A stretch of 64,000 nt of DNA, taken from assembly GCF_022809355.1 (NCBI RefSeq), contig NZ_JAKZMM010000007.1:1-64000 (forward strand), written 5' to 3'. The notes under the pieces are model-generated. The model was not told where the DNA came from and searched no databases. It was given only the letters and a program-made list of their open reading frames with translations. Numbering within the stretch: the first letter of the stretch is position 1; every line of letters starts with the position of its first letter. Shown here piece after piece: positions 1 through 64,000 of the stretch. The stretch comes from Parabacteroides faecalis. Lineage in GTDB: Bacteria; Bacteroidota; Bacteroidia; Bacteroidales; Tannerellaceae. A program made the position numbers and the translations under genes.

Positions 1-109
1 TAGCTTTATTGTAAATTAATAGTTTGATCACTTCTAATCTACTAATAATCAGCGATAAGCACAACCTTTTATACATATTTATTTTATCAATTTAATTCCG
101 CCAACGGGT

Positions 110-637
110 AATAGTTTTGTGATCCATCCGATGTTAACAGATGTATTACGTATCATGAAGAAACATCAGATTGAAGGAGCAGATTTCTTGGAAACCCAAG
201 AAACGCGTCTAGCTCGTTATGCCGAGCAATTGGAACGCTTTATCTCTCCCGAAGGAACTTTTCCTGTTGTTGGTCGTTCCATTGTTTATCGTTTCGGGGC
301 TTTTCATGCATTGGCACAAGCTTCATTGTTGCATCTACTTCCAAAAGGAATTACACCGGCACAAGTACGTTGTGCATTGACAGCTGTTATCCAACGCCAG
401 CTTAAATCTCCATCTAATTTTGATGCGAAAGGATGGATTCGGGTTGGTTTCACTGGAAGTCAGATGAAGATATCCGAGTCATATATAAACAATGGTAGTG
501 CTTATCTTTGTTCAGTTGGGCTACTTGCTTTGGGACTGCCTCCAACTGATCCTTTCTGGAGTGATCCTTATACCGAATGGACCAACCTGAAGGCTTGGAA
601 TGGCATTGATGTCCCGGCTGACCATGCGTTGGAGTAA
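110..637 (+). pseudogene. 5'-truncated DUF2264 domain protein
   Basis: The frame encodes the C-terminal part of a DUF2264 (PF10022) protein. It contains the NSFVIHPM segment that in full-length members lies in mid-protein, and it ends in the family-typical WTNLKAWNG...DVPADHALE tail. Full-length members are roughly 400 residues or more, and only about 175 remain. Upstream of about position 110 the frame stops resembling the family, has no ATG and meets a stop at 56-58. The other two forward frames do not continue the domain either. A GTG at 119 could start a 172-residue product. Its position upstream of kduD and a DUF4861 gene fits a polyuronide-degradation locus, where DUF2264 genes are common; the biochemical role is not established from sequence. 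It may be a true deletion or insertion scar, or an assembly junction. Confidence 0.72.
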
Positions 638-695
638 GAATTGGATATTTAGGATAGTGTAATAGAATAAAGTATAATAAAAACGAATAAACAAT

Positions 696-1490
696 ATGGT
701 AAACTTTTCATTAGAAGGAAAAATTGCACTGGTAACAGGTGCTTCTTATGGTATTGGTTTTGCAATTGCAACGGGCTTTGCTCAAGCTGGTGCAACAATC
801 GTGTTTAACGATATTAAGCAGGAATTGGTTGATAAAGGTCTGGCAGCTTACAAAGAATTGGGGATTAATGCGCACGGATATGTATGTGATGTGACAGACG
901 AGAAGGCGGTTAATGCTTTTATTGCTCAAATCGAGAAGGAAATAGGTACAATTGATATTTTAGTCAATAATGCTGGTATTATCAAACGGATTCCGATGTG
1001 CGAGATGTCGGCAGCAGAGTTCCGTCAGGTTATTGATGTCGATTTGAATGCTCCTTTTATTGTTTCGAAGGCTGTCATTCCGGGGATGATCAAGAAAGGC
1101 CATGGAAAGATCATCAATATTTGTTCGATGATGAGTGAACTGGGACGTGAAACGGTCTCTGCTTATGCTGCTGCTAAAGGTGGTCTTAAGATGCTTACTC
1201 GTAATATCGCTTCTGAATATGGTGAATATAATATCCAATGTAACGGTATCGGCCCGGGTTATATTGCTACTCCGCAGACAGCTCCGCTTCGGGAAAAGCA
1301 ACCTGATGGTACGCCTCATCCTTTTGATTCATTCATTATTGCTAAGACACCAGCTGCTCGTTGGGGAACACCTGAAGATTTGATGGGACCGGCTATTTTC
1401 TTGGCATCTGATGCTTCCAACTTTGTGAATGGGCATGTACTATATGTAGATGGCGGTATTTTGGCTTATATTGGTAAACAACCTAAATGA
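696..1490 (+). CDS. kduD: KduD-type 2-dehydro-3-deoxy-D-gluconate 5-dehydrogenase (SDR family)
   Basis: This is a classical short-chain dehydrogenase of 264 residues. It has the cofactor motif TGASYGIG at residues 14-21, NNAG at 91-94 and a catalytic Ser144/Tyr157/Lys161 triad with the expected 13-residue Ser-Tyr spacing. KduD interconverts 2,5-diketo-3-deoxygluconate and 2-keto-3-deoxygluconate in the cytoplasm, the step after KduI in degradation of unsaturated uronates. It has no signal peptide. Family members are often annotated gluconate 5-dehydrogenase. The KduD assignment rests on the kduI gene four positions downstream and the flanking DUF2264 and DUF4861 genes. The stop codon overlaps the next ATG, which indicates translational coupling. 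Confidence 0.85.
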   Translation: MVNFSLEGKIALVTGASYGIGFAIATGFAQAGATIVFNDIKQELVDKGLAAYKELGINAHGYVCDVTDEKAVNAFIAQIEKEIGTIDILVNNAGIIKRIPMCEMSAAEFRQVIDVDLNAPFIVSKAVIPGMIKKGHGKIINICSMMSELGRETVSAYAAAKGGLKMLTRNIASEYGEYNIQCNGIGPGYIATPQTAPLREKQPDGTPHPFDSFIIAKTPAARWGTPEDLMGPAIFLASDASNFVNGHVLYVDGGILAYIGKQPK

Positions 1491-2761
1491 TAAAAATACC
1501 TTTTGTTGATATGTGGATGAAGAATACGTTGGTAATCTGTGCATGTATCCTGGGTTTGGTTACTGGATGTTCCCAAACAAAGGATAGGCAGATTATAACG
1601 ATAACAAATCATCTGGATCTGCCTCGAACGGAAGAATTAGTGGAGATTCCATTGAAGGAACTACATCGTTCAATGTTGGCAGAAGATAAGACATGGGTGG
1701 TACTTGATTCGGAAGGGAATCAAGTACCTTATCAGATTACGTATGACAGTTTGTTGATATTTCCTGTTCGTATAGCGGAAAAAGGAACAGCAGAATATAC
1801 TGTCGCCAAAGGAATTCCTGCTCCATCAGACACTATTTGTTGCGGGCGATGCTATCCGGAACGGTTGGATGATATTGCATGGGAAAATGATAAGGCGGCT
1901 TATCGGGTGTATGGACCTGCGTTACAGCGTAGCGGAGAACGGGGTTTTGGTTATGATATCCTGACAAAAAGTGTCTCTTATCCGGTTTTGGAAGGGCGTT
2001 ACCGGAAGGAATTGGATCCATTGGCCAGAAAACAAATGAAGGAATTACGGGAATCGGGTAAGCATCATGAGGCGGATAGTATCGGAAGAGCTATTTCTTA
2101 TCATATTGACCATGGAAATGGAATGGATTGTTATAGTGTCGGACCTACTTTGGGCGGAGGAACTTCGGCTTTACTTGTTGACTCTTCTCTTGTTTATCCT
2201 TATTGTTATAGGGAATATCAGATATTGGATAATGGTCCGTTACGCTTTACAGTCCGGCTGGAGTTTAATCCATTAACAGTTGCTTCTGATTCGAACGTCA
2301 TTGAAACACGAGTGATTTCGTTGGACAAAGGTTCTTATTTGAATAAGACGATTCTTTCTTATCAGCATTTATCAGAACCATGTCAGTTGGCAACAGGTAT
2401 TGTTGTTCATCCACAAAATCCGGACGGTGCTTGGATAGGAAAAGACCGGGCTATCATTGCTTATGCTGATTCTACCGATCGGGTCAATGCCGGAAATGGA
2501 GTTATTCATGTGGGAGCTTTATTGACTAAGAGTCCTTTATGGAAAGGTGTTCGCTGGTTCAATGAGCAGGAAAAGCAATTTTCTCCGGGAGCATTGGGAC
2601 ATGTGATGATGATTTCAGACTATAAACCGGGTAAGCCGCTGGTTTATTATTGGGGTAGTTCATGGAGTAAGAGCGGTTTCAGTACGCAAGAAGAATGGGT
2701 GAACTATTTGGAAGATTATGATAAGTTTCTTTCTTCTCCTTTAGAGATAAGTATAAAGTGA
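1487..2761 (+). CDS. DUF4861 family lipoprotein
   Basis: A predicted exported lipoprotein of up to 424 residues. The signal (MKNTLVICACILGLVTGC) begins at residue 11, so ATG 1517 may be the real start; the first ATG overlaps the kduD stop by 4 nt. The lipobox is VTGC. The remainder matches the DUF4861 (PF16153) type, with a large beta-rich domain containing a GNGMDCYSVGPTLGGGTSAL segment and a C-terminal YYWGSSWSKSGF segment. DUF4861 proteins recur in pectin and other polyuronide loci of Bacteroidetes. A periplasmic or surface role on uronic-acid oligosaccharides is inferred from context only, and I can name no reaction. Confidence 0.75.
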   Translation: MIKIPFVDMWMKNTLVICACILGLVTGCSQTKDRQIITITNHLDLPRTEELVEIPLKELHRSMLAEDKTWVVLDSEGNQVPYQITYDSLLIFPVRIAEKGTAEYTVAKGIPAPSDTICCGRCYPERLDDIAWENDKAAYRVYGPALQRSGERGFGYDILTKSVSYPVLEGRYRKELDPLARKQMKELRESGKHHEADSIGRAISYHIDHGNGMDCYSVGPTLGGGTSALLVDSSLVYPYCYREYQILDNGPLRFTVRLEFNPLTVASDSNVIETRVISLDKGSYLNKTILSYQHLSEPCQLATGIVVHPQNPDGAWIGKDRAIIAYADSTDRVNAGNGVIHVGALLTKSPLWKGVRWFNEQEKQFSPGALGHVMMISDYKPGKPLVYYWGSSWSKSGFSTQEEWVNYLEDYDKFLSSPLEISIK

Positions 2762-2762
2762 A

Positions 2763-4148
2763 ATGGAACAGGTATTTGGTTATATTATAGGATTAGGTGC
2801 GGCTGTAATGATGCCGATCATTTTTACAGTCCTTGGACTTTGTATAGGTATCAAACTGGGAAAAGCATTAAAGAGTGGTCTGCTGGTGGGTGTCGGTTTT
2901 GTCGGCTTGTCGGTAGTTACAGCCTTGCTGACGGATAGTTTGGGAGAACCCTTGAAAAAGGTAACGGAGATCTACGGATTGAGTTTAGGTATCTTTGATA
3001 TGGGATGGCCGGCAGCAGCGTCGGTAGCTTATAATACATCGGTGGGTGCTTTTATTATTCCGGTTTGCTTGTTGGTAAATGTCATTATGTTGTTAACCCG
3101 GACGACGAAGACGGTTAATATCGATTTATGGAATTACTGGCATTTTGCTTTTATCGGGGCGGTTGTATATTTTGCCTCCGGCCATATTGGATGGGGATTC
3201 TTTGCTGCGATTGTTTGTTATATCATAACGTTAGTCATGGCTGATTTGACAAGCAAACAGTTTCAGCGTTATTATGACAAGATGGAAGGTATTTCTATTC
3301 CACAGCCTTTCTGTCAGGGATTTGTTCCTTTTGCGGTAGTGATTAATAAAGGATTGGATGCTATTCCAGGCTTCGATAAGTTGAATATTGATGCCGAAGG
3401 TATGAAGAAGAAGTTTGGTATCATGGGTGAACCTTTGTTCTTGGGTGTCATTGTTGGTTGCGGAATCGGTATTTTGTCTTGTGAAAACTGGAAACAGGTC
3501 ATTGATAAGATTCCTTTTATCTTGGGTTTGGGTATAAAGATGGGAGCAGTGATGGAACTGATCCCTCGAATTACGTCTTTGTTTATTGAAGGTTTGCGCC
3601 CGATATCGGATGCCACCCGTGAAATGATTGCCCGTAAGTTCAAGAATAGTGCGGAATTGAATATCGGGATGAGTCCAGCTTTGGTGATTGGTCATCCAAC
3701 TACGCTGGTTGTTTCCCTGCTTCTGATCCCGACTATTTTATTCCTGTCGGTGGTTCTTCCCGAAAATCAGTTCCTTCCTTTGGCTTCTCTGGCCGGAATG
3801 TTTTATCTCTTCCCGGTTGTCCTTCCTATTACGAAAGGGAATGTGCTGAAAACATTTATTATTGGTTTGGTAGCATTGATTGTAGGTCTTTATTTTGTAA
3901 CCGATTTGGCACCTTATTTTACGCAGGCAGCTACAGACGTATATGCAAAGACCGGTGATACAGCGGTAAAGATTCCGGAAGGTTTCCAAGGCGGAGCACT
4001 CGATTTCGCTTCTAGTCTGTTCTCTTGGGTAATATTTCATTTGGTTTATAACCTGAAGATAGTCGGGGCTGTTGTCCTTGTACTGTTTACTTTGGCTTTG
4101 GCTTTTTATAACCGTACGCGTATTATCCGGGAGAGTAAGAATAAATAA
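2763..4148 (+). CDS. PTS galactitol-type EIIC-like permease (orphan)
   Basis: A polytopic membrane protein of 461 residues that resembles the EIIC component of the galactitol (GatC) phosphotransferase family. It has about ten to twelve hydrophobic segments, an N-terminal GLGAAVMMPIIFTVLGLCIGIKLGKAL segment and the internal stretch NIGMSPALVIGHPTTLVVSLLLIP. No EIIA, EIIB, HPr or enzyme I gene lies nearby. It starts 1 nt after the DUF4861 stop, so it is surely cotranscribed. In a uronate locus it probably brings a keto-deoxyuronate or related sugar acid across the inner membrane. Whether it acts without phosphorylation or borrows PTS partners elsewhere cannot be seen here. Confidence 0.78.
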   Translation: MEQVFGYIIGLGAAVMMPIIFTVLGLCIGIKLGKALKSGLLVGVGFVGLSVVTALLTDSLGEPLKKVTEIYGLSLGIFDMGWPAAASVAYNTSVGAFIIPVCLLVNVIMLLTRTTKTVNIDLWNYWHFAFIGAVVYFASGHIGWGFFAAIVCYIITLVMADLTSKQFQRYYDKMEGISIPQPFCQGFVPFAVVINKGLDAIPGFDKLNIDAEGMKKKFGIMGEPLFLGVIVGCGIGILSCENWKQVIDKIPFILGLGIKMGAVMELIPRITSLFIEGLRPISDATREMIARKFKNSAELNIGMSPALVIGHPTTLVVSLLLIPTILFLSVVLPENQFLPLASLAGMFYLFPVVLPITKGNVLKTFIIGLVALIVGLYFVTDLAPYFTQAATDVYAKTGDTAVKIPEGFQGGALDFASSLFSWVIFHLVYNLKIVGAVVLVLFTLALAFYNRTRIIRESKNK

Positions 4149-4176
4149 GAATTTAGTTATATAATAAATGTAAGGA

Positions 4177-5100
4177 ATGAAAAATAAAGTTTTAGCAATG
4201 ATGATTGGTATAACAGCTGCGTTGACAACCAATGCGCAAGTGAATTATCGGATGCAGACAGCTTGTCATCCGGAAGATGTTAAGACGTATACGACCGAAA
4301 AGCTTCGTGAACGGTTTGTGATGGAAAAAGTCTTGAGTGAAGATGCCATTCATTTGACTTATTCGATGTATGATCGTTTGATCTTTGGTGGTGCTATGCC
4401 AGTACAAAAGGAATTGGTCCTGGAGACCATTGATCCGTTGAAAGCTCCTTATTTCTTGTTTTCCCGGGAACTGGGTGTGATTAATATCGGTGGTGATGGT
4501 ATTGTAACGGTTGATGGTAAAGAATATGCCTTGAAGTTTAAAGAGGCTTTGTATGTTGGACGTGGAAACCAAAAGGTAACGTTCAAGAGTGTTGATCCTT
4601 CTAAACCAGCCAAGTTCTACTTGAATTCTGCTCCGGCTCATAAGGAATATAAAACCCAATGGATTACGATTGATGGCCGAAAAGGTTCGTTGAAAGCGAA
4701 CAGCATGCCGGCCGGAAAGATGGAAGAAAGTAATGACCGGGTAATCAATCAGCTGATTGTAAAGAACGTATTGGAAGAAGGACCTTGCCAATTGCAAATG
4801 GGACTGACGGAATTGAAGCCGGGCAGTGTATGGAATACAATGCCTGCCCATACGCATAGCCGTCGTGTTGAAGCTTATTTCTACTTTAATGTACCGGAAG
4901 GGAATATGATTTGTCACCTGATGGGCGAGCCTCAGCAGCAGCGTTTGTTATGGTTGGCCAACGAACAGGCTGTTATGTCTCCGGAATGGTCTATCCATGC
5001 AGCAGCCGGAACCAGCAATTATATGTTCATTTGGGGAATGGCCGGCGAGAATTTAGATTATAATGATATGGATAAAATTCCTTATACTGAAATGAAATAA
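4177..5100 (+). CDS. kduI: 5-dehydro-4-deoxy-D-glucuronate isomerase with signal peptide
   Basis: KduI isomerises 5-keto-4-deoxyuronate to 2,5-diketo-3-deoxygluconate. The metal ligands are all present at His225, His227, Glu232 and His274. Their spacing (2, 5, 42) equals that of E. coli KduI His196, His198, Glu203 and His245, with a constant shift of 29 residues. The shift is caused by an N-terminal extension (KNK, then a hydrophobic run, then TNA|QV) that looks like a cleavable type I signal peptide. Total length is 307, against about 278-280 for cytoplasmic KduI. Only 28 nt separate it from the EIIC gene, so it closes the operon. Export is inferred from sequence. If real, isomerisation happens in the periplasm before uptake. 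Confidence 0.9.
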
Positions 5101-5166
5101 ATTCGCCCCTTGCTTTAATTGTGCGGTTTTATCCCTAATTTATAAAGAGAAACAGGCAACATTTTG

Positions 5167-5174
5167 TATTTTTG
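5167..5174 (+). promoter_or_regulatory. Bacteroidetes-type -7 box (TATTTTTG)
   Basis: It matches TAnnTTTG and lies 18 nt upstream of the ATG at 5192. A -33 TTTG is not clear. Confidence 0.45.
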
Positions 5175-5191
5175 TCCGATTTTTATAGCAG

Positions 5192-6676
5192 ATGAGGATG
5201 AAAAAAAGACTTGTTGTCCTGTTTTTATTTTGTGTTTCCTGGCTGTTGCAAGCAGCCGATTCGCCTAAACACGAGATTCGTGCGGTATGGCTGACGACCG
5301 TTTATGGTTTGGATTGGCCTCGTTTTACTGCAAATTCCGAACATTCTCGGAAAGCCCAGCAAAAGGCCGTCTGTGATATGCTCGATCGTTTACAGGATGC
5401 TAATTTCAATACCGTATTCTTTCAGGTTCGTTTGCGGGGAGATGTGGCTTATCGTTCTGCCATCGAACCGATGTCGTATGTCTTTTCCGGAAAAGAAGGT
5501 GTTTCTCCGGGGTATGATCCATTGGCTTATGTGATAAAAGAATGTCATCAGCGAGGAATGGAATGTCATGCTTGGTTTGTTACTTTTCCGTTGGGTACGG
5601 ATGAGTTTGTCAGGAAATTAGGAAAGAAGTCTGTCGTGAAGCGCCATCCGGAACTCTGCAAGAAGCACAAAGGAGAGTGGTATTTGGATCCCGGTATTCC
5701 CGGAACGACTGATTACATCTTGTCGTTGGTGCGCGAGATTGTTTCGAATTATGATATTGACGGTATTCACTTTGACTATATCCGCTATCCGGAATCTGCC
5801 AATTCTTTCCCAGATAAGAGTGTTTATCGTAAATACGGACGGAAGAAAGATTTATATCAATGGCGCCGAGATAATATCAACCGGATGGTTCATCGGATTT
5901 ATGACTGGGTGAAATCGGCTAAACCTTGGGTACAGGTAAGTAGTTCTCCGTTGGGAAAATACAGCCGGATTCCGGAAGTTCCCAATGCGGGTTGGACTGC
6001 CTACGAGAGTGTTTACCAGGATCCGAAGCAATGGATGCAGGATGGGAAACAAGACATGGTGGTTCCTATGATGTATTATTTGCATAAAAATTTCTTCCCG
6101 TTTGTGGATAATTGGGTAGAAAACAGCAATGGCCGACTGATTGTTCCGGGTTTGGGCGCATACCGGCTTGAGAAAGAAGAAGCCGACTGGGCTTTGACGG
6201 ATATTACCGACCAGATTGATTACTGCCGTTATTATGGTACGGCCGGTTGCACCTTCTTCCGCTGTCTGAATGTCCTTTCGAATGAAAAAGGCATATACGA
6301 CGAATTGAAAAACCATTACTATCAATACCCAGCCTTATTGCCTCCGCTGACGTGGTTGTGCGATTCACTTCCGCAGTCTCCTGCCGAGATCTGGGTTGAA
6401 CGCTTGGAGGGAGAACTGAAGTTAAGTTGGGAGAAACCCGCTTCTGAAAAACAAGATTTGACTTATACCGTTTATTATTCCTTGACTGATACGATGAACA
6501 CCGACAAGCCTCAGCATATTTTGGCGACAGGTATCCGAGGAACAGAATTGTATCTGCCTGTACAGTCCAATCGGGAACAGGGATATTTGTTTGTAGTAAC
6601 GGCTTCCAACCGGTATCATCTGGAGGGAAAACCTTCCAGAGAAACGTATTATTATTACTCGAAATACGAAAAATAG
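5192..6676 (+). CDS. exported glycoside hydrolase family 10-like protein (PF02638 type)
   Basis: A 494-residue protein with an N-terminal signal peptide (MRMKKRLVVLFLFCVSWLLQAA) followed by EIRAVWLTTVYGLDWP, the start typical of the GHL10/YngK-like family (PF02638, formerly DUF187). A DGIHFDYIRYP motif lies near residues 190-200, and MMYYLHKNFF and PGLGAYRL segments follow. These fit a TIM-barrel hydrolase. The C-terminal 100 residues, starting around AEIWVERLEGELKLSWEKP, look like a fibronectin-III-like beta domain. Such proteins occur widely in Bacteroidetes and some act on cell-wall glycans, but the substrate is not evident. It is transcribed separately from the kdu operon, with its own -7 box. 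Confidence 0.82.
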   Translation: MRMKKRLVVLFLFCVSWLLQAADSPKHEIRAVWLTTVYGLDWPRFTANSEHSRKAQQKAVCDMLDRLQDANFNTVFFQVRLRGDVAYRSAIEPMSYVFSGKEGVSPGYDPLAYVIKECHQRGMECHAWFVTFPLGTDEFVRKLGKKSVVKRHPELCKKHKGEWYLDPGIPGTTDYILSLVREIVSNYDIDGIHFDYIRYPESANSFPDKSVYRKYGRKKDLYQWRRDNINRMVHRIYDWVKSAKPWVQVSSSPLGKYSRIPEVPNAGWTAYESVYQDPKQWMQDGKQDMVVPMMYYLHKNFFPFVDNWVENSNGRLIVPGLGAYRLEKEEADWALTDITDQIDYCRYYGTAGCTFFRCLNVLSNEKGIYDELKNHYYQYPALLPPLTWLCDSLPQSPAEIWVERLEGELKLSWEKPASEKQDLTYTVYYSLTDTMNTDKPQHILATGIRGTELYLPVQSNREQGYLFVVTASNRYHLEGKPSRETYYYYSKYEK

Positions 6677-6721
6677 CTTTTACATTCATGACCAAATAGT
6701 TAAATCTTCGTATCCTTTTAT

Positions 6722-6809
6722 ATTTTTGACAGATGTGCTAAAGCTTTTCCATATATGTGCTAAAGCTTTTTGACGGATATGGAAAAGCTTTTCGACAGCT
6801 GTCAAACAA
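6722..6809. repeat. 88-bp three-unit palindrome-core element, copy A
   Basis: Three 18-bp units (6735-6752, 6757-6774, 6779-6796) are each centred on AAGCTT, with the cores at 6741, 6763 and 6785: an exact 22-bp period. Units are separated by 4-bp linkers (agat, atat, ggat, agct) and bounded by 9-bp end halves, which places TTTGACAG (6725-6732) and CTGTCAAA (6799-6806) as inverted termini. The half-words are GTGCTAAAG, ATGGAAAAG, GTCAAAAAG and GTCGAAAAG. It is nearly identical to 27628-27715, except that the middle unit is reversed there. Confidence 0.85.
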
Positions 6810-6870
6810 TTAAAAGATAGCAGGTATAAATTTTCAATTGAAAGGAAAAGGATATTCAGATAAATGGACT

Positions 6871-6878
6871 TATCTTTG
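6871..6878 (+). promoter_or_regulatory. -7 box (TATCTTTG) for the ECF sigma operon
   Basis: A perfect TAnnTTTG, 125 nt upstream of the sigma gene start. A -33 element is not obvious. Confidence 0.5.
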
Positions 6879-7003
6879 CGGCGATAAAAAAGTTCTCTTT
6901 TTTATTAAAAAGAATGCAGCGTTTTATTAATTAATTTCATCATTCTAAATGTTGGTTCCTGTATTAATAAGGATGAACTACGTGTGAATGAAGGTGTGTG
7001 AGG

Positions 7004-7534
7004 ATGGACGAACAACAACTGATAGCGGGTTGCAAAAGCGAAAATCGATTGGCTCAACGGGAGTTATATGAGAAATATGCTCGTAGAATGCTGGCGGTGT
7101 GCTTGCGCTATGTCAATGATATGGAGACAGCCCGCGATTTATTGCAGGATGGTTTCGTCCGGGTGTTTACGAACATTCATTCTTATACTGGATCCGGTTC
7201 GTTTGAAGGCTGGCTTCGAAAGATATTCGTAAATGGTGCTTTGGAATATTTGCGGAAGTCGGATGTCTTGCGCGAATCAACAGATTTGGAAAACTCGGCG
7301 GAATTAGTACAGCCGGATAGTTCCGCCATAGAGAATTTGTCGGCTGCAGAATTGATGAAAGTGATACAGGAATTGCCTGCGGGCTTTAGGACTGTATTCA
7401 ACATGTTTGCCATAGAAGGGTATTCGCATAAGGAAATTAGTGAGATATTGGGTATTACAGAAAGTACATCACGCTCACAATTTACGCGGGCGAGGCAACT
7501 ATTGCAGAAACGCATAAAAGAATTGTACAAATGA
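7004..7534 (+). CDS. ECF-type RNA polymerase sigma factor
   Basis: A sigma-70 family member of 176 residues with only regions 2 and 4. Region 2 carries YVNDMETARDLLQDGFVRVF and region 4 carries GYSHKEISEILGITESTSRSQFTRARQLLQ. The ATG at 7004 is preferred over the in-frame GTG at 6998 because AAGG at 6991-6994 is correctly spaced only for the ATG. Its last codons overlap the ATG of the next gene (ATGA), so sigma factor and membrane partner are translationally coupled. That arrangement is usual for a sigma/anti-sigma pair. The regulon is unknown, but the two lipoprotein genes and the membrane protein that follow are candidates. Confidence 0.88.
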   Translation: MDEQQLIAGCKSENRLAQRELYEKYARRMLAVCLRYVNDMETARDLLQDGFVRVFTNIHSYTGSGSFEGWLRKIFVNGALEYLRKSDVLRESTDLENSAELVQPDSSAIENLSAAELMKVIQELPAGFRTVFNMFAIEGYSHKEISEILGITESTSRSQFTRARQLLQKRIKELYK

Positions 7535-8781
7535 AGAAGGGAGATCGGGATAATATAGATGATTTGTTTCGTTCGAAGTTATATGACTTTGAAGTGGAAA
7601 CAGCACCGGAAGACTGGGATGCGATCGAAAAGAGTTTGACTCGTCCTTCCATTCCTTTCTATCGGAAATATAAATACCAGTGGATGGCTGCGGCTGCTGT
7701 GGCGGCCTTGTTGGTTCTATCTTTCGGTATTCCTTGGAACAGCCAGGAAGAAGAACTGGTAAAAATAGCCCAGGAGGTTAAACAAGAAGCCGAGAAGCAA
7801 ATGAACGATAACGAGTGGGTGGCTGCTGTAACAGAAAATCAGGAAGCTGTTGCTGAAGAGGAAGAGAAACCTAAACAGCGTTCGTTGCGTCCGCGTCTCT
7901 TGTCGGTCAATGCGCGGGCAAATAATGTTCCGGCCGTCAAGGTTTCTTCGGAAGTTCCGGTTGATGAGGTGGTAACGGAAGACATTCATGAAGATAATAT
8001 AGAAGAACAAGACGAGGTATCGCCTGTTGTTCAAGCTGAAGAACAAATTATAGAAGAAGTACAACCCGTACAGACCAGAACGGTTGTAGAGAAGGAAGAA
8101 AAGCCAACGAAGGCTGAACCGAAGCCACGTAAATGGGGATTCGGTATGGGAGCCGGAAGTCTTTCGGCTGGAAACAACAGTTCTGTCAATGCCTTTGCAT
8201 TGAGAAGTTCAGCTGTAACCAACGAATATCTGTCGTTGATGAATGCTTCTTCGTTTGAACAGCTTCCAAAGACAGATGTAAAACATAAGATGCCTTTGTC
8301 TTTCGGTCTTTCGGCAAGCCGGTATTTAACAGACAGATGGTCGTTGCAGGCCGGATTGTCTTATTCGTATCTGGTTTCGGAATGGACAACCAATAAGACT
8401 TATCGGGCAGAGTCGGAACAGCGTTTGCATTTCTTGGGTGTTCCGGTTGCTGTGACGTATAAGATAGCGGAATGGAACCGATTTATGTTTTATGCTTCGG
8501 CTGGCGGACAAGTGGAGCTGAATGTTGCGGGAAAGGTTTGTACGGATTTGTATTCGCCTGTTGAAAAACTGAAATCAGTGACAGAGAAAGAACGTATGAA
8601 AGAGCCTTATTTCTCTGTGAATGCAAGAGTAGGCGTCAGTTATCCGATCATCCGCTTCTTGAGTGCTTATGCGGAAGTAGGAGCTGATTATTATTTTGAC
8701 AACGGAAGCGATGTAGAAACAATTCATTCAGAAAAGCCTTTTTATGTCGGTCTGCAATTAGGTTTTCGTTTTGGATTTTAA
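7531..8781 (+). CDS. one-pass membrane protein with C-terminal outer-membrane beta-barrel domain, putative sigma regulator
   Basis: This 416-residue protein has an acidic N-terminal region (1-45) that would be cytoplasmic, with DDLFRSKLYDFEVETAPEDWDAIE. One transmembrane helix follows (about 51-68). Next comes a long Glu/Val/Pro-rich linker (about 70-200). The C-terminal domain (about 215-416) shows the alternating pattern of PF13568-type outer-membrane beta-barrels (KMPLSFGLSASRYLTDRWSLQAGLSYSY and a final VGLQLGFRFGF). Overlap with the sigma gene suggests the N-terminal segment is an anti-sigma module. If both membrane parts insert as predicted, a single chain spans the envelope. The function is inferred and no receptor domain is recognised. 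Confidence 0.75.
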   Translation: MKKGDRDNIDDLFRSKLYDFEVETAPEDWDAIEKSLTRPSIPFYRKYKYQWMAAAAVAALLVLSFGIPWNSQEEELVKIAQEVKQEAEKQMNDNEWVAAVTENQEAVAEEEEKPKQRSLRPRLLSVNARANNVPAVKVSSEVPVDEVVTEDIHEDNIEEQDEVSPVVQAEEQIIEEVQPVQTRTVVEKEEKPTKAEPKPRKWGFGMGAGSLSAGNNSSVNAFALRSSAVTNEYLSLMNASSFEQLPKTDVKHKMPLSFGLSASRYLTDRWSLQAGLSYSYLVSEWTTNKTYRAESEQRLHFLGVPVAVTYKIAEWNRFMFYASAGGQVELNVAGKVCTDLYSPVEKLKSVTEKERMKEPYFSVNARVGVSYPIIRFLSAYAEVGADYYFDNGSDVETIHSEKPFYVGLQLGFRFGF

Positions 8782-8805
8782 TAGAAGAACTAATAATAAA
8801 TTGAA

Positions 8806-9591
8806 ATGAAAAAATTAAACTTTTTAGCGGCAGCTTTGGTATCTGCCATGACTTTGTTTACTTCCTGTTTAGGAAATGGTGGGAACTCTGCGGAATTTTC
8901 TGCTACGGGAATTGTCTTTTTGAATGATAAGGCCGGTTTTAAGCAGATGGTAGATGTGGGAAGTGCTTATTTGTATATTCCACAGTTGGAAACAGCAGAA
9001 TATGGTGAAGGTGATTGTGTAGCTGTCGGCGTACATGTAGACTATAATTCTCCAGAGAATGCTAATTGGGGAACAACTGGTTATTTGACAGCCTCTTTGA
9101 CAGGACAGCCTTCTGTAATAGATCAATATCGTGCTTCATTTATTACTTCAGAAGCAGATACAACATTGATTCTGGCAAACGAAATCCCATTGGTAAGTGC
9201 ATTCCAGGCAAGTATGTTCAATAACTATGTTCGTGGTTGGTTGATTTTCCCTTCAACAGCAAAGTTTGGAAGCAAGCAGACATTGACATTCAAGATGATG
9301 TATCCGCGTGAATTAAAAGCGGAAGAAATCAATGGCAAACGGTATTATAACTTGTATCTGCGTGCTATGGCAAAAGGTGATGATACAGGAGCTTCCAATT
9401 CATCTATCATCAATGCCTATTATTTGAAAGATGTGATTGATCGTGCTAATGCAATAGAAAAGGCAGAGGATCACGATAGTTATTATCTGAAGTTCAACTT
9501 CGTCAGTGAGATCGACAAAGACAACAATAAGCTGACTTGGGATTATGAAGAAGCCCAAATGGCTGTAACGGATGATAGTTCATCTATGTAA
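8806..9591 (+). CDS. lipoprotein of unknown function, paralogue of 9711-10499
   Basis: A predicted lipoprotein of 261 residues with signal MKKLNFLAAALVSAMTLFTSC and lipobox FTSC. I recognise no named domain with confidence. It shares an organisation with the protein at 9711: a GDCVAVGVHVDYNSPENAN segment aligns with GDCCLVDYKVNFSASENKD, and YYNLYLRAMAKGDDTG aligns with CLQLYLRSTSSYQTGD. The pair are therefore diverged duplicates. It lies 24 nt behind the sigma/regulator pair and is likely cotranscribed. A strong terminator follows the stop, so the paralogue has its own promoter. Confidence 0.75.
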   Translation: MKKLNFLAAALVSAMTLFTSCLGNGGNSAEFSATGIVFLNDKAGFKQMVDVGSAYLYIPQLETAEYGEGDCVAVGVHVDYNSPENANWGTTGYLTASLTGQPSVIDQYRASFITSEADTTLILANEIPLVSAFQASMFNNYVRGWLIFPSTAKFGSKQTLTFKMMYPRELKAEEINGKRYYNLYLRAMAKGDDTGASNSSIINAYYLKDVIDRANAIEKAEDHDSYYLKFNFVSEIDKDNNKLTWDYEEAQMAVTDDSSSM

Positions 9592-9615
9592 TCGTCCTTC
9601 ATTAGGATATAGGAA

Positions 9616-9659
9616 AGTCGTATGGGTAGGAGTTTTTCTCTGCCAATACGACTTTTTTC
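9616..9659 (+). terminator. rho-independent terminator
   Basis: Stem AGTCGTAT (9616-9623) pairs with ATACGACT (9646-9653), followed by a T-run. It lies 24 nt after the lipoprotein stop. Confidence 0.85.
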
Positions 9660-9670
9660 TTTCTTTTTAT

Positions 9671-9678
9671 TACCTTTG
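9671..9678 (+). promoter_or_regulatory. -7 box (TACCTTTG) for the second lipoprotein
   Basis: A perfect TAnnTTTG just behind the terminator and 32 nt before the ATG at 9711. Confidence 0.6.
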
Positions 9679-9710
9679 CCCCCTATAACGAAAAGATTAA
9701 AAGGTAGGTT

Positions 9711-10499
9711 ATGATCAAGATAAGATATGCGGTTTTCACTCTTTTGACTTTGATGCTCTTGTCCTGCATGGGAGAAAGTGGTGACGTATATATCTATGGC
9801 TCCCAAGCTGGAGTTGTCCGTTTGACGCCGGAAAAAGTAATTTCCTTGCGTTCGGGTGTTCAAGTTACTTCCTCCGAATTTCAGAACCAGCAGGTAGAAG
9901 ATGGCGATTGTTGTTTGGTGGATTATAAAGTGAACTTTTCTGCTTCAGAAAACAAAGATGCCAATCTTTATCAGGTTGATATATTAAACTATCTTCCCGT
10001 AAAAAGCTGGCCTCTGAATAGTACGCCTGATACATTGGCTGTTCGTTGGGATGAATCTTATTTGGATATCTCGATCGAGAGCGGAATTTATGTGGATGGG
10101 TATTTCTTCCTGTATCCGGAATATAAGAAATATTACCAGACACAGAAGGATTCGTTTTCTATTTCATACGATCCGCTTCAGGAACCTGTTTGGGATGAGA
10201 TTACAGGCCAACGTTGTCTGCAGTTATATCTTCGCTCCACTTCTTCCTATCAGACAGGCGATACGGTGTTTACTACATCAACGGTAGTTCCTCAGGCTTT
10301 TCATATCCAGGAGTTTATTGATAATGCCATTCAAAAAGGTTATGTCAGTGGTGATTCGTTGAATTTCCGCTTGGTTTATCCTGAGTATTTTTCAGAAGAA
10401 AGCGCCGTATATAGTTGGAAGTATTCGGACATTTATACAATTTTGATGGATAAATATCCGGATAATTTGCAAAACGCAGCTAATATATTAAATTTGTAA
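9711..10499 (+). CDS. lipoprotein of unknown function, paralogue of 8806-9591
   Basis: 262 residues with signal MIKIRYAVFTLLTLMLLSC and lipobox LLSC. It is collinear with the preceding lipoprotein at low identity: GDCCLVDYKVNFSASENKD near residue 65 and CLQLYLRSTSSYQTGD near residue 170. No enzyme motif is visible. It is probably a surface or periplasmic beta-rich protein. It begins a short transcript with the following membrane protein, 19 nt downstream. Confidence 0.72.
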   Translation: MIKIRYAVFTLLTLMLLSCMGESGDVYIYGSQAGVVRLTPEKVISLRSGVQVTSSEFQNQQVEDGDCCLVDYKVNFSASENKDANLYQVDILNYLPVKSWPLNSTPDTLAVRWDESYLDISIESGIYVDGYFFLYPEYKKYYQTQKDSFSISYDPLQEPVWDEITGQRCLQLYLRSTSSYQTGDTVFTTSTVVPQAFHIQEFIDNAIQKGYVSGDSLNFRLVYPEYFSEESAVYSWKYSDIYTILMDKYPDNLQNAANILNL

Positions 10500-10518
10500 T
10501 TGAAAAGATTGAGAGTAT

Positions 10519-11106
10519 ATGTATAAGGAAATCGTAAAATTAGTGATAATGATGATTTCTCAACCGACAAAAACCTGGAAGATGTTGCAGGAACGTCGGG
10601 AGAAAGACGAGCAAGAGACAGGTTCTATCCGATATGAAGCTTTTCAAAGTGATTATTTATATCCATTTATCGGAATTCTGACGGTAGCAGCTTTCTTCAG
10701 TGTCTGCACACGTCAGGAATTTGATATCGAGCAGGCATTAAAATCTGCCATTGTCACGTTTGTTTCTACTTTTGGTGGTTTTTATTTGGCTTCCTATTTG
10801 TTGAATGAGTTATGGCAAGGCTTTTTCAAGAAAGAAAAGAATTTACCGTTATGCCAGATGTTTGTGGGTTTTTCTTCGGTGTTAATGTTTACGTTGGATA
10901 TTGTCTGGATGCTTTTGCCTGATTTCTTTTTCTTATATATCTTTATCGTCTATACGTTTTATATTGTATGGGAAGGCTCAACAGTCTTTATGCAGATAGA
11001 AGAAGCAGCACAGATGAAATTTACGGTCTTTGCATCCGTGCTGATTATCGCTATGCCGCATTTGATAGAGAAAGTATTGATCTTGTTGATGCCTGGGTTA
11101 CGTTAA
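10519..11106 (+). CDS. Yip1-like polytopic membrane protein
   Basis: 195 residues with an N-terminal amphipathic part (MYKEIVKLVIMMISQPTKTWKMLQERREKDEQ) and four to five predicted transmembrane helices (around 53-70, 82-102, 122-137, 138-155 and 170-190). The N-terminal ISQPTKTWKM and the overall architecture resemble Yip1-domain proteins of Bacteroidetes, but this is a weak assignment. It sits between a lipoprotein and smpB, 15 nt from the latter. Confidence 0.65.
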   Translation: MYKEIVKLVIMMISQPTKTWKMLQERREKDEQETGSIRYEAFQSDYLYPFIGILTVAAFFSVCTRQEFDIEQALKSAIVTFVSTFGGFYLASYLLNELWQGFFKKEKNLPLCQMFVGFSSVLMFTLDIVWMLLPDFFFLYIFIVYTFYIVWEGSTVFMQIEEAAQMKFTVFASVLIIAMPHLIEKVLILLMPGLR

Positions 11107-11121
11107 ATAAAAAGGAATATT

Positions 11122-11583
11122 ATGAAGGAAAAGTTCGAAAAGAATATTTCTATAAAAAACAAACGTGCCTCTTTCGATTATGAATTATTGGATACGTTTA
11201 CGGCAGGTATTGTCTTGACCGGAACTGAGATCAAATCAATCCGGCAAGGGAAAGCAAGTTTGGTAGATACATTCTGCATTGTGGATAAAGGTGAGCTGTG
11301 GGTAAAGAATATGTATATTGCCGAATACTTCTATGGTACTTACAATAACCATAATGCCCGTCGGGACCGGAAGTTGCTTTTACAGAAGAAGGAAATCCGA
11401 AAGATTGCGGGAGCTATCAAGGCTAGCGGCTTTACCATAGTTCCGACGCGTTTGTTTATTAATGATAAAGGATTGGCCAAACTGATTGTTGCCATAGCCC
11501 GAGGAAAGAAAGAATATGATAAACGGGATTCGATCAAGGAACGAGACGACAAACGGGAAATGGCTCGGGCATTCAGGCATTGA
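11122..11583 (+). CDS. smpB: SsrA-binding protein SmpB
   Basis: A full-length SmpB of 153 residues. It shows the canonical N-terminal [30 protein letters not shown], the central [26 protein letters not shown] and the basic C-terminal tail [24 protein letters not shown]. It binds tmRNA and delivers it to stalled ribosomes (trans-translation). It follows the membrane protein gene by 15 nt. A terminator hairpin overlaps its stop codon. Confidence 0.97.
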
Positions 11584-11604
11584 CAAGGCGTCAATGCTTT
11601 TTTT
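11577..11604 (+). terminator. terminator overlapping the smpB stop
   Basis: GCATTGAC (11577-11584) pairs with GTCAATGC (11590-11597), followed by seven T. The TGA stop of smpB lies in the left arm. Confidence 0.9.
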
Positions 11605-11653
11605 GCATTAAGAAGAATTTGACCAATAACGAAGATAATTATGACTATATAAT

Positions 11654-14600
11654 ATGAATAAGGAAACCTTTTTGAATCTTCTGCAAGAACGCATTCTTCT
11701 ATTAGATGGAGGGATGGGTACAATGATCCAAGGGTATCATTTGACGGAGGCCGATTATCGGGGAGAACGCTTCGCTTCGTTTCCTGGCATGTTGAAAGGA
11801 AACAATGACTTGTTGAGTATCACACGTCCGGATGTAATTCGGGATATTCACCGACAGTATTTGGATGCAGGAGCGGATATCTTCACAACAAACACATTTA
11901 ATGCCAATGCCATTTCGATGGAAGATTATGGCATGAGTAATTACGTGCGGGAAATGAATTTGGCTTCGGCTCGTTTGGGACGGGAACTGGCGGATTCATA
12001 TATGAAGGAATATCCTGAAAAGACAATCTTTGTTGCAGGTTCGGTAGGACCGACCAACAAGACTGCATCTATGAGTCCGGATGTCAGTAATCCGGCTTAT
12101 CGGGCAGTTACTTACCGGGATTTGTATGCTGCTTATAAGGAACAGGTGGAAGCGTTGGTAGATGGCGGGGTTGATATTATTTTGTTCGAGACAACTTTTG
12201 ATACGCTAAACGCCAAAGCCGGACTGGAAGCTGCAGAGGTCGTTCTGAAGGAAAAGGGGGTTGATTTGCCAATCATGCTTTCCTTAACCTTGGCTGGTCA
12301 GGGCGGACGTACATTGTCCGGACAAACATTGAAGGCTTTTCTGGCTTCCGTACAGCATACACATATTGTCAGTGTCGGGTTGAACTGTTCTTTCGGAGCA
12401 GCCGATATGAAACCTTATCTGGAAGAATTGGCAAGAGTGGCTCCTTATTATATTAGTGCTTATCCGAATGCGGGATTACCAAACAGTTTGGGTGGTTATG
12501 ATGAAACACCGGAAACGATGGCCGAGCACGTGAAACCTTTTGTGGATGAAGGTTTGGTAAATATTCTCGGTGGCTGTTGTGGTACGACACCGGCGCATAT
12601 AGCGAAATATCCGGCTTTGATTGCCGGAGCCAAGCCTCATGTGCCTGCTCCCCAATCGGATTGTTTATGGTTATCCGGATTGGAATTATTGGAAGTTAAA
12701 CCGGAAAATAACTTTGTCAATGTGGGCGAACGCTGTAACGTAGCAGGTTCACGCAAGTTTCTTCGCCTGATCAAGGAAAAGAATTATGAGGAAGCTTTGA
12801 GCATTGCCCGGAAGCAGGTGGAAGACGGAGCTCAGGTGATTGATATTAATATGGATGACGGGTTGTTGGATGCAGAAAAGGAAATGGTTACTTTCCTGAA
12901 TCTGATTGCTGCGGAACCTGATATTGCCCGGGTACCAGTAATGATCGACTCATCCAAATGGGCCGTTATCGAAAGTGGTTTGATGTGTGTACAAGGAAAG
13001 AGCATTGTCAATTCAATCTCTTTGAAAGAAGGAGAAGAAAACTTCTTGCAACATGCACGTCGTATCCAGCAGTTGGGAGCAGCTACGGTTGTGATGGCTT
13101 TCGATGAAAAGGGACAGGCTGATACGTTTGAACGGAAAATAGAAGTCTGCCAGCGGGCTTATCAATTGCTTTTAGGTATCGGATTTAATCCGAACGATAT
13201 AATCTTTGATCCGAATGTTTTGGCAATAGCCACCGGAATGGAAGAGCATAACCGCTATGCCCTTGATTTTATCCGGGCGGTTGACTGGATCAAACACAAT
13301 CTTCCAGGAGCGAAAGTGAGTGGCGGTATCAGTAATCTGTCGTTCTCTTTCCGTGGAAATAATTACGTACGAGAAGCCATGCATGCCGTATTTTTATATC
13401 ATGCGATAGCAAAGGGTATGGACATGGGTATTGTTAATCCTTCCACATTCGTATTGTATGAAGATATCGAACCGGAGTTCCGGAATTTATTGGAAGATGT
13501 TATCTTGTGCCGCAGACCGGAAGCTGCAGAAGAGCTGATCGCTTATGCGCAGCAGTTGCATGTGCAGACACAAGGAAACACCGAGCATCATCAGCAGGAA
13601 GCCTGGCGGACATTACCTTTGGCCGATCGTCTGGAATACGCTTTGGTAAAAGGAATCGGAGAGCATCTGGAAGAAGATTTGCAGGAAGCATTGCAAAAGT
13701 ATCCTCGGGCAGTTGCTATTATTGATGGCCCTTTGATGAGTGGTATGAATAAAGTAGGTGATTTGTTTGGAGCCGGTAAGATGTTCCTGCCTCAAGTCGT
13801 CAAGACTGCTCGTACCATGAAAAAGGCAGTCGCCATTCTTCAGCCGGCTATTGAGGCTGAGAAAGAAGCCGTTTCTTCGGCAAAGGCAGGTAAGGTCGTT
13901 TTTGCTACGGTAAAAGGAGATGTACATGATATCGGAAAGAACATTGTTTCTATCGTCTTGGCTTGTAATAATTATGAGGTAATCGATTTAGGAGTGATGG
14001 TTCCAGCCGAGACCATTGTCAAGACGGTGCAGGAAGAGAAACCGGATATTCTTTGTTTGTCTGGGCTGATTACACCTTCTTTGGATGAAATGGTACATGT
14101 AGTGGATGAGATGCAGAAGGCCGGATTGCAGATTCCTATTATGGTGGGCGGTGCAACTACTTCTAAATTGCATACTGCCTTTAAGATTGCTCCACACTAT
14201 GCTGGTACAGTTATCCATGTATCGGATGCTTCTCAGAATCCATTGGTAGCTGCCAAGTTGTTAAATCCAGCTACGCATGATGTCTATGTAGCAGACTTAA
14301 AGCAAGAATATCAGGCATTACGCGAGACTATGGAAGAACAACAGGCTGAATTGGTTTCGTTGCAGGAAGCCAGAAACCAATCAATCCAGTTGGATTGGTC
14401 TGCTTACCAACCAGTCGTGCCTCATCAGTTGGGTGTACATGTACTTCCTTCTATTCCTTTGCAAGAGATAATTCCTTATATTCATTGGACCTTCTTTTTC
14501 CAGGCCTGGAAATTAACAGGACGGTTTGACGAGATTTCCCGAATTTACGGATGTGATTCCTGTCGGGCAATGTGGTTGGCCGGTTTCCCGGAAAAAGACC

Positions 14601-15343
14601 GTGCAAAGGCGGCTGAAGCAATGCAGTTATTTAAGGATGCACAACGCTTGCTACTCCAACTTGTAAAAGAAAAGGTTGAATATTGCAAAGCGGTATATGG
14701 ATTTTTCCCAGCAGTACGTAAGGGTGATGATATTTGGATTCAGGATATTCGGATACCGACATTACGGCAACAGGTAAAACGGGAAGGCGGTTATAAATCT
14801 TTAGCCGATTATATTATGCCTGAAACTGCTGGAAAGGTAGATTATATCGGTGCTTTTGCTGTCACTGGTGGTGCCGGTTATGAAAGCCTGAAGAAGAAAT
14901 TTGAACAGGAAAATGATACTTACCGCATGATGTTGCTTCAGACATTAACCGATCGGTTGGCAGAAGCAACGGCAGAGTATTTGCATAAGAAGGTGCGGAA
15001 AGAATACTGGGGATATGCTCCTGAAGAACAGTTGACAATAGATGATTTGTTCAAGGTGAAATACCAAGGTATTCGTCCGGCAATTGGTTATCCTTCGTTG
15101 CCGGATCAATTATTGAACTTTGAATTGGATAAATTATTGAATCTGTCTCAAATAGGTATTCAGCTAACAGAAAACGGAGCGATGATGCCGACTGCGTCTG
15201 TCAGTGGTTTTTACTTGGCACATCCGCAAAGTGAATATTTTATGGTTGGAAAGATTGATGAAGACCAGGTGAAAGATTACGCCGTGCGTCGTGGTTTATC
15301 GGAAGAGGTAGTTCGAAAGGTGCTCAATAAAAATATCCGGTAA
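11654..15343 (+). CDS. metH: cobalamin-dependent methionine synthase
   Basis: A full four-module MetH of 1229 residues that transfers methyl from methyltetrahydrofolate to homocysteine. The homocysteine domain (1 to about 325) has [17 protein letters not shown] and [11 protein letters not shown], supplying the zinc cysteines. The pterin domain (about 345-610) has [14 protein letters not shown] and [14 protein letters not shown]. The B12 domain (about 650-890) has [11 protein letters not shown] with axial histidine about 758. The C-terminal activation domain (about 900-1229) has [11 protein letters not shown] for S-adenosylmethionine binding. I see no cobalamin or SAM riboswitch in the 50 nt between the smpB terminator and this start. 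It ends at a bidirectional terminator shared with the convergent oxidoreductase gene. Confidence 0.97.
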
Positions 15344-15374
15344 CGGGTTTTTATTAATCGATTCAGGAAAATAG

Positions 15375-15417
15375 AAATCCCCGGGAAAAAGGATGACCGA
15401 CTTTTTCTCGGGGATTT
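15375..15417. terminator. bidirectional terminator between metH and the oxidoreductase gene
   Basis: AAATCCCCG at 15375 pairs with CGGGGATTT ending at 15417, and inner A and T runs allow termination in both directions. Confidence 0.85.
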
Positions 15418-15439
15418 GTATCAATAGTGAGTTAATTCA

Positions 15440-16810
15440 TTACATCGGAGCAGATGGATCTTTTCCTGGACGAGGAGCTTCTCCTTCATGATAATCAGGT
15501 AACGGACCGAGCTTATATTCAGTCGGACCATAGCGAAGAGTAGAAGCCATGATTTCATCCCATGTAATTCGATTACCTGTGTAAGCTGCCTCGCGACCGA
15601 GAATGGCAACTTGGGTAGAATAAGCCAAATCAAGAGCCTGATTGATTTTCTTGTTCAGTCGGATAGATTCTACCAGGTGAATATGTTCTTGGTTATATGG
15701 ATTCTTGACCGGCTTGGCATCATAATCATATTTCCAGATAGTATTTCCTTGGAAATCTTCAAAGTGTATGGTGTTATTGTCGCTGAGTAAAGCTACACCT
15801 TTCGTACCGATGATGCGTTCAGAAACATTTCCTTCGCAACCGTCTATCTGACGGGCAGTACAAAACATGCGTTTGTTACCGGCATAAGTATAATCGCAGG
15901 CAAAGTTATCGTAAATATCTCCTGTCAGACGGCGTACACGTCCTCCGAATCCAGTTGCTGATTGTGGACGTTCGCCCATGAACCAGGTAACGATATCTAT
16001 ATTATGTACGGCTTGGTCCAAGATATGGTCACCACTGAGCCATTTGATGTTAAACCAGTTGCGGATACAGTATTCCATATCGCTCCATTCCGGACGTTTT
16101 TTCTTGTTCCACCAAGCGCCTTGATCCCAATGTGCAGAAGTGGCTACGATATCACCGATCATACCGTTTCTTACATTTACATAAGCTTCCCAATAATCAC
16201 GGCGATGACGGCGCTGATTACCGGTAATAACAGTTAAACCGGCTGTTTCGGCTACTTTTGCAGCAGCAATAACAGTACGAATACCGGAAGGATCAACTGC
16301 ACAAGGCTTTTCCATGAAAATGTGTTTCTTGGCTTCTACCGCAGCCTTAAACTGTTCCGGGCGGAAATGAGTAGGAGTACAAAGCAGAACAACATCAATT
16401 TCCGGCATAGCCAATACTTTCTTATACGCATCGAAGCCTAAGAAACAGTTCTCGTCGGGAACGTCGTTGTTATACTTTTCTTTTAATACTTTCCGACAAG
16501 CATCTTGTCTGTCTTTGAAAATGTCAGCCAAAGCAATGATCGAAACATTGGGGCCGGCTTCCAAAAACTGGCAGGCTGCGCCGGTTCCACGGTCTCCATT
16601 ACCAATTAAAGCTGCTTTCAATGGTTTTCCGTCTGGTGCAATGTCAACGAATGAAAACATGCCCAATTCTTCAGGGGTAAATTGTTTGGCTGCAGAAGAG
16701 GCAGCATCTGTTGAGGAAGGTCCGCTACACGACGTGGTCGTTGTTGTTAATCCTAAAGGCAGGCCCGCTCCAAGTAAAAGAGAACTCGTAATGAAATTTC
16801 TTCTTTTCAT
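15440..16810 (-). CDS. Gfo/Idh/MocA family oxidoreductase, Tat-exported
   Basis: The start is placed at the ATG at 16810, giving 456 residues that begin MKRRNFITSSLLLGAG, a twin-arginine signal. An upstream in-frame ATG at 16894 would add 28 residues in front of the Tat motif and is unlikely. The N-terminal Rossmann fold has ALIGNGDRGTGAA. EKPCAVD is the usual Gfo/Idh catalytic-region motif, and the C-terminal dehydrogenase domain includes GDHILDQAVHNIDIVTWFMG. Such Tat-exported members are abundant in Bacteroidetes and act on sugars or glycosides; the substrate is unknown. It faces metH and is divergent from the C1 peptidase gene, each with its own -7 box. Confidence 0.88.
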   Translation of the reverse strand: MKRRNFITSSLLLGAGLPLGLTTTTTSCSGPSSTDAASSAAKQFTPEELGMFSFVDIAPDGKPLKAALIGNGDRGTGAACQFLEAGPNVSIIALADIFKDRQDACRKVLKEKYNNDVPDENCFLGFDAYKKVLAMPEIDVVLLCTPTHFRPEQFKAAVEAKKHIFMEKPCAVDPSGIRTVIAAAKVAETAGLTVITGNQRRHRRDYWEAYVNVRNGMIGDIVATSAHWDQGAWWNKKKRPEWSDMEYCIRNWFNIKWLSGDHILDQAVHNIDIVTWFMGERPQSATGFGGRVRRLTGDIYDNFACDYTYAGNKRMFCTARQIDGCEGNVSERIIGTKGVALLSDNNTIHFEDFQGNTIWKYDYDAKPVKNPYNQEHIHLVESIRLNKKINQALDLAYSTQVAILGREAAYTGNRITWDEIMASTLRYGPTEYKLGPLPDYHEGEAPRPGKDPSAPM

Positions 16811-16860
16811 AATCTGGTACGTTTTAAGGTGAATAATGATCTTGTCTGTAATACAATATG

Positions 16861-16868
16861 CAAATATA
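16861..16868 (-). promoter_or_regulatory. -7 box (TATATTTG on minus strand)
   Basis: The perfect TAnnTTTG on the minus strand is 51 nt upstream of the ATG at 16810. It would lie inside the longer reading frame, which supports the shorter start. Confidence 0.55.
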
Positions 16869-16899
16869 AAAATAAACTTGTATAATCCATACAATTTTG

Positions 16900-16907
16900 T
16901 ATATTTG
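16900..16907 (+). promoter_or_regulatory. -7 box (TATATTTG) for the C1 peptidase
   Basis: A perfect -7 box with a TTG at 16878-16880, 19 nt upstream, the standard spacing for the -33 element. The ATG at 16944 follows 36 nt downstream. Confidence 0.65.
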
Positions 16908-16943
16908 CTGTCTAAATTGTATTAATTTAATATTCATTATATC

Positions 16944-18143
16944 ATGAAGAAATTTTTTGTATCAGCATTGATGCTGGCATTTGCGCTTTCTTCTGTTTCG
17001 GCTAAAGACAAAAAGAAGACCGAAGATGAAGGCTATGTGTTTACAACAGTAAAGGAATTAAAGATAACACCGGTTAAAAATCAGAATCGTACAGGTACAT
17101 GTTGGTGTTTCTCTACGCTGGGATTCTTGGAATCAGAATTGTTGCGTATGGGTAAAGGTGAATATGACTTGTCTGAAATGTTTATTGTTAGCAAAAACTA
17201 TAAGGATAAAGCAGAGAAATTTGTTCGTTTGCATGGTGAGTTGAACTATGCACAAGGTGGTTCTTTTGAAGACGTGTTGCAAGCATGGAAAGATTATGGT
17301 ATTGTTCCGGAATCGGTGATGAACGGTTTGCAATACGGCGAAGACATGCACGTTCATAATGAGTTGGAAAGTGCATCTCGTGCTTACTTGGATGAAATTA
17401 TCAAGAATCCGAACCGCAAACTTTCTACTGCTTGGAAAAAAGGATTTGACGGAATTATTGATGCTTATTTAGGTACAGCTCCGGAGAAGTTTACTTATAA
17501 CGGAAAAGAATATACTCCGAAAAGCTTTGCGGCTGAATTAGGAATTAATCCGGATGATTATGTTTCTTTGACTTCTTATACACATCATCCGTTCTATTCT
17601 GAATTTGCTATTGAAGTACAGGACAACTGGCGTTGGGCTACTTCATACAATTTGCCGATCGATGAACTGATGCAGGTATTTGAGAATGCAATCAATACTG
17701 GATATACGATTGCTTGGGGTGCAGATGTGAGTGAAAAGGGCTTTACTCGTAATGGAATCGGTGTGATTCCTGATATCGAATCAATGGAACGTAGTGGTTC
17801 TGACCAGGATCGTTGGTTAGGTTTGAGTACTTCTGAAAAGGATGCCGAAATCAAAAAGATGATGGAGAAACCTTGCAAAGAGTTGGAAATTACGCAAGAA
17901 ATGCGTCAGGAAGCTTATGATAATTATGAAACGACTGACGACCATGGAATGCAGATTTACGGTATTGCCAAAGATCAGACAGGAAAGAAGTTTTATATGA
18001 TCAAGAACTCTTGGGGAACTGACAATAAATACAAAGGTACTTGGTATATCTCTGAAAACTTTGTGAAGTATAAGACGATGAATATTGTTGTTCACAAGGA
18101 TGCTCTTCCTCAGGCTATCAAGGATAAACTTCATATTAAATAA
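16944..18143 (+). CDS. exported C1-family cysteine peptidase (bleomycin hydrolase/PepC type)
   Basis: 399 residues with signal peptide MKKFFVSALMLAFALSSVSA. The catalytic set of the C1B (bleomycin hydrolase) type is present: oxyanion Gln47 and Cys53 in NQNRTGTCWCFS, His about 333 in TDDHGMQIYG and Asn about 355 in KNSWGT. Classical PepC enzymes are cytoplasmic aminopeptidases; this one carries a signal and is shorter than the roughly 450 residues usual for PepC. It probably trims peptides in the periplasm. It is monocistronic, with a -7 box upstream and a terminator downstream. Confidence 0.9.
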   Translation: MKKFFVSALMLAFALSSVSAKDKKKTEDEGYVFTTVKELKITPVKNQNRTGTCWCFSTLGFLESELLRMGKGEYDLSEMFIVSKNYKDKAEKFVRLHGELNYAQGGSFEDVLQAWKDYGIVPESVMNGLQYGEDMHVHNELESASRAYLDEIIKNPNRKLSTAWKKGFDGIIDAYLGTAPEKFTYNGKEYTPKSFAAELGINPDDYVSLTSYTHHPFYSEFAIEVQDNWRWATSYNLPIDELMQVFENAINTGYTIAWGADVSEKGFTRNGIGVIPDIESMERSGSDQDRWLGLSTSEKDAEIKKMMEKPCKELEITQEMRQEAYDNYETTDDHGMQIYGIAKDQTGKKFYMIKNSWGTDNKYKGTWYISENFVKYKTMNIVVHKDALPQAIKDKLHIK

Positions 18144-18169
18144 GGTAAGATAATCAAGAAGGATAGTTA

Positions 18170-18219
18170 GGCAGTTGTTGCTTTACCTATATTAAGGGAA
18201 GGCGATAACTGCCTTTTTT
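18170..18219 (+). terminator. rho-independent terminator of the C1 peptidase gene
   Basis: GGCAGTT at 18170 pairs with AACTGCC (18207-18213), followed by six T. Confidence 0.8.
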
Positions 18220-18225
18220 ATCTTC

Positions 18226-18282
18226 AAACACGCCGGCTTTTTCCGAAGAGCCGGCGTGTTTTGATGAAAAGCCGGCGTGTTT
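18226..18282. repeat. GCCGGC-core repeat cluster
   Basis: Three 18-bp units centred on the palindrome GCCGGC (18232, 18250, 18271). Each has one half-word AAACACGCC (once direct, twice reversed) joined to GAAAAAGCC, CGAAGAGCC or TGAAAAGCC. The layout is like the 88-bp elements, but unit spacing is 18 and 21 bp rather than 22, so it may be a decayed relative. Confidence 0.6.
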
Positions 18283-18289
18283 GGGAATA

Positions 18290-18329
18290 GAAACTTACGA
18301 GAATCAAAAACGAAACTCGTGAGAATCAT
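18290..18329. repeat. pair of 18-bp repeats with 4-bp linker
   Basis: GAAACTTACGAGAATCAA (18290-18307) and GAAACTCGTGAGAATCAT (18312-18329) differ mainly in the central three bases and are spaced exactly 22 bp apart by a 4-bp linker, as in the 88-bp elements. Confidence 0.55.
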
Positions 18330-18600
18330 TTCCGGTTTTCGTTGGTTTTGTTTGGAATGGTATAGGCTTTTGAAATAAAACGTATGATTTGTTTGCGGAA
18401 TTATCATTCATGTCTGTTTTATTTACCTGGTTATCTGGTAGATGAAGTGATTCAAAGCCGATTTCTTGTCTGGAGAGGATAGTTAGAAGAAAATGGTTAG
18501 TGAATATAGATTTTACTTGAAAAAAGATCGTTTGAAAAGAAATTAGAACTATCTTTACGGTAGATAAAATTAAACAATAATTGACAAAAGAATAAATATC

Positions 18601-20829
18601 ATGAAATGGACAGGATGGTTGACTGCGATACTTTTGCTGTTAGGTGGTGGATCGCAGGCGCAAGTGCAATTAAATCTGGAAGATGTTGTTGCGGGTAAGA
18701 TTATTCAGACAAAAGGAATGGGAGCGATGAGCTGGCTCAAAGATGGTGAACATTACAGCCGGGTGGAAGCCAATGCAGAGCAGGGTGGTACGGATATCGT
18801 TTCTTATCGGGCGAAAGATAATGCAAGAGAAGTCTTGATTCCTGCCTCTTTGTTTGTAGATAAGGCAACCGGTAAACCGGTTCCGGTACGAAGTATTTCC
18901 TGGAGTGCTGACAATCGTAAGGTTTTGGTTTATACCAATACGCAGCGGGTTTGGAGATATGATACAAGGGGCGATTATTGGGTGTTGGATTTGTCGGATA
19001 AAAGTTTCCGTCAAATCGGAAAGGATCGTCCGGAATCTTCTTTGATGTTTGCCAAATTTTCTCCGGATGCATCCAAGGTGGCTTATGTATCAGAAAATAA
19101 TATTTATGTAGAAGATCTCGCTTCTCAGTCTGTTAAGCAACTGACAACGGATGGCAGTGAAACCATTGTCAACGGAACATTCGACTGGGTGTATGAGGAA
19201 GAGTTTGCTTGCCGGGATGGTTTCCGTTGGAGTCCGGATGGTCAGTACATTGCTTATTGGCAGAGTGATACTGAAGGAACTGGAGTATTCGATATGATCA
19301 ATAATGTGGATTCTTTGTATCCGAAGATTCTTCATTTCCCTTATCCGAAAGCTGGAACAACCAATTCGGCCGTAAAGGTGGGTTATGTATCGGTGAATGG
19401 TGGAGCAACAACCTGGATTGATATTCCGGGAGATCCGAGAAACAACTATATTCCACGTATGGAATTTATACCAAACAGCAACGAATTGTTTATCCAGCAG
19501 CTGAACCGTCCGCAGAATACCAATAAAGTGTGGATTGCCCAAATTGGAAGCAGTAAGCCGGAACATATTTTTACTGACGAGGATAAGGCTTGGGTTGATA
19601 CGAACGATCATATCCGTTGGCTGAAAGACAATCAGTATTTTACCTGGGAAAGCGAACGGAGCGGTTGGCGTCATTTATATCGGGTGAGCCGGGATGGAAA
19701 AGATATCCAACCGATTACAGCCGGAGATTTTGATTATATCTCGACAGTGGGTATGGATATGAAGAAAGGTTTGGTTTACTTTATCGCTTCGCCTGATAAC
19801 TTTACTCAGCGCTATCTGTATAGTGCCAAGTTGTTTGGTAAAGGAGAAGTAAAGCGGGAGAGTCCGATGGATGAAGCCGGTCAGCATAGTTATTCCATGT
19901 CTCCGACAGGAAAGTGGGCGGTACATACATTCAGTAACGCCGTAACACCTCCGGTAATAGATATGGTTTCTTTCCCGGGACATAAGTCGGTACGGATGAT
20001 TGAAGATAATGCGGAAGCCAAAGCACAGTATCAGACTTTGGGGTTGCGTCCGAAAGAGTTTGTAAAGGCAAAGAGTGGCGACCTGATGCTCGATGTGTGC
20101 ATGATCAAACCTGCCAATTTTGATCCGAATAAAAAGTATCCGGTGATTATTGAGGTCTATGGCGAACCGGCAGGATCAACGGTTCAGGATGTTTGGTCCG
20201 GTGGAGATTTATGGAATCAGTATATGGTAAATCAAGGATATATTTATGTCAGTATCGAAAACCGTGGAGCCAATGCTCCCCGAGGCCGTGAATGGCGTAA
20301 ATGTATCTATGGAGAAGTCGGAACCTTTGCTTGTGAAGATCAGGCAAGAGGTATTCAGGATCTGGCCCGTCAGTATTCGTTCATTGATTTGAGTCGTATC
20401 GGTATTACCGGCTGGAGTGGTGGTGGTAGCCAGACGTTGAATTGTATGTTCCGTTATCCTTCGGTATTCCGTACGGGTATAGCCATTGCTTTTGTATCTG
20501 ATCAACGCTTGTATGATACGATTTATCAGGAGCGGTATATGAATACACCTCAGAATAATCCGGAAGGATACCGGAAAGGTTCTCCGATTACGTATGCCAA
20601 CGGATTGGAAGGTAATTTGTTGTTAATCCACGGAACCGGAGACGACAATGTACACTATCAGAGCTGTGAGATGCTTGTCGATAAGTTGGTAGAGTATGGT
20701 AAGATGTTTTCACAGATCAGTTACCCGATGCGTAGCCATGGAATCTATGAACGTAAAGGAACAACCTTGCATTTGCGTAAATCGATGGCTAAATACTGGC
20801 TGGAACATTTGCCGGCTGGCGGTAAATAA
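18601..20829 (+). CDS. S9 family dipeptidyl peptidase IV-like exported serine peptidase
   Basis: 742 residues with signal peptide (MKWTGWLTAILLLLGGGSQA). A beta-propeller domain (about 60-480) is followed by an alpha/beta-hydrolase domain. The catalytic Ser606 lies in GWSGGG, the Asp in GTGDDN (about 681-682) and His713 in RSHG. The DWVYEEEF segment at about 195-202 provides the Glu pair that anchors the substrate N-terminus in DPP IV. The GWSGGG has Gly where DPP IV has Tyr (GWSYGG). It likely removes dipeptides or tripeptides after proline in the periplasm. It is followed 31 nt later by the M48 lipoprotein gene. Confidence 0.92.
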   Translation: MKWTGWLTAILLLLGGGSQAQVQLNLEDVVAGKIIQTKGMGAMSWLKDGEHYSRVEANAEQGGTDIVSYRAKDNAREVLIPASLFVDKATGKPVPVRSISWSADNRKVLVYTNTQRVWRYDTRGDYWVLDLSDKSFRQIGKDRPESSLMFAKFSPDASKVAYVSENNIYVEDLASQSVKQLTTDGSETIVNGTFDWVYEEEFACRDGFRWSPDGQYIAYWQSDTEGTGVFDMINNVDSLYPKILHFPYPKAGTTNSAVKVGYVSVNGGATTWIDIPGDPRNNYIPRMEFIPNSNELFIQQLNRPQNTNKVWIAQIGSSKPEHIFTDEDKAWVDTNDHIRWLKDNQYFTWESERSGWRHLYRVSRDGKDIQPITAGDFDYISTVGMDMKKGLVYFIASPDNFTQRYLYSAKLFGKGEVKRESPMDEAGQHSYSMSPTGKWAVHTFSNAVTPPVIDMVSFPGHKSVRMIEDNAEAKAQYQTLGLRPKEFVKAKSGDLMLDVCMIKPANFDPNKKYPVIIEVYGEPAGSTVQDVWSGGDLWNQYMVNQGYIYVSIENRGANAPRGREWRKCIYGEVGTFACEDQARGIQDLARQYSFIDLSRIGITGWSGGGSQTLNCMFRYPSVFRTGIAIAFVSDQRLYDTIYQERYMNTPQNNPEGYRKGSPITYANGLEGNLLLIHGTGDDNVHYQSCEMLVDKLVEYGKMFSQISYPMRSHGIYERKGTTLHLRKSMAKYWLEHLPAGGK

Positions 20830-20860
20830 TCTGGATGTTTTATAAAGGAGTTACTGATAA

Positions 20861-21676
20861 ATGATCTATAATATGCATATGAAGAAGTGGATTTTATCAA
20901 TGGGAGTTTTGTTTATGTTATATGGTTGCGGAAGCGTTCCGCTGACCGGACGTAAACAATTGTTGCTGGTCAGTGACCAGGAGGTCTTGTCGGCCAGCTT
21001 GACACAGTATTCAGATTATATGAAGACTGCTAAGAAATCTACATCGTCTAAGGATGCCAGTATGGTGACTCGTGTAGGGAAAAAGATTGCGGCAGCAACA
21101 GAAACCTATCTTCGCCAGAATGGTCTCGAGAGCGAAATCAAGAATTTTGCCTGGGAATTCAATCTGGTAAAAGATAATCAGGTAAATGCTTTTTGTATGC
21201 CGGGTGGAAAGATTGTTGTGTATGAAGGGTTGATGGATCTGGTTTCTTCGGATGATGAATTGGCTGTTGTAGTAGGGCATGAAGTTGCTCATGCCGTGGC
21301 TAAACATAGTAATGAGCGAATGAGCCAGCAAATCGTGGCGCAATATGGCGGAGCTATTCTGAATGCTGCTGTATCTAATAAGAGTACTGCGGTACAACAG
21401 GTCGCTGGAACGGTTTATGGTTTGGGTGCCCAATATGGTGTCATGCTTCCATTCTCCAGAAAACATGAGACGGAAGCCGACTATATGGGACTTGTTTTGA
21501 TGACGATGGCTGGTTACAATCCGGATGTAGCGGTTGGCTTTTGGCAGAAAATGTCGGCTGGCTCCAGCGGGAAAGTTCCGGAATTCATGAGTACGCATCC
21601 CAGCGATGCTACTCGAATTGCTGATATTGAGAAAGCCTTGCCAAGCATCAAGGCCCAATATGGGAAGAAGAAATAA
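20861..21676 (+). CDS. M48 family metallopeptidase lipoprotein
   Basis: 271 residues. The lipoprotein cysteine is Cys23 (LYGCGS). The HEVAH zinc motif is at 140-144, with a third ligand in ETEADYMG (about 205) and the conserved MSTHPSDATRIADIE near the C-terminus. It resembles BepA/LoiP-type outer-membrane quality-control proteases. The ATG at 20861 has an AAAGGAG ten nt upstream and is preferred; in-frame ATGs at 20873 and 20879 are alternatives. It is probably cotranscribed with the S9 peptidase. Confidence 0.9.
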   Translation: MIYNMHMKKWILSMGVLFMLYGCGSVPLTGRKQLLLVSDQEVLSASLTQYSDYMKTAKKSTSSKDASMVTRVGKKIAAATETYLRQNGLESEIKNFAWEFNLVKDNQVNAFCMPGGKIVVYEGLMDLVSSDDELAVVVGHEVAHAVAKHSNERMSQQIVAQYGGAILNAAVSNKSTAVQQVAGTVYGLGAQYGVMLPFSRKHETEADYMGLVLMTMAGYNPDVAVGFWQKMSAGSSGKVPEFMSTHPSDATRIADIEKALPSIKAQYGKKK

Positions 21677-21687
21677 CTGATAGTATG

Positions 21688-21725
21688 TGGGAATAACCAA
21701 GTCAGACGGTTATTCCCATTTTTTT
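21688..21725 (+). terminator. terminator of the M48 gene, overlapping the convergent gene end
   Basis: TGGGAATAACC (21688-21698) pairs with GGTTATTCCCA (21708-21718), then a T-run. The right arm lies within the last codons of the opposite MutS-like gene. Confidence 0.88.
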
Positions 21726-23495
21726 CATTAAGAAGCAAGCGTTCATGTTTTGTGCAATTCCGGGTCGCATCCGGTAGGAAAAGCTGAGTTCGTCATTTTG
21801 GATGTCTGCTTCAAAGCAATAGTTCTTGATTTGTTCGGGAAACTCTTGTTCCAAAGTTCCCAATACCAAGTCGTGCGTAGCAATAATACCGCAGCTCTGG
21901 TTGGCTACCAATTGTTTCATTAAGGCTAATGAACCTTTTTGCTTGTCGATGGAATTGGTTCCTTTAAGGATTTCGTCCAAGATGATGAATAGCTTTTCTC
22001 CTGTTTGTAAACGGTCGATGATCATTTTCAACCGTTTTAATTCCGCAAAGAAATAGGATTCATTTTCAGACAGCGAGTCTGAAGTCCGCAGGCTGGTTAC
22101 CAAATGAGCGGGATAAACAACCAGTTTCTCCGCGCAGACAGGCAAACCGGTACAAGCCAGTAAATAATTGACTCCGATAGTTCGCAGATACGTACTTTTT
22201 CCTGCCATGTTAGCTCCGGTAATAATCAGGAACCAGGGTTTCTGTGGAATATCAATATCATTGGTTACACAGATATTCGGTTTCATCAGCGGATGCCCGA
22301 GCCCTTTTCCTTGCATTTGGAAATAAGTATCTGCTATTTCGGGATAAATATACTTCGGATGGTTGAAGGCAAAGTTCCCTAACGAATAGAAAGCATCGAA
22401 GGTTCCTAGTGTTTCTATCCAGGATAACATATCGGATTGATGCTGTTGTCTCCATCTTTCTAATGCGATGGCATGGCGTATGTCCCGTAAACAAAATAGA
22501 TTCAATAATACACCTGCCAGACTAAAACGTTGGTTCAATGCTCCGATATGGTGCGATAGTTGTTTCAAGGATTCGGAAGCTGAGAGGTTGTTGCGCTTAA
22601 AACACTGTTTGAGTTGTTGTAATAAGGGCGAGGAAAATTCTCTTTCCTCAATGCACTTGATGAGGTTAGCATATCCATTGAATATAAGCTCCATTTTGTC
22701 GACAGACTGATAAAGCCGGTTTACTTCTTTGGCACGCCAATAGGCAATAACAAAACTGAAGGCAGCATAAATTCCGAACCATTTCTCTGCTATGCCAGCC
22801 ATGACACTTCCGATGACTAATAATATCCAGCCTGAAGGAATTATCCAAATCATGATTTTCCAAAATGAACTTTGACTGAAGAAGGATGATTCCTGGGTCA
22901 GATCTTCCATCTTATGCAGGCTGTTACTTCCCTCTTGTGTCATTTTCCCGTTGGTATAGAAACTTTGTAATTGTTCCGGCTGTTTGGATAATTCCTGGAT
23001 GGCTTCTTGCCGTTGGTATATATCGTTTTTCTGGTCTAATGGTTGTTTGAGCCAAGTGGCTAATCGCTTTTTCCCTTGTACGGTGACTGTTCGGTTGATG
23101 GCTTGGAAAAGGGATTTGTTTCCGAACAGATCCAGGTCTAAAGAGAAGGAATGTTCTCCTTCGATAAATTCCGAACCACCATCAAACGCCTGATAATCGA
23201 GGTCAAGACCTTTTTGTTCATTAACTAAAAGTTCGGATTGGGTATCGATATATTTCCGTCTGAAGAATAATCGGTTGTGAAAGATCATCAATCCGATGAA
23301 AGGCAGTCCGAAAAGCAAGATAATTTCCATGATTATATACCAGCCTTCTTGATGAAATCCATACAGCATAAGCAAGGCTCCGATGACCAATAGCAATCGA
23401 ATGGTTCCGATGATATGGATTTTCTGGTTTACTTGATTTTTCTCGGTAGAAAGTGTATGTATGAGTTCCTGATAATACGTTGATAGATTTTTCAT
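21702..23495 (-). CDS. membrane-anchored MutS-like ATPase
   Basis: Starting at ATG 23495 (MKNLSTYYQEL) it has 597 residues. An in-frame ATG at 23588 would add a cysteine-rich stretch upstream of the promoter. Hydrophobic segments near residues 30-75 and 210-255 predict about four membrane helices. The C-terminus is a MutS-type ABC ATPase with Walker A TGANMAGKSTYLRTIG, an active-site DSLSENESYFFAELKRL segment, Walker B ILDEILKGTNSID and a GIIATHD H-loop. The N-terminal mismatch-recognition domain of MutS is absent. This subgroup is common in Bacteroidetes under the name MutS-related protein, and its function is not established. Confidence 0.82.
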   Translation of the reverse strand: MKNLSTYYQELIHTLSTEKNQVNQKIHIIGTIRLLLVIGALLMLYGFHQEGWYIIMEIILLFGLPFIGLMIFHNRLFFRRKYIDTQSELLVNEQKGLDLDYQAFDGGSEFIEGEHSFSLDLDLFGNKSLFQAINRTVTVQGKKRLATWLKQPLDQKNDIYQRQEAIQELSKQPEQLQSFYTNGKMTQEGSNSLHKMEDLTQESSFFSQSSFWKIMIWIIPSGWILLVIGSVMAGIAEKWFGIYAAFSFVIAYWRAKEVNRLYQSVDKMELIFNGYANLIKCIEEREFSSPLLQQLKQCFKRNNLSASESLKQLSHHIGALNQRFSLAGVLLNLFCLRDIRHAIALERWRQQHQSDMLSWIETLGTFDAFYSLGNFAFNHPKYIYPEIADTYFQMQGKGLGHPLMKPNICVTNDIDIPQKPWFLIITGANMAGKSTYLRTIGVNYLLACTGLPVCAEKLVVYPAHLVTSLRTSDSLSENESYFFAELKRLKMIIDRLQTGEKLFIILDEILKGTNSIDKQKGSLALMKQLVANQSCGIIATHDLVLGTLEQEFPEQIKNYCFEADIQNDELSFSYRMRPGIAQNMNACFLMKKMGITV

Positions 23496-23521
23496 TTTTC
23501 TTTTAGTCTGTTTTGAGAGAA

Positions 23522-23529
23522 CAAATTTA
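23522..23529 (-). promoter_or_regulatory. -7 box (TAAATTTG on minus strand)
   Basis: A perfect minus-strand TAnnTTTG 27 nt upstream of ATG 23495. It lies inside the longer reading frame and so supports the shorter start. Confidence 0.6.
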
Positions 23530-23613
23530 CAATAAAATCCAAAGTGCACAATAACGCGTACAAATGGAACACTTTTACATTTCGTCAATTTTCAGGGACG
23601 ATTTTATTCTTAA

Positions 23614-23621
23614 TAACTTTG
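23614..23621 (+). promoter_or_regulatory. -7 box (TAACTTTG) for the phospholipase
   Basis: A perfect TAnnTTTG 28 nt upstream of the ATG at 23650. Confidence 0.55.
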
Positions 23622-23649
23622 AGGCCTTAAAATGATTGGTTAAAGAGAG

Positions 23650-24492
23650 ATGAATAGATATATTATTCTTGTGTGTATGTGTTTCTTTGCGTCTTTATCG
23701 TGGGGACAGATTTTAGAGGAGAAGAACGAAGCAGTGAAAGTGAAGTACAATGCGGATAGTGTGCGTGCTGAATTGGATAAGATGCCTTATTTTACGTTGT
23801 TCCGTGACAACTATTTTTCAGGCGGTATTCCTTTAGGTACCAAACCGACGGGGCATAATTCGGATGTGAAGTTCCAATTGAGTATTTCCCAGAGACTGAC
23901 GAAAAGTAAACTTCCTTTCGATTCTTATTTATTCATTCAATATACGCAGAAAGCTTTTTGGGATGTGTTTCGGGAATCGCTTCCGATGCGTGACCTGAAC
24001 TTTAATCCGGGAATCGGATTAGGACATCTGATCATCCGTCATAATAAATATATCGGAAAGGCTTATTTGATGCTGGAACATGAATCGAACGGAAAGGACA
24101 GTATCGACTCTCGAAGTTGGAATAAGATAACTTTCTCGTGGGCTTTGGTCTTGAATGATAATTGGGAAACTCAGTTTAAAACCTGGATTCCGATTATTGA
24201 TGGAGAGAACAATAAAGACATCCTGAAGTATAATGGTATCTTTCAATTTGCCGTAAACTATCGGACTTGTAATAAACGTTTGCAGATAGGAGCATTGATT
24301 ACTCAAAGGAAAGACTGGTTCGGGTTTAATACACAACTCGAATTAAGTTATAAGTTCAATAAACGGGAAAACCAGTTCTTCTTTATCCAATATTATAATG
24401 GTTATGGTGAGAATTTATTGGAGTATAATCAATATAAAAATATGCTTCGGGTAGGCTTTGTGATCAAACCACAGGACTTCAGTTTGTATTAA
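23650..24492 (+). CDS. outer-membrane phospholipase A (OMPLA family)
   Basis: 280 residues with signal peptide MNRYIILVCMCFFASLSWGQ. The OMPLA catalytic triad is visible as His144, Ser146 (EHESNGKDS) and Asn158 (SRSWN). The spacing is the same as E. coli His142, Ser144 and Asn156. Alternating hydrophobic strands and a C-terminal YKNMLRVGFVIKPQDFSLY fit a 12-stranded barrel. It hydrolyses outer-membrane phospholipids when lipid asymmetry is disturbed. It is monocistronic, with a bidirectional terminator shared with convergent guaB. Confidence 0.9.
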   Translation: MNRYIILVCMCFFASLSWGQILEEKNEAVKVKYNADSVRAELDKMPYFTLFRDNYFSGGIPLGTKPTGHNSDVKFQLSISQRLTKSKLPFDSYLFIQYTQKAFWDVFRESLPMRDLNFNPGIGLGHLIIRHNKYIGKAYLMLEHESNGKDSIDSRSWNKITFSWALVLNDNWETQFKTWIPIIDGENNKDILKYNGIFQFAVNYRTCNKRLQIGALITQRKDWFGFNTQLELSYKFNKRENQFFFIQYYNGYGENLLEYNQYKNMLRVGFVIKPQDFSLY

Positions 24493-24512
24493 CAACTTAT
24501 TGATATAAAATG

Positions 24513-24562
24513 AAACAAGTGTATCAAACCCATATCTTAATTGGTTCGATACACTTGTTTTT
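24513..24562. terminator. bidirectional terminator between phospholipase gene and guaB
   Basis: AAACAAGTGTATC (from 24513) pairs with GATACACTTGTTT (to 24560), with A and T runs at the two ends. Confidence 0.88.
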
Positions 24563-24576
24563 ATATTTATCAGGAA

Positions 24577-26070
24577 TTAATTCTGATCTTTCAGAATAAC
24601 GTCGTGAGCTCCACCTTCTACGATTGAAGTTGAAGAAACCAAGGTGATTTTAGCGCTCTTCTGTAACTGTTCAATGGTGATTGAACCACAGCTGCACATA
24701 GTAGCCTTGATTTTGCCTAACGTTACTTCCAGGTTGTCTTTCATCTTTCCGGCATAAGGAACGTAACTGTCAACACCTTCTTCAAATTTCAGTGCTTCAT
24801 TTCCGCCCATGTCATAACGCTGCCAGTTTTTAGCTCGGTTAGAACCTTCTCCCCAGTATTCTTTAACGAAACTGTTTCCGATCTTTAATTTTTTGGTAGG
24901 TGATTCGTCGAAGCGGGCAAAGTAACGTCCCATCATCAAGAAGTCTGCACCCATTGCCAATGCCAATACCATGTGATAATCATGAACTAAACCACCATCG
25001 CTACAGATAGGTACATAAATACCTGTCTTTTCATAGTAAGCATCGCGTGCTCTTGCTACATCAATCAAAGCTGTAGCCTGTCCGCGTCCGATACCTTTTT
25101 GCTCACGTGTGATACAAATAGAACCTCCTCCGATACCAACTTTCACGAAATCGGCTCCTGCTTCTACCAAATAGTTGAAACCTTCCTGATCAACTACGTT
25201 TCCGGCACCAACCAATAGTTTGTCTCCGTAAGTTTCTTTGATCCAACGAAGTGTATCATATTGCCATTCAGAATAACCGTCAGAAGAGTCAATACATACT
25301 ACATCAACTCCTGCAGCTACCAATGCCGGAACACGATCTTTGTAATCGCGGGTATTGATACCGGCTCCCACTAACAATGTTTTATCTTTGCCCGACAATT
25401 CATTGGGGTTTTCGTGGTGGCTGTCGTAATCTTTACGGAATACGAAATATTGTAAGTTCTGATTCTTGTCGATAATAGGCAATGTATTTAATTTATGATC
25501 CCAGATGATTTGGTTGGCTTCTTTCAGTGTTACACCTAATTCACCGACAATCAGTTTCTGGAAAGGAGTCATAAAGTCTTTTACCGGAGTTGCAGGATCA
25601 TCCTTTTCAACCCGATAATCACGACTGGTTACCATACCCAGCAATTTCCCGTTAGGTGTTCCATCTTCAGTAATACCTATGGTTGAGTGCCCGGTCTTTT
25701 TAACCAATGCTATTACATCCTTCAAGGTATGGTTGGGTGTCAGGTTTGAATCACTAACAACGAATCCAGCTTTGAATTTCTTTACTTTGCGAACCATTTC
25801 TGCCTGGCTTTCGATTGGCTGAGAACCGAATATAAACGACAAACCGCCGTTTCGAGCTAATTCAATAGCCAAATCAGGACCTGAAACAGATTGCATGATA
25901 GCTGATACAAACGGGATATTAAGTTCGATAACTGCTTTTTCGCCAGCTTTGTGTTTAACAAGAGGAGTTTTGAGCGATACGTTCGCCGGTGTACATTCTT
26001 TTGTTGTTAACCCAGGAATAAGCAAGTATTCACCAAAAGTTCTTGATACATCATTTAAGTAAATTGCCAT
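24577..26070 (-). CDS. guaB: IMP dehydrogenase
   Basis: 497 residues. A TIM-barrel catalytic domain is interrupted by two CBS domains (about 105-225). The catalytic loop [15 protein letters not shown] places the nucleophile at Cys319. [31 protein letters not shown] and [21 protein letters not shown] are further family signatures. It oxidises IMP to XMP with NAD+, the committed step of guanine nucleotide synthesis. A minus-strand TATCTTTG lies 37 nt upstream of the ATG. Confidence 0.97.
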
Positions 26071-26107
26071 AAGATTCTATTTATTTACTGGATGAAAGTT
26101 TTATCTT

Positions 26108-26115
26108 GCAAAGAT
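26108..26115 (-). promoter_or_regulatory. -7 box (TATCTTTG on minus strand) for guaB
   Basis: A perfect TAnnTTTG on the minus strand, 38 nt upstream of the guaB ATG. Confidence 0.6.
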
Positions 26116-26172
26116 AAGGATTTTACTTGGAATTATGCGTTGTGTCTGAAAAGTTTCTTTCCCCTTTCAAAC

Positions 26173-26216
26173 AAAAAAGGAAATCTCTTGCTCTAAACAA
26201 AAGATTCCCTTTTTTC
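26173..26216 (-). terminator. terminator of the M64 peptidase gene
   Basis: Read on the minus strand, GGGAATCTTTTG pairs imperfectly with CAAGAGATTTCC and is followed by six T. It lies 25 nt past the M64 stop. Confidence 0.7.
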
Positions 26217-26240
26217 TGCCCAGAAGTAATCTGGCAGGGA

Positions 26241-27527
26241 TCAGTATTTCTTGTCGCAGTAGTAATCAATCATCCGGTGAATGGCTCTTGTACATGCCGG
26301 ACAGAAAGGTGCATAGTCGCGCATCATACAGTGATCCATCGGGCGATATATACCTTTCGATAAATAACCACCGCCTTCAAAAACGCCACATTTATCTTTA
26401 TGGGCATCATCTAATGGAGTCGGAACCGGTGTATTAGCCGGTAATAAGTCTTTCCACTTGGCATTAAAATTCACCAATGTGGTAATGTTGGGTTCCCAAG
26501 GTTCGTATTTCAGATTATAGAAATCGTTGTAGGCTACTTCAGAGGAGAAGTATTCGTCGGCAAGTCCGGCGAAACTGTGTCCGAATTCGTGTGTGAAAAC
26601 AACCGGAGTTTTAGGATGATCGGCTGTACCACAGGCATAGAAGTTATACATTCCTCCGCCTCCGTAGGTGTCGGCATTGATGAGAATGAAGATCGCGTCG
26701 GTAGGAACGTTCCAGACTGCATCACGGATTGACTTCATGTCTCGGGTCGTTAAATAGCGATCAATACCGAATGTGTAATAGCCTGTATTGAAAGCGGTGT
26801 TCTTAAATACACCTTTACCAGAACTGTCTGTACCGGATTCTTCAGAAATACAACCAACAGCCCATACGTTAAAGTCATTTTTACGCTGGTCGTATGGGGG
26901 TGTTTTGAACAAAGCTTCCATAAATCGTTTGGCATCGGCTACAAATTTATCTTGTTCGGCAGCAGTATAACCTTCGGCCAAGAAGACCAGATCGACTTTT
27001 TCATGCGAATCTCCGTTACTTAGAATAGGAGTTACCCGATTGGCCTTTAAGTTTCCCTGGTCAATAAAGATACTGGTCGGATCGATGTCCATTTTTAATA
27101 AGGTATGAAACTGCATGTCGTTCCGGTCGCGTGCCGTCAATTCCATGACAATTGGATTCTTGGGATAGGGAACAGATACACTGTTAGTCCAAGCTTGTGT
27201 CTCTGTATTGGCTTGGTCGGTTGTTCTCCATTCCTCAAATAAGGTATTGAATCCGCGGGAGTAGATCAATTTGTTTGTTGCTTTGTCATAGATATTGACG
27301 TAATAACCTCCATAATAAAATTGATCAATCAAGTTGTTCAAAGGTCCGCTCCATACCGGTTCCTTTCGTAATTGTTCAATCGCAGCAGATTGTTGCTTTG
27401 CGTTTCCACTTAAGGAAAAATCAATTCGCAGACTTTTTCTTTCAAAAAAAGTGTCGAATGTTGTTTGGGCAAACAAACTCGGTATAATACAGAGAATGCC
27501 TAAAATTAAATGTATTGTTTTTTTCAT
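26241..27527 (-). CDS. exported M64 family (IgA peptidase-like) metallopeptidase
   Basis: 428 residues with signal peptide MKKTIHLILGILCIIPSLFAQ. An N-terminal M64-type beta domain (about 25-140) is followed by the catalytic domain containing VFTHEFGHSFAGLADEYF, the HExxH zinc site with the extra Asp/Glu of the family. The C-terminus is cysteine-rich (DHCMMRDYAPFCPACTRAIHRMIDYYCDKKY), and the third ligand region MDHCMMRD is visible. The founding M64 member cleaves IgA; most Bacteroidetes homologues have unknown substrates. A minus-strand -7 box lies 18 nt upstream. Confidence 0.9.
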   Translation of the reverse strand: MKKTIHLILGILCIIPSLFAQTTFDTFFERKSLRIDFSLSGNAKQQSAAIEQLRKEPVWSGPLNNLIDQFYYGGYYVNIYDKATNKLIYSRGFNTLFEEWRTTDQANTETQAWTNSVSVPYPKNPIVMELTARDRNDMQFHTLLKMDIDPTSIFIDQGNLKANRVTPILSNGDSHEKVDLVFLAEGYTAAEQDKFVADAKRFMEALFKTPPYDQRKNDFNVWAVGCISEESGTDSSGKGVFKNTAFNTGYYTFGIDRYLTTRDMKSIRDAVWNVPTDAIFILINADTYGGGGMYNFYACGTADHPKTPVVFTHEFGHSFAGLADEYFSSEVAYNDFYNLKYEPWEPNITTLVNFNAKWKDLLPANTPVPTPLDDAHKDKCGVFEGGGYLSKGIYRPMDHCMMRDYAPFCPACTRAIHRMIDYYCDKKY

Positions 27528-27544
27528 AAAGCTGTTGTTTTTTG

Positions 27545-27552
27545 CAAATGTA
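27545..27552 (-). promoter_or_regulatory. -7 box (TACATTTG on minus strand) for the M64 peptidase
   Basis: A perfect minus-strand TAnnTTTG, 18 nt before the ATG at 27527. Confidence 0.55.
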
Positions 27553-27627
27553 CTGTTTTTAGCTTAAAATAAACTTGGTTTTGGGATGAAAATATAGGGG
27601 AATAATTGTTTGATAGTTACTTTTTAT

Positions 27628-27715
27628 ATTTTTGACAGATATGCTAAAGCTTTTCCATATTTGTCAAAAAGCTTTATCACATATATGGAAAAGCTTTTCG
27701 ACAACTGTCAAAAAA
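27628..27715. repeat. 88-bp three-unit palindrome-core element, copy B
   Basis: The layout equals copy A. AAGCTT cores sit at 27647, 27669 and 27691 (22-bp period), with 4-bp linkers agat, attt, atat and aact. The termini TTTTTGACAG (27629-27638) and CTGTCAAAAA (27705-27714) are perfect inverted repeats. Outer units match copy A almost base for base. The middle unit (27663-27680) is GTCAAAAAG joined to CTTTATCAC, the reverse complement order of copy A. Confidence 0.85.
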
Positions 27716-27801
27716 TAACATTCTAATAAGAACCAGTTTTGGGGAAATCCGAATAGCTCTTAATTATATCTAAAGTTTTGCCAGTCAAATTAAAAAAACA
27801 T

Positions 27802-27809
27802 TACCTTTG
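27802..27809 (+). promoter_or_regulatory. -7 box (TACCTTTG) for the amidase
   Basis: A perfect TAnnTTTG with a TTTG at 27777-27780, 21 nt upstream, consistent with a -33 element. Confidence 0.65.
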
Positions 27810-27837
27810 TGACCGAATTTTTCAATAATGCCAGAAG

Positions 27838-29067
27838 GTGATTCGTAGATTATTGTATATTATACCATTTGCATTGTTCTTAATGGCTGCTACGATGCTG
27901 GTGCAAGCAGCAGAACGAAATTTTGTTGTGGTGATAGATGCTGGTCACGGAGGAAAAGATCCGGGAGCACGGGGGAAAATCATCAACGAGAAATCTATAA
28001 ATTTATCGGTCGCCTTAAAACTGGGAAAGCTCATTTCCAGTAAACATTCAGATGTGAAAATTGTTTATACCCGTAGTACTGACAAATTTGTAGAATTGGA
28101 TGAACGTGCAGAAATAGCTAATCGGAATAAAGCCGATTTGTTTATATCCATTCATACGAACTCGGTGGCTAAAGGGAATCAGGCAAAAGGAACGGAAACC
28201 TATACATTGGGTTTGGCTCGTACGGAAGAAAACCTGGCAGTGGCGATGCGGGAGAATTCGGCGATCTTACTGGAAGATGATTATCAGCAGAAGTATGAGG
28301 GATTTGATCCGAATTCGACGGAATCGTATATTATATTTGAGTTTATTCAAAATAAGCACATGCAGCAAAGCGTTGCCTTTGCTTCTGAAATACAAACCCG
28401 CTTTGCTTCGTCGAGACGTGAAGATCGGGGTGTTCGCCAGGCGGGTTTCTTGGTCTTGCGGAAGACTAGTATGCCGAGCGTATTGATAGAAGTCGGGTTT
28501 ATTTCAAATAGAGACGAAGAACGTTATTTGGCTTCAGAATCCGGACAGCAGCAATTGGCCAAGGCGATATCCGATGCTTTTGACCGTTACAAGCAGGAGT
28601 ATGATGTCCGGCAGGTCGGCTCGTTGGGAAAAGGAAGAGCTGAAGTCAGAACAACCGTTGCGGAATCTGCAGTACCGGCCGTAACAATGGAAGCAGAGGA
28701 TACGAATTTTGATGAGAATCCTCCTGCCGGAAGTGAGGAAGATATCTTGCGGAAGAAGAAAGCACGTCTGGCAGCTCAGGCGAAAGCCGAAGAGATGTCT
28801 TCTGAAACGGTTTCGCAAGAGCCGATACAGACCGGTACGATTTATAAGATTCAGATCTTGACATCGGATAAGCCGCTTTCATCGAATTCTCGTTTGTTGA
28901 AAGGCTATGATCCGGTTGAATGCGTAAAGGGAAAACGTATTTACAAATACTTTTATGGATCAACGTCTAGTTATAAAGAGATCAAGCAGCTATGGCGTAA
29001 AACCGTAAAAGACTTTAAAGATGCATATATTGTAGTCTTTAAAGATGGAAAGCAGGTAAATAATTAA
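27838..29067 (+). CDS. N-acetylmuramoyl-L-alanine amidase (Amidase_3)
   Basis: 409 residues from a GTG start. No in-frame ATG precedes the signal peptide MIRRLLYIIPFALFLMAATMLVQA, which makes GTG 27838 the natural start. The Amidase_3 domain (about 28-240) has zinc ligands His37 (DAGHGG), Glu51 (NEKSINL) and His106 (SIHTNS), and catalytic Glu about 219 in SVLIEVGFISN. A charged linker (about 250-325) leads to a C-terminal domain with YKIQILTSD and YKYFYGSTSSYKEIKQLW, resembling SPOR peptidoglycan-binding domains. It cleaves the bond between MurNAc and the stem peptide in the periplasm, as in cell separation. The mlaD-like gene follows 28 nt later. Confidence 0.93.
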   Translation: MIRRLLYIIPFALFLMAATMLVQAAERNFVVVIDAGHGGKDPGARGKIINEKSINLSVALKLGKLISSKHSDVKIVYTRSTDKFVELDERAEIANRNKADLFISIHTNSVAKGNQAKGTETYTLGLARTEENLAVAMRENSAILLEDDYQQKYEGFDPNSTESYIIFEFIQNKHMQQSVAFASEIQTRFASSRREDRGVRQAGFLVLRKTSMPSVLIEVGFISNRDEERYLASESGQQQLAKAISDAFDRYKQEYDVRQVGSLGKGRAEVRTTVAESAVPAVTMEAEDTNFDENPPAGSEEDILRKKKARLAAQAKAEEMSSETVSQEPIQTGTIYKIQILTSDKPLSSNSRLLKGYDPVECVKGKRIYKYFYGSTSSYKEIKQLWRKTVKDFKDAYIVVFKDGKQVNN

Positions 29068-29095
29068 TTTGAAACTAAAAAAATAACAGGATAAG

Positions 29096-29980
29096 ATGAA
29101 AAAAGTATTCACCAAAGAAGCAAAGATAGGATTAGTGTCAATAATCAGCCTGATCTTACTTTATTGTGGAATCAATTATTTGAAAGGTATTAATTTGTTC
29201 AAGCCGGTAAATCACTATGAGGTCGTATTCTCGAATGTAAAGGGTGTTACTATTTCAAGCCCTGTTTATGTAGAAGGATTTAAAGTTGGTCTGGTACGTG
29301 AAATCCGTTACGATTATGAGTCAAAAGATAAGATCCTTGTGGATATCAGTCTGGAAGATGAGATGAAGATAAATAAGGGAAGTTATATAAGCATCGTCAA
29401 TAGTTTTTTGGGAGGTGCTGAACTTCATATCCATTTGAATAAATTCGTTTCAGATTATTATAAGCCGGGAGATAGCATTGAAGGCCGGATGACGGAAGAT
29501 ATGATGCAGTCTGTTCAAGAAGATCTGTTACCTTCGGTTGAGGCCATGCTGCCGAAGATTGATTCAATCTTGGGAGGTTTGGAAAAGATCGTGAATCATC
29601 CAGCTTTGACTCAGTCATTGGAGCATGTGGAAAAATCGACAGCCAACCTGGAAGTTTCAACTCGCCAGTTAAATCAGTTGTTGGCAAGCGATGTTCCGGT
29701 GATTGTTTCGAACCTGAAAACGATCACTGCCAATTTCTCGGATGTGAGTGGCGAGTTGAAAACATTAGATTTGCAATCAACCGTTCAAAGCATCAATGCT
29801 ACGCTCGCTAATCTGAAAGTAACGACAGAGAAGTTTAATTCGAAGGACAATACCTTAGGTTTGCTTCTGAACGATCGGGCTTTGTATGATAACTTGAATG
29901 CAACCACAGATAATGCCTCAAAACTATTATTGGATTTGCGTGAGAATCCGAAGCGTTATGTGCATTTCTCGGTATTTTGA
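29096..29980 (+). CDS. MCE/MlaD family protein
   Basis: 294 residues with one N-terminal membrane helix (about 11-30). An MCE domain follows (about 38-120, YEVVFSNVKGVTISSPVYVEGFKVGLVREI), and then a long helical, coiled-coil-prone tail (about 140-290). MlaD-type proteins are the periplasmic substrate-binding subunits of phospholipid-transport ABC systems between inner and outer membrane. The ATPase and permease genes are not in this neighbourhood. It is probably in one operon with the amidase. Confidence 0.88.
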   Translation: MKKVFTKEAKIGLVSIISLILLYCGINYLKGINLFKPVNHYEVVFSNVKGVTISSPVYVEGFKVGLVREIRYDYESKDKILVDISLEDEMKINKGSYISIVNSFLGGAELHIHLNKFVSDYYKPGDSIEGRMTEDMMQSVQEDLLPSVEAMLPKIDSILGGLEKIVNHPALTQSLEHVEKSTANLEVSTRQLNQLLASDVPVIVSNLKTITANFSDVSGELKTLDLQSTVQSINATLANLKVTTEKFNSKDNTLGLLLNDRALYDNLNATTDNASKLLLDLRENPKRYVHFSVF

Positions 29981-30340
29981 TTAGGAGAAAAGAATATAGA
30001 AAATTTACTTTTGTCTTTCTGATTTTCGGATATTCTTTTTGATGAATCAAGGTGGTAGTATAAAATCTTCTTTTTTAGAAGGATAGGCTTTATTGTCTGT
30101 TTGCTTTCTGCTAACCGGGTTTTGACAAAATGATAATGAAAATTGGGCTTTTGGTTTAATTCTTCTATCTTTAAAAATATAAATACCTGATTATTAGGAT
30201 GGTATATTAAGTTGTTGAGATTAAGCTAGATAAATTTATTTGTAAATTACAAGACAAATAGGATTTTTTTTTTTAGAATTTATTTCTAAACTTTGCAGTC
30301 CGAATAAGAGCGAAAAAAAGTTTTGGGAGAAATAAAAACG
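29981..30340 (+). other. AT-rich gene-free stretch upstream of dnaA
   Basis: There is no coding sequence and no clear DnaA-box cluster (TTWTNCACA-like sites not seen), so it is not supported as an origin. A weak -7-like taaactttg lies at about 30287-30295. Confidence 0.5.
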
Positions 30341-31735
30341 ATGCAGTCTGATTGTCAAATATTGTGGAATAAGTGCCTGGAAATTATTAGGGACATCATC
30401 CCGGAGGAACAGTTTAATACGTGGTTTCGTCCGATAATTCCTTATTCATTTAATGAAAAGAAGGAATTTAGGATATTGGTACCCTCAAATTTCTTTGGTG
30501 AATATATAGAAGCTAATTTCCAGAATTTATTGATGCCTGTTGTTCAGCGAGTAATGGGGGCTGAGGTGTCTTTGATATATCGTGTGGCTACTTATGGTGA
30601 TGTGACAGATGAAGGATCTATGATGGATTGTCATCCGGAACCCACTGTAAAAGCTGCTCCTGTTCGTTCTACCGTACCTGGTTTGTTTGATCAGCGTGCT
30701 CCTCAGGATTGGAATTCTTACTTGAATCCTAAATATAGTTTTGATAACTATTTTGAGGGCGAAAGTAATAAGTTGGTTCGTTCAGCCAGTGAGGCTATTG
30801 CCCAGAATCCGGGAAAGACTGCCTTTAATCCGATGTTTATTTTTGGTGCATCTGGTGTGGGTAAAACCCATTTGTGCCATGCAATAGGTAATCGGATTCA
30901 GGAACTGCATCCCAATAAAAAGGTGTTGTATGTATCTGCACATCTGTTTAGTACCCAATTTACAGATGCTGTTCGTAAAAACAACGTAAATGATTTCTTG
31001 TATTTTTACCAGGGTGTTGATGTGTTGTTGCTGGATGATGTACAGGAATTTATTGGTAAGGATAAGACACAGAATACGTTTTTCCATATATTTAATCATT
31101 TACACATGCTGAATAAGCAGCTTGTTTTGACATCGGATAAGCCTCCGGTGGAACTTCAGGGTATGGAAGAGCGTCTGTTTACCCGTTTGAAGTGGGGATT
31201 GACAGCCGAATTAAGTCGTCCGGATTTGGATTTACGAAAGAAAATCCTGAAAAATAAGATGAGCCATGATGGTATCGTAATACCGGATGACGTATTTAAT
31301 TTCATTGCAAACAATGTAACGGAAAATGTTCGGGATCTGGAAGGCATATTGGTTTCATTGATGGCAAATTCATTGGTGAACAACAAGGAAATAGATATGT
31401 CTTTGACCAAACGTGTGGTAAGCTTATCTGTTCGTTTGGAAAAGAAGCAGATTTCAGTTCAGTCAATTCAGGAAACTGTTTGCAAGTACTTTAATCTGGA
31501 GCAGGCTGCTATTCAAACGAATTCTCGTAAACGTGAAATAGTTCAAGCACGCCAAATAACCATGTACTTGGCGAAGAAATATACAGATTGTTCTTTCTCT
31601 CATATTGGGAAGATTGTTGGAAAGAAAGACCACGCAACAGTTTTGCATGCGTGCAAAACTATCAAGGACCAGATAGATACCAATAAGTCTTTCCGTACTT
31701 CTGTTGAAGAAATCGAGAGTCTACTGAAAGGTTAA
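30341..31735 (+). CDS. dnaA: chromosomal replication initiator DnaA
   Basis: 464 residues from ATG 30341; GGGAG at about 30325 is spaced for this start rather than for the in-frame TTG at 30323. Domain I (1 to about 80, ILWNKCLEIIRDIIPEEQFNTWFRPI) is followed by a short domain II. The AAA+ domain III has Walker A GASGVGKTH and Walker B LLLDDVQ. The domain IV DNA-binding helix-turn-helix includes GKKDHATVLHACKTI. It initiates replication at oriC. It is followed 41 nt later by the ribonucleotide reductase gene, a sensible pairing of initiation and dNTP supply. Confidence 0.97.
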   Translation: MQSDCQILWNKCLEIIRDIIPEEQFNTWFRPIIPYSFNEKKEFRILVPSNFFGEYIEANFQNLLMPVVQRVMGAEVSLIYRVATYGDVTDEGSMMDCHPEPTVKAAPVRSTVPGLFDQRAPQDWNSYLNPKYSFDNYFEGESNKLVRSASEAIAQNPGKTAFNPMFIFGASGVGKTHLCHAIGNRIQELHPNKKVLYVSAHLFSTQFTDAVRKNNVNDFLYFYQGVDVLLLDDVQEFIGKDKTQNTFFHIFNHLHMLNKQLVLTSDKPPVELQGMEERLFTRLKWGLTAELSRPDLDLRKKILKNKMSHDGIVIPDDVFNFIANNVTENVRDLEGILVSLMANSLVNNKEIDMSLTKRVVSLSVRLEKKQISVQSIQETVCKYFNLEQAAIQTNSRKREIVQARQITMYLAKKYTDCSFSHIGKIVGKKDHATVLHACKTIKDQIDTNKSFRTSVEEIESLLKG

Positions 31736-31776
31736 TTCTAAATATTGTAATTATTGATTTATATAAATGAATAGCT

Positions 31777-34317
31777 GTGGAACGTAAAATCTATACTTTT
31801 GACGAAGCTTATAAGGCATCGTTAGAATACTTCACCGGTGATGAACTAGCGGCGAAAGTATGGGTAAATAAATATGCCTTAAAAGATGCTTTTGGAAATA
31901 TTTATGAGCAGTCGCCGGTGGATATGCATTGGCGTTTGGCCCGTGAAATAGCTCGGATTGAGAATAAGTATCCTAATCCATTATCCGAGCAGGAACTGTT
32001 TGATCTTTTTGATCATTTCCGTTATATAATTCCTCAGGGAAGTCCGATGACAGGAATCGGAAATGATTATCAGGTTGCTTCCTTGTCCAATTGCTTTGTC
32101 ATAGGTTTAGACGGCCCGGCTGATTCATATGGAGCTATTATCCGAATTGATGAGGAACAGGTTCAGTTGATGAAACGCAGAGGTGGTGTGGGACATGATT
32201 TATCTCATATCCGTCCGAAAGGTTCACCTGTGAAAAATTCGGCTTTGACCTCAACAGGTCTTGTTCCTTTTATGGAGAGATATTCCAATTCTACCCGTGA
32301 AGTAGCACAGGATGGCCGTCGTGGAGCCTTGATGCTTTCGGTATCTATTAAGCATCCGGATTCAGAATCCTTCATCGATGCTAAAATGGTAGAGGGGAAA
32401 GTGACAGGAGCCAATGTTTCCGTCAAGATTGATGATGAATTCATGGATGCTGTCATCCATAATAAAATGTATCGTCAGCAATATCCTATTCATTCAGATA
32501 ATCCAGAATATGTAAAAGATATAAATGCTGCAGCATTGTGGGAAAAGATTATCCATAACGCATGGAAGTCGGCAGAACCGGGAGTACTATTCTGGGATAC
32601 TATTCTGCGTGAATCTGTAGCAGACTCGTATGCTGATTTAGGATTCCGTACTGTATCAACCAATCCTTGTGGTGAAATACCTTTGTGTCCGTACGATAGC
32701 TGTCGCTTGCTGGCAATCAATCTTTATTCTTACGTGGTTAATCCTTTTACGAAAGATGCTTATTTTGATTTTGATTTGTTCAAGAAGCATATCGGATTAG
32801 CTCAGCGTATCATGGATGATATTATTGATTTGGAATCTGAAAAGATTGAATTGATATTAAAGAAGATCGAATCAGATCCTGAATCGATGGAAATTAAGCA
32901 GCCGGAGCATTATCTGTGGGAAAAAATTCAGCGAAAGACTTTGATGGGACGTCGTACCGGAGTTGGTATTACGGCAGAAGGAGATATGCTGGCTGCATTG
33001 AATTTGCGTTACGGCACAGAAGAAGCTACTGATTTTGCAGAGAAGGTTCAGCGTACATTGGCTTTGGCGGCTTATCGTTCGTCTGTGAATATGGCAAAAG
33101 AACGTGGTGCGTTTGAAATATATGATGCCAAGCGTGAAGAAAAGAATCCGTTTATTAATCGTATAAAAGAAGCAGATCCTTCCTTGTATGAGGATATGGT
33201 GAAATATGGTCGTCGTAATATCGCTTGTTTGACCATTGCTCCTACAGGAACGACCAGTTTGATGACACAGACAACTTCCGGAATAGAACCTGTCTTTTTA
33301 CCCGTTTACAAACGTCGTAGAAAAGTAAATCCGAATGATGCGGATGCCCGGGTTGACTTTGTGGATGAAACTGGCGATGCTTTTGAGGAATATATCGTAT
33401 TTCATCATAAGTTTGTGACTTGGATGCAGGCCAATGGTTATTCTGTAACGAAAAAATACACGCAAGAGGAAGTTGATAGTTTAGTTGAAAAGTCTCCTTA
33501 TTTTAAAGCAACTTCAAATGATGTAGATTGGTTGCAGAAAGTCCGGATGCAAGGACGTATTCAGAAATGGGTTGATCATTCAATTAGTGTGACTATTAAT
33601 CTGCCCAATAATGTGACGGAAGATTTGGTAAACCAATTATATGTTGAAGCTTGGAAAAGTGGATGTAAAGGTTGTACGGTTTACCGGGATGGTTCTCGCT
33701 CGGGCGTGTTGATCGCAACAGACAAGAAGAAAAAGAAAGATGATTGCAATTGTATGCAACCACCGGTTATTGTTTCTACTCGTCCTCGAGAATTGGAAGC
33801 CGATGTTGTTCGCTTTCAAAATAAGAAGGAGAAATGGATTGCGTTTGTTGGTTTGTTGAATGGCCGTCCATACGAGATCTTTACAGGATTAGCTGATGAC
33901 GAAGAAGGAATCATGGTTCCGAAAAATATATTAAAAGGTTCGATCATCAAGAGCTATGATGAAGATGGAAAGAAACATTATGATTTCCAATTTAAGAACA
34001 AGCGGGGCTATAAGATGACAATAGAAGGATTGGATGGTAAGTTTGATCCTGAATATTGGAACTATGCTAAACTGATTTCCGGAGTATTGCGCTATGGTAT
34101 GCCTATTGATCAGGTTATTAAGTTGGTTCAAGGAATGGACTTAAGCAATGAATCAATCAATACATGGAAAAATGGAGTTGAGCGAGCCTTGAAAAAGTAT
34201 TTGCCTAATGGTACGGAAGCTAAAGGACAGAAATGTCCTAATTGCGGTCAAGAAACCTTGGTTTATCAAGAAGGTTGCTTGATTTGTACTAATTGTGGAG
34301 CTTCTCGTTGCGGATAA
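31777..34317 (+). CDS. nrdJ: adenosylcobalamin-dependent (class II) ribonucleotide reductase
   Basis: 846 residues from a GTG start (MERKIYTFDEAYKASLEYFTGDELAAKVWVNKYAL). The barrel motifs STNPCGEIPLCPYDSCRL and ACLTIAPTGTTSLMTQTTSGIEP are typical of class II enzymes. The C-terminus has a KGCTVYRDGSRSGVL segment and a zinc-ribbon tail with CPNC and CTNC pairs that carries the redox cysteines. It makes deoxynucleotides in the cytoplasm with B12 and without oxygen, suiting an anaerobe. No cobalamin riboswitch is visible in the short gap after dnaA. A strong terminator follows. Confidence 0.96.
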   Translation: MERKIYTFDEAYKASLEYFTGDELAAKVWVNKYALKDAFGNIYEQSPVDMHWRLAREIARIENKYPNPLSEQELFDLFDHFRYIIPQGSPMTGIGNDYQVASLSNCFVIGLDGPADSYGAIIRIDEEQVQLMKRRGGVGHDLSHIRPKGSPVKNSALTSTGLVPFMERYSNSTREVAQDGRRGALMLSVSIKHPDSESFIDAKMVEGKVTGANVSVKIDDEFMDAVIHNKMYRQQYPIHSDNPEYVKDINAAALWEKIIHNAWKSAEPGVLFWDTILRESVADSYADLGFRTVSTNPCGEIPLCPYDSCRLLAINLYSYVVNPFTKDAYFDFDLFKKHIGLAQRIMDDIIDLESEKIELILKKIESDPESMEIKQPEHYLWEKIQRKTLMGRRTGVGITAEGDMLAALNLRYGTEEATDFAEKVQRTLALAAYRSSVNMAKERGAFEIYDAKREEKNPFINRIKEADPSLYEDMVKYGRRNIACLTIAPTGTTSLMTQTTSGIEPVFLPVYKRRRKVNPNDADARVDFVDETGDAFEEYIVFHHKFVTWMQANGYSVTKKYTQEEVDSLVEKSPYFKATSNDVDWLQKVRMQGRIQKWVDHSISVTINLPNNVTEDLVNQLYVEAWKSGCKGCTVYRDGSRSGVLIATDKKKKKDDCNCMQPPVIVSTRPRELEADVVRFQNKKEKWIAFVGLLNGRPYEIFTGLADDEEGIMVPKNILKGSIIKSYDEDGKKHYDFQFKNKRGYKMTIEGLDGKFDPEYWNYAKLISGVLRYGMPIDQVIKLVQGMDLSNESINTWKNGVERALKKYLPNGTEAKGQKCPNCGQETLVYQEGCLICTNCGASRCG

Positions 34318-34344
34318 AATCTATATAAATAATTATGTAATAGT

Positions 34345-34388
34345 AACCTTCTGATTGATGCAATTTGTTTTTGATCAGAAGGTTTTTT
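34345..34388 (+). terminator. terminator of nrdJ
   Basis: AACCTTCTGAT (34345-34355) pairs with ATCAGAAGGTT (34374-34384), followed by a T-run. Confidence 0.9.
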
Positions 34389-34390
34389 AT

Positions 34391-34786
34391 TTATTTCTGC
34401 TTGGGTGAATTCTTTTCAGGAAGGCGACTGGTGTTATCCATGGTACATTTCCCGTTGAAAACAGCGTTCGGTTCAATTTCTATATTAGGAGCTGTAATAT
34501 CTCCTTGAATTGTTGCGGTCGCTTTTAATACGAGTTTGGTACTTACATGGATGGAACCAGTCACATTGCCATGTATTTCAGCATTGTTTGAAGTGATGTT
34601 GCCATTGACACATCCTTTAGGACCGACAACGATTTTTGCTTGACAAATGATATCACCTTCGACTTTTCCATCAAGTCTGAAGTCTGTATCTGTAGAAATG
34701 TTCCCTTTAATCGTAGTTCCGGCAACTAGCACATTGTGTAGGCCGTTACTTGTTTGTTCTTCGTTCTTTTGTTTGTTTCCAATCAT
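34391..34786 (-). CDS. bactofilin (polymer-forming cytoskeletal protein)
   Basis: 131 residues. A central domain of short repeats (TTIKGNISTDTDFRLDGKVEGDIICQAKIVVGPKGCVNGNITSNNAEIHGNVTGSI) has the right-handed beta-helix pattern of bactofilins (PF04519). Unstructured N- and C-terminal tails flank it. Bactofilins self-assemble into filaments without nucleotide and support cell shape or organise envelope proteins. It is monocistronic on the minus strand, with a TATATTTG box 26 nt upstream. Confidence 0.92.
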   Translation of the reverse strand: MIGNKQKNEEQTSNGLHNVLVAGTTIKGNISTDTDFRLDGKVEGDIICQAKIVVGPKGCVNGNITSNNAEIHGNVTGSIHVSTKLVLKATATIQGDITAPNIEIEPNAVFNGKCTMDNTSRLPEKNSPKQK

Positions 34787-34811
34787 AAGGCAATTTATAG
34801 CGAATGTTTTG

Positions 34812-34819
34812 CAAATATA
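34812..34819 (-). promoter_or_regulatory. -7 box (TATATTTG on minus strand) for the bactofilin
   Basis: A perfect minus-strand TAnnTTTG 26 nt upstream of the ATG. Confidence 0.6.
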
Positions 34820-34907
34820 GACTATTTTTTTGCAGAGACGTTTAATTTAGGCTATATTTAAACCCGAATTATGAGTTCGAAAAACTCCATAAATGGAATG
34901 ATTGGGT

Positions 34908-35261
34908 ATGACAACTAAGATTGAATTAAAGTCAATGAGATTTTATGCTTATCACGGCGTTGATCCACAGGAGACTCGGGTAGGCAACTGGTTTATTGTT
35001 GATTTGATGGTGACAGTCGATCTTGTTCAGGCTATTGAAAATGATAACTTGGATAGTACAATTAATTATGCAGAGATATATGAGGTTGTTAAGTCGGAAA
35101 TGAATGTACCTTCAAAGTTAATTGAGCATGCGGCCGGAAGGATTCTAAAATCATTGAGAAGGCGTTTCCCTCAAATAGAACATATTCAGCTTAAGCTGGC
35201 TAAACAGAATCCTCCATTTGGAGGCGATGTACAAAGTGCAGCAATATTATTGGAAGATTAA
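34908..35261 (+). CDS. folB: dihydroneopterin aldolase
   Basis: 117 residues from ATG 34908; an in-frame TTG at 34902 and an out-of-frame ATG at 34899 are less plausible. FolB signatures are MRFYAYHGVDPQETRVGNWFIVDLMV, STINYAEIYEVVKSEM and LIEHAAGRILKSL, followed by LKLAKQNPPFGG. It converts dihydroneopterin to 6-hydroxymethyl-dihydropterin in folate synthesis. The next gene, a hydrogenase, begins 34 nt downstream but has no known functional link. Confidence 0.93.
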   Translation: MTTKIELKSMRFYAYHGVDPQETRVGNWFIVDLMVTVDLVQAIENDNLDSTINYAEIYEVVKSEMNVPSKLIEHAAGRILKSLRRRFPQIEHIQLKLAKQNPPFGGDVQSAAILLED

Positions 35262-35295
35262 AAGAAATTATTTCAAAATAAAAGGATAAATTAAA

Positions 35296-36750
35296 ATGTA
35301 TATGGCGTATACTAATAATGTAATGATCGTTCGTCATGGTCTGTTGGCTAATTTGGTGAAGTTATGGAAAGAAGACCGATTGGTTGAAGAAATTGACCGT
35401 TTGCCAATAGAAATGAGTCCTCGTCGTGCGAAACCTAAAGGGAGATGTTGTATATATAAAGAAAGAGCCGTCTTAAAATACAAGACATTGCCGTTGTTGG
35501 GTTTTGATATGAGTGACGAAAAAGACGAGCTGACCCCTTTATCAAGTTATGCTAGTCAGGCATTGGAACGCACAGAGAATCAAAAGGAAAATTTGATGTG
35601 TGTGATAGATGAGGCTTGTTCTTCTTGTGTTTCGGTCAATTATGAAATAACTAATTTGTGCCGTGGTTGCGTAGCGAGAAGTTGTTACATGAATTGTCCG
35701 AAAGATGCTATTCATTTCAAGAAAAACGGGAAAGCCGAGATCGACCATGACACCTGTATTAGCTGTGGAAAGTGTTATCAGAATTGTCCATATCATGCGA
35801 TTGTCTATATACCAATACCTTGTGAAGAAGTTTGCCCTGTCAAAGCAATTAGTAAGGATGAGTATGGAGTCGAACATATTGATGAATCGAAATGTATTTA
35901 TTGTGGTAAATGTTTGAATGCTTGTCCTTTTGGTGCAATATTTGAGATATCTCAAGTCTTTGATGTCTTGCAGCAAATTAAGAAAGGAACAGAAATTGTT
36001 GCTATAGTTGCTCCTTCTATACTGGGCCAGTTTGGATGTTCTAAAGAACAAATCTATGGTGCATTAAAGCAGGTAGGATTTACGGATATAGTGGAAGTGG
36101 CACAGGGTGCGATGGAAACGACAAGAAATGAGGCCGAGGAATTGAAGGAGAAACTTCATGAAGGACAAGCCTTCATGACAACAAGTTGTTGTCCTTCTTA
36201 TATTCAGTTAGTGGAAAAACATATTCCGGACCTGAAGAAATATGTGTCGACAACAGGTTCTCCTATGTATTATACAGCCCGGATGGTGAAGGAGCAAAGA
36301 CCTGATGCTAAAATTGTGTTTGTAGGACCTTGCGTAGCTAAACGAAAGGAAGTGAAAATGGATCCATGTGTGGATTATACGTTGACTTTCGAGGAAGTTG
36401 CTTCTATATTTACAGGAATGGGAATCAACTTAGATGTTGTTAAGCCATATTCTTTGTTGTCAACAGCATCCCGTGAGGCGTATGGATTTGCACAAACCGG
36501 TGGTGTTGTGAATGCCGTAAAAGTTTGTTTGCAGCAAGATTCTGTCAGTGCGATTCAGATTGCTGGTCTGAATAAAAAGAATGTGTCCTTGCTTAGAGCT
36601 TATGCAAAAACAGGAAAGGTGCCTGCTCAATTTGTCGAAGTGATGGCTTGTGAGGGCGGTTGTGTTACGGGACCGAGCGTTTATGGAGATAAGTCGGTTG
36701 GTCAAAAACAATTATTGAAGGAGCTGGCTAAAATAACAAGTGCGAAGTAA
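35296..36750 (+). CDS. monomeric [FeFe] hydrogenase-like iron-sulfur protein (group B type)
   Basis: 484 residues. The N-terminal part holds cysteine motifs for 4Fe-4S clusters: CRGCVARSCYMNCP, CISCGKCYQNCP, PCEEVCP and CIYCGKCLNACP. The H-cluster domain shows L1 TSCCPSY, L2 PCVAKRKE and L3 EVMACEGGCVTG. All ligand cysteines are present, so the protein should carry an H-cluster if the maturases HydEFG exist elsewhere. It lacks the small C-terminal subunit and diaphorase partners of bifurcating enzymes. The family is common in gut anaerobes and is presumed to work with ferredoxin; the direction of catalysis is not known. AAAGGA at 35281 fits the ATG at 35296. Confidence 0.9.
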   Translation: MYMAYTNNVMIVRHGLLANLVKLWKEDRLVEEIDRLPIEMSPRRAKPKGRCCIYKERAVLKYKTLPLLGFDMSDEKDELTPLSSYASQALERTENQKENLMCVIDEACSSCVSVNYEITNLCRGCVARSCYMNCPKDAIHFKKNGKAEIDHDTCISCGKCYQNCPYHAIVYIPIPCEEVCPVKAISKDEYGVEHIDESKCIYCGKCLNACPFGAIFEISQVFDVLQQIKKGTEIVAIVAPSILGQFGCSKEQIYGALKQVGFTDIVEVAQGAMETTRNEAEELKEKLHEGQAFMTTSCCPSYIQLVEKHIPDLKKYVSTTGSPMYYTARMVKEQRPDAKIVFVGPCVAKRKEVKMDPCVDYTLTFEEVASIFTGMGINLDVVKPYSLLSTASREAYGFAQTGGVVNAVKVCLQQDSVSAIQIAGLNKKNVSLLRAYAKTGKVPAQFVEVMACEGGCVTGPSVYGDKSVGQKQLLKELAKITSAK

Positions 36751-36841
36751 CATAGGCTTTCAAAGAATTTGATGATTCATAGGTTGGAAATGCTTCGGGC
36801 AATTTTTTGATCCTTAAACGATATGGTTTCGAAAAGGATTG

Positions 36842-36849
36842 TATCTTTG
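36842..36849 (+). promoter_or_regulatory. -7 box (TATCTTTG) for cutC
   Basis: A perfect TAnnTTTG with TTTG at 36816-36819 upstream (22 nt gap) and 63 nt before the ATG. Confidence 0.55.
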
Positions 36850-36912
36850 TAGGATGTATTGCAGAATAAATAGCATTGGGATTTAACCAAAGGATTTAAG
36901 TTTTTAGAAGGA

Positions 36913-37656
36913 ATGAAACGTATTATAGAAATATGCGCCAATTCAGCACAAAGTTGCGTGGAAGCTGAAGCAGGAGGTGCTTCTAGAGTAGAATTGTGTG
37001 CTGGTATTCCAGAGGGAGGAACTACTCCTAGTTATGGGGAGATAGTCATGGCAAAGCGATTGACTTCCCTGATAGATATTAATGTAATTATTCGCCCTCG
37101 GGGTGGTGACTTTTTATATACGGAAGCTGAGATAAATTCAATGTTGTTGGATATTGAATTGTGTAAGCAGCTGGGTGTTCATGGTGTCGTATTTGGGTGC
37201 TTGACGAAAGAAGGAGACATTGATGTCCCTTTGATGCAGAAATTGATAGAAGCAGCCAAACCTTTATCTGTAACCTGTCATAGGGCATTCGATGTTTGTC
37301 GTGATCCGTTTAAGGCGTTGGAGGAGTTGATAGCGTTAGGATGTGATCGGATTTTGACATCTGGACAACAATCAGATGCCGTTAAAGGTATTCCTTTGAT
37401 TAAAGAACTTGTAGAAAAAGCTGCCGGACGAATTATTATTATGCCGGGTTGTGGCGTGAGAGATACCAATATAGTTCAGATTGCACGTGAGACTGGTGCT
37501 GTAGAGTTTCATACATCAGCAAGAAGCATTGTATACAGTCAGATGGAATTCAGAAATGAAAAGGTTCCTATGGGTAGTAATAGTGTCTCGTCTGAATTTG
37601 AAACGGTACAGACGGATCGTAAAAAAGTGGCCCTTTGTGTCTATGGTGAGGAGTAA
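36913..37656 (+). CDS. cutC: CutC family protein (copper homeostasis family)
   Basis: A 247-residue TIM-barrel protein with the CutC pattern: IEICANSAQSCVEAEAGGASRVELCAGIPEGGTTPSYGEI near the N-terminus, VIIRPRGGDFLYTEAEINSML, VTCHRAFDVCRDP, GCDRILTSGQ and a final EFHTSAR. The family was first linked to copper tolerance in E. coli, and that role is contested. It has its own -7 box. The coaX gene follows about 100 nt later. Confidence 0.93.
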   Translation: MKRIIEICANSAQSCVEAEAGGASRVELCAGIPEGGTTPSYGEIVMAKRLTSLIDINVIIRPRGGDFLYTEAEINSMLLDIELCKQLGVHGVVFGCLTKEGDIDVPLMQKLIEAAKPLSVTCHRAFDVCRDPFKALEELIALGCDRILTSGQQSDAVKGIPLIKELVEKAAGRIIIMPGCGVRDTNIVQIARETGAVEFHTSARSIVYSQMEFRNEKVPMGSNSVSSEFETVQTDRKKVALCVYGEE

Positions 37657-37762
37657 ATAGATGCGGTGAAATAAGAATTTGGTGTAAATACGAAAGAAAA
37701 ACGAAAAGAATGGAGCTTATTTCATGAATTTTGTTTTCCTTTGCGAAAAATATCATTTTGAG

Positions 37763-38491
37763 GTGAATTTAATCATAGAACAAGGAAACACATCTACGAA
37801 GGTGGCTATCTATGCAGAAGGTAATTTAAAAGCATCTTTTGTGTATAAAACTTTTGATAAGAGTAAGTTAAAGCCGTTGTTTGATGTTTATTCGTTAGAC
37901 AAAGGTATATATTCGACAGTTGCCGATGTGGATGAAGATTTAATAGCTTATTTAAAGGAGTGTCTTTCTTGTTTTATTTATTTTGATAACGATGTTCGAT
38001 TACCTATCACTATCAAATATAAAACACCTCATACATTGGGAAAGGATCGCATTGCGGCTGTTGTGGGTGCTTACTACCTTCAGCCGAATCGGAACATTCT
38101 GATTATCGATGCGGGAACGTGTATTACTTATGAATTATTGGAAGCTTCCGGTTCATATTTGGGTGGAAATATATCTCCGGGTATGACAACGCGGTTCAAG
38201 GCTTTGAATGATTATACTAAAAAGTTACCTCTGGTAAATGAGAGGGAAGAGGTTCCTTGTTGGGGAACTTGTACGGAAGATGCTATCCGGGCCGGTGTGG
38301 TGAATGGCATAGTGTTTGAAATGGATGGGTATATTGATAAAGCAAAAGAATTATATTCTGATGTTTTGGTTTTTTTAACGGGTGGACATTCGTTTTATTT
38401 TGAAAGCCGGTTAAAAAACTTCATCTTTGCAGACATTAATTTAGTGTTGACAGGATTAAATAGAATCTTAGAGTACAATGTTGAAAATTGA
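37763..38491 (+). CDS. coaX: type III pantothenate kinase
   Basis: Start placed at GTG 37763, giving MNLIIEQGNTSTKVA and 242 residues, which aligns with the usual CoaX N-terminus. The longer frame from ATG 37724 adds 13 residues that run across a promoter-like ttcctttg. Motifs are GNTSTK (phosphate binding), TLGKDRIAAVVGAY, IIDAGTCITYELL and GGNISPGMTTRFKAL. The first motif has Glu where most family members have Asp (DxGNT). It phosphorylates pantothenate, the first step of CoA synthesis, and depends on a monovalent cation. It overlaps the following outer-membrane protein gene by 14 nt. Confidence 0.92.
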   Translation: MNLIIEQGNTSTKVAIYAEGNLKASFVYKTFDKSKLKPLFDVYSLDKGIYSTVADVDEDLIAYLKECLSCFIYFDNDVRLPITIKYKTPHTLGKDRIAAVVGAYYLQPNRNILIIDAGTCITYELLEASGSYLGGNISPGMTTRFKALNDYTKKLPLVNEREEVPCWGTCTEDAIRAGVVNGIVFEMDGYIDKAKELYSDVLVFLTGGHSFYFESRLKNFIFADINLVLTGLNRILEYNVEN

Positions 38492-39779
38492 AAAGTTTAT
38501 TTTGTCGGGAGTTTTGTTGTTGACTCAATTGTCGGTTTGGGGCCAAAACAATACAGCATCTCCATATACTCGTTTTGGATTTGGAGAAATAGCTGATCGT
38601 TCTTTTGGGGCTGGCCGTGCAATGGGAGGTGTAGGGATAGGATTGCGTTCTCCTGAACAAATAAATCCGATGAACCCTGCATCTTATAGTTGTATGGATT
38701 CTTTGACCTTTATCTTCGATTTTGGAGCGTCAATGAAAGCATCCTCGTTTAAAGATCAATCGAATCAGTACAATCATCTGAGTGGTAATTTAGAGTATAT
38801 AGCTCTGCAGTTCCCTATAACCAGATGGTTGGCAATGAGTGCCGGGTTATTACCATACTCGTTTGTTGGTTATAAGTTTGGAGAAGTTTCAACTATTGGA
38901 GATGAAACTTATCAGAATACTTATTCAGGAACAGGTGGATTAAACGATCTCTATGGAGGTTTGTCTATAGATATATGGAAGAAGCGTTTGGCTGTTGGAG
39001 CGAACTTCGGTTTCTTGTTTGGTAATATAAATCACTCGCAGTATTTAGCTTTTTCGTCGAATGATAATTCTTCTTCTTCACCTTATATGAATCAGCGTAT
39101 TCGTCAGATGAAGGTGAGAGATATGAAGATGGATTTTGGTTTGCAGTATACACATCCTCTGAGTGCTACGGAAAGTGTGACTTTAGGATTAACTTATTCT
39201 CCGTCAAATCAATTGGGCGTGAAAACTTATGATACAATTGAGAAGTTAAGTGTGACTAGTTCTGGAACTTCTGTGATTGAATCTTCTACAGATACAATTC
39301 AGGGGCTTCGTTATGATTTGCCTAATTCTTTTGGAGTTGGTTTGTCTTATATGAAAATAGATAAGCTGTTGTTGGCTGCCGATTTCTTATATGAAGATTG
39401 GAGTAATGCAAGCTTTATGGGAGAAAAAACATTCCAGAATCGTACACGTTTTGCTATCGGTGCTCAGTATGAACCTAATGCAAGAGCTAAAAATTACTTT
39501 AATCGTATTCGTTATCGTGCAGGTTTTCATTATGGCGATTCTTATATAAGAGTGAATCAGTCTGAGGAGAACGGAAATAAGGGATACGGTTATAAAGAAT
39601 ATGGCGCAAGCCTAGGTTTGGGATTGCCGTTGATTGACAATCGTTCAATAGTGAATGTTTCGTTTGAATATGTTAAAGTCAAACCGGAGCATGTATCTAT
39701 GATTGATGAACAATATTTTCGCGTGACGGTGAATTATACATTTAATGAACGTTGGTTCTTTAAATTTAAATTGGATTAA
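38478..39779 (+). CDS. outer-membrane beta-barrel protein of unknown function
   Basis: 433 residues with signal MLKIEKFILSGVLLLTQLSVWGQ. SPYTRFGFGEIADRSFGAGRAMGGVGIGLRSPEQINPMNPASYS resembles FadL-like or PorV-like barrels of Bacteroidetes. Many alternating strands follow, and the protein ends FNERWFFKFKLD, a terminal aromatic strand. It is placed between coaX and a TPR protein and lptC, and is likely cotranscribed with them. Transport of hydrophobic compounds is possible but unproven. Confidence 0.8.
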   Translation: MLKIEKFILSGVLLLTQLSVWGQNNTASPYTRFGFGEIADRSFGAGRAMGGVGIGLRSPEQINPMNPASYSCMDSLTFIFDFGASMKASSFKDQSNQYNHLSGNLEYIALQFPITRWLAMSAGLLPYSFVGYKFGEVSTIGDETYQNTYSGTGGLNDLYGGLSIDIWKKRLAVGANFGFLFGNINHSQYLAFSSNDNSSSSPYMNQRIRQMKVRDMKMDFGLQYTHPLSATESVTLGLTYSPSNQLGVKTYDTIEKLSVTSSGTSVIESSTDTIQGLRYDLPNSFGVGLSYMKIDKLLLAADFLYEDWSNASFMGEKTFQNRTRFAIGAQYEPNARAKNYFNRIRYRAGFHYGDSYIRVNQSEENGNKGYGYKEYGASLGLGLPLIDNRSIVNVSFEYVKVKPEHVSMIDEQYFRVTVNYTFNERWFFKFKLD

Positions 39780-39810
39780 TAATATAGTTAACTTTAATTG
39801 AAAAATAGAT

Positions 39811-41175
39811 ATGAAGATCAAAGTATTATTATTAGCTCTTGGCTGTACAATGGGAACATTGGGAGCATACGCCCAAAAAGGGGTGGACAATGGAACTCAG
39901 TTTGGATCTGGTGAAGACAGTGTACGCTGTATCACTAACATTAGCTTGTTTGTACCTTATGCAAAAGGTGGTAATTTTAAAGACGCCTTAGAATTTTGGA
40001 AGATTGCTTACAATGAATGTCCGGCATCTACGAAGGACCTTTATTTGTATGGTGTACGAATCGTTTCTTGGCAGATTGAAAACGAAAAAGATCCTGCTAA
40101 GAAAGCTCAGCTGGTAAATGATTTGATGACAGTTTATGATAAACGTATCAAATACTTTGGAAATGATCGTAAGTATGGTAAAGATTGGATCATAGGAAAC
40201 AAGGCTGAAGATTATGTAAAATATGCTGGAGACAATTTGGATGCGAATGCATTGTATGATTGGACAAAGTCAGCAATTGACGAAAAAGGTGACAAATGTG
40301 AAGTAAAGGCTGTTTCTTATTTTATGTTTGCTTCTTTGCGTAAAATGCAGGCTGATCCTAATTTCAAAGATCAATACATTCAAGATTATTTGAAAGCTGC
40401 AAGTATCATTGATGCTCAGATTAAGGTTGCAGAAGCTGCAAATAATGAAAAGGAATTGAAGACATTAAAGGCTTATCAAACAGCTGTGGAAACAGGTTTT
40501 GCAAACAGTGGAGCTGCAGACTGTGAGACTTTGCAGAATGTATATGCATCAAAGATTGAAGAAAATAAGACAAACTTGGATTTCTTGAAGCAGACAATTG
40601 CATTGTTGCGTAAATCTCGTTGTCAGGAAATTGAAGCTTATTTTGCTGCTTCAGGATATGCTCATGCTATTGAACCGACTGCAGAATCTGCAATGGGCTT
40701 GGCAAAACAGGCTGTAAAGAAACAGGATTACGAAACTGCTATCAAGTTCTTTGAAGAAGCTGCTAATATGGAAAGTGATGCTGCTACTAAAGCTGAAGAC
40801 TATTATATGATTGCTCTGTTGACATTTGATCAGAAGAACTATTCTAAGGCAAGAGAATATTGTCGTCAGGCTATTTCTTTGAATGCTAATTATGGTGCAC
40901 CTTATTTGTTGATTGGTAAAATGTATGCTGCAACATCTAAGAGTGTTTATCCAAATGATCCGGTGTTGGCAAGAGCCGTATATTATGCTGCTATTGATAA
41001 ATTCCAGAAAGCTAAATCGGTTGATGCAAGCTGTGCAGAAGAAGCTAGTAGCTTGATCTCTTCTTACAGTGCTCACCTTCCTTCTACAGAAGAAGTATTT
41101 ATGCACCCGGATTTGGAAAAGGGTAAATCATTTACAATTGGTGGTTGGATTGGAGAATCAACCGTTGTTAGATAA
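39811..41175 (+). CDS. exported tetratricopeptide-repeat protein
   Basis: 454 residues with signal MKIKVLLLALGCTMGTLGAYAQ. Helical repeats include YETAIKFFEEAANMESDAATKAEDYYMIALLTFDQKNYSKAREYCRQAISLNANYGAPYLLIGKMY, which are TPR units around residues 305-375. There is no catalytic motif. It is probably a periplasmic scaffold. It sits directly before lptC (6 nt gap), which suggests a role in envelope or lipopolysaccharide assembly, by context only. Confidence 0.82.
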   Translation: MKIKVLLLALGCTMGTLGAYAQKGVDNGTQFGSGEDSVRCITNISLFVPYAKGGNFKDALEFWKIAYNECPASTKDLYLYGVRIVSWQIENEKDPAKKAQLVNDLMTVYDKRIKYFGNDRKYGKDWIIGNKAEDYVKYAGDNLDANALYDWTKSAIDEKGDKCEVKAVSYFMFASLRKMQADPNFKDQYIQDYLKAASIIDAQIKVAEAANNEKELKTLKAYQTAVETGFANSGAADCETLQNVYASKIEENKTNLDFLKQTIALLRKSRCQEIEAYFAASGYAHAIEPTAESAMGLAKQAVKKQDYETAIKFFEEAANMESDAATKAEDYYMIALLTFDQKNYSKAREYCRQAISLNANYGAPYLLIGKMYAATSKSVYPNDPVLARAVYYAAIDKFQKAKSVDASCAEEASSLISSYSAHLPSTEEVFMHPDLEKGKSFTIGGWIGESTVVR

Positions 41176-41181
41176 TTATAT

Positions 41182-41832
41182 ATGTTGGAACGTTTTATAC
41201 GTGTGACAAATATTTCAAGCATAACAACTATCTCAATGGTAGTTGTTATGCTTCTTTCGTTTACAGTTTCTTGTTCTAAAGAAACTAAGGATGTCGTTAA
41301 TGCGACGTATGATCCTGAAAAAAGTTATACCATGAAAGCTACTCAGGTTAACACGCTGATATCAGATTCTGGAATAACACGTTACCGGATAGAAGCTGCT
41401 GAATGGATCGTTTTTGGTAAAGCAAAAGAACCATATTGGTATTTTCCTGAGGGTATTTATGTGGAAAAATTTGATACCTTGTTCCATTCAGAGGCAAGTA
41501 TTAAAGCGGATACAGCTTATTATTTTGATAAAAAAGGCTTGTGGCATTTGATTGGAAATGTTGAAGTAGAAAGTCTGCAAGGGGAGAGGTTTGATACTTC
41601 CGAATTGTTTTGGGATCAGAAAAAAGAGAAAGTTTATTCAGAAAAATATATTCGGATTCAGCAGGAAGAACAGATTATTACGGGTGTTGGATTTGAATCG
41701 AATCAAAATATGACGCGTTATAAGATTTTTAATTCTCAGGGAGAATTTCCTGTAGAAGATACTCCTCAATCGCCAACAGATTCTGTTCAAATGGAAAGGT
41801 GTTTGGCTGTTGATTCTTTAAAAATGAAATAA
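41182..41832 (+). CDS. lptC: LPS export ABC transporter periplasmic protein LptC
   Basis: 216 residues with an N-terminal hydrophobic segment ending FTVSCS, so it may be lipid-anchored rather than held by a helix. The LptC beta-jellyroll region is visible in YTMKATQVNTLISDSGITRYRIEAAEWIVF, ASIKADTAYYFDKKGLWHLIGNVEVESLQGERFDTSELFWDQKKEKVYSEKYIRI. LptC links the LptBFG transporter to LptA in lipopolysaccharide export. The CNNM/CBS gene begins 2 nt downstream. Confidence 0.9.
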   Translation: MLERFIRVTNISSITTISMVVVMLLSFTVSCSKETKDVVNATYDPEKSYTMKATQVNTLISDSGITRYRIEAAEWIVFGKAKEPYWYFPEGIYVEKFDTLFHSEASIKADTAYYFDKKGLWHLIGNVEVESLQGERFDTSELFWDQKKEKVYSEKYIRIQQEEQIITGVGFESNQNMTRYKIFNSQGEFPVEDTPQSPTDSVQMERCLAVDSLKMK

Positions 41833-41834
41833 GA

Positions 41835-43091
41835 GTGGAAATATTATTCAATATATTAGTATCATTAGCTTTTTCTGCCTTTTTCTCAGGGATGGAAATA
41901 TCGTATGTCTCTGCCAATAAGTTGCGTTTTGAATTGGATAAGAAGGATAAAAGTTTGACAAGTAAAATATTGGATGTTTTTTTCCATAATCCGAATCAAT
42001 TCATTTCGACAATGTTGGTGGGTAATAACATCGCATTGGTTGTATATGGTTTGCAAATGGCCATTTTACTTGAACCCTGGATTGCTCAATTCGTTGATCA
42101 AGAAGCCTTGATTGTCTTAATTCAATCGATAATTTCTACCATACTGATATTATTTACGGGAGAGTTTATACCTAAAACGATCTTTAAAATTGATCCTAAC
42201 TTTTTCTTGCGTCTTTTTGCTCTCCCTCTATACCTTATATATATACTTTTATATCCCATCTCGAAGTTCTCTTCTTTATTGTCTTTTCTGATATTGAGAA
42301 TTGCGGGTGTAAAAAACTTGAAAGACTCAGGTGTTTATACTTTGGGTAAAGTGGATTTGGATTATTTCATTCAGCAAAGTATTGAAGATGCACCACAGGA
42401 TTCGGAAATGGATACGGAAGTCAAGATTTTTCAGAATGCTCTTGAGTTTTCAAATGTGAAGGTTCGTGATTGTATTGTACCCAGAACAGAAATCGTCGCT
42501 TGTGATAAAGAGGTTTCGACGGATGAACTTCGTTCCCGCTTTATTGAAACGGGACTTTCCAAAATCCTTATCTATGATGAGAATATTGATAATATAATAG
42601 GATATATACATTCTTCGGAGTTATTTAAACATCCTAATAATTGGTTGGAACAGCTTTGTAAGGTTTCTATAGTCCCCGAGACTATGGCGGCTAATAAATT
42701 GATGCGTGTTTTAATGCAAGAAAAGAAAAGCTTGGCTGTCGTCGTGGATGAATTTGGTGGTACATCTGGTATCGTCACATTGGAAGATTTGGTGGAAGAG
42801 ATTTTTGGCGAGATAGAAGATGAACATGATATGAAAAGAGAAGTTGCCCGTAAAGTCTCTGAAAATGAATATTTATTATCTGGTCGTATGGAAATAGATA
42901 CCTTAAATGAAATGTTTGGATTGGATTTGCCGGAATCAGATGATTACGTAACAATTGCCGGCTTGATTCTCCATTATTACCAGAAATTTCCGAAGTTGAA
43001 TGAATCCATAGAATACGGTAAATATACTTTTAAAATCGTTAAGGCTACAGCGACTAAAATAGAGTTGGTACGGATGAAAGTTCGTGTATAA
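41835..43091 (+). CDS. CNNM/CBS-domain HlyC/CorC family membrane protein
   Basis: 418 residues from a GTG start. An N-terminal CNNM (DUF21) domain has about three to four membrane helices (residues 1-140) with FFSGMEISYVSANKLRFE. A CBS pair (about 205-330) has VPRTEIVACD and VVVDEFGGTSGIVTLEDLVEEIFGEIEDEHD, and a C-terminal CorC_HlyC domain (about 345-418) follows. These proteins are associated with Mg2+/Co2+ export. Bacteroidetes members include the gliding-associated GldE, and this one could be a non-gliding relative. It is tightly coupled to lptC. Confidence 0.9.
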   Translation: MEILFNILVSLAFSAFFSGMEISYVSANKLRFELDKKDKSLTSKILDVFFHNPNQFISTMLVGNNIALVVYGLQMAILLEPWIAQFVDQEALIVLIQSIISTILILFTGEFIPKTIFKIDPNFFLRLFALPLYLIYILLYPISKFSSLLSFLILRIAGVKNLKDSGVYTLGKVDLDYFIQQSIEDAPQDSEMDTEVKIFQNALEFSNVKVRDCIVPRTEIVACDKEVSTDELRSRFIETGLSKILIYDENIDNIIGYIHSSELFKHPNNWLEQLCKVSIVPETMAANKLMRVLMQEKKSLAVVVDEFGGTSGIVTLEDLVEEIFGEIEDEHDMKREVARKVSENEYLLSGRMEIDTLNEMFGLDLPESDDYVTIAGLILHYYQKFPKLNESIEYGKYTFKIVKATATKIELVRMKVRV

Positions 43092-43203
43092 GTGAAAAAA
43101 AATGAGTAAAATGATGTTGCATGTCCTTTTTTTCGTATCTTCGTGCTCTTAAATTGAAAATGCTAAAAAGATAGATATAAACTTTAAAAATAAAATAAGA
43201 TAA

Positions 43204-45339
43204 ATGGCTACGCTAGAAAAAATTAGAAGCAAAGCTGGACTGCTGGTCCTTGTTGTGGGATTAGCGTTGTTCGCTTTTATCATTGGAGACTTTTTGAACT
43301 CAGGTTCAACCTATTTTAGACAAACACAGGAGCGTGTTGGTGAAATTAACGGTGAGGTAATTAGTATTCATGATTATCAGGCTCGTGTAGATGAAATGAC
43401 CGAAATGTATAAAATGCAGACGGGATCTACAAGTTTACCTGAAGAGTATTTGACTCAGATCCGTCAGAGTGTGTTTGATGCCATGGTGCAAGACATTGTC
43501 TTAGGTGAAGAAACTGAGAAAATCGGAATGGAAGTATCTCCTGAAGAGTTATTTGATATGGTTCAAGGTGAAAATATTTCTCCGATGATTCAGCAGATGC
43601 AAATGTTTGTCAATCCACAGACTGGTGCATTTGATAGAAATGCATTATTAAATTTCTTGAAGACGATTGACAACGATAATATTGCAAGTATGCCGGCTGA
43701 ACAGCAGGATCAATTGATCAAAGCTCGTAATTTCTGGTTGTTCTGGGAAAAGAATATCAAGCGTCAGCGTTTGGAACAGAAGTTTACTACTTTATTGGCA
43801 AAGGCTGTTTCTGCGAATAAGTTGGATGCCAAAGAATCATTTGATGAAAATGCCAAGAATGCTAACATTGTATATGCAATGCAATCTTATTCATCTATAC
43901 CTGATTCAACCATTGAAGTAAGCAAGAGTGAAATTGAAAAGCTGTACAATCAGCGTAAAGATCTGTATAAGCAGAAAGAAACAAAGGTTATTAAGTATTT
44001 GTCTGTAGACATTCGTCCTAGCCAGGAAGATTATAACAATGCTCAACAAGATATCGAATCTTTGAAATCTGAATTTACAACAAGTCAGAACGTAGCAGAC
44101 ATTGTTAATGAAAATTCAGAAGTACCTTATATGGATGTTTTCTTTACTGACAAGGCTTTTGATCCTGAATTGAAGCAGTTTGCCACTACGGCAGAAGTCG
44201 GTGCAGTATATGGACCGGTATTTGAAAACGATAAATACAGAATGTTTAAACTTGTAGCCAAGACTACAGCTCCAGACTCTGTAAAAGTAAGTCATATTAT
44301 GTTGGCTGGTCAAACAGAAGAAAGAACAAAAGTATTGGCTGATAGTTTGATGAATGAAATCAAAGGTGGAGCAGATTTCGCTGAATTAGCTAAGAAGTTC
44401 TCTGCTGATCAGGCAGCTGAGAATGGAGGAGAATTAGGTTGGTTTACTGAAGCAACTGCTTTGAGAGGTGTCAATGAGGAATTCAAAAATGCTATCTTCT
44501 CAACTCCGGTAAATCAAGTATCAGTTGTAAAATCAATGTATGGAACCCATTTGGTGAAAGTAACAGAGAAGACAGCTGATGTTGCTAAGTATAAAGTTGC
44601 TGATATCGATATGACGGTATCTCCAAGTTCTAAGACTTATAGCAATATTTATAATGAATTAAATCAGTTTATTTCTAAGAATCGGGATATTGCAAAATTG
44701 GATACAGCCGCTAAATCAGCTGGATACAATGTAATTTCTAATGTTTCTATTACTCCGGATAATCAAGTATTAGGTTCAATTAAGAGTTCTCGACCTGTCA
44801 TTCGTTGGGCTTTCCAGAATGAAAATGGAAGTGTTTCTGAAATTTTTGAATGCGATGACAAGTTTGTGATAGCTGCTATCGAAAAAAGTATTCCGAAGGG
44901 TTATACTCCGATTGAAGTTGTAGCACCTTCCTTGAAAGCAGAATTGGCCGCTCAAAAGAAAGGGGATAAGATCGTTGCTGATTTGACAGCTAAGAATTTG
45001 ACTTCTTTGGATGCTTATGCACAGGCGATGAATACTTCAGTAGACAGTGTTAAGTTCGTATCTTTTGGAACACGTCGTATTTCCGGAATCGGTGTTGAAC
45101 CGAATATGAATGCAGCTGTATCTTTAGCTAAAGTAGATCAATTGAGTGCACCTGTAAAAGGAAATAATGGTGTATATGTGTTTAAAGTAATAGCTGAAAA
45201 TACAGACAGCAAAGAATATAATGAAGCAGATGTGGTTCGTTCATTGGATGCTACAAATGCTTATCGGTTCTCTTATCAGGCAATCCAGTCTTTGGTGAAT
45301 AAAGCCGATGTAGAAGATAACCGTATCCGTTTTTATTAA
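43204..45339 (+). CDS. PpiD-like peptidyl-prolyl isomerase / periplasmic chaperone
   Basis: 711 residues. One N-terminal transmembrane helix (about 12-29) is followed by a SurA_N-like chaperone region (about 35-180) with RVGEINGEVISIHDYQARVDEM. A parvulin rotamase domain lies at about 355-455 (VKVSHIMLAGQTEERTKVLADSLMNEIKGGADFAELAKKFSADQAAENGGELGWF). A second helical/rotamase-like part extends to the C-terminus. It assists folding of secreted proteins at the inner membrane. A one-mismatch -7 box (TATCTTCG, about 43137) precedes the gene, and a hairpin terminator follows. Confidence 0.92.
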   Translation: MATLEKIRSKAGLLVLVVGLALFAFIIGDFLNSGSTYFRQTQERVGEINGEVISIHDYQARVDEMTEMYKMQTGSTSLPEEYLTQIRQSVFDAMVQDIVLGEETEKIGMEVSPEELFDMVQGENISPMIQQMQMFVNPQTGAFDRNALLNFLKTIDNDNIASMPAEQQDQLIKARNFWLFWEKNIKRQRLEQKFTTLLAKAVSANKLDAKESFDENAKNANIVYAMQSYSSIPDSTIEVSKSEIEKLYNQRKDLYKQKETKVIKYLSVDIRPSQEDYNNAQQDIESLKSEFTTSQNVADIVNENSEVPYMDVFFTDKAFDPELKQFATTAEVGAVYGPVFENDKYRMFKLVAKTTAPDSVKVSHIMLAGQTEERTKVLADSLMNEIKGGADFAELAKKFSADQAAENGGELGWFTEATALRGVNEEFKNAIFSTPVNQVSVVKSMYGTHLVKVTEKTADVAKYKVADIDMTVSPSSKTYSNIYNELNQFISKNRDIAKLDTAAKSAGYNVISNVSITPDNQVLGSIKSSRPVIRWAFQNENGSVSEIFECDDKFVIAAIEKSIPKGYTPIEVVAPSLKAELAAQKKGDKIVADLTAKNLTSLDAYAQAMNTSVDSVKFVSFGTRRISGIGVEPNMNAAVSLAKVDQLSAPVKGNNGVYVFKVIAENTDSKEYNEADVVRSLDATNAYRFSYQAIQSLVNKADVEDNRIRFY

Positions 45340-45915
45340 TTTAAAGGAAGTACTGGTAGGGCCTTTATAGGCTTAAAAATATAAGGTCATCTTGGAGTTA
45401 TCCAAGGTGGCCTTTTGTCGTTCATAGAGAATATAGTCTGTTTGTGATTCCTCGTGTGCGGAAAAAGGTAAATGATATACGTAGATATGAAAAATGAAAC
45501 CTTAGAGAATTGATGATAAAACTCATTGGAATTGATTGTAAAAGTAACGAGATTCATTTTAGAGGTATGATAGGATCTTACTTGGTGTTTTTCTCCCTTT
45601 AGCTTGAGGTTAACCTTACGCCTTATGATTTATAACTTGTTTGTAAGTTTTCAGTAGTAAAAAGCTTCTTTTCTTTCTTATATTTCGTGATACTTGTTGA
45701 ATTATAAGCTAAAATATAATCTTTGATGATAAATTATAACTATCAATATGTAAGTATAAATATCTTATATTGATAATATCCTCTTTGAGTATAATTAATA
45801 AAGGTTAAATAAGTAGTTTATTCTATCATTTTGTCAATTATTATTTGGTAATAAGGAAAAACGTATGCATCTTTGCAGTGTCAAAATAAAACAACCTATA
45901 AAACAAAAGTAAGAT
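45340..45915 (+). other. long AT-rich gene-free stretch
   Basis: It begins with the ppiD terminator and ends with a promoter-like catctttg near 45870. In between I see no reading frame of note, no tRNA and no clear repeat. A small RNA or long 5' leader cannot be excluded. Confidence 0.5.
45383..45416 (+). terminator. terminator of the ppiD-like gene
   Basis: AAGGTCATCTTGG (45383-45395) pairs with CCAAGGTGGCCTT (45402-45414), using two G-U pairs, with a short T-run. Confidence 0.7.
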
Positions 45916-46329
45916 ATGAAAACTCAATCTTTTTCAAAAAGCATTATTACATTAGCATTAACATTCGCCTGTGGTTTGGTTGCAAATGCAGCTTCTCCTC
46001 GAAATTATTTATATGACACAAAGGAAGAAAATGGTTTGATTACTTCTAAAACTATTTTTTTGCAAGCTGATAATGGAATGTTGGATAAACAAGTCAAATA
46101 TGAATTTGTCTATAATGAAGCCGGTAAAGTGGCTGTAAAGAAAGCTTACCGTTGGAGTGAAAACGAAGGGAAATGGCTTCCGTTCTATCAGACAAATTAT
46201 ACATACGACGATAAAAAGCAAAATATTGAATCAACTTATGGCATGTGGAATAAAAAGACTAAACAGTTTGATTTGAATAAACAGACGATGAATATTCCAG
46301 CCTCAAGTTATAATGAGATATTTTCTTAA
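45916..46329 (+). CDS. DUF3836 family small exported protein
   Basis: 137 residues with signal MKTQSFSKSIITLALTFACGLVANA and then NYLYDTKEENGLITSKTIFLQADNGMLDKQVKYEFVYNEAGKV, the DUF3836 pattern found in many Bacteroides and Parabacteroides genomes in multiple copies. The repeated tyrosine-rich YxFVYNxxGKV and YTYDDKKQ strands suggest a small beta-sheet protein. The function is unknown. It is monocistronic. Confidence 0.82.
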   Translation: MKTQSFSKSIITLALTFACGLVANAASPRNYLYDTKEENGLITSKTIFLQADNGMLDKQVKYEFVYNEAGKVAVKKAYRWSENEGKWLPFYQTNYTYDDKKQNIESTYGMWNKKTKQFDLNKQTMNIPASSYNEIFS

Positions 46330-46450
46330 ATGAAGCAATTTACTATTTATTAGAAGCGATGATTATTTCATCGCTTTTTTTATGTTTATTTCTACGGGTA
46401 AACTTGAAATTATTATTATTTTCGCATCAGTTGAATTTAATATTTATCCT

Positions 46451-47287
46451 ATGAAAAAGTATGGTTGTTTTGTGGCTGTTTTACTATTGCTAGGTTCAAC
46501 GTCGTGTGTTACGAAGAAAAAGTATCTATTAGCAGAAAATGGTCGGTTAGAAGCTTTACAGCGTGAAGAGACACTGAAAAAGCAATTGGTAGATTGTCGG
46601 GATGAAAATGATCAGTTGTCTGCCAGATTAACGCAATTGATGCGAGATACGGCAGATATGCGTCGGAATATCCGCAGTTATCGGGAGATGTTGAATACGA
46701 ATCTGGGCGAACAGGATAAACTAAATGAGTTGTTGACAAAGAAAATGCAAGAGCTGGATGAACGTGAACGTACGATCAATCAGTTGCAAGACTTGATCAA
46801 TGCTCAGAATGAAAAGGTTCAGAATATATTGAAAAGTGTAAAAGATGCCTTGATGGGCTTTAGTAGTGATGAATTGAGTGTGCGAGAGGAAAATGGGAAA
46901 ATATATGTGGCCATGTCAGACAAATTATTGTTCCAGTCAGGAAGTGCTACTGTTGATAAACGAGGCAAAGAAGCTTTGGCCAAACTGGCAGAGGTCTTGA
47001 ATAAACAGAAAGATGTAGACGTGAATATAGAAGGACATACCGATACGAAACCAATTCATACAGCTCGCTTTACTGATAATTGGGATTTAAGCGTGATCCG
47101 TGCCACCTCTGTAGTCCGGATATTAACTAAAGAATATGGAGTAAGCCCGATGCAAATTGTTCCTTCAGGTAGAGGAGAATACTTGCCAGTAGCAGATAAC
47201 GAGACAACAGAAGGGCGAAGTAAAAACCGCCGAACAGAAATAATAATCGCTCCTAAATTAGATGAATTACTCAAAATCTTGAATTGA
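46451..47287 (+). CDS. OmpA family lipoprotein
   Basis: Start taken at ATG 46451 (MKKYGCFVAVLLLLGSTSC), giving 278 residues; the in-frame ATG at 46382 would put 23 residues in front of the lipoprotein signal. After the lipid anchor a coiled coil runs from about residue 30 to 120 (REETLKKQLVDCRDENDQLSARLTQLMRDTADMRRN). A C-terminal OmpA peptidoglycan-binding domain (about 145-270) has NIEGHTDTKPI and GRSKNRRTEIII. It likely tethers the outer membrane to peptidoglycan. A strong terminator follows. Confidence 0.9.
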   Translation: MKKYGCFVAVLLLLGSTSCVTKKKYLLAENGRLEALQREETLKKQLVDCRDENDQLSARLTQLMRDTADMRRNIRSYREMLNTNLGEQDKLNELLTKKMQELDERERTINQLQDLINAQNEKVQNILKSVKDALMGFSSDELSVREENGKIYVAMSDKLLFQSGSATVDKRGKEALAKLAEVLNKQKDVDVNIEGHTDTKPIHTARFTDNWDLSVIRATSVVRILTKEYGVSPMQIVPSGRGEYLPVADNETTEGRSKNRRTEIIIAPKLDELLKILN

Positions 47288-47369
47288 AATATATTCTTAT
47301 AAGAGTAGAAGATAATTTTGCTGATCAGGGAAAGTATATTTTGATAATCTCTGGAAAATAAGGTTGAGA

Positions 47370-47414
47370 AGAAGAGAAGTTTCTATAAGAACAGGAAACT
47401 TCTCTTCTTTTTTG
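47370..47414 (+). terminator. terminator of the OmpA-family gene
   Basis: AGAAGAGAAGTTTC (47370-47383) pairs perfectly with GAAACTTCTCTTCT (47395-47408), followed by six T. Confidence 0.92.
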
Positions 47415-47517
47415 GAATAGGATATTAGTGACTTATTCCTATTGTTTTGATTGGATATTCTGGTTAAGAGCTTTAGTATTGTTATTTTTGTCTGTACAGG
47501 TTTATATAATATATCGA

Positions 47518-48753
47518 TTAATCTTTACACGTAAAAGCAAAATATAATATGTAGGAGAAGGCTAGTAGAGGAATGATAAAACCGATTGCCATTTGATTTT
47601 CTCCGATATGTCCCATCAAGATGGGACTAAAAGCTCCGCCTGCTACACTCATCACAAGGTATGAAGAAGCTTTCTTTGTTTTACTTCCCATACCTTCCAA
47701 GCCTAAGGCAAAGATGGTAGGAAACATGATAGACATGAAAAAGAAAGAACAATATAGAGCATATAATGATATACCTTCGATGGATGAAATGACAAGTAGC
47801 ATACAGATTATACTGAGGAATGCATATAATCGTAATAGTCTGTTGGGTTTTAGCCATTTCATGGTGAAACTACCGGTTAATCTGCCGAACATAAACAAAG
47901 CCATTCCTCCGAATGCCAGGAATTGGGTCGCTTGTGTATTACTGATGTTGGAATCTATTTCTGTTACATAGTTGATAAAGAAACTGAATATTCCTGTTTG
48001 AGCTGCACAATAGCATGCTTGGGCAATGACGGCTCGTACAAATTGTTTGCGTTTCCAGAGTGGGATCGTTGGAGTCATTTCCTTTAGTGTTGATTTCTCA
48101 TCAGGAAAGGCTTCATCTATAATTTCTTCTTTTATTTCTGGCAAATGAATGAAGCAGAATATCAGTGCTACTACAATGACAATTGTACCTATTAACAAGT
48201 AGGGTCTTGCTAAAGCAAATTGGTCTCCTTGTTCTGCCCCGAATATTAGTAGTCCTCCAACGAATGGGCCTAAAATCCAACCTAGACCATTAAATGATTG
48301 GGATAAGTTAAGACGTTGGGCTGCTGATTCCGTAGGACCAAGTACGGTAGAATAGGGATTCGCAGCCGTTTCAAGCATACACAATCCACAGGCTATGATG
48401 AATAAAGCTATAAGGAAAGGTGATGCCGAATGTATCATTACTGCGGGAATGAAAGAAAAGGCTCCTAAGGCAAATAATAGTAAGCCAAAGATAATACCTC
48501 GTTTGTAACCGAATCGTTTCATAAAGCTACCTGCTGGCAAAGCCATTAGAAAATAGGCAATATAAGTGACGAATTGTACTAATCCGCTTTCTGCTTTGGT
48601 CATGGTGAAGGCTGTCTGAAAATGTTTATTCAGTACATCAAGCAGACCATGGGCGAATCCCCAAAGTAAAAACAGACAAGTAATTAAAGTAAAAGGAATC
48701 AAGTAAGATTTTCCGTTCTCTGCACGAAAAAGAGATTTGTTTGTTTGCTTCAT
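47518..48753 (-). CDS. FucP-family sugar/proton symporter (MFS)
   Basis: 411 residues with about 12 membrane helices. FLLWGFAHGLLDVLNKHFQTAFTMTKAESGLVQFVTYIAYFLMALPAGSFMKRFGYKRGI is the N-terminal signature of the L-fucose:H+ symporter group, and CGLCMLETAANPYSTVLGP is the second conserved block. Substrates in this group include fucose, glucose/galactose and N-acetyl-sugars, so FucP itself is not certain. It is the last gene of a minus-strand set with the DUF4153 and SGNH hydrolase genes, 20 nt from the former. Confidence 0.88.
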   Translation of the reverse strand: MKQTNKSLFRAENGKSYLIPFTLITCLFLLWGFAHGLLDVLNKHFQTAFTMTKAESGLVQFVTYIAYFLMALPAGSFMKRFGYKRGIIFGLLLFALGAFSFIPAVMIHSASPFLIALFIIACGLCMLETAANPYSTVLGPTESAAQRLNLSQSFNGLGWILGPFVGGLLIFGAEQGDQFALARPYLLIGTIVIVVALIFCFIHLPEIKEEIIDEAFPDEKSTLKEMTPTIPLWKRKQFVRAVIAQACYCAAQTGIFSFFINYVTEIDSNISNTQATQFLAFGGMALFMFGRLTGSFTMKWLKPNRLLRLYAFLSIICMLLVISSIEGISLYALYCSFFFMSIMFPTIFALGLEGMGSKTKKASSYLVMSVAGGAFSPILMGHIGENQMAIGFIIPLLAFSYILYFAFTCKD

Positions 48754-48773
48754 TGTTTTTGAGTTTCACAAGT

Positions 48774-50228
48774 TCATTTTATGAAATAGCATCTTGGATA
48801 GGCATCTGTCAACCGTAATGACGAGCCTGAGCGTTGGATGTTTAATTGTTCGAACACTAACTTTGTTGAATCAGTTGTGTATTCAAGCATAGAAGCATAC
48901 TTCTCTTCGGGAATAGAGTCTAAAGAATTTATTCCAGCCTTTGAGAGTTGGAGGTGCAGCAGCTGAGAGTAACTTATGCTTAATACTAATTTGTCTTGTA
49001 TATAAATGTATAGACTGTCATGAATGGAATGAAAGTAATTCCCATCATTCTTGTATGGGCTAATAAAATAGGCTTGATGATAAGGAGAAATATCGGTTGG
49101 TTCATCACTTTCTATCGAAATAAACTGGATTTTACTTGATGAACCATCCTCTGAATGATCTCGCCCTTCCTGAGAATATGTCTCAATATCTTGTATTGAA
49201 ATACCGGGTAGGTATGATATTCCCATTATAACAATAACTGTTGTCCAGGCAATTGTATAATAATGGAAAGCTCTCTTGATAAAGAAAGATAGGGATAATA
49301 AAGTCAATAGCAAGACAACTACTACCAGATAAACACGAGGTATGGTAAATCCATACTGAGAAATGCGGTAATAAATACCAATCCAGCAAAGTATCAGGGT
49401 CGGTAAAGAGATCAGACTTGCATGCCGATAAAACCAATCATAATATCGTTGGCGCAGAAATGGCTGACAACCTTTCAGCAAGAACAGTAACCCGACAAAT
49501 CCGGTAACCAGATAAGCTATCTGTCCTTTGGGCAAATTCATGGTAAGTCCTATCCGGATTATATACAAATATAAGATACCACTATAAATCAGTAAAGCCG
49601 GAGACAGGATGAAGTTTAGTAGGAAAGACAAGAAAGAACTGAAAGTCTCTTTGGTTTCTTCTTTCATGGAATTGAACTGAAGAAAAAACAAAGGCGCCAA
49701 CAATCCGTAGGAGAAAGCTTGTGTATATTGGATTATCTGTTCGGACGATCCTTGCCAGATATCAAATATATAGCGGATAGAAAACAAAATCGATAACAAG
49801 ACACTCCAGGTAACGGATGATAGAAAGACCGTAATGGCAATGAGTTTGATATAGTTTAATAACGAGTATATGAAACCTGAGTCCTCTTTCTTATTGAAGG
49901 ATAGAATATAAAGGAGTTGTATCGCTCCAAATGTGAAAATATAACGTAAAGAGATGTTTTCGTTTACCCAGTAAAATGGTATCAGTAATAAAGGACTGAT
50001 GTAATATAGTATCTTTAACCAGCCTGAAGTTTTGTGATGCAACATGCAGGTGACCAAGAAAACCATCGGACTGTATCTCAATATGGTTTGAATAAACTCT
50101 CCTCCGTAATTTTCCAGACTACTCCATAGTATGAAAAAAACACATGCCAGACATGCTTCTATCGGATTTTGAACAATGATCAGTCTTAATCCTTGTATAA
50201 ATTGTTGGATCTTGTTATGCTCTTTCAT
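48774..50228 (-). CDS. DUF4153 polytopic membrane protein
   Basis: 484 residues. About ten hydrophobic helices fill residues 20-350, in the DUF4153 pattern (LRYIFTFGAIQLLYILSF; IAITVFLSSVTWSVLLSILFSIRYIFDIWQGSSEQIIQYTQAFSYGLLAPLFFLQF). A soluble C-terminal domain of about 120 residues follows. The function is unknown. Its ATG overlaps the stop of the SGNH hydrolase gene by 4 nt. Confidence 0.82.
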   Translation of the reverse strand: MKEHNKIQQFIQGLRLIIVQNPIEACLACVFFILWSSLENYGGEFIQTILRYSPMVFLVTCMLHHKTSGWLKILYYISPLLLIPFYWVNENISLRYIFTFGAIQLLYILSFNKKEDSGFIYSLLNYIKLIAITVFLSSVTWSVLLSILFSIRYIFDIWQGSSEQIIQYTQAFSYGLLAPLFFLQFNSMKEETKETFSSFLSFLLNFILSPALLIYSGILYLYIIRIGLTMNLPKGQIAYLVTGFVGLLFLLKGCQPFLRQRYYDWFYRHASLISLPTLILCWIGIYYRISQYGFTIPRVYLVVVVLLLTLLSLSFFIKRAFHYYTIAWTTVIVIMGISYLPGISIQDIETYSQEGRDHSEDGSSSKIQFISIESDEPTDISPYHQAYFISPYKNDGNYFHSIHDSLYIYIQDKLVLSISYSQLLHLQLSKAGINSLDSIPEEKYASMLEYTTDSTKLVFEQLNIQRSGSSLRLTDAYPRCYFIK

Positions 50229-51004
50229 TGGTTGATAGCTTTATAAATGGCTTTACCCCATAATTCTCCCAAATCTTTGGCTCCTTCTTTGGTCGGATGT
50301 AAGAAGAATATGCCGGCATTACCATCTTCGTGTTGAAATTTATCATAGTTCTCTTTAAAGAAGTCAAATCCTTCTGTGTCTCCCAAGAATACTTGTCCCG
50401 GGTTTGTCTGAGAATAGGATTCAACCAGTTTCTGGATTTCCGGATAATAAGATTGGAGGCGGAGTAATCCTTCCTTCAAATACATGGCGCCATTGTAGGT
50501 ATTCGGACTATACCAGATAGGACGGTTCAGCACAACTTTGCATCCGGGATAAAGTTCGAGCAGCTTATTGATGATAGTTGCCATGTTTTGATAGTATTGT
50601 TCAGGTGAAACCGGACAGCCATGTGTGCCTTTGATGGCACTGTCGTTTGTACCCAACATGATAGAGAAGACCATTGTTGCCCAATCTTCGTCTTTGAACT
50701 GATCGGCAGCCTGTTGCATTTGGGTAAACAGGGTTTGGGTTTCAGGTAGGTAATCGACCGTTGTACAACCGCTAACACCTTGGTTGGAGTATTTTACCTC
50801 GCCAATACCCGGTTGTTTTCCTAAATACAGTGCTGTATAAACAGGAGGAGCATTGTGAGTCGGATCGGATAAACCGGCTCCATATGTAATGCTGTTACCG
50901 ATGAATATAATATTCAAATGTCTTTTTTCTAAGGCTTGCATTTGACCGCTGCAAAGAAGCAAAGCGAACAGACATAGTAATTTTAGATAGTTCTTCCCTT
51001 TCAT
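50225..51004 (-). CDS. exported SGNH/GDSL hydrolase
   Basis: 259 residues with signal MKGKNYLKLLCLFALLLCSGQMQA. SGNH blocks visible: block I FIGNSITYGAG with nucleophile Ser, block II around YSNQGVSG, block III MLGTNDSA and block V FFLHPTKEGAKDLGELW with the catalytic His. It is probably an esterase that removes acyl groups from carbohydrates. It is the first gene of the minus-strand operon that ends with the sugar transporter, which supports a carbohydrate role. Confidence 0.88.
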   Translation of the reverse strand: MKGKNYLKLLCLFALLLCSGQMQALEKRHLNIIFIGNSITYGAGLSDPTHNAPPVYTALYLGKQPGIGEVKYSNQGVSGCTTVDYLPETQTLFTQMQQAADQFKDEDWATMVFSIMLGTNDSAIKGTHGCPVSPEQYYQNMATIINKLLELYPGCKVVLNRPIWYSPNTYNGAMYLKEGLLRLQSYYPEIQKLVESYSQTNPGQVFLGDTEGFDFFKENYDKFQHEDGNAGIFFLHPTKEGAKDLGELWGKAIYKAINQ

Positions 51005-51076
51005 AAGCTTCTCAACTTATTAATTGATTTTGACATACAAAGAAACATATTATTTTTTAAATCGCAAAAATGCCCG

Positions 51077-51084
51077 TATCTTTG
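51077..51084 (+). promoter_or_regulatory. -7 box (TATCTTTG) for the pseudouridine synthase
   Basis: A perfect TAnnTTTG 25 nt upstream of the ATG at 51110. Confidence 0.6.
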
Positions 51085-51109
51085 TACGATATATTGGAAT
51101 ATAAATTAT

Positions 51110-52030
51110 ATGAACAGACGCTTTAGCTACCAGAAAACGAGACAGGCGGGAAAAGCTCCGCGTGGAAGAAATGTTACGATAGAACAAGAAACGACGTTAC
51201 TCCCTTTCTTGTTTGATTTATTGAAAGAACAGAGCCGCTCATCGGTGAAGGCTTTGTTAGGACACGGTCAGATATTGGTCAACCAGAACGTGACTACGCA
51301 ATTTGATACTCCGTTAAAACCGGGTGATGTCGTGACAATCAGTTATGAGCGAGGAAAAGTTGCTTTTAATAATCAGTTGTTGAATATTGTGTATGAAGAT
51401 GATTTTGTAATTGTCATCAATAAGAAAGAAGGTTTGCTTTCTGTTTCAACAGCCAAGGTTCGTGAGCGTACGGCATATCACATTCTAAGTGATTATTTGA
51501 AGAAGAGTGATCCTCGAAATAAGATATTTGTCTTGCACCGCTTGGATCGGGAAACATCCGGACTGATGATGTTTGCAAAGACACGTGCCGTACAGGAAAA
51601 GATGCAGGCTAACTGGAACGAGATGATTACCGAACGGACGTATGTGGCAGTCGTGGAAGGACGTCCGGAAAAAGATTCGGATCTGTTGACGACAAACTTG
51701 CAGGAGAATGCAGAAGCTCGGGTTTATGTCGTTGCCGAAGGCGGTAAGGAAGCCATCACGCGTTATCAGGTGTTACGTACGAATGATAAATATACGTTGC
51801 TGGAGTTGAATCTGGAAACCGGACGTAAGAATCAGATCCGTGCGCAAATGGAATATATCGGACATCCGATTGCGGGTGATTATAAATATGGAGCGGAAAC
51901 AGATCCGACAGGACGTTTGATGCTTCATGCACAGCGTTTGTATTTTATACATCCGGAAACAGGCGAAGAAATGCGTTTTGATACACGTATTCCGGATTCA
52001 TTCAAATCGTTAACAAGTAAAAACTGGTAA
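51110..52030 (+). CDS. RluA-family rRNA pseudouridine synthase
   Basis: 306 residues. An N-terminal S4 RNA-binding domain (about 30-85, RSSVKALLGHGQILVNQNVTTQFDTPLKPGD) precedes the catalytic domain with HRLDRETSGLMMFAKT, where the Asp is the catalytic residue, and a C-terminal LELNLETGRKNQIRAQMEYIGHPIAGD. It converts specific uridines of ribosomal RNA to pseudouridine, most likely 23S (RluC/RluD group). It starts a plus-strand group with the dsbD-like gene 13 nt downstream. Confidence 0.92.
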   Translation: MNRRFSYQKTRQAGKAPRGRNVTIEQETTLLPFLFDLLKEQSRSSVKALLGHGQILVNQNVTTQFDTPLKPGDVVTISYERGKVAFNNQLLNIVYEDDFVIVINKKEGLLSVSTAKVRERTAYHILSDYLKKSDPRNKIFVLHRLDRETSGLMMFAKTRAVQEKMQANWNEMITERTYVAVVEGRPEKDSDLLTTNLQENAEARVYVVAEGGKEAITRYQVLRTNDKYTLLELNLETGRKNQIRAQMEYIGHPIAGDYKYGAETDPTGRLMLHAQRLYFIHPETGEEMRFDTRIPDSFKSLTSKNW

Positions 52031-52043
52031 ATACATATTATTT

Positions 52044-54104
52044 ATGAAGAAATTTTTGTGTTTGTGGCTGCTGACTTTAGTTGCCTGTTTAGGACAAGCT
52101 CAGATTTTGACGCCTGTCAAGTGGAAAATTAAATTAGACGATTCGGAATCAGTCGAGAAGACATTGACCTTCACGGCTACCATCGATAATGGCTGGCATT
52201 TGTATGATATGAATTTGCCTGAAGGTGGTCCGGTTTCAACGTCTTTTGCATTCGAAACCCTTGAAGGTGCCAAATTAATTGGTAATCCGGTGGCTTCGAA
52301 AGAAGCGACAACCGTATTTGATGAACAGTTCAATATGAATTTACGGTGGTTTGCCAAGAATGTTTCGTTCACACAAAAGATCGAAGTGACAGATCCGAAA
52401 GGATTGAAATTGGAAGGTTATGTGGAGTTCATGGCTTGTAATGACGAGAACTGTCTGCCTCCTGAAAAGGAAGAGTTTTCTTTCGACAAGAAAAATATAG
52501 ATGTAGAGAAGACTTTGGCGGCCTTGGCTGCTAAAGGTGAAACTCAGCCTGAAGAACCATTAGTTGCAGATACTTCTGAGGAAACAGCAGAACAAGCTCC
52601 GGTAGCGGAAGAGAATAAGCCTGTTGCTCCAACCAAGACTGCAAATAAGACAACAACAGTTGGAAATACGGATTTGTGGGAACCGGTGATTGATGAACTG
52701 AAAGCTTTTGGAGATGCAACAATTACAGCTGCCGATACTAGCTGGTTGTTTATTTTCTTTGCCGGATTCTTAGGCGGTTTGGTTGCTTTGTTGACTCCTT
52801 GTGTCTGGCCGATGATTCCGATGACGGTAAGTTTCTTCTTGAAACGGACAAAAGACCGGAAGAAAGCCATTCGGGATGCCATGACGTATGGTGTTTCTAT
52901 TATTGTGATTTATCTGGTAATGGGTTTGCTGATTACAGGTTTGTTCGGAGCTAGTGCCTTGAATGATTTATCGACGAATGCCATCTTCAATATTATTTTC
53001 TTCCTGTTGTTGGTTTTGTTTGCGCTTTCTTTCTTTGGAGCTTTCGAACTGGTATTGCCGGCATCATGGACTAATAAGTTGGATAGTAAGGCAGATTCTA
53101 CAACAGGTATTATCAGTATCTTCTTCATGTCGTTTACCTTGGTACTGGTTTCCTTCTCTTGTACAGGTCCGATTATCGGTACGCTATTGGTACAGGCGGC
53201 TTCTATGGGTACAGCTATCGGACCGGCTATCGGAATGTTCGGTTTTGCTTTGGCCTTATCTATTCCGTTTAGTCTGTTTGCCATCTTCCCGAATATGTTG
53301 CAGAGTATGCCGAAATCAGGTGGTTGGTTAAACTCTGTCAAGGTAGTCTTGGGCTTCTTGGAGTTGGCTTTGGCCTTGAAGTTCTTGTCGGTGGCCGATT
53401 TGGCTTATGGTTGGCGTCTGCTTGATCGTGAAGTCTTTATCGTTTTGTGGATTGCCATCTTTGCTTTACTCGGATTCTATCTGTTGGGTAAAATCAAGTT
53501 CAGTCACGACAGTGATTTGAAATATGTATCTGTTCCACGACTGTTTATGTCAATCATCTCGTTTGCGTTTGCTATTTATATGATTCCTGGTTTGTGGGGT
53601 GCTCCGTTGAAGGCGATCAGTGCTTTTGCTCCTCCTTTATATACACAGGACTTTAACTTGTATGATAGTGAAGTTCATGCTGCTTTTGATGATTATGAGC
53701 TGGGTATGGAATACGCACGTAAGAATAACAAACCGGTTATGATAGACTTCTCTGGTTATGGTTGTGTCAACTGTCGTAAGATGGAGGCTTCGGTTTGGAC
53801 GGATGCTCGGGTGAAGGATTTACTGGAAAAGGATTATGTGCTGATCACTTTGATGGTAGATGACAAGACGAAGTTGCCTGAACCTATCCAGATAGAGGAA
53901 AATGGCAAGAAGCGCACGTTGAAGACGGTAGGGGATAAATGGAGCTATCTGCAGCGAAGTAAGTTTGGAGCCAACGCCCAGCCGTTCTATGTGACGCTTG
54001 ATGGCGAAGGTAAACCTCTCGGACCTTCGTATGCGTTCAACGAGGATGTTTCTTTATACATTCAGTTCCTCGAAAACGGATTGAAACAATTTAAATCGAA
54101 ATAA
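52044..54104 (+). CDS. DsbD-family protein-disulfide reductase
   Basis: 686 residues with signal MKKFLCLWLLTLVACLGQA. The N-terminal DsbC-like domain (about 20-155) has CNDENCLPP with its cysteine pair. An acidic, Glu/Ala/Thr-rich linker follows (about 165-215). The central DsbD transmembrane domain (about 230-520, eight helices) contains TPCVWPMIPMTVSFF and SFSCTGPIIGTLL. The C-terminal thioredoxin-like domain has CVNC in SGYGCVNCRKME (about 575). It carries electrons from cytoplasmic thioredoxin to the periplasm for disulfide reduction. Confidence 0.93.
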   Translation: MKKFLCLWLLTLVACLGQAQILTPVKWKIKLDDSESVEKTLTFTATIDNGWHLYDMNLPEGGPVSTSFAFETLEGAKLIGNPVASKEATTVFDEQFNMNLRWFAKNVSFTQKIEVTDPKGLKLEGYVEFMACNDENCLPPEKEEFSFDKKNIDVEKTLAALAAKGETQPEEPLVADTSEETAEQAPVAEENKPVAPTKTANKTTTVGNTDLWEPVIDELKAFGDATITAADTSWLFIFFAGFLGGLVALLTPCVWPMIPMTVSFFLKRTKDRKKAIRDAMTYGVSIIVIYLVMGLLITGLFGASALNDLSTNAIFNIIFFLLLVLFALSFFGAFELVLPASWTNKLDSKADSTTGIISIFFMSFTLVLVSFSCTGPIIGTLLVQAASMGTAIGPAIGMFGFALALSIPFSLFAIFPNMLQSMPKSGGWLNSVKVVLGFLELALALKFLSVADLAYGWRLLDREVFIVLWIAIFALLGFYLLGKIKFSHDSDLKYVSVPRLFMSIISFAFAIYMIPGLWGAPLKAISAFAPPLYTQDFNLYDSEVHAAFDDYELGMEYARKNNKPVMIDFSGYGCVNCRKMEASVWTDARVKDLLEKDYVLITLMVDDKTKLPEPIQIEENGKKRTLKTVGDKWSYLQRSKFGANAQPFYVTLDGEGKPLGPSYAFNEDVSLYIQFLENGLKQFKSK

Positions 54105-54187
54105 GTGAGGTAGTAGGAGAGGAGAACCAAAACAACCGGTTCTCCTTTCTTGCTTTTATACACGTAAATATTATAAAACAAATCAAT

Positions 54188-54976
54188 ATGAATAGTACAA
54201 GAAGTGAAAAGCTGGAAGCATTCGGCCGTTTGCTGGATATTCTGGATGAATTGCGGGTTAAGTGTCCTTGGGACCGTAAGCAGACCAATGAAAGTCTGCG
54301 TACCAATACGATTGAGGAAACGTATGAACTTTGTGAAGCGTTGATGCGCGACGATGAGGTGAATATCAAGAAAGAACTGGGGGATTTGTTGCTGCATATT
54401 GTCTTTTATGCCAAGATTGGAGACGAGAAAGGTGAGTTCGATATCAAAGACGTTTGCGACAGTCTGTGTGATAAGCTGATCTTTCGTCATCCACATGTAT
54501 TTGGAACGGCAGAAGCAGATACTGCCGGAAAGGTAGAACAAAACTGGGAACAGCTGAAATTGAAGGAGAAGGGTGGAAATAAGACCGTATTGGGTGGCGT
54601 CCCGGCTTCCTTACCTTCAATCGTTAAAGCTTACCGGATACAAGATAAGGCTCGTAACATCGGATTTGATTGGGAAGAACGCGAACAGGTATGGGATAAG
54701 GTAAACGAAGAGTTTAATGAGCTGAAGGCTGAAATAAATAAGATGGATGCCGACAAGATGGAAGCTGAATTCGGTGATTTGTTCTTCAGTCTGATTAACG
54801 CTGCCCGTTTGTATAAGATCAATCCGGATAATGCGTTGGAAAGAACAAATCTGAAGTTTATCCGAAGATTCAATTATTTGGAAGAAAAGACCAAAGAGCA
54901 AGGTCGTTCGCTGAAGGAAATGACATTAGCCGAAATGGATGAAATTTGGAACGAAGCGAAAGCAAAAGGGTTATAA
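54188..54976 (+). CDS. mazG: nucleoside triphosphate pyrophosphohydrolase MazG
   Basis: 262 residues with two MazG domains. The first (about 20-130) has LRVKCPWDRKQTNESLRTNTIEETYELCEAL with the metal-binding EExxE pattern and KKELGDLLLHIVFYAKI. The second (about 165-245) has EEFNELKAEI and EAEFGDLFFSLINAARLY. It hydrolyses (d)NTPs to monophosphates and pyrophosphate in the cytoplasm. The length is that of standard MazG. Confidence 0.94.
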   Translation: MNSTRSEKLEAFGRLLDILDELRVKCPWDRKQTNESLRTNTIEETYELCEALMRDDEVNIKKELGDLLLHIVFYAKIGDEKGEFDIKDVCDSLCDKLIFRHPHVFGTAEADTAGKVEQNWEQLKLKEKGGNKTVLGGVPASLPSIVKAYRIQDKARNIGFDWEEREQVWDKVNEEFNELKAEINKMDADKMEAEFGDLFFSLINAARLYKINPDNALERTNLKFIRRFNYLEEKTKEQGRSLKEMTLAEMDEIWNEAKAKGL

Positions 54977-54978
54977 AT

Positions 54979-55012
54979 AAAAAAGGGGACCGACATCACG
55001 TCGCTACCCCTC
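54979..55012 (-). terminator. terminator of the minus-strand sigma operon
   Basis: Read on the minus strand, GGGGTAGCGAC pairs with GTCGGTCCCC (one bulge), followed by six T (54984-54979). Confidence 0.8.
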
Positions 55013-55080
55013 CCTAAAATTAAACGCCAAAACTAAATCTAAACAAAAAACACAAATAATGATAATATCTAATTAAATCT

Positions 55081-55527
55081 TTACTTATTTCTTTCTTTCA
55101 TAAAAATGCGTGCAAACTTCATTTCCGCATTCTTATATCTGTAAAGCTTTTCTGGCGAAAGAATCTTCCTGAATTTAGCGTAATATTCTTTTTCCAGCTC
55201 AGCTTCTTTCATATGCACCTCCAAACAAACATCAATGGCTTGATTGAAATCCTGATCGGTTGACGATTCTTTCTTACGTAATTCCCGATTTATTTTCCGG
55301 CATTCCATACTGGCTTCGAATTTTTTATGTTCCAATTCATTTGTCAGAGGAATGAATGCTGCTGCTTCTTCAGGCGTCAGCTTTAGTTCTGCCGTAATAA
55401 ATGCATTTTTTCTTGATTCGTAAGCACCCCGATCAAAGCCTTTATGCTGTTGAGAAGGTTGGGCGATCACCTCTGTGACCTGCATTACTGAAAACATCGC
55501 AAATATATAAACAAATAATTTATTCAT
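55081..55527 (-). CDS. Spy/CpxP-like small periplasmic protein
   Basis: 148 residues with signal MNKLFVYIFAMFSVMQVTEVIAQ. The mature part is all helical and highly charged, with FITAELKLTPEEAAAFIPLTNELEHKKFE, which recalls the LTxxQ-type helices of Spy and CpxP chaperones. The assignment rests on architecture, not on strong sequence identity. It is the third gene of the sigma/membrane/periplasmic cluster and may be the periplasmic sensor or effector of that stress response. Confidence 0.68.
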   Translation of the reverse strand: MNKLFVYIFAMFSVMQVTEVIAQPSQQHKGFDRGAYESRKNAFITAELKLTPEEAAAFIPLTNELEHKKFEASMECRKINRELRKKESSTDQDFNQAIDVCLEVHMKEAELEKEYYAKFRKILSPEKLYRYKNAEMKFARIFMKERNK

Positions 55528-55563
55528 GCTCTTCTTTTGGTAAAAAAAAGTTAATACATCAAA

Positions 55564-55980
55564 TTATTTTATCTGATCCTCTCCATCCAAAGATTCTTGT
55601 ATCAAAGCATCTGTATATTGATTTTCCAGATAATGCAAGAATTCTTCATCTTCATCATAGGAAGCTTCGATAGCAATCATTTTAGAATCAGCAGGAATGC
55701 TGGATCTTACGAGCAACGATGTCGTATCTCGTCCGTCGGTATGGCTTGAATCAAAGCGGGCAATCGTTTTAAAGAATAATCCCAGGCCGGCAAACATGGC
55801 TGCCATGTAAAGGAATGGACGCAGACGATCCAGAAGAGAAACTTGTTGAGCTTCCGGAATATGTGTTTCTTCCGGAATTTGTTTCATAATCCGATCTGTC
55901 AATCCTTCCAGGTATCCTTCCGGTGTGCTGAACGGATTTTCCTTGAGTTTGTTTTTCAGATTATTGTCTTCTATCTTCAT
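55564..55980 (-). CDS. one-pass membrane protein, putative anti-sigma factor
   Basis: Start taken at ATG 55980 (MKIEDNNLKNKLKENPFSTPEGYLEGLTDRIMKQI), giving 138 residues; a longer frame from 56037 overlaps the sigma gene. The N-terminal 60 residues are cytoplasmic in type. One membrane helix follows (about 68-88, PFLYMAAMFAGLGLFFKTIA), then an acidic periplasmic tail. It lies 49 nt downstream of the ECF sigma gene. Position and topology suggest an anti-sigma factor; no ZAS or FecR motif is seen. Confidence 0.65.
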   Translation of the reverse strand: MKIEDNNLKNKLKENPFSTPEGYLEGLTDRIMKQIPEETHIPEAQQVSLLDRLRPFLYMAAMFAGLGLFFKTIARFDSSHTDGRDTTSLLVRSSIPADSKMIAIEASYDEDEEFLHYLENQYTDALIQESLDGEDQIK

Positions 55981-56029
55981 TGTTCTCTTATTTTTTATAT
56001 TACTATTGACACTTGTCGGGGACAAAGGT

Positions 56030-56578
56030 TTAAACATCTTTTGTTAAATATTCCTCGACTTTTTTGACGGCATGGTGATAAGATGCCTTGAGGGCTCCTA
56101 CCGATGTACCCAGAATTTCCGACATTTCTTCGTATTTCATGTCATCAAAATATTTCATGTTGAATACAAGCCGTTGCTTGTCGGGCAACAAGGCGATTGC
56201 TTCCTGTAATTTTCGCTGGATGTCATCACCGCAAAAGTATTCGTCGCTTCTCAGTCGTTCGAGCAAGAATACATCTGTATCATCTATGGATATGTTGTTT
56301 TGTGTACGTTGTTTGTTCAGAAACGTAATACATTCGTTGATGGCAATTTTGAAAAGCCAGGTGGATATTTTAGCTTCCCCTCTGAAATAATCGAGGTTTG
56401 TCCATGCTTTTAAGAATGTATTCTGCAACAAATCGTCGGCATCATCGTGGTTAAGAACCATTTTTCGGATTTGCCAGTACAACTTCTCTCCATACAAAGA
56501 TACTACTTGCGAAAAAGCTTTTCTTCGCTTTTCCGGATCCTGAAGATGGATAGCAATATCTTTTTCTATATCTAGCAT
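56030..56578 (-). CDS. ECF-type RNA polymerase sigma factor (second)
   Basis: 182 residues starting at ATG 56578 (MLDIEKDIAIHLQDPEKRRKAF); the longer frame to 56689 has a promoter box inside it. Region 2 has HDDADDLLQNTFLKAWTNLDYFRGEAKISTWLFKIAINECITFL, and region 4 has KYEEMSEILGTSVGALKASYHHAVKKVEEYL. It heads an operon with the one-pass membrane protein and the Spy-like protein, so an envelope-stress circuit is likely. It differs clearly from the sigma factor at 7004. Confidence 0.9.
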   Translation of the reverse strand: MLDIEKDIAIHLQDPEKRRKAFSQVVSLYGEKLYWQIRKMVLNHDDADDLLQNTFLKAWTNLDYFRGEAKISTWLFKIAINECITFLNKQRTQNNISIDDTDVFLLERLRSDEYFCGDDIQRKLQEAIALLPDKQRLVFNMKYFDDMKYEEMSEILGTSVGALKASYHHAVKKVEEYLTKDV

Positions 56579-56596
56579 GTTTGATTCATTTGCTGG

Positions 56597-56604
56597 CAAA
56601 CTTA
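56597..56604 (-). promoter_or_regulatory. -7 box (TAAGTTTG on minus strand) for the sigma operon
   Basis: A perfect minus-strand TAnnTTTG, 19 nt upstream of ATG 56578. It supports that start. Confidence 0.55.
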
Positions 56605-56787
56605 CAAAATTATTCCTGTTTATAAAGGAATATCTCCGGAAAAAATACGATTGGGAAACTCTTAGGTTTAGGTTGTATCGGAATGTCAATCGGATCCATA
56701 TACAACTTGGAGAATGCGAAATATCTTATTTGTATTGTATAGATCTGTTTTTCAAGTGATTTATTCCTGATTTTCGTTTACTTTTTA

Positions 56788-56875
56788 CCGTTTCACCCAG
56801 GTGGAACGGTCGTATCACCTATGTGGAACGATCGTATCACAAGGGTGGAATGATCGTCCCACCCGGGTGAAACGG
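56788..56875. repeat. 88-bp three-unit element, copy C (different words, same layout)
   Basis: Three 18-bp units begin at 56801, 56823 and 56845 (exact 22-bp period): GTGGAACGGTCGTATCAC, GTGGAACGATCGTATCAC and GTGGAATGATCGTCCCAC. The middle unit has the palindromic core CGATCG; the outer cores differ from it by one base each. Linkers are 4 bp (CCAG, CTAT, AAGG, CCGG). The perfect 12-bp inverted termini ACCGTTTCACCC (56787-56798) and GGGTGAAACGGT (56865-56876) contain the end half-words. Half-words follow GTGnnnCGR with nnn = GAA, ATA, GGA or AAA (one copy has TGA for CGR). Confidence 0.85.
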
Positions 56876-57016
56876 TCTATGGGTAACGAGATGGAGACGA
56901 AAACTTTTGGAGAGCGCGGAATGCGGTTCCCGATTATGAAAGGAGAAACCGATTGAAAACCGGATAAATAGCAGAAAAATATGAAATAAAACATTGTAGT
57001 ATCAAAAGTATTTTAT

Positions 57017-57024
57017 TATCTTTG
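57017..57024 (+). promoter_or_regulatory. -7 box (TATCTTTG) for rpsP
   Basis: A perfect TAnnTTTG with TTG at 56994-56996, 20 nt upstream (-33 spacing), and 49 nt before the ATG. Confidence 0.7.
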
Positions 57025-57073
57025 CACCCGCAAAATGCTAATACAAACAGCTTAATTAAAATTATTATTTCAA

Positions 57074-57616
57074 ATGGCAACAAGAATTAGATTACAAAGA
57101 CACGGTCGTAAAGGTTATGCTTTTTATCAGATCGTAGTTGCAGACAGCAGGGCTCCACGTGATGGAAGATTTATTGAAAGGATAGGTTCTTATAATCCGA
57201 ACACTAATCCTGCTACAGTAGATTTGAACTTCGATAGAGCTTTGTATTGGTTGCAAGTAGGTGCTCAGCCAACAGATACAGCACGTAACATTCTTTCTCG
57301 CGAAGGTGTTTGCTTGAAGAAACACTTATTGGAAGGTGTAAAGAAGGGTGCGTTCGACGAAGCTAAGGCTGAAGAAAAGTTCCAGGCATGGAAACAGAAC
57401 AAGCAGGCTTCTTTCGAAGCTATCAAGAACAAAGACGCTGAAGCTGCTAAGGCTGCTAAAGCTGCTCGTTTGGAAGCTGAAAAAGAAGTAAACAAAGTAA
57501 AAGCTGAAGCTCTGGCTCAGAAGAAAGCTGAAAAGGCTGCTGCTGAAGCTGCAAAACAAGCAGAAGCTGCTGCTGAAACAACTGCTGAAGAAGCACCGGC
57601 TGAAAGCGCAGAATAA
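57074..57616 (+). CDS. rpsP: 30S ribosomal protein S16 with long C-terminal tail
   Basis: 180 residues. The first 80 are canonical S16 ([43 protein letters not shown]). The rest is an extended helical tail rich in Ala, Lys and Glu (from about 120: [49 protein letters not shown]). The tail is usual in Bacteroidetes S16 and absent from the roughly 80-residue E. coli protein. It stands alone, without the usual rimM/trmD partners nearby, and has its own promoter and a strong terminator. Confidence 0.97.
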
Positions 57617-57639
57617 TTCGTGCAAAAGCTTAATAAAAG

Positions 57640-57677
57640 GAGAGTATATCGTATGTGTCGATATGCTCTCTTTTTTT
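57640..57677 (+). terminator. terminator of rpsP
   Basis: GAGAGTATATCG (57640-57651) pairs with CGATATGCTCTC (57659-57670), followed by seven T. Confidence 0.9.
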
Positions 57678-57728
57678 ATGCGTAAAAAGAGGTATTCATT
57701 CTTGCCGTTCAAAGAACTGTCAGGATAT

Positions 57729-57784
57729 AAAAAAGCAAGGTTACAAGCCTCTTGATCCTGATAAGAACGGACTTGTAACCTTGC
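57729..57784 (-). terminator. terminator of the thioredoxin-like gene
   Basis: A 13-bp inverted repeat GCAAGGTTACAAG / CTTGTAACCTTGC. On the minus strand it is followed by a T-run (AAAAAA on plus, about 57730-57735). Confidence 0.85.
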
Positions 57785-57799
57785 CAATACGTTGTTGGT

Positions 57800-58294
57800 T
57801 TATTTCTTCAATAAGAAATTATCGATTTGTTTTACCAATTCTTCTTTCGGCAGCGCACCTTGTGATATCATCGGGTCGCCTGTTTGCGGAACGAACAGCA
57901 TGGTCGGTATACTTCTGATACCAAAAGCTGTGGCCAATTCCTTTTCTTTGTCAACATTAATCTTGTAAATAACGATTTTTCCTTTATATTCGGCTGCCAG
58001 TTCCTTTAAAATAGGAGCAACAGCCTTGCAAGGTCCACACCAGTCGGCATAAAAATCAATAATACACGGTTTGTTGCCTTCGTAAACCCATTTATTAGGA
58101 TTCTTTTCGTAATTGAATATTTTGGTAAGGAATTCAGCTTTCGTCATGTTTATCACTTCACCTTCAGCCGAAGTCGTTGTTTCGGTTGCTGCCTTTGGCG
58201 CATTCTCAGTCACCTTATCTGTTTTTGCTGACATCGAACAACTGAAAGCGGCGCATACAGTCAAAATAAATAGCGAGCTTCTTAATTTGTGCAT
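57800..58294 (-). CDS. thioredoxin-fold lipoprotein
   Basis: 164 residues from ATG 58294 (MHKLRSSLFILTVCAAFSC), with lipobox AFSC. An in-frame ATG at 58339 lies upstream of the promoter-like boxes and is rejected. The mature protein has a Thr/Glu-rich linker, then a thioredoxin domain with WCGPC (DFYADWCGPCKAVAPILKEL) and the cis-proline segment SIPTMLFV. It is probably a periplasmic, membrane-tethered disulfide reductase that could receive electrons from the DsbD-like protein encoded at 52044. Confidence 0.9.
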   Translation of the reverse strand: MHKLRSSLFILTVCAAFSCSMSAKTDKVTENAPKAATETTTSAEGEVINMTKAEFLTKIFNYEKNPNKWVYEGNKPCIIDFYADWCGPCKAVAPILKELAAEYKGKIVIYKINVDKEKELATAFGIRSIPTMLFVPQTGDPMISQGALPKEELVKQIDNFLLKK

Positions 58295-58327
58295 AAAGTA
58301 CTTATTAATGAAATTATTATCGTTCTG

Positions 58328-58335
58328 CAAATGTA
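58328..58335 (-). promoter_or_regulatory. -7 box (TACATTTG on minus strand) for the thioredoxin lipoprotein
   Basis: A perfect minus-strand TAnnTTTG 34 nt upstream of ATG 58294. A second match (TATATTTG) lies at 58337-58344. Confidence 0.55.
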
Positions 58336-58440
58336 ACAAATATAATTCGGGTAAGGTTTATTTCCATGCATGAATTATGAAGGAGAGAGAAAAAATTAGA
58401 AAAATATACTTCAAAAATTTGCAGATTCGAAAATAATCCT

Positions 58441-58448
58441 TACCTTTG
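58441..58448 (+). promoter_or_regulatory. promoter of tRNA-Ser (TTTG ... TACCTTTG)
   Basis: A perfect -7 box with TTTG at 58418-58421, exactly 19 nt upstream. The tRNA starts 47 nt downstream. Confidence 0.75.
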
Positions 58449-58495
58449 CACCGCAATTGAGAACAAAACAATTGCAAAACATGTTGGAAACGACT

Positions 58496-58581
<86 letters not shown>

Positions 58582-58616
58582 TGAACGTGCTGGACAGAAA
58601 TGGTCAGCAAACGGAC

Positions 58617-58653
58617 AAAAAGCTACAAATCAATGATTTGTGGCTTTTTTTAT
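58617..58653 (+). terminator. terminator just behind tRNA-Ser
   Basis: AAAAAGCTACAAATC pairs with GATTTGTGGCTTTTT (one G-U pair), followed by more T. It stops tRNA transcription before the integrase. Confidence 0.88.
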
Positions 58654-58826
58654 TGCCCGAAAGTCCTGCTTCCAAGACTTCAAAAGTACGGTAAAAGACA
58701 AAGTTTCGTTACTAAATCGTTACCTATTCCCTGCCGGACAAAAACGGTAACGAATTGTCCATAAATGACCTGATAATGACTATATTAGTCCATAGTCTGC
58801 ATAACTCGAAAATGAGAGGTAAAAAC

Positions 58827-58834
58827 TAATTTTG
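58827..58834 (+). promoter_or_regulatory. -7 box (TAATTTTG) for the integrase
   Basis: It matches TAnnTTTG and lies 19 nt upstream of the integrase ATG. The -33 element is unclear. Confidence 0.5.
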
Positions 58835-58853
58835 CAACTAAAAATTTTGAGTT

Positions 58854-60083
58854 ATGAAATCGACATTCAAGGTTCTTTTTTATTTGAAGAAAGGTTCTGA
58901 AAAGAAAAACGGCGAGGTTATGATTATGGCACGCATCACCATAGACGGCAAACTTTGCCAGTTCAGTACGAAACAGAGCATCCAGCCCGACAACTGGAGC
59001 ATTGCTGCGGGCAAAGCCAAAGGCAGGGATGCCGGGAGGATAAACGCCCTTTTGGACGACATACGTTCTTCCCTGAATACCATTTACCACGAAATGCAGC
59101 GGCGTGACAACTACGTGACCGCCGAGAAAGTGAAAAACGAGTTTTTAGGTCATAGCGAGAGCCACGAAACAATCCTTTCATTGTTCCAAAAGCACAATGA
59201 CGATGTGAAGCAGCTTGTGGGCATATCCAAGACGATAGCGACCTACCGCAAGTATGAAGTGACCCGCCGCCACCTCGCTGAATTTATCCAAAGCAAGTAC
59301 AATGTATCGGACATATCCATAAAGGAGATAAGCCCGATGTTCATTACCGATTTTGAGTTGTATTTGCGTACCGCCTGCAAGTGCGGCTACAACACCACCG
59401 CCAAGTTCATGCAGTTCTTCAAGCGTATCATCATCATTGCCCGTAACAATGGCATACTGGTGGGCGACCCGTTCGCCAGCTACAAAATCCGGCTGGAGAA
59501 AGTGGACAGGGGTTATCTGACAGAGGACGAGATAAAAATCATCCTTAAAAAGAAAATGGTTTCCGAACGGCTGGAACACGTCAGGGACTTGTTCGTCTTT
59601 TCCTGTTTCTGCGGTTTGGCTTACAGCGATGTCGCCAACTTGCGGCAGGAGAATATCCAAAAGTCCTTTGACGGTAACCTTTGGATAATCACCAAGCGGC
59701 AAAAGACGAATACGGACGTGAATGTTCCCCTGCTGGATATTCCCAAGATGATTTTGAAGAAGTACAAGGGCAAGTTGCCGGACGGCAAGATACTTCCCGT
59801 AATCAGCAATCAGAAGCTAAACGCCTACTTGAAAGAGATTGCCGATATATGCGGTATTAAAAAGAACCTGACGTTCCACCTTGCCCGGCACACGTTCGCC
59901 ACGACCACCACGCTGTCAAAGGGCGTACCCATTGAAACGGTGTCCAAGATGCTGGGACACACAAACATAGAAACCACGCAAATCTACGCCCGCATCACCA
60001 ACAGCAAGATAGGCAGCGATATGCAGGGGCTTGACAAGAAGTTTGTCGGCATCGAGAAGATTTACAAGGAAGTCGCCATGTAA
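58854..60083 (+). CDS. tyrosine recombinase (site-specific integrase)
   Basis: 409 residues. An N-terminal arm-type DNA-binding part (about 1-90, MKSTFKVLFYLKKGSEKKNGEVMIMARITIDGK) precedes a SAM-like core-binding domain (about 105-205) and a catalytic domain (about 220-395). Visible catalytic residues are the Lys in ITKRQKTN, HLARHTF (His-x-x-Arg), LGHTNIETTQIYA (His, then Tyr nucleophile). The position of the first catalytic Arg holds Ala (CFCGLAYSDV instead of GLR), as also happens in the IntDOT group. It integrates and excises the element at tRNA-Ser. It is the first gene of the element. Confidence 0.93.
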   Translation: MKSTFKVLFYLKKGSEKKNGEVMIMARITIDGKLCQFSTKQSIQPDNWSIAAGKAKGRDAGRINALLDDIRSSLNTIYHEMQRRDNYVTAEKVKNEFLGHSESHETILSLFQKHNDDVKQLVGISKTIATYRKYEVTRRHLAEFIQSKYNVSDISIKEISPMFITDFELYLRTACKCGYNTTAKFMQFFKRIIIIARNNGILVGDPFASYKIRLEKVDRGYLTEDEIKIILKKKMVSERLEHVRDLFVFSCFCGLAYSDVANLRQENIQKSFDGNLWIITKRQKTNTDVNVPLLDIPKMILKKYKGKLPDGKILPVISNQKLNAYLKEIADICGIKKNLTFHLARHTFATTTTLSKGVPIETVSKMLGHTNIETTQIYARITNSKIGSDMQGLDKKFVGIEKIYKEVAM

Positions 60084-60167
60084 TCTTGATTATTGGGAAC
60101 TGGTCACAATTTGTGACCAGTCCTTACTATTATTCCAACATTGCTAAATCTCCTAAAATATACGATT

Positions 60168-60698
60168 ATGGATTTGCAGATTATCCAAAACAAGATTTTT
60201 GAGGTCAGAGGTTGCCGGGTGATGCTCGATTATCATTTGGCAGAACTCTACCAAGTGGAAACACGAGCCTTGAAGCAGGCGGTCAAGCGCAATATCGAGC
60301 GTTTTCCGGGTGATTTTATGTTTGTACTCACCCAAGAGGAAGCTAACTTGCTGTTATCCATAGGGGTATCACAAAATGTGATACCCCCTGATTACAACTT
60401 CGGCGTTGCTATGCCTATGGCTTTCACCGAGCAGGGCGTAGCCATGCTTTCTTCGGTTCTCCGCTCCAAAGTAGCCATAGAAGTAAACATTTCAATCATG
60501 CGGTCTTTTGTCCTCATGCGCCAAATGGCAATCGGTTACGAGGAACTGTCAAGGCGCATCGAGGAACTGGAGGTAAGCACCGATGCGCAGTTCAACGAAC
60601 TGTACCAAGCCCTTACCCAGCTTCTAAGCCAGTCGAAACAACAGAAAGAACGCCGTCCGGTAGGTTTCGTTACCTATAACCGTGACAAAAACGAATAG
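60168..60698 (+). CDS. ORF6N domain protein
   Basis: 176 residues from ATG 60168; the in-frame TTG at 60141 is unlikely. The N-terminal ORF6N domain (about 5-90, IQNKIFEVRGCRVMLDYHLAELYQVETRALKQAVKRNIERFPGDFMFVLTQEE) is a predicted DNA-binding fold of phages and mobile elements. It continues with FTEQGVAMLSSVLRSKVAIEVNISIMRSFVLMRQM, and a short coiled coil (about 130-165) follows. It is probably a regulator carried by the element. A strong terminator lies 68 nt downstream. Confidence 0.88.
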   Translation: MDLQIIQNKIFEVRGCRVMLDYHLAELYQVETRALKQAVKRNIERFPGDFMFVLTQEEANLLLSIGVSQNVIPPDYNFGVAMPMAFTEQGVAMLSSVLRSKVAIEVNISIMRSFVLMRQMAIGYEELSRRIEELEVSTDAQFNELYQALTQLLSQSKQQKERRPVGFVTYNRDKNE

Positions 60699-60765
60699 GT
60701 AACGATTTCGGTAACGAAATTCCGCCTAACAAACTATATCCCAATAAAGTACATTCTTCCACCTT

Positions 60766-60796
60766 GCGGGCAGTCCACCGACTACCCGCATTTTTT
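60766..60796 (+). terminator. terminator of the ORF6N gene
   Basis: GCGGGCAGTC (60766-60775) pairs with GACTACCCGC (60780-60789) with one mismatch, followed by A and six T. Confidence 0.88.
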
Positions 60797-61081
60797 ATAT
60801 CCTTTTCCAACTGGCACATTCCCCGAAACGCCAGCCGTGCGTGGCATGGCTGACTGTATTTCGTGAAAAGAGCCGTTGGAAACCCGCACAAGCGTACCGC
60901 AAGGTAAACTTGCCATACCCTTGCCTTTCCCGCCCGCATGGAGTGTTCCCTAAAAGATGAAAGAGAACAGGCACTTTTTCCCGGTTTCCCTATCTGTAAA
61001 TCTTCCTCTTACGCAGTCCCCCAGCCGGGACAGTCGTTTTAATCATTTCAATAGGCAAAGGTAGTTACGTGTTCTTCACGA

Positions 61082-61162
61082 TTTTGCAAGGTCGAGCCGT
61101 TCCGGTTTGGCGAAAAAATCTTCCCTGCCTTGCGAGGTATTTTTTGCCCAAAACCTTGCAAA
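61082..61162. ncRNA. nested stem-loop, possible structured RNA or DNA site upstream of ardA
   Basis: The outer arms TTTGCAAGGT (61083-61092) and ACCTTGCAAA (61153-61162) are perfectly complementary. Inside, GGCGAAAAAAT (61109-61119) pairs with ATTTTTTGCC (61139-61148) with one bulge. Two small hairpins, CCG TTC CGG and CCT TGCG AGG, lie within. Whether it acts as RNA (leader or small RNA) or as DNA (transfer or protein-binding site) cannot be told. Confidence 0.5.
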
Positions 61163-61332
61163 CTCTAAACACTACCCTTTTACGCCTATGTGAAACGAAA
61201 ACGACCGACCCGACCGGAAGACGCATAAAAAAAAAGTCGGATTTACGGGAAACAGGAAAAAAGTTCAGTGAAACTTCAACTCCCTCACCTCTCAAATCCG
61301 CATAAAATTAAAAACTTAAAAATTACAGCAAT

Positions 61333-61866
61333 ATGGAAGCAAAGGTATTATCGGAAGCAAAAGTTTATGTAGGCACTTATGCCAAGTACAACAACGGTTC
61401 ATTGTCCGGCGCATGGCTCGACCTTTCGGACTATTCGGACAAGGAAGAATTTTATGAAGCCTGCCGGGAACTTCACAAGGACGAGGAAGATGCGGAATAC
61501 ATGTTTCAGGACTGGGAGAACGTGCCGGAGGGCTTAATCGACGAAAGCTGGATTTCTGAAAACTTCTTTGCCCTGCGTGATGCGGTGGAGGATTTGAGCG
61601 ACACCGAGCAGGAAGCCTTTTTCGTGTGGTGCAACTATAAAAGCCATGATTTGGGCGAGGAAGATGCGGACGACCTTGTACGGGATTTCCGGGATGAATA
61701 TCAAGGGGAATATGACGATGAAGAAGATTTCGCCTATGAAATTGTAGAGGAATGTTACGACCTGCCGGAGTTCGCAAAGACCTATTTCGATTACAAACAG
61801 TTTGCCCGTGACCTGTTCATGTGCGATTACTGGTTTGATGACGGCTTTGTGTTCCGGGCGTCATAA
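61333..61866 (+). CDS. ardA: antirestriction protein ArdA
   Basis: 177 very acidic residues with the ArdA pattern: AKVYVGTYAKYNNGSLSGAWLDLSDYSDKEEFYEAC near the N-terminus, DAEYMFQDWENVPEGLIDESWI, and the C-terminal FAYEIVEECYDLPEFAKTYFDYKQFARDLFMCDYWFDDGFVFRA. ArdA mimics B-form DNA and blocks type I restriction enzymes, protecting incoming conjugative DNA. It lies on the plus strand in the early region of the element, downstream of the nested stem-loop. Confidence 0.94.
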   Translation: MEAKVLSEAKVYVGTYAKYNNGSLSGAWLDLSDYSDKEEFYEACRELHKDEEDAEYMFQDWENVPEGLIDESWISENFFALRDAVEDLSDTEQEAFFVWCNYKSHDLGEEDADDLVRDFRDEYQGEYDDEEDFAYEIVEECYDLPEFAKTYFDYKQFARDLFMCDYWFDDGFVFRAS

Positions 61867-61943
61867 CAACCAATCCGGGCGGGGTGTCAAAGCCCTGCCC
61901 GCTTAAAACAACCAAGTTTATAACCATAAAAAAATAAGACATC

Positions 61944-62165
61944 ATGCAGTCACTTAACAAAAACGGGGTAAGCATCACCCAGACACCGGGAGAAGAAAAG
62001 TTCGTGAAATGCCGTTTAGGGGCTTTCAGGGGACAAATTTATTATCAATATGACTACCGCCACACGGACGGCGAACTTTTCAGCATGGTAGCCAAAACGC
62101 TGGACGAGTGCCGCCGCAGGCGTGACGAATGGGTAGTGAAGAAGAACGGAGTAATAAACAAGTAA
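61944..62165 (+). CDS. DUF3873 family small protein
   Basis: 73 residues (MQSLNKNGVSITQTPGEEKFVKCRLGAFRGQIYYQYDYRHTDGELFSMVAKTLDECRRRRDEWV) that match the DUF3873 type found in Bacteroidetes conjugative elements next to ardA. The function is unknown. It follows ardA by 77 nt. Confidence 0.8.
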   Translation: MQSLNKNGVSITQTPGEEKFVKCRLGAFRGQIYYQYDYRHTDGELFSMVAKTLDECRRRRDEWVVKKNGVINK

Positions 62166-62176
62166 ATTTCAGGGAC

Positions 62177-62659
62177 ATGAAAACAACAGAAGTAAACAAG
62201 AAGCTTATCGGCAGGCGTTGCGAGTGTATTTTTACGGGCTTAATGGTAACGGGCGTTATCGAGGACACAGAAGAAAACGAACACACCATAGAGGTAAAAG
62301 TCCGTTTCGACCACCCGCACCAGTGGGGCGATGATTTGTATAATGATGTGTGGGCGTGGGGGCGCAAAATAGACGAGTTCGGCACGCTGCACCATTTGCA
62401 ACTGTTGGAGGACAAACCGGACTTTCAGATAATGACGGTAGTTTTCGGCGAGCCAATCAGCCGGATAGACCGCAGTGTTTTTGAAGATGTGGAAACGTGG
62501 GGCGTCTGTTCCCTGCAAGGTTGGGTAAACAGCTATGAAAGTGTCCGGTTTGTAGCCATAGACGACCATACGGCAATCATCACGGGCGAATATAACATGG
62601 AGCAGGTAAAGGTGTGGTTAGAGAAATACACGTCCATAAAGAGCCTTAAAACCAGTTGA
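62177..62659 (+). CDS. hypothetical protein of the conjugative element
   Basis: 160 residues from ATG 62177 (MKTTEVNKKLIGRRCECIFTGLMVTGVIEDTEENEHTIEVKVRFDHPHQWGDDLYNDVWAWGRKIDEFG); a frame from 62129 overlapping the DUF3873 gene is less likely. The N-terminal half looks like a small beta-barrel, and the C-terminal half (from about 85) has an acidic mixed fold. I do not recognise the family. Its position after ardA and the DUF3873 gene, 11 nt from the latter, suggests the same transcript. Confidence 0.75.
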   Translation: MKTTEVNKKLIGRRCECIFTGLMVTGVIEDTEENEHTIEVKVRFDHPHQWGDDLYNDVWAWGRKIDEFGTLHHLQLLEDKPDFQIMTVVFGEPISRIDRSVFEDVETWGVCSLQGWVNSYESVRFVAIDDHTAIITGEYNMEQVKVWLEKYTSIKSLKTS

Positions 62660-62667
62660 TAGAGGAC

Positions 62668-62786
62668 GGCGGCTGCTTGCCGCCGTTACTTTCTTCCGTG
62701 AGCCTGCCAGCGGGTGAAGAAAGTAACAAAGAAGCCTTTCGTTTTCCCTATCATGGAAACAGCCCGCCGATGCTTCCCGGCGGGCT
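62668..62786. other. run of three hairpins between convergent genes of the element
   Basis: GGCGGC/GCCGCC (62668-62684), GTTACTTTCTTC/GAAGAAAGTAAC (62685-62727, perfect 12 bp) and AGCCCGCCG/CGGCGGGCT (62761-62786). They lack T-runs, so they are unusual as terminators. They separate the plus-strand early genes from the minus-strand tra end. Confidence 0.65.
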
Positions 62787-62862
62787 GTCTGCCCGATATT
62801 TACGCTTTGCGTATCATTCCATACCCGGTTTCCCAAGAGGATGATAAAAACGGATGTCGCAA

Positions 62863-63183
62863 CTATAAATCCTCATAGTGAATAAATTTTACCCCAAGTA
62901 TGCACACGGTTTCTTCTTCCTCGATGTCATATTTCCATGTCCGTTTAGTGACAAGCATTTCCGTTTCGCAATCGAACCATACCATTACGGGCGCATCATC
63001 TTCTTCGTCCGCCCATTTGAAAACCTGATTGGACGGCGTTTTCCATAATTCAGCACTGTCACGTTCGGAAATACAGTCCTTGTCCACAATGATGATGTCA
63101 CCTACTGCCGGAACTGTATCTGTTTCCAACGTGGTTTCTATGTACCACGAGATACCTTCTATATCCAATTCTATTTTTACCAT
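62863..63183 (-). CDS. small acidic hypothetical protein
   Basis: 106 residues (MVKIELDIEGISWYIETTLETDTVPAVGDIIIVDKDCISERDS...), strongly acidic and beta-rich, with no signal peptide and no family I recognise. It starts 12 nt after the traQ stop, so it is the last gene of the minus-strand tra transcript. Confidence 0.7.
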   Translation of the reverse strand: MVKIELDIEGISWYIETTLETDTVPAVGDIIIVDKDCISERDSAELWKTPSNQVFKWADEEDDAPVMVWFDCETEMLVTKRTWKYDIEEEETVCILGVKFIHYEDL

Positions 63184-63195
63184 GTCGTTTTATTA

Positions 63196-63654
63196 TTAGG
63201 GGGTTATTGTTTCCGTTCCTTCTTCGCTGTTGTCATTATTAAATGATAGTGTAAGTTGCTGCATCTGCCCGAAGCTGTCGATGATATAAATGTCAATCGT
63301 CTGCTGGTCTGTCGATGCCGAGGTGTAGTAGAGCCGGAATGTTTCTTTCTCCAGCGGGTAAAAGTCATTGGGCAGGAACACCGTGCCGTTATCCATTTCC
63401 AGCTTCCCTTTGCCGTCCGGCTGGAAGTACCTTATCTGATAGGTAGTCGGCTGGTAGTAGCCGCCACGCACCAGTCGGCAGCGTATTTCGGCGGTTTCCC
63501 CGACTTTCAGCCTTTTGGGTACTGGCAGTGTTTCGATGCTGAACGGGTACGCCTGCTGAATATCCAAGTTGTCATTACAGGCGGTCACAAGCACGAGGGC
63601 GGCCACGATGCAGCAGCCCATGATGATTTTATACATTACATTCTTCATATACAT
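63196..63654 (-). CDS. traQ: TraQ-like conjugal transfer lipoprotein (DUF3872)
   Basis: 152 residues. An N-terminal lipoprotein signal (MYKIIMGCCIVAALVLVTAC) is followed by a beta-sandwich (FSIETLPVPKRLKVGETAEIRCRLVRGGYYQPTTYQIRYFQPDGKGKLEMDNGTVFLPNDFYPLEKETFRLYYTS), the DUF3872 type annotated as TraQ in CTnDOT-family elements. The true start may be the second ATG (residue 3) or the third (residue 7). It is part of the conjugation apparatus in the envelope. It lies directly behind traO with a 13-nt gap. Confidence 0.85.
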   Translation of the reverse strand: MYMKNVMYKIIMGCCIVAALVLVTACNDNLDIQQAYPFSIETLPVPKRLKVGETAEIRCRLVRGGYYQPTTYQIRYFQPDGKGKLEMDNGTVFLPNDFYPLEKETFRLYYTSASTDQQTIDIYIIDSFGQMQQLTLSFNNDNSEEGTETITP

Positions 63655-63667
63655 TATTATATAGCGG

Positions 63668-64000
63668 TCAGTTGATAATGAATTTCAGTCCCAAAGATAC
63701 CTGCGTGTGGAACTTGCCGATGTCCGAGCCGAACAACGCCCGTTCCCTTGCGTTCAACAGCAGAGCCACCCGGTCGGTCAGGTAGGTTTCCAGTTCCAGC
63801 GTCAGCGCACCGCCGTAAATGAAGCAGTCCTTATCCAGCAAGGTAGAGCCGTCCGGCAGCAGCTTTTCGCTTCGGTTGCTTGTTTCGTACCCGGCGAGAG
63901 CCGACAAGCCCAATGAAAGGAAAAAGGTCTTTCGTCTGTCCGATAGGAATTTCAGGTAATAGCCGCCCTCTGCGGTGAACTGTTCTACGGGTATCTGCAT
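63668..64000 (-). CDS. traO: TraO-like conjugal transfer protein, partial (5' end outside window)
   Basis: The C-terminal 110 residues (GGYYLKFLSDRRKTFFLSLGLSALAGYETSNRSEKLLPDGSTLLDKDCFIYGGALTLELETYLTDRVALLLNARERALFGSDIGKFHTQVSLGLKFIIN) match TraO of Bacteroidetes conjugative transposons. The alternating strands and terminal FIIN fit an outer-membrane barrel. The gene runs off the window; the methionine at 64000 is internal. Confidence 0.83.
   Translation of the reverse strand: MQIPVEQFTAEGGYYLKFLSDRRKTFFLSLGLSALAGYETSNRSEKLLPDGSTLLDKDCFIYGGALTLELETYLTDRVALLLNARERALFGSDIGKFHTQVSLGLKFIIN

Follow-up and report, generated by a model that had tools for sequence, protein, structure and literature searches.

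A 22-bp-period palindromic array in Parabacteroides faecalis as a candidate multi-site target of an HU-HIG winged-helix protein

The array and its family in the source genome

The window, which is the whole stretch of 64,000 nucleotides analysed here, comes from a source genome of 4.3 Mb (G000) and contains an 88-bp palindromic array, copy A, between a glycosyl-hydrolase-like gene and a gene for a sigma factor, as well as a second array with the same words (copy B) and a third with other words (Table 1). Recounting the coordinates bore out the original prediction that 6722-6809 is exactly 88 bp long and carries three AAGCTT cores at a 22-bp step, with AAAGCTTT starting at 6740, 6762 and 6784. 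Dissection of the array agreed with the predicted internal order as well: six inner 9-bp half-words of the types GTGCTAAAG, ATGGAAAAG and GTC[AG]AAAAG, joined in three pairings that occur once each, are combined with four 4-bp linkers (AGAT, ATAT, GGAT and AGCT) and two inverted end halves. A search for three AAAGCTTT spaced 22 bp apart, with up to three mismatches allowed, gives two occurrences in the window and none in eight mononucleotide shuffles. The score of copy A in a word-blind array search is a modest 0.61, control spacings in the same window reaching up to 0.59, so that the case rests on the evidence of the family. The two peaks at d=11 given by this score in the window (0.59 and 0.57) are apparently unrelated.

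Table 1. Positions of the arrays, their parts and the flanking genes in the window
Feature	Position	Strand	Remarks
88-bp AAGCTT-family array, copy A	6722..6809	.	8 half-sites of 9 bp, four 4-bp linkers, 22-bp period
Core 1 AAGCTT, copy A	6741..6746	.	
Core 2 AAGCTT, copy A	6763..6768	.	
Core 3 AAGCTT, copy A	6785..6790	.	
Left conserved flank, copy A	6704..6721	.	~18 bp, family consensus AAATCTCGTTACnTTTTAA, edges fuzzy
Right flank, copy A	6810..6827	.	inverted equivalent of left flank; both ends pooled
Second AAGCTT-family array in window, copy B	27628..27715	.	
Array of the same design, other words	56788..56875	.	GTGGAACGATCGTATCAC, GATCG family
Flanking gene, GHL10 glycosyl-hydrolase-like	5192..6676	+	outside element
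Flanking gene, sigma-70 family factor (ECF-like)	6998..7534	+	outside element

A blastn search with the element against the source genome gave 78 matches on both strands, which were grouped by eye into 40 places; a pattern search contributed five further loci, and the total stands at 44 loci. These comprise 42 arrays with at least three cores, 38 of them 88 bp and four 110 bp long, and two arrays interrupted by an insertion sequence. As the array finder presupposes the 22-bp step, the fair test of spacing is provided by the blastn places, in all 40 of which two or more cores keep the 22-bp step exactly. A lack of further copies, or loss of the spacing in them, would have contradicted the original prediction; the 42 arrays and the spacing kept at every blastn place show the opposite. 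The pair AAAGCTTT-N14-AAAGCTTT occurs 73 times in the source genome versus 0-2 times per genome in 392 other Bacteroidales, and the AAGCTT array has no blastn match in 37 congeners (E≤0.001). Among the genomes searched, the AAGCTT words are private to the source genome. The interval 6700-6830 has no match in plasmid and phage collections, and viral contigs gave three matches to the generic array pattern.

In the 42 aligned copies, the information content reveals weaker conservation for about 18 bp beyond both array ends, and when the copies are oriented each half-site position has its own favoured words. Together, the position-specific half-words and the conserved flanks suggest that whole units of about 124 bp are copied. 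Relative to the neighbouring genes, the 44 loci divide into 15 divergent, 14 co-directional and three convergent arrangements (12 without assignment), and a wider set of 130 arrays into 26, 40 and 23 (41 without assignment), which indicates no general promoter bias. The genes adjoining the AAGCTT copies are diverse and form no coherent regulon.

Recurrence of the design and its linkage to HU-HIG genes

The flanks of insertion sequences in the source genome revealed two further word families with the same geometry. Three CAC-N4-GTG at a 22-bp step were matched in five of 295 Bacteroidales and in none of the controls; one of the five (G105) has the pattern in a single place, inside an ORF. The four-fold pattern, searched in 84,980 species, gave at least 117 stretches, and among those listed 112 have Bacteroidota titles and five lie outside. 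Across genomes the words vary while half-word length, linker length and period are constant; the predicted design of 9-bp half-words, 4-bp linkers and a 22-bp period recurs in related Bacteroidales with other words. Conserved array positions across genera were considered and set aside, since the recurrence of some neighbour genes among loci is near chance by an estimate that is only rough.

Clustering of the genes nearest to the 130 pattern-found arrays, a set that includes a few non-Bacteroidota loci, showed that one protein family adjoins 11 of them, at distances of 10-143 bp and always with transcription leading away from the array. The cluster that comes next consists of five members at four loci, not all of them adjacent. 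The recurrent family is HU-HIG (PF18291), with 117.5, 113.4 and 74.4 bits for three members. Burroughs et al. are said to have described HU-HIG in 2017 as a Bacteroidetes expansion of the HU/IHF superfamily. Seven HU-HIG matches in the source genome reach a winged helix (HU-HIG-wHTH) and eleven are shorter. The HU-HIG-wHTH gene G000:C49:25910-26503, whose protein matches PF18291 with 109.5 bits (cut-off 26.2), has an AAGCTT array 60 bp upstream. The genes at C25 (ATTAAT words), C6 and C14 have arrays with words of their own (scores 0.59-0.76), and the array upstream of G000:C5:86963 is truncated (0.53) and by eye of the GATCG family, so that, judged by eye, this gene is the partner of the array at 56788-56875. 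The two HU-HIG-wHTH genes on C1 have no upstream array.

The linkage was quantified on 126 HU-HIG genes, drawn from 18 loci of the source genome, 23 other congeners, the 11 array neighbours and four further genomes after exclusion of three loci that had no clear match to the profile. At a spacing of 22 bp, 65 of the 126 upstream regions reach a score of 0.6, as against at most one at each of six other spacings and one downstream region at 22 bp. In 72 of the 112 full-length genes the upstream array is equalled by none of 200 dinucleotide shuffles (p≤0.005), and at p≤0.05 the number rises to 86, the downstream controls giving 0/110 and 7/110 at the two thresholds; the remaining 26 of the 112 have no upstream array at p≤0.05 with 200 shuffles each. 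The centre of the first linker lies at a median of 139 bp before the presumed ATG, which places the end of the 88 bp about 60 bp before it. In a group of 13 genes whose profile match stops short, three reach p≤0.005; the group contains both true short forms (eight in the source genome, of which one is at p≤0.005) and genes that are cut or divergent. Two short HU-HIG genes (L241 and L242, at G000:C17:72283 and C94:3732) have strong 22-bp arrays (0.78) on their 3' side.

Both searches cover 30 genomes of the genus, 11 of which, the source genome included, have at least five generic matches. Nine of these 11 carry an HU-HIG-wHTH gene (E≤1e-25). The other two, G400 with 110 generic matches and G426 with five, have no HU-HIG-wHTH match at this threshold, and the one locus inspected in each is a looser repeat with non-palindromic spacers. 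A further 15 of the 30 genomes have an HU-HIG-wHTH gene and fewer than five generic matches; many of their gene-linked arrays use non-GTG words, invisible to the CAC-N4-GTG pattern. The looser type, seen at L350 (G400), L357 (G422), L358 (G423) and L360 (G426), consists of palindromes of 10-12 bp (e.g. ACACAACTGTGT) at steps of about 22 bp, separated by non-palindromic spacers. By eye it is also present upstream of the genes L343 and L344, where it is not significant by the array score.

Dispersed arrays resemble the gene-linked array of their own genome. For 15 of 25 dispersed arrays (23 loci as the tools returned them and two copies from the window), the best match among the gene-linked arrays of 35 genomes is that of the own genome, which is among the top three for 17; the mean similarity is 0.80 to the own genome versus 0.48 to other genomes (label permutation p 2e-4). 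The arrays are not fully independent, as several come from related genomes or from the same one. Left out of this test are L362, L363 and L365-L368, which had been hand-picked for family likeness, and L352, whose genome has no gene-linked array for comparison. A 26-array version that includes the six hand-picked loci gives 0.86 versus 0.56, and the unpicked set has more exceptions. Eight of the 25 rank their own genome below third: L096 and L104, whose partner array at the C5 gene can be seen but is truncated, and L177, L194, L153, L218, L348 and L358, for which no partner was seen.

The words also covary with the proteins. With arrays scoring at least 0.59 and full-length proteins, near-duplicates removed (59 of 69 kept), word similarity tracks the similarity of the wHTH part after removal of HU similarity (partial r 0.22, Mantel p 5e-4, 59 genes), and HU similarity retains a partial correlation of 0.13. 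Within the recognition helix, Tyr at position 3 goes with C as the third word base in 22 of 24 genes, and for Arg at position 7 this base is G in 15 of 19 genes. The strongest word-covarying column, residue 109 (z 9.3), belongs to the HU domain, which means that ancestry accounts for part of the covariation. Related HU-HIG genes can have arrays with different words, as seen for L222 compared to L142 and L112 (58 and 57% identical).

At the protein level, a C-terminal HTH gives weak Pfam matches in two of the three array-neighbour proteins scanned; the C49 protein has no Pfam HTH match and aligns with the HTH-bearing neighbours in that region. The AF2 model of the relative L222 comprises an HU part and a winged-helix part with a mean pLDDT of 83.9 and a pTM of 0.47, at which the relative placement of the two parts is not reliable. 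Its residues 137-196 form helices and strands of the winged-helix kind, with block pLDDT values of 84-93 from residue 141. The best PDB match of the model is a putative DNA-binding protein of Bacteroides vulgatus (4fmr), followed by HU and IHF chains. In a profile search, residues 28-118 match HU and IHF, and residues 132-195 give a weak match (E 0.008) to a Z-DNA-binding winged domain.

A proposed binding array and its rivals

From sequence evidence, the element is quite probably an array of several binding sites for one private protein of the HU-HIG-wHTH type, whose gene lies elsewhere in the genome; for the AAGCTT family this would be the C49 protein. This explanation, the best of those considered, rests on the architecture, the copy number, the gene linkage, the word matching and the covariation. 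The winged helix would read the 9-bp half-words, two of which would face each other 4 bp apart. With a step of two helical turns, the units would all lie on one side of the double helix, and the HU domain would dimerise and bend the DNA. Given facing half-sites, 22-bp units and HU dimers, about four dimers could load on the 88 bp. The array upstream of the partner's own gene is probably an autoregulatory operator, and the dispersed copies may be further candidate sites for the same protein, either intergenic chromatin or regulatory sites, or passengers of a copying process. A multimeric DNA-binding protein had been among the candidates of the original prediction, and it gains support from the arrays upstream of the 72 full-length genes and from the word matching within genomes.

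The most serious rival, which we regard as unlikely, is that the copies, of about 124 bp, are mobile repeats of a MITE-like or REP-like kind dispersed by a transposase, with a secondary link to HU-HIG, for example if the unit was born from the operator of that gene. Conserved inverted flanks outside the 88 bp, the position-specific order of half-words, the restriction of the words to one genome among those searched and the lack of a coherent regulon all fit such an origin, as does a subset of copies in the sister genomes G394 and G395 that shares about 190 bp, flank sequence included. However, 41 copies give no signal of target-site duplication (longest flanking direct repeat 4.83 versus a null of 4.92, sd 0.15), the source genome is without Y1_Tnp, the one transposase sought, and mobility alone leaves unexplained why most HU-HIG-wHTH genes have the design upstream within a narrow range of distances. 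Where a MITE would have terminal inverted repeats, the copies show conserved inverted flanks of about 18 bp with fuzzy edges. In the copies that share about 190 bp (L361, L362, L369, L370, L372, L374 and L375, and by eye also L107, L140, L213 and L355), it looks as if the array rides inside a larger repeat.

It is improbable that the arrays serve chiefly as landing pads for an insertion sequence of the ISAs1 family. Such an element (NF033564, E 1.4e-100) has 28 exact ends in the source genome, with the end CAGGGCTGACGCATTACA, and makes target duplications of 9-10 bp. Of the 27 ends examined, drawn from L010-L069 of this genome, 16 have an array of one of three word families at a distance of 0-20 bp, and seven more pair with array-adjoining ends through a 9-bp target duplication, two pairings being ambiguous (L060 with L019 or L028, L064 with L018 or L035); the remaining four (L057, L062, L066 and L068) have no array link. 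Nevertheless, 29 of the 39 scanned array loci are without an insertion-sequence end; the insertion sequence exploits the arrays, and neither their design nor their position upstream of HU-HIG genes is explained by it. In other genera, ends of like appearance occur at 23-24 bp from the first CAC of an array (L099 in G258, and L221).

Still less probable is a role as sites at which a site-specific recombinase recombines or inverts DNA, a recombinase substrate having been another of the original candidates. The sister genomes G394 and G395 are 93.6-97.8% identical over long aligned stretches, with four dispersed arrays kept in place and four of seven presumed orthologous array pairs confirmed. 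Comparison of the 20 units of the four kept arrays and the gene-linked array shows two that are exact reverse-complement flips (no mismatches, versus 6 and 4 in direct orientation) and a third that fits better flipped (3 mismatches versus 5). Yet the same flips would result from template switching at a palindrome or from conversion among copies, and no recombinase cluster stands out among the array neighbours. Template switching at palindromes or copy conversion would account for the flips together with the half-word mosaic. Single 22-bp units that are exact reverse-complement flips between the sister species are those of L361/L362 and L367/L368.

A structured RNA, also among the original candidates, or a single-strand hairpin is the least credible reading. 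The folding z-scores are strong (copy A -6.5 and -6.2 on its two strands, copy B -8.4, the copy at 56788 -8.2), but a strand of copy A folds as a near-palindrome must, and 37 oriented copies show no compensatory matching (stem-partner arms at z -2.2 to +0.3 versus permuted ones, so that pairing is seemingly not under selection). The innermost pair of arms mostly carries two unlike words (GTGCTAAAG in 19/37, GTCAAAAAG in 26/37), and Rfam at gathering scores finds only a tRNA in the whole window.

Implications and comparison with known systems

HU proteins are textbook bacterial chromatin proteins with little sequence preference. On the binding-array reading, a large HU subfamily of obscure role appears to have acquired sequence addresses; its DNA target can be recognised in genome sequence, which makes the function of HU-HIG-wHTH proteins directly testable. 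Tens of natural pairs of protein and word would provide material for a winged-helix recognition code, and in gut Bacteroidales the reading would account for one class of dispersed repeat as well as for hot spots of insertion sequences. More tentatively, and as something we hold possible but short of likely, Bacteroidales may harbour many independent HU-HIG-wHTH address systems with private half-words in rigid 22-bp arrays, in which words and recognition helix drift together and tens of arrays per genome serve as sequence-addressed chromatin sites that ISAs1-type elements exploit or are steered to. Titles and abstract openings in the literature, among which Burroughs et al. 2017 was not covered, point neither to these arrays nor to a private 22-bp array per HU-HIG gene or to families of dispersed arrays.

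REP/BIME elements, which go with RAYT, are dispersed intergenic palindromes. They are described as targets of insertion sequences in the opening of PMC1525189. The present arrays share both properties with them, as far as that opening goes. They differ in the absence of Y1_Tnp, in the fixed 88-bp array and in the presumed HU-type partner; a RAYT was rejected because Y1_Tnp (PF01797) has no match in the source genome, control matches being obtained in five of 14 genomes.

BrickBuilt elements of Porphyromonas gingivalis are direct 23-nt tandem repeats of variable number with a leader and a tail, and their ends, GAGACC..., resemble those of IS5-family elements, according to the sections of PMC4596501 on their layout. 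On that partial account, the likeness lies in an intergenic dispersed repeat, a period near two helical turns and a host of the same taxonomic order, and the difference in palindromic 22-bp units, mostly three cores and a linked HU gene. Within the same limits, a BrickBuilt MITE was rejected on two grounds: the 23-nt direct-repeat layout is absent, with palindromic units of 22 bp and 38 of 42 copies of exactly 88 bp, and the IS5-type ends GAGACCTTTGCA are absent, the flank consensus being AAATCTCGTTACnTTTTAA in a comparison by eye with the table of PMC4596501.

The presumed partner is close to known HU-HIG proteins in matching PF18291 well above the cut-off, and what sets the present case apart is the private 22-bp array of each gene together with families of dispersed arrays. 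Cooperative operator arrays of transcription factors are a known kind of system. Like them, the arrays described here lie upstream of the gene for the presumed binder; unlike them, they combine an HU-type binder with eight half-sites, about 40 dispersed copies and a rapid turnover of words.
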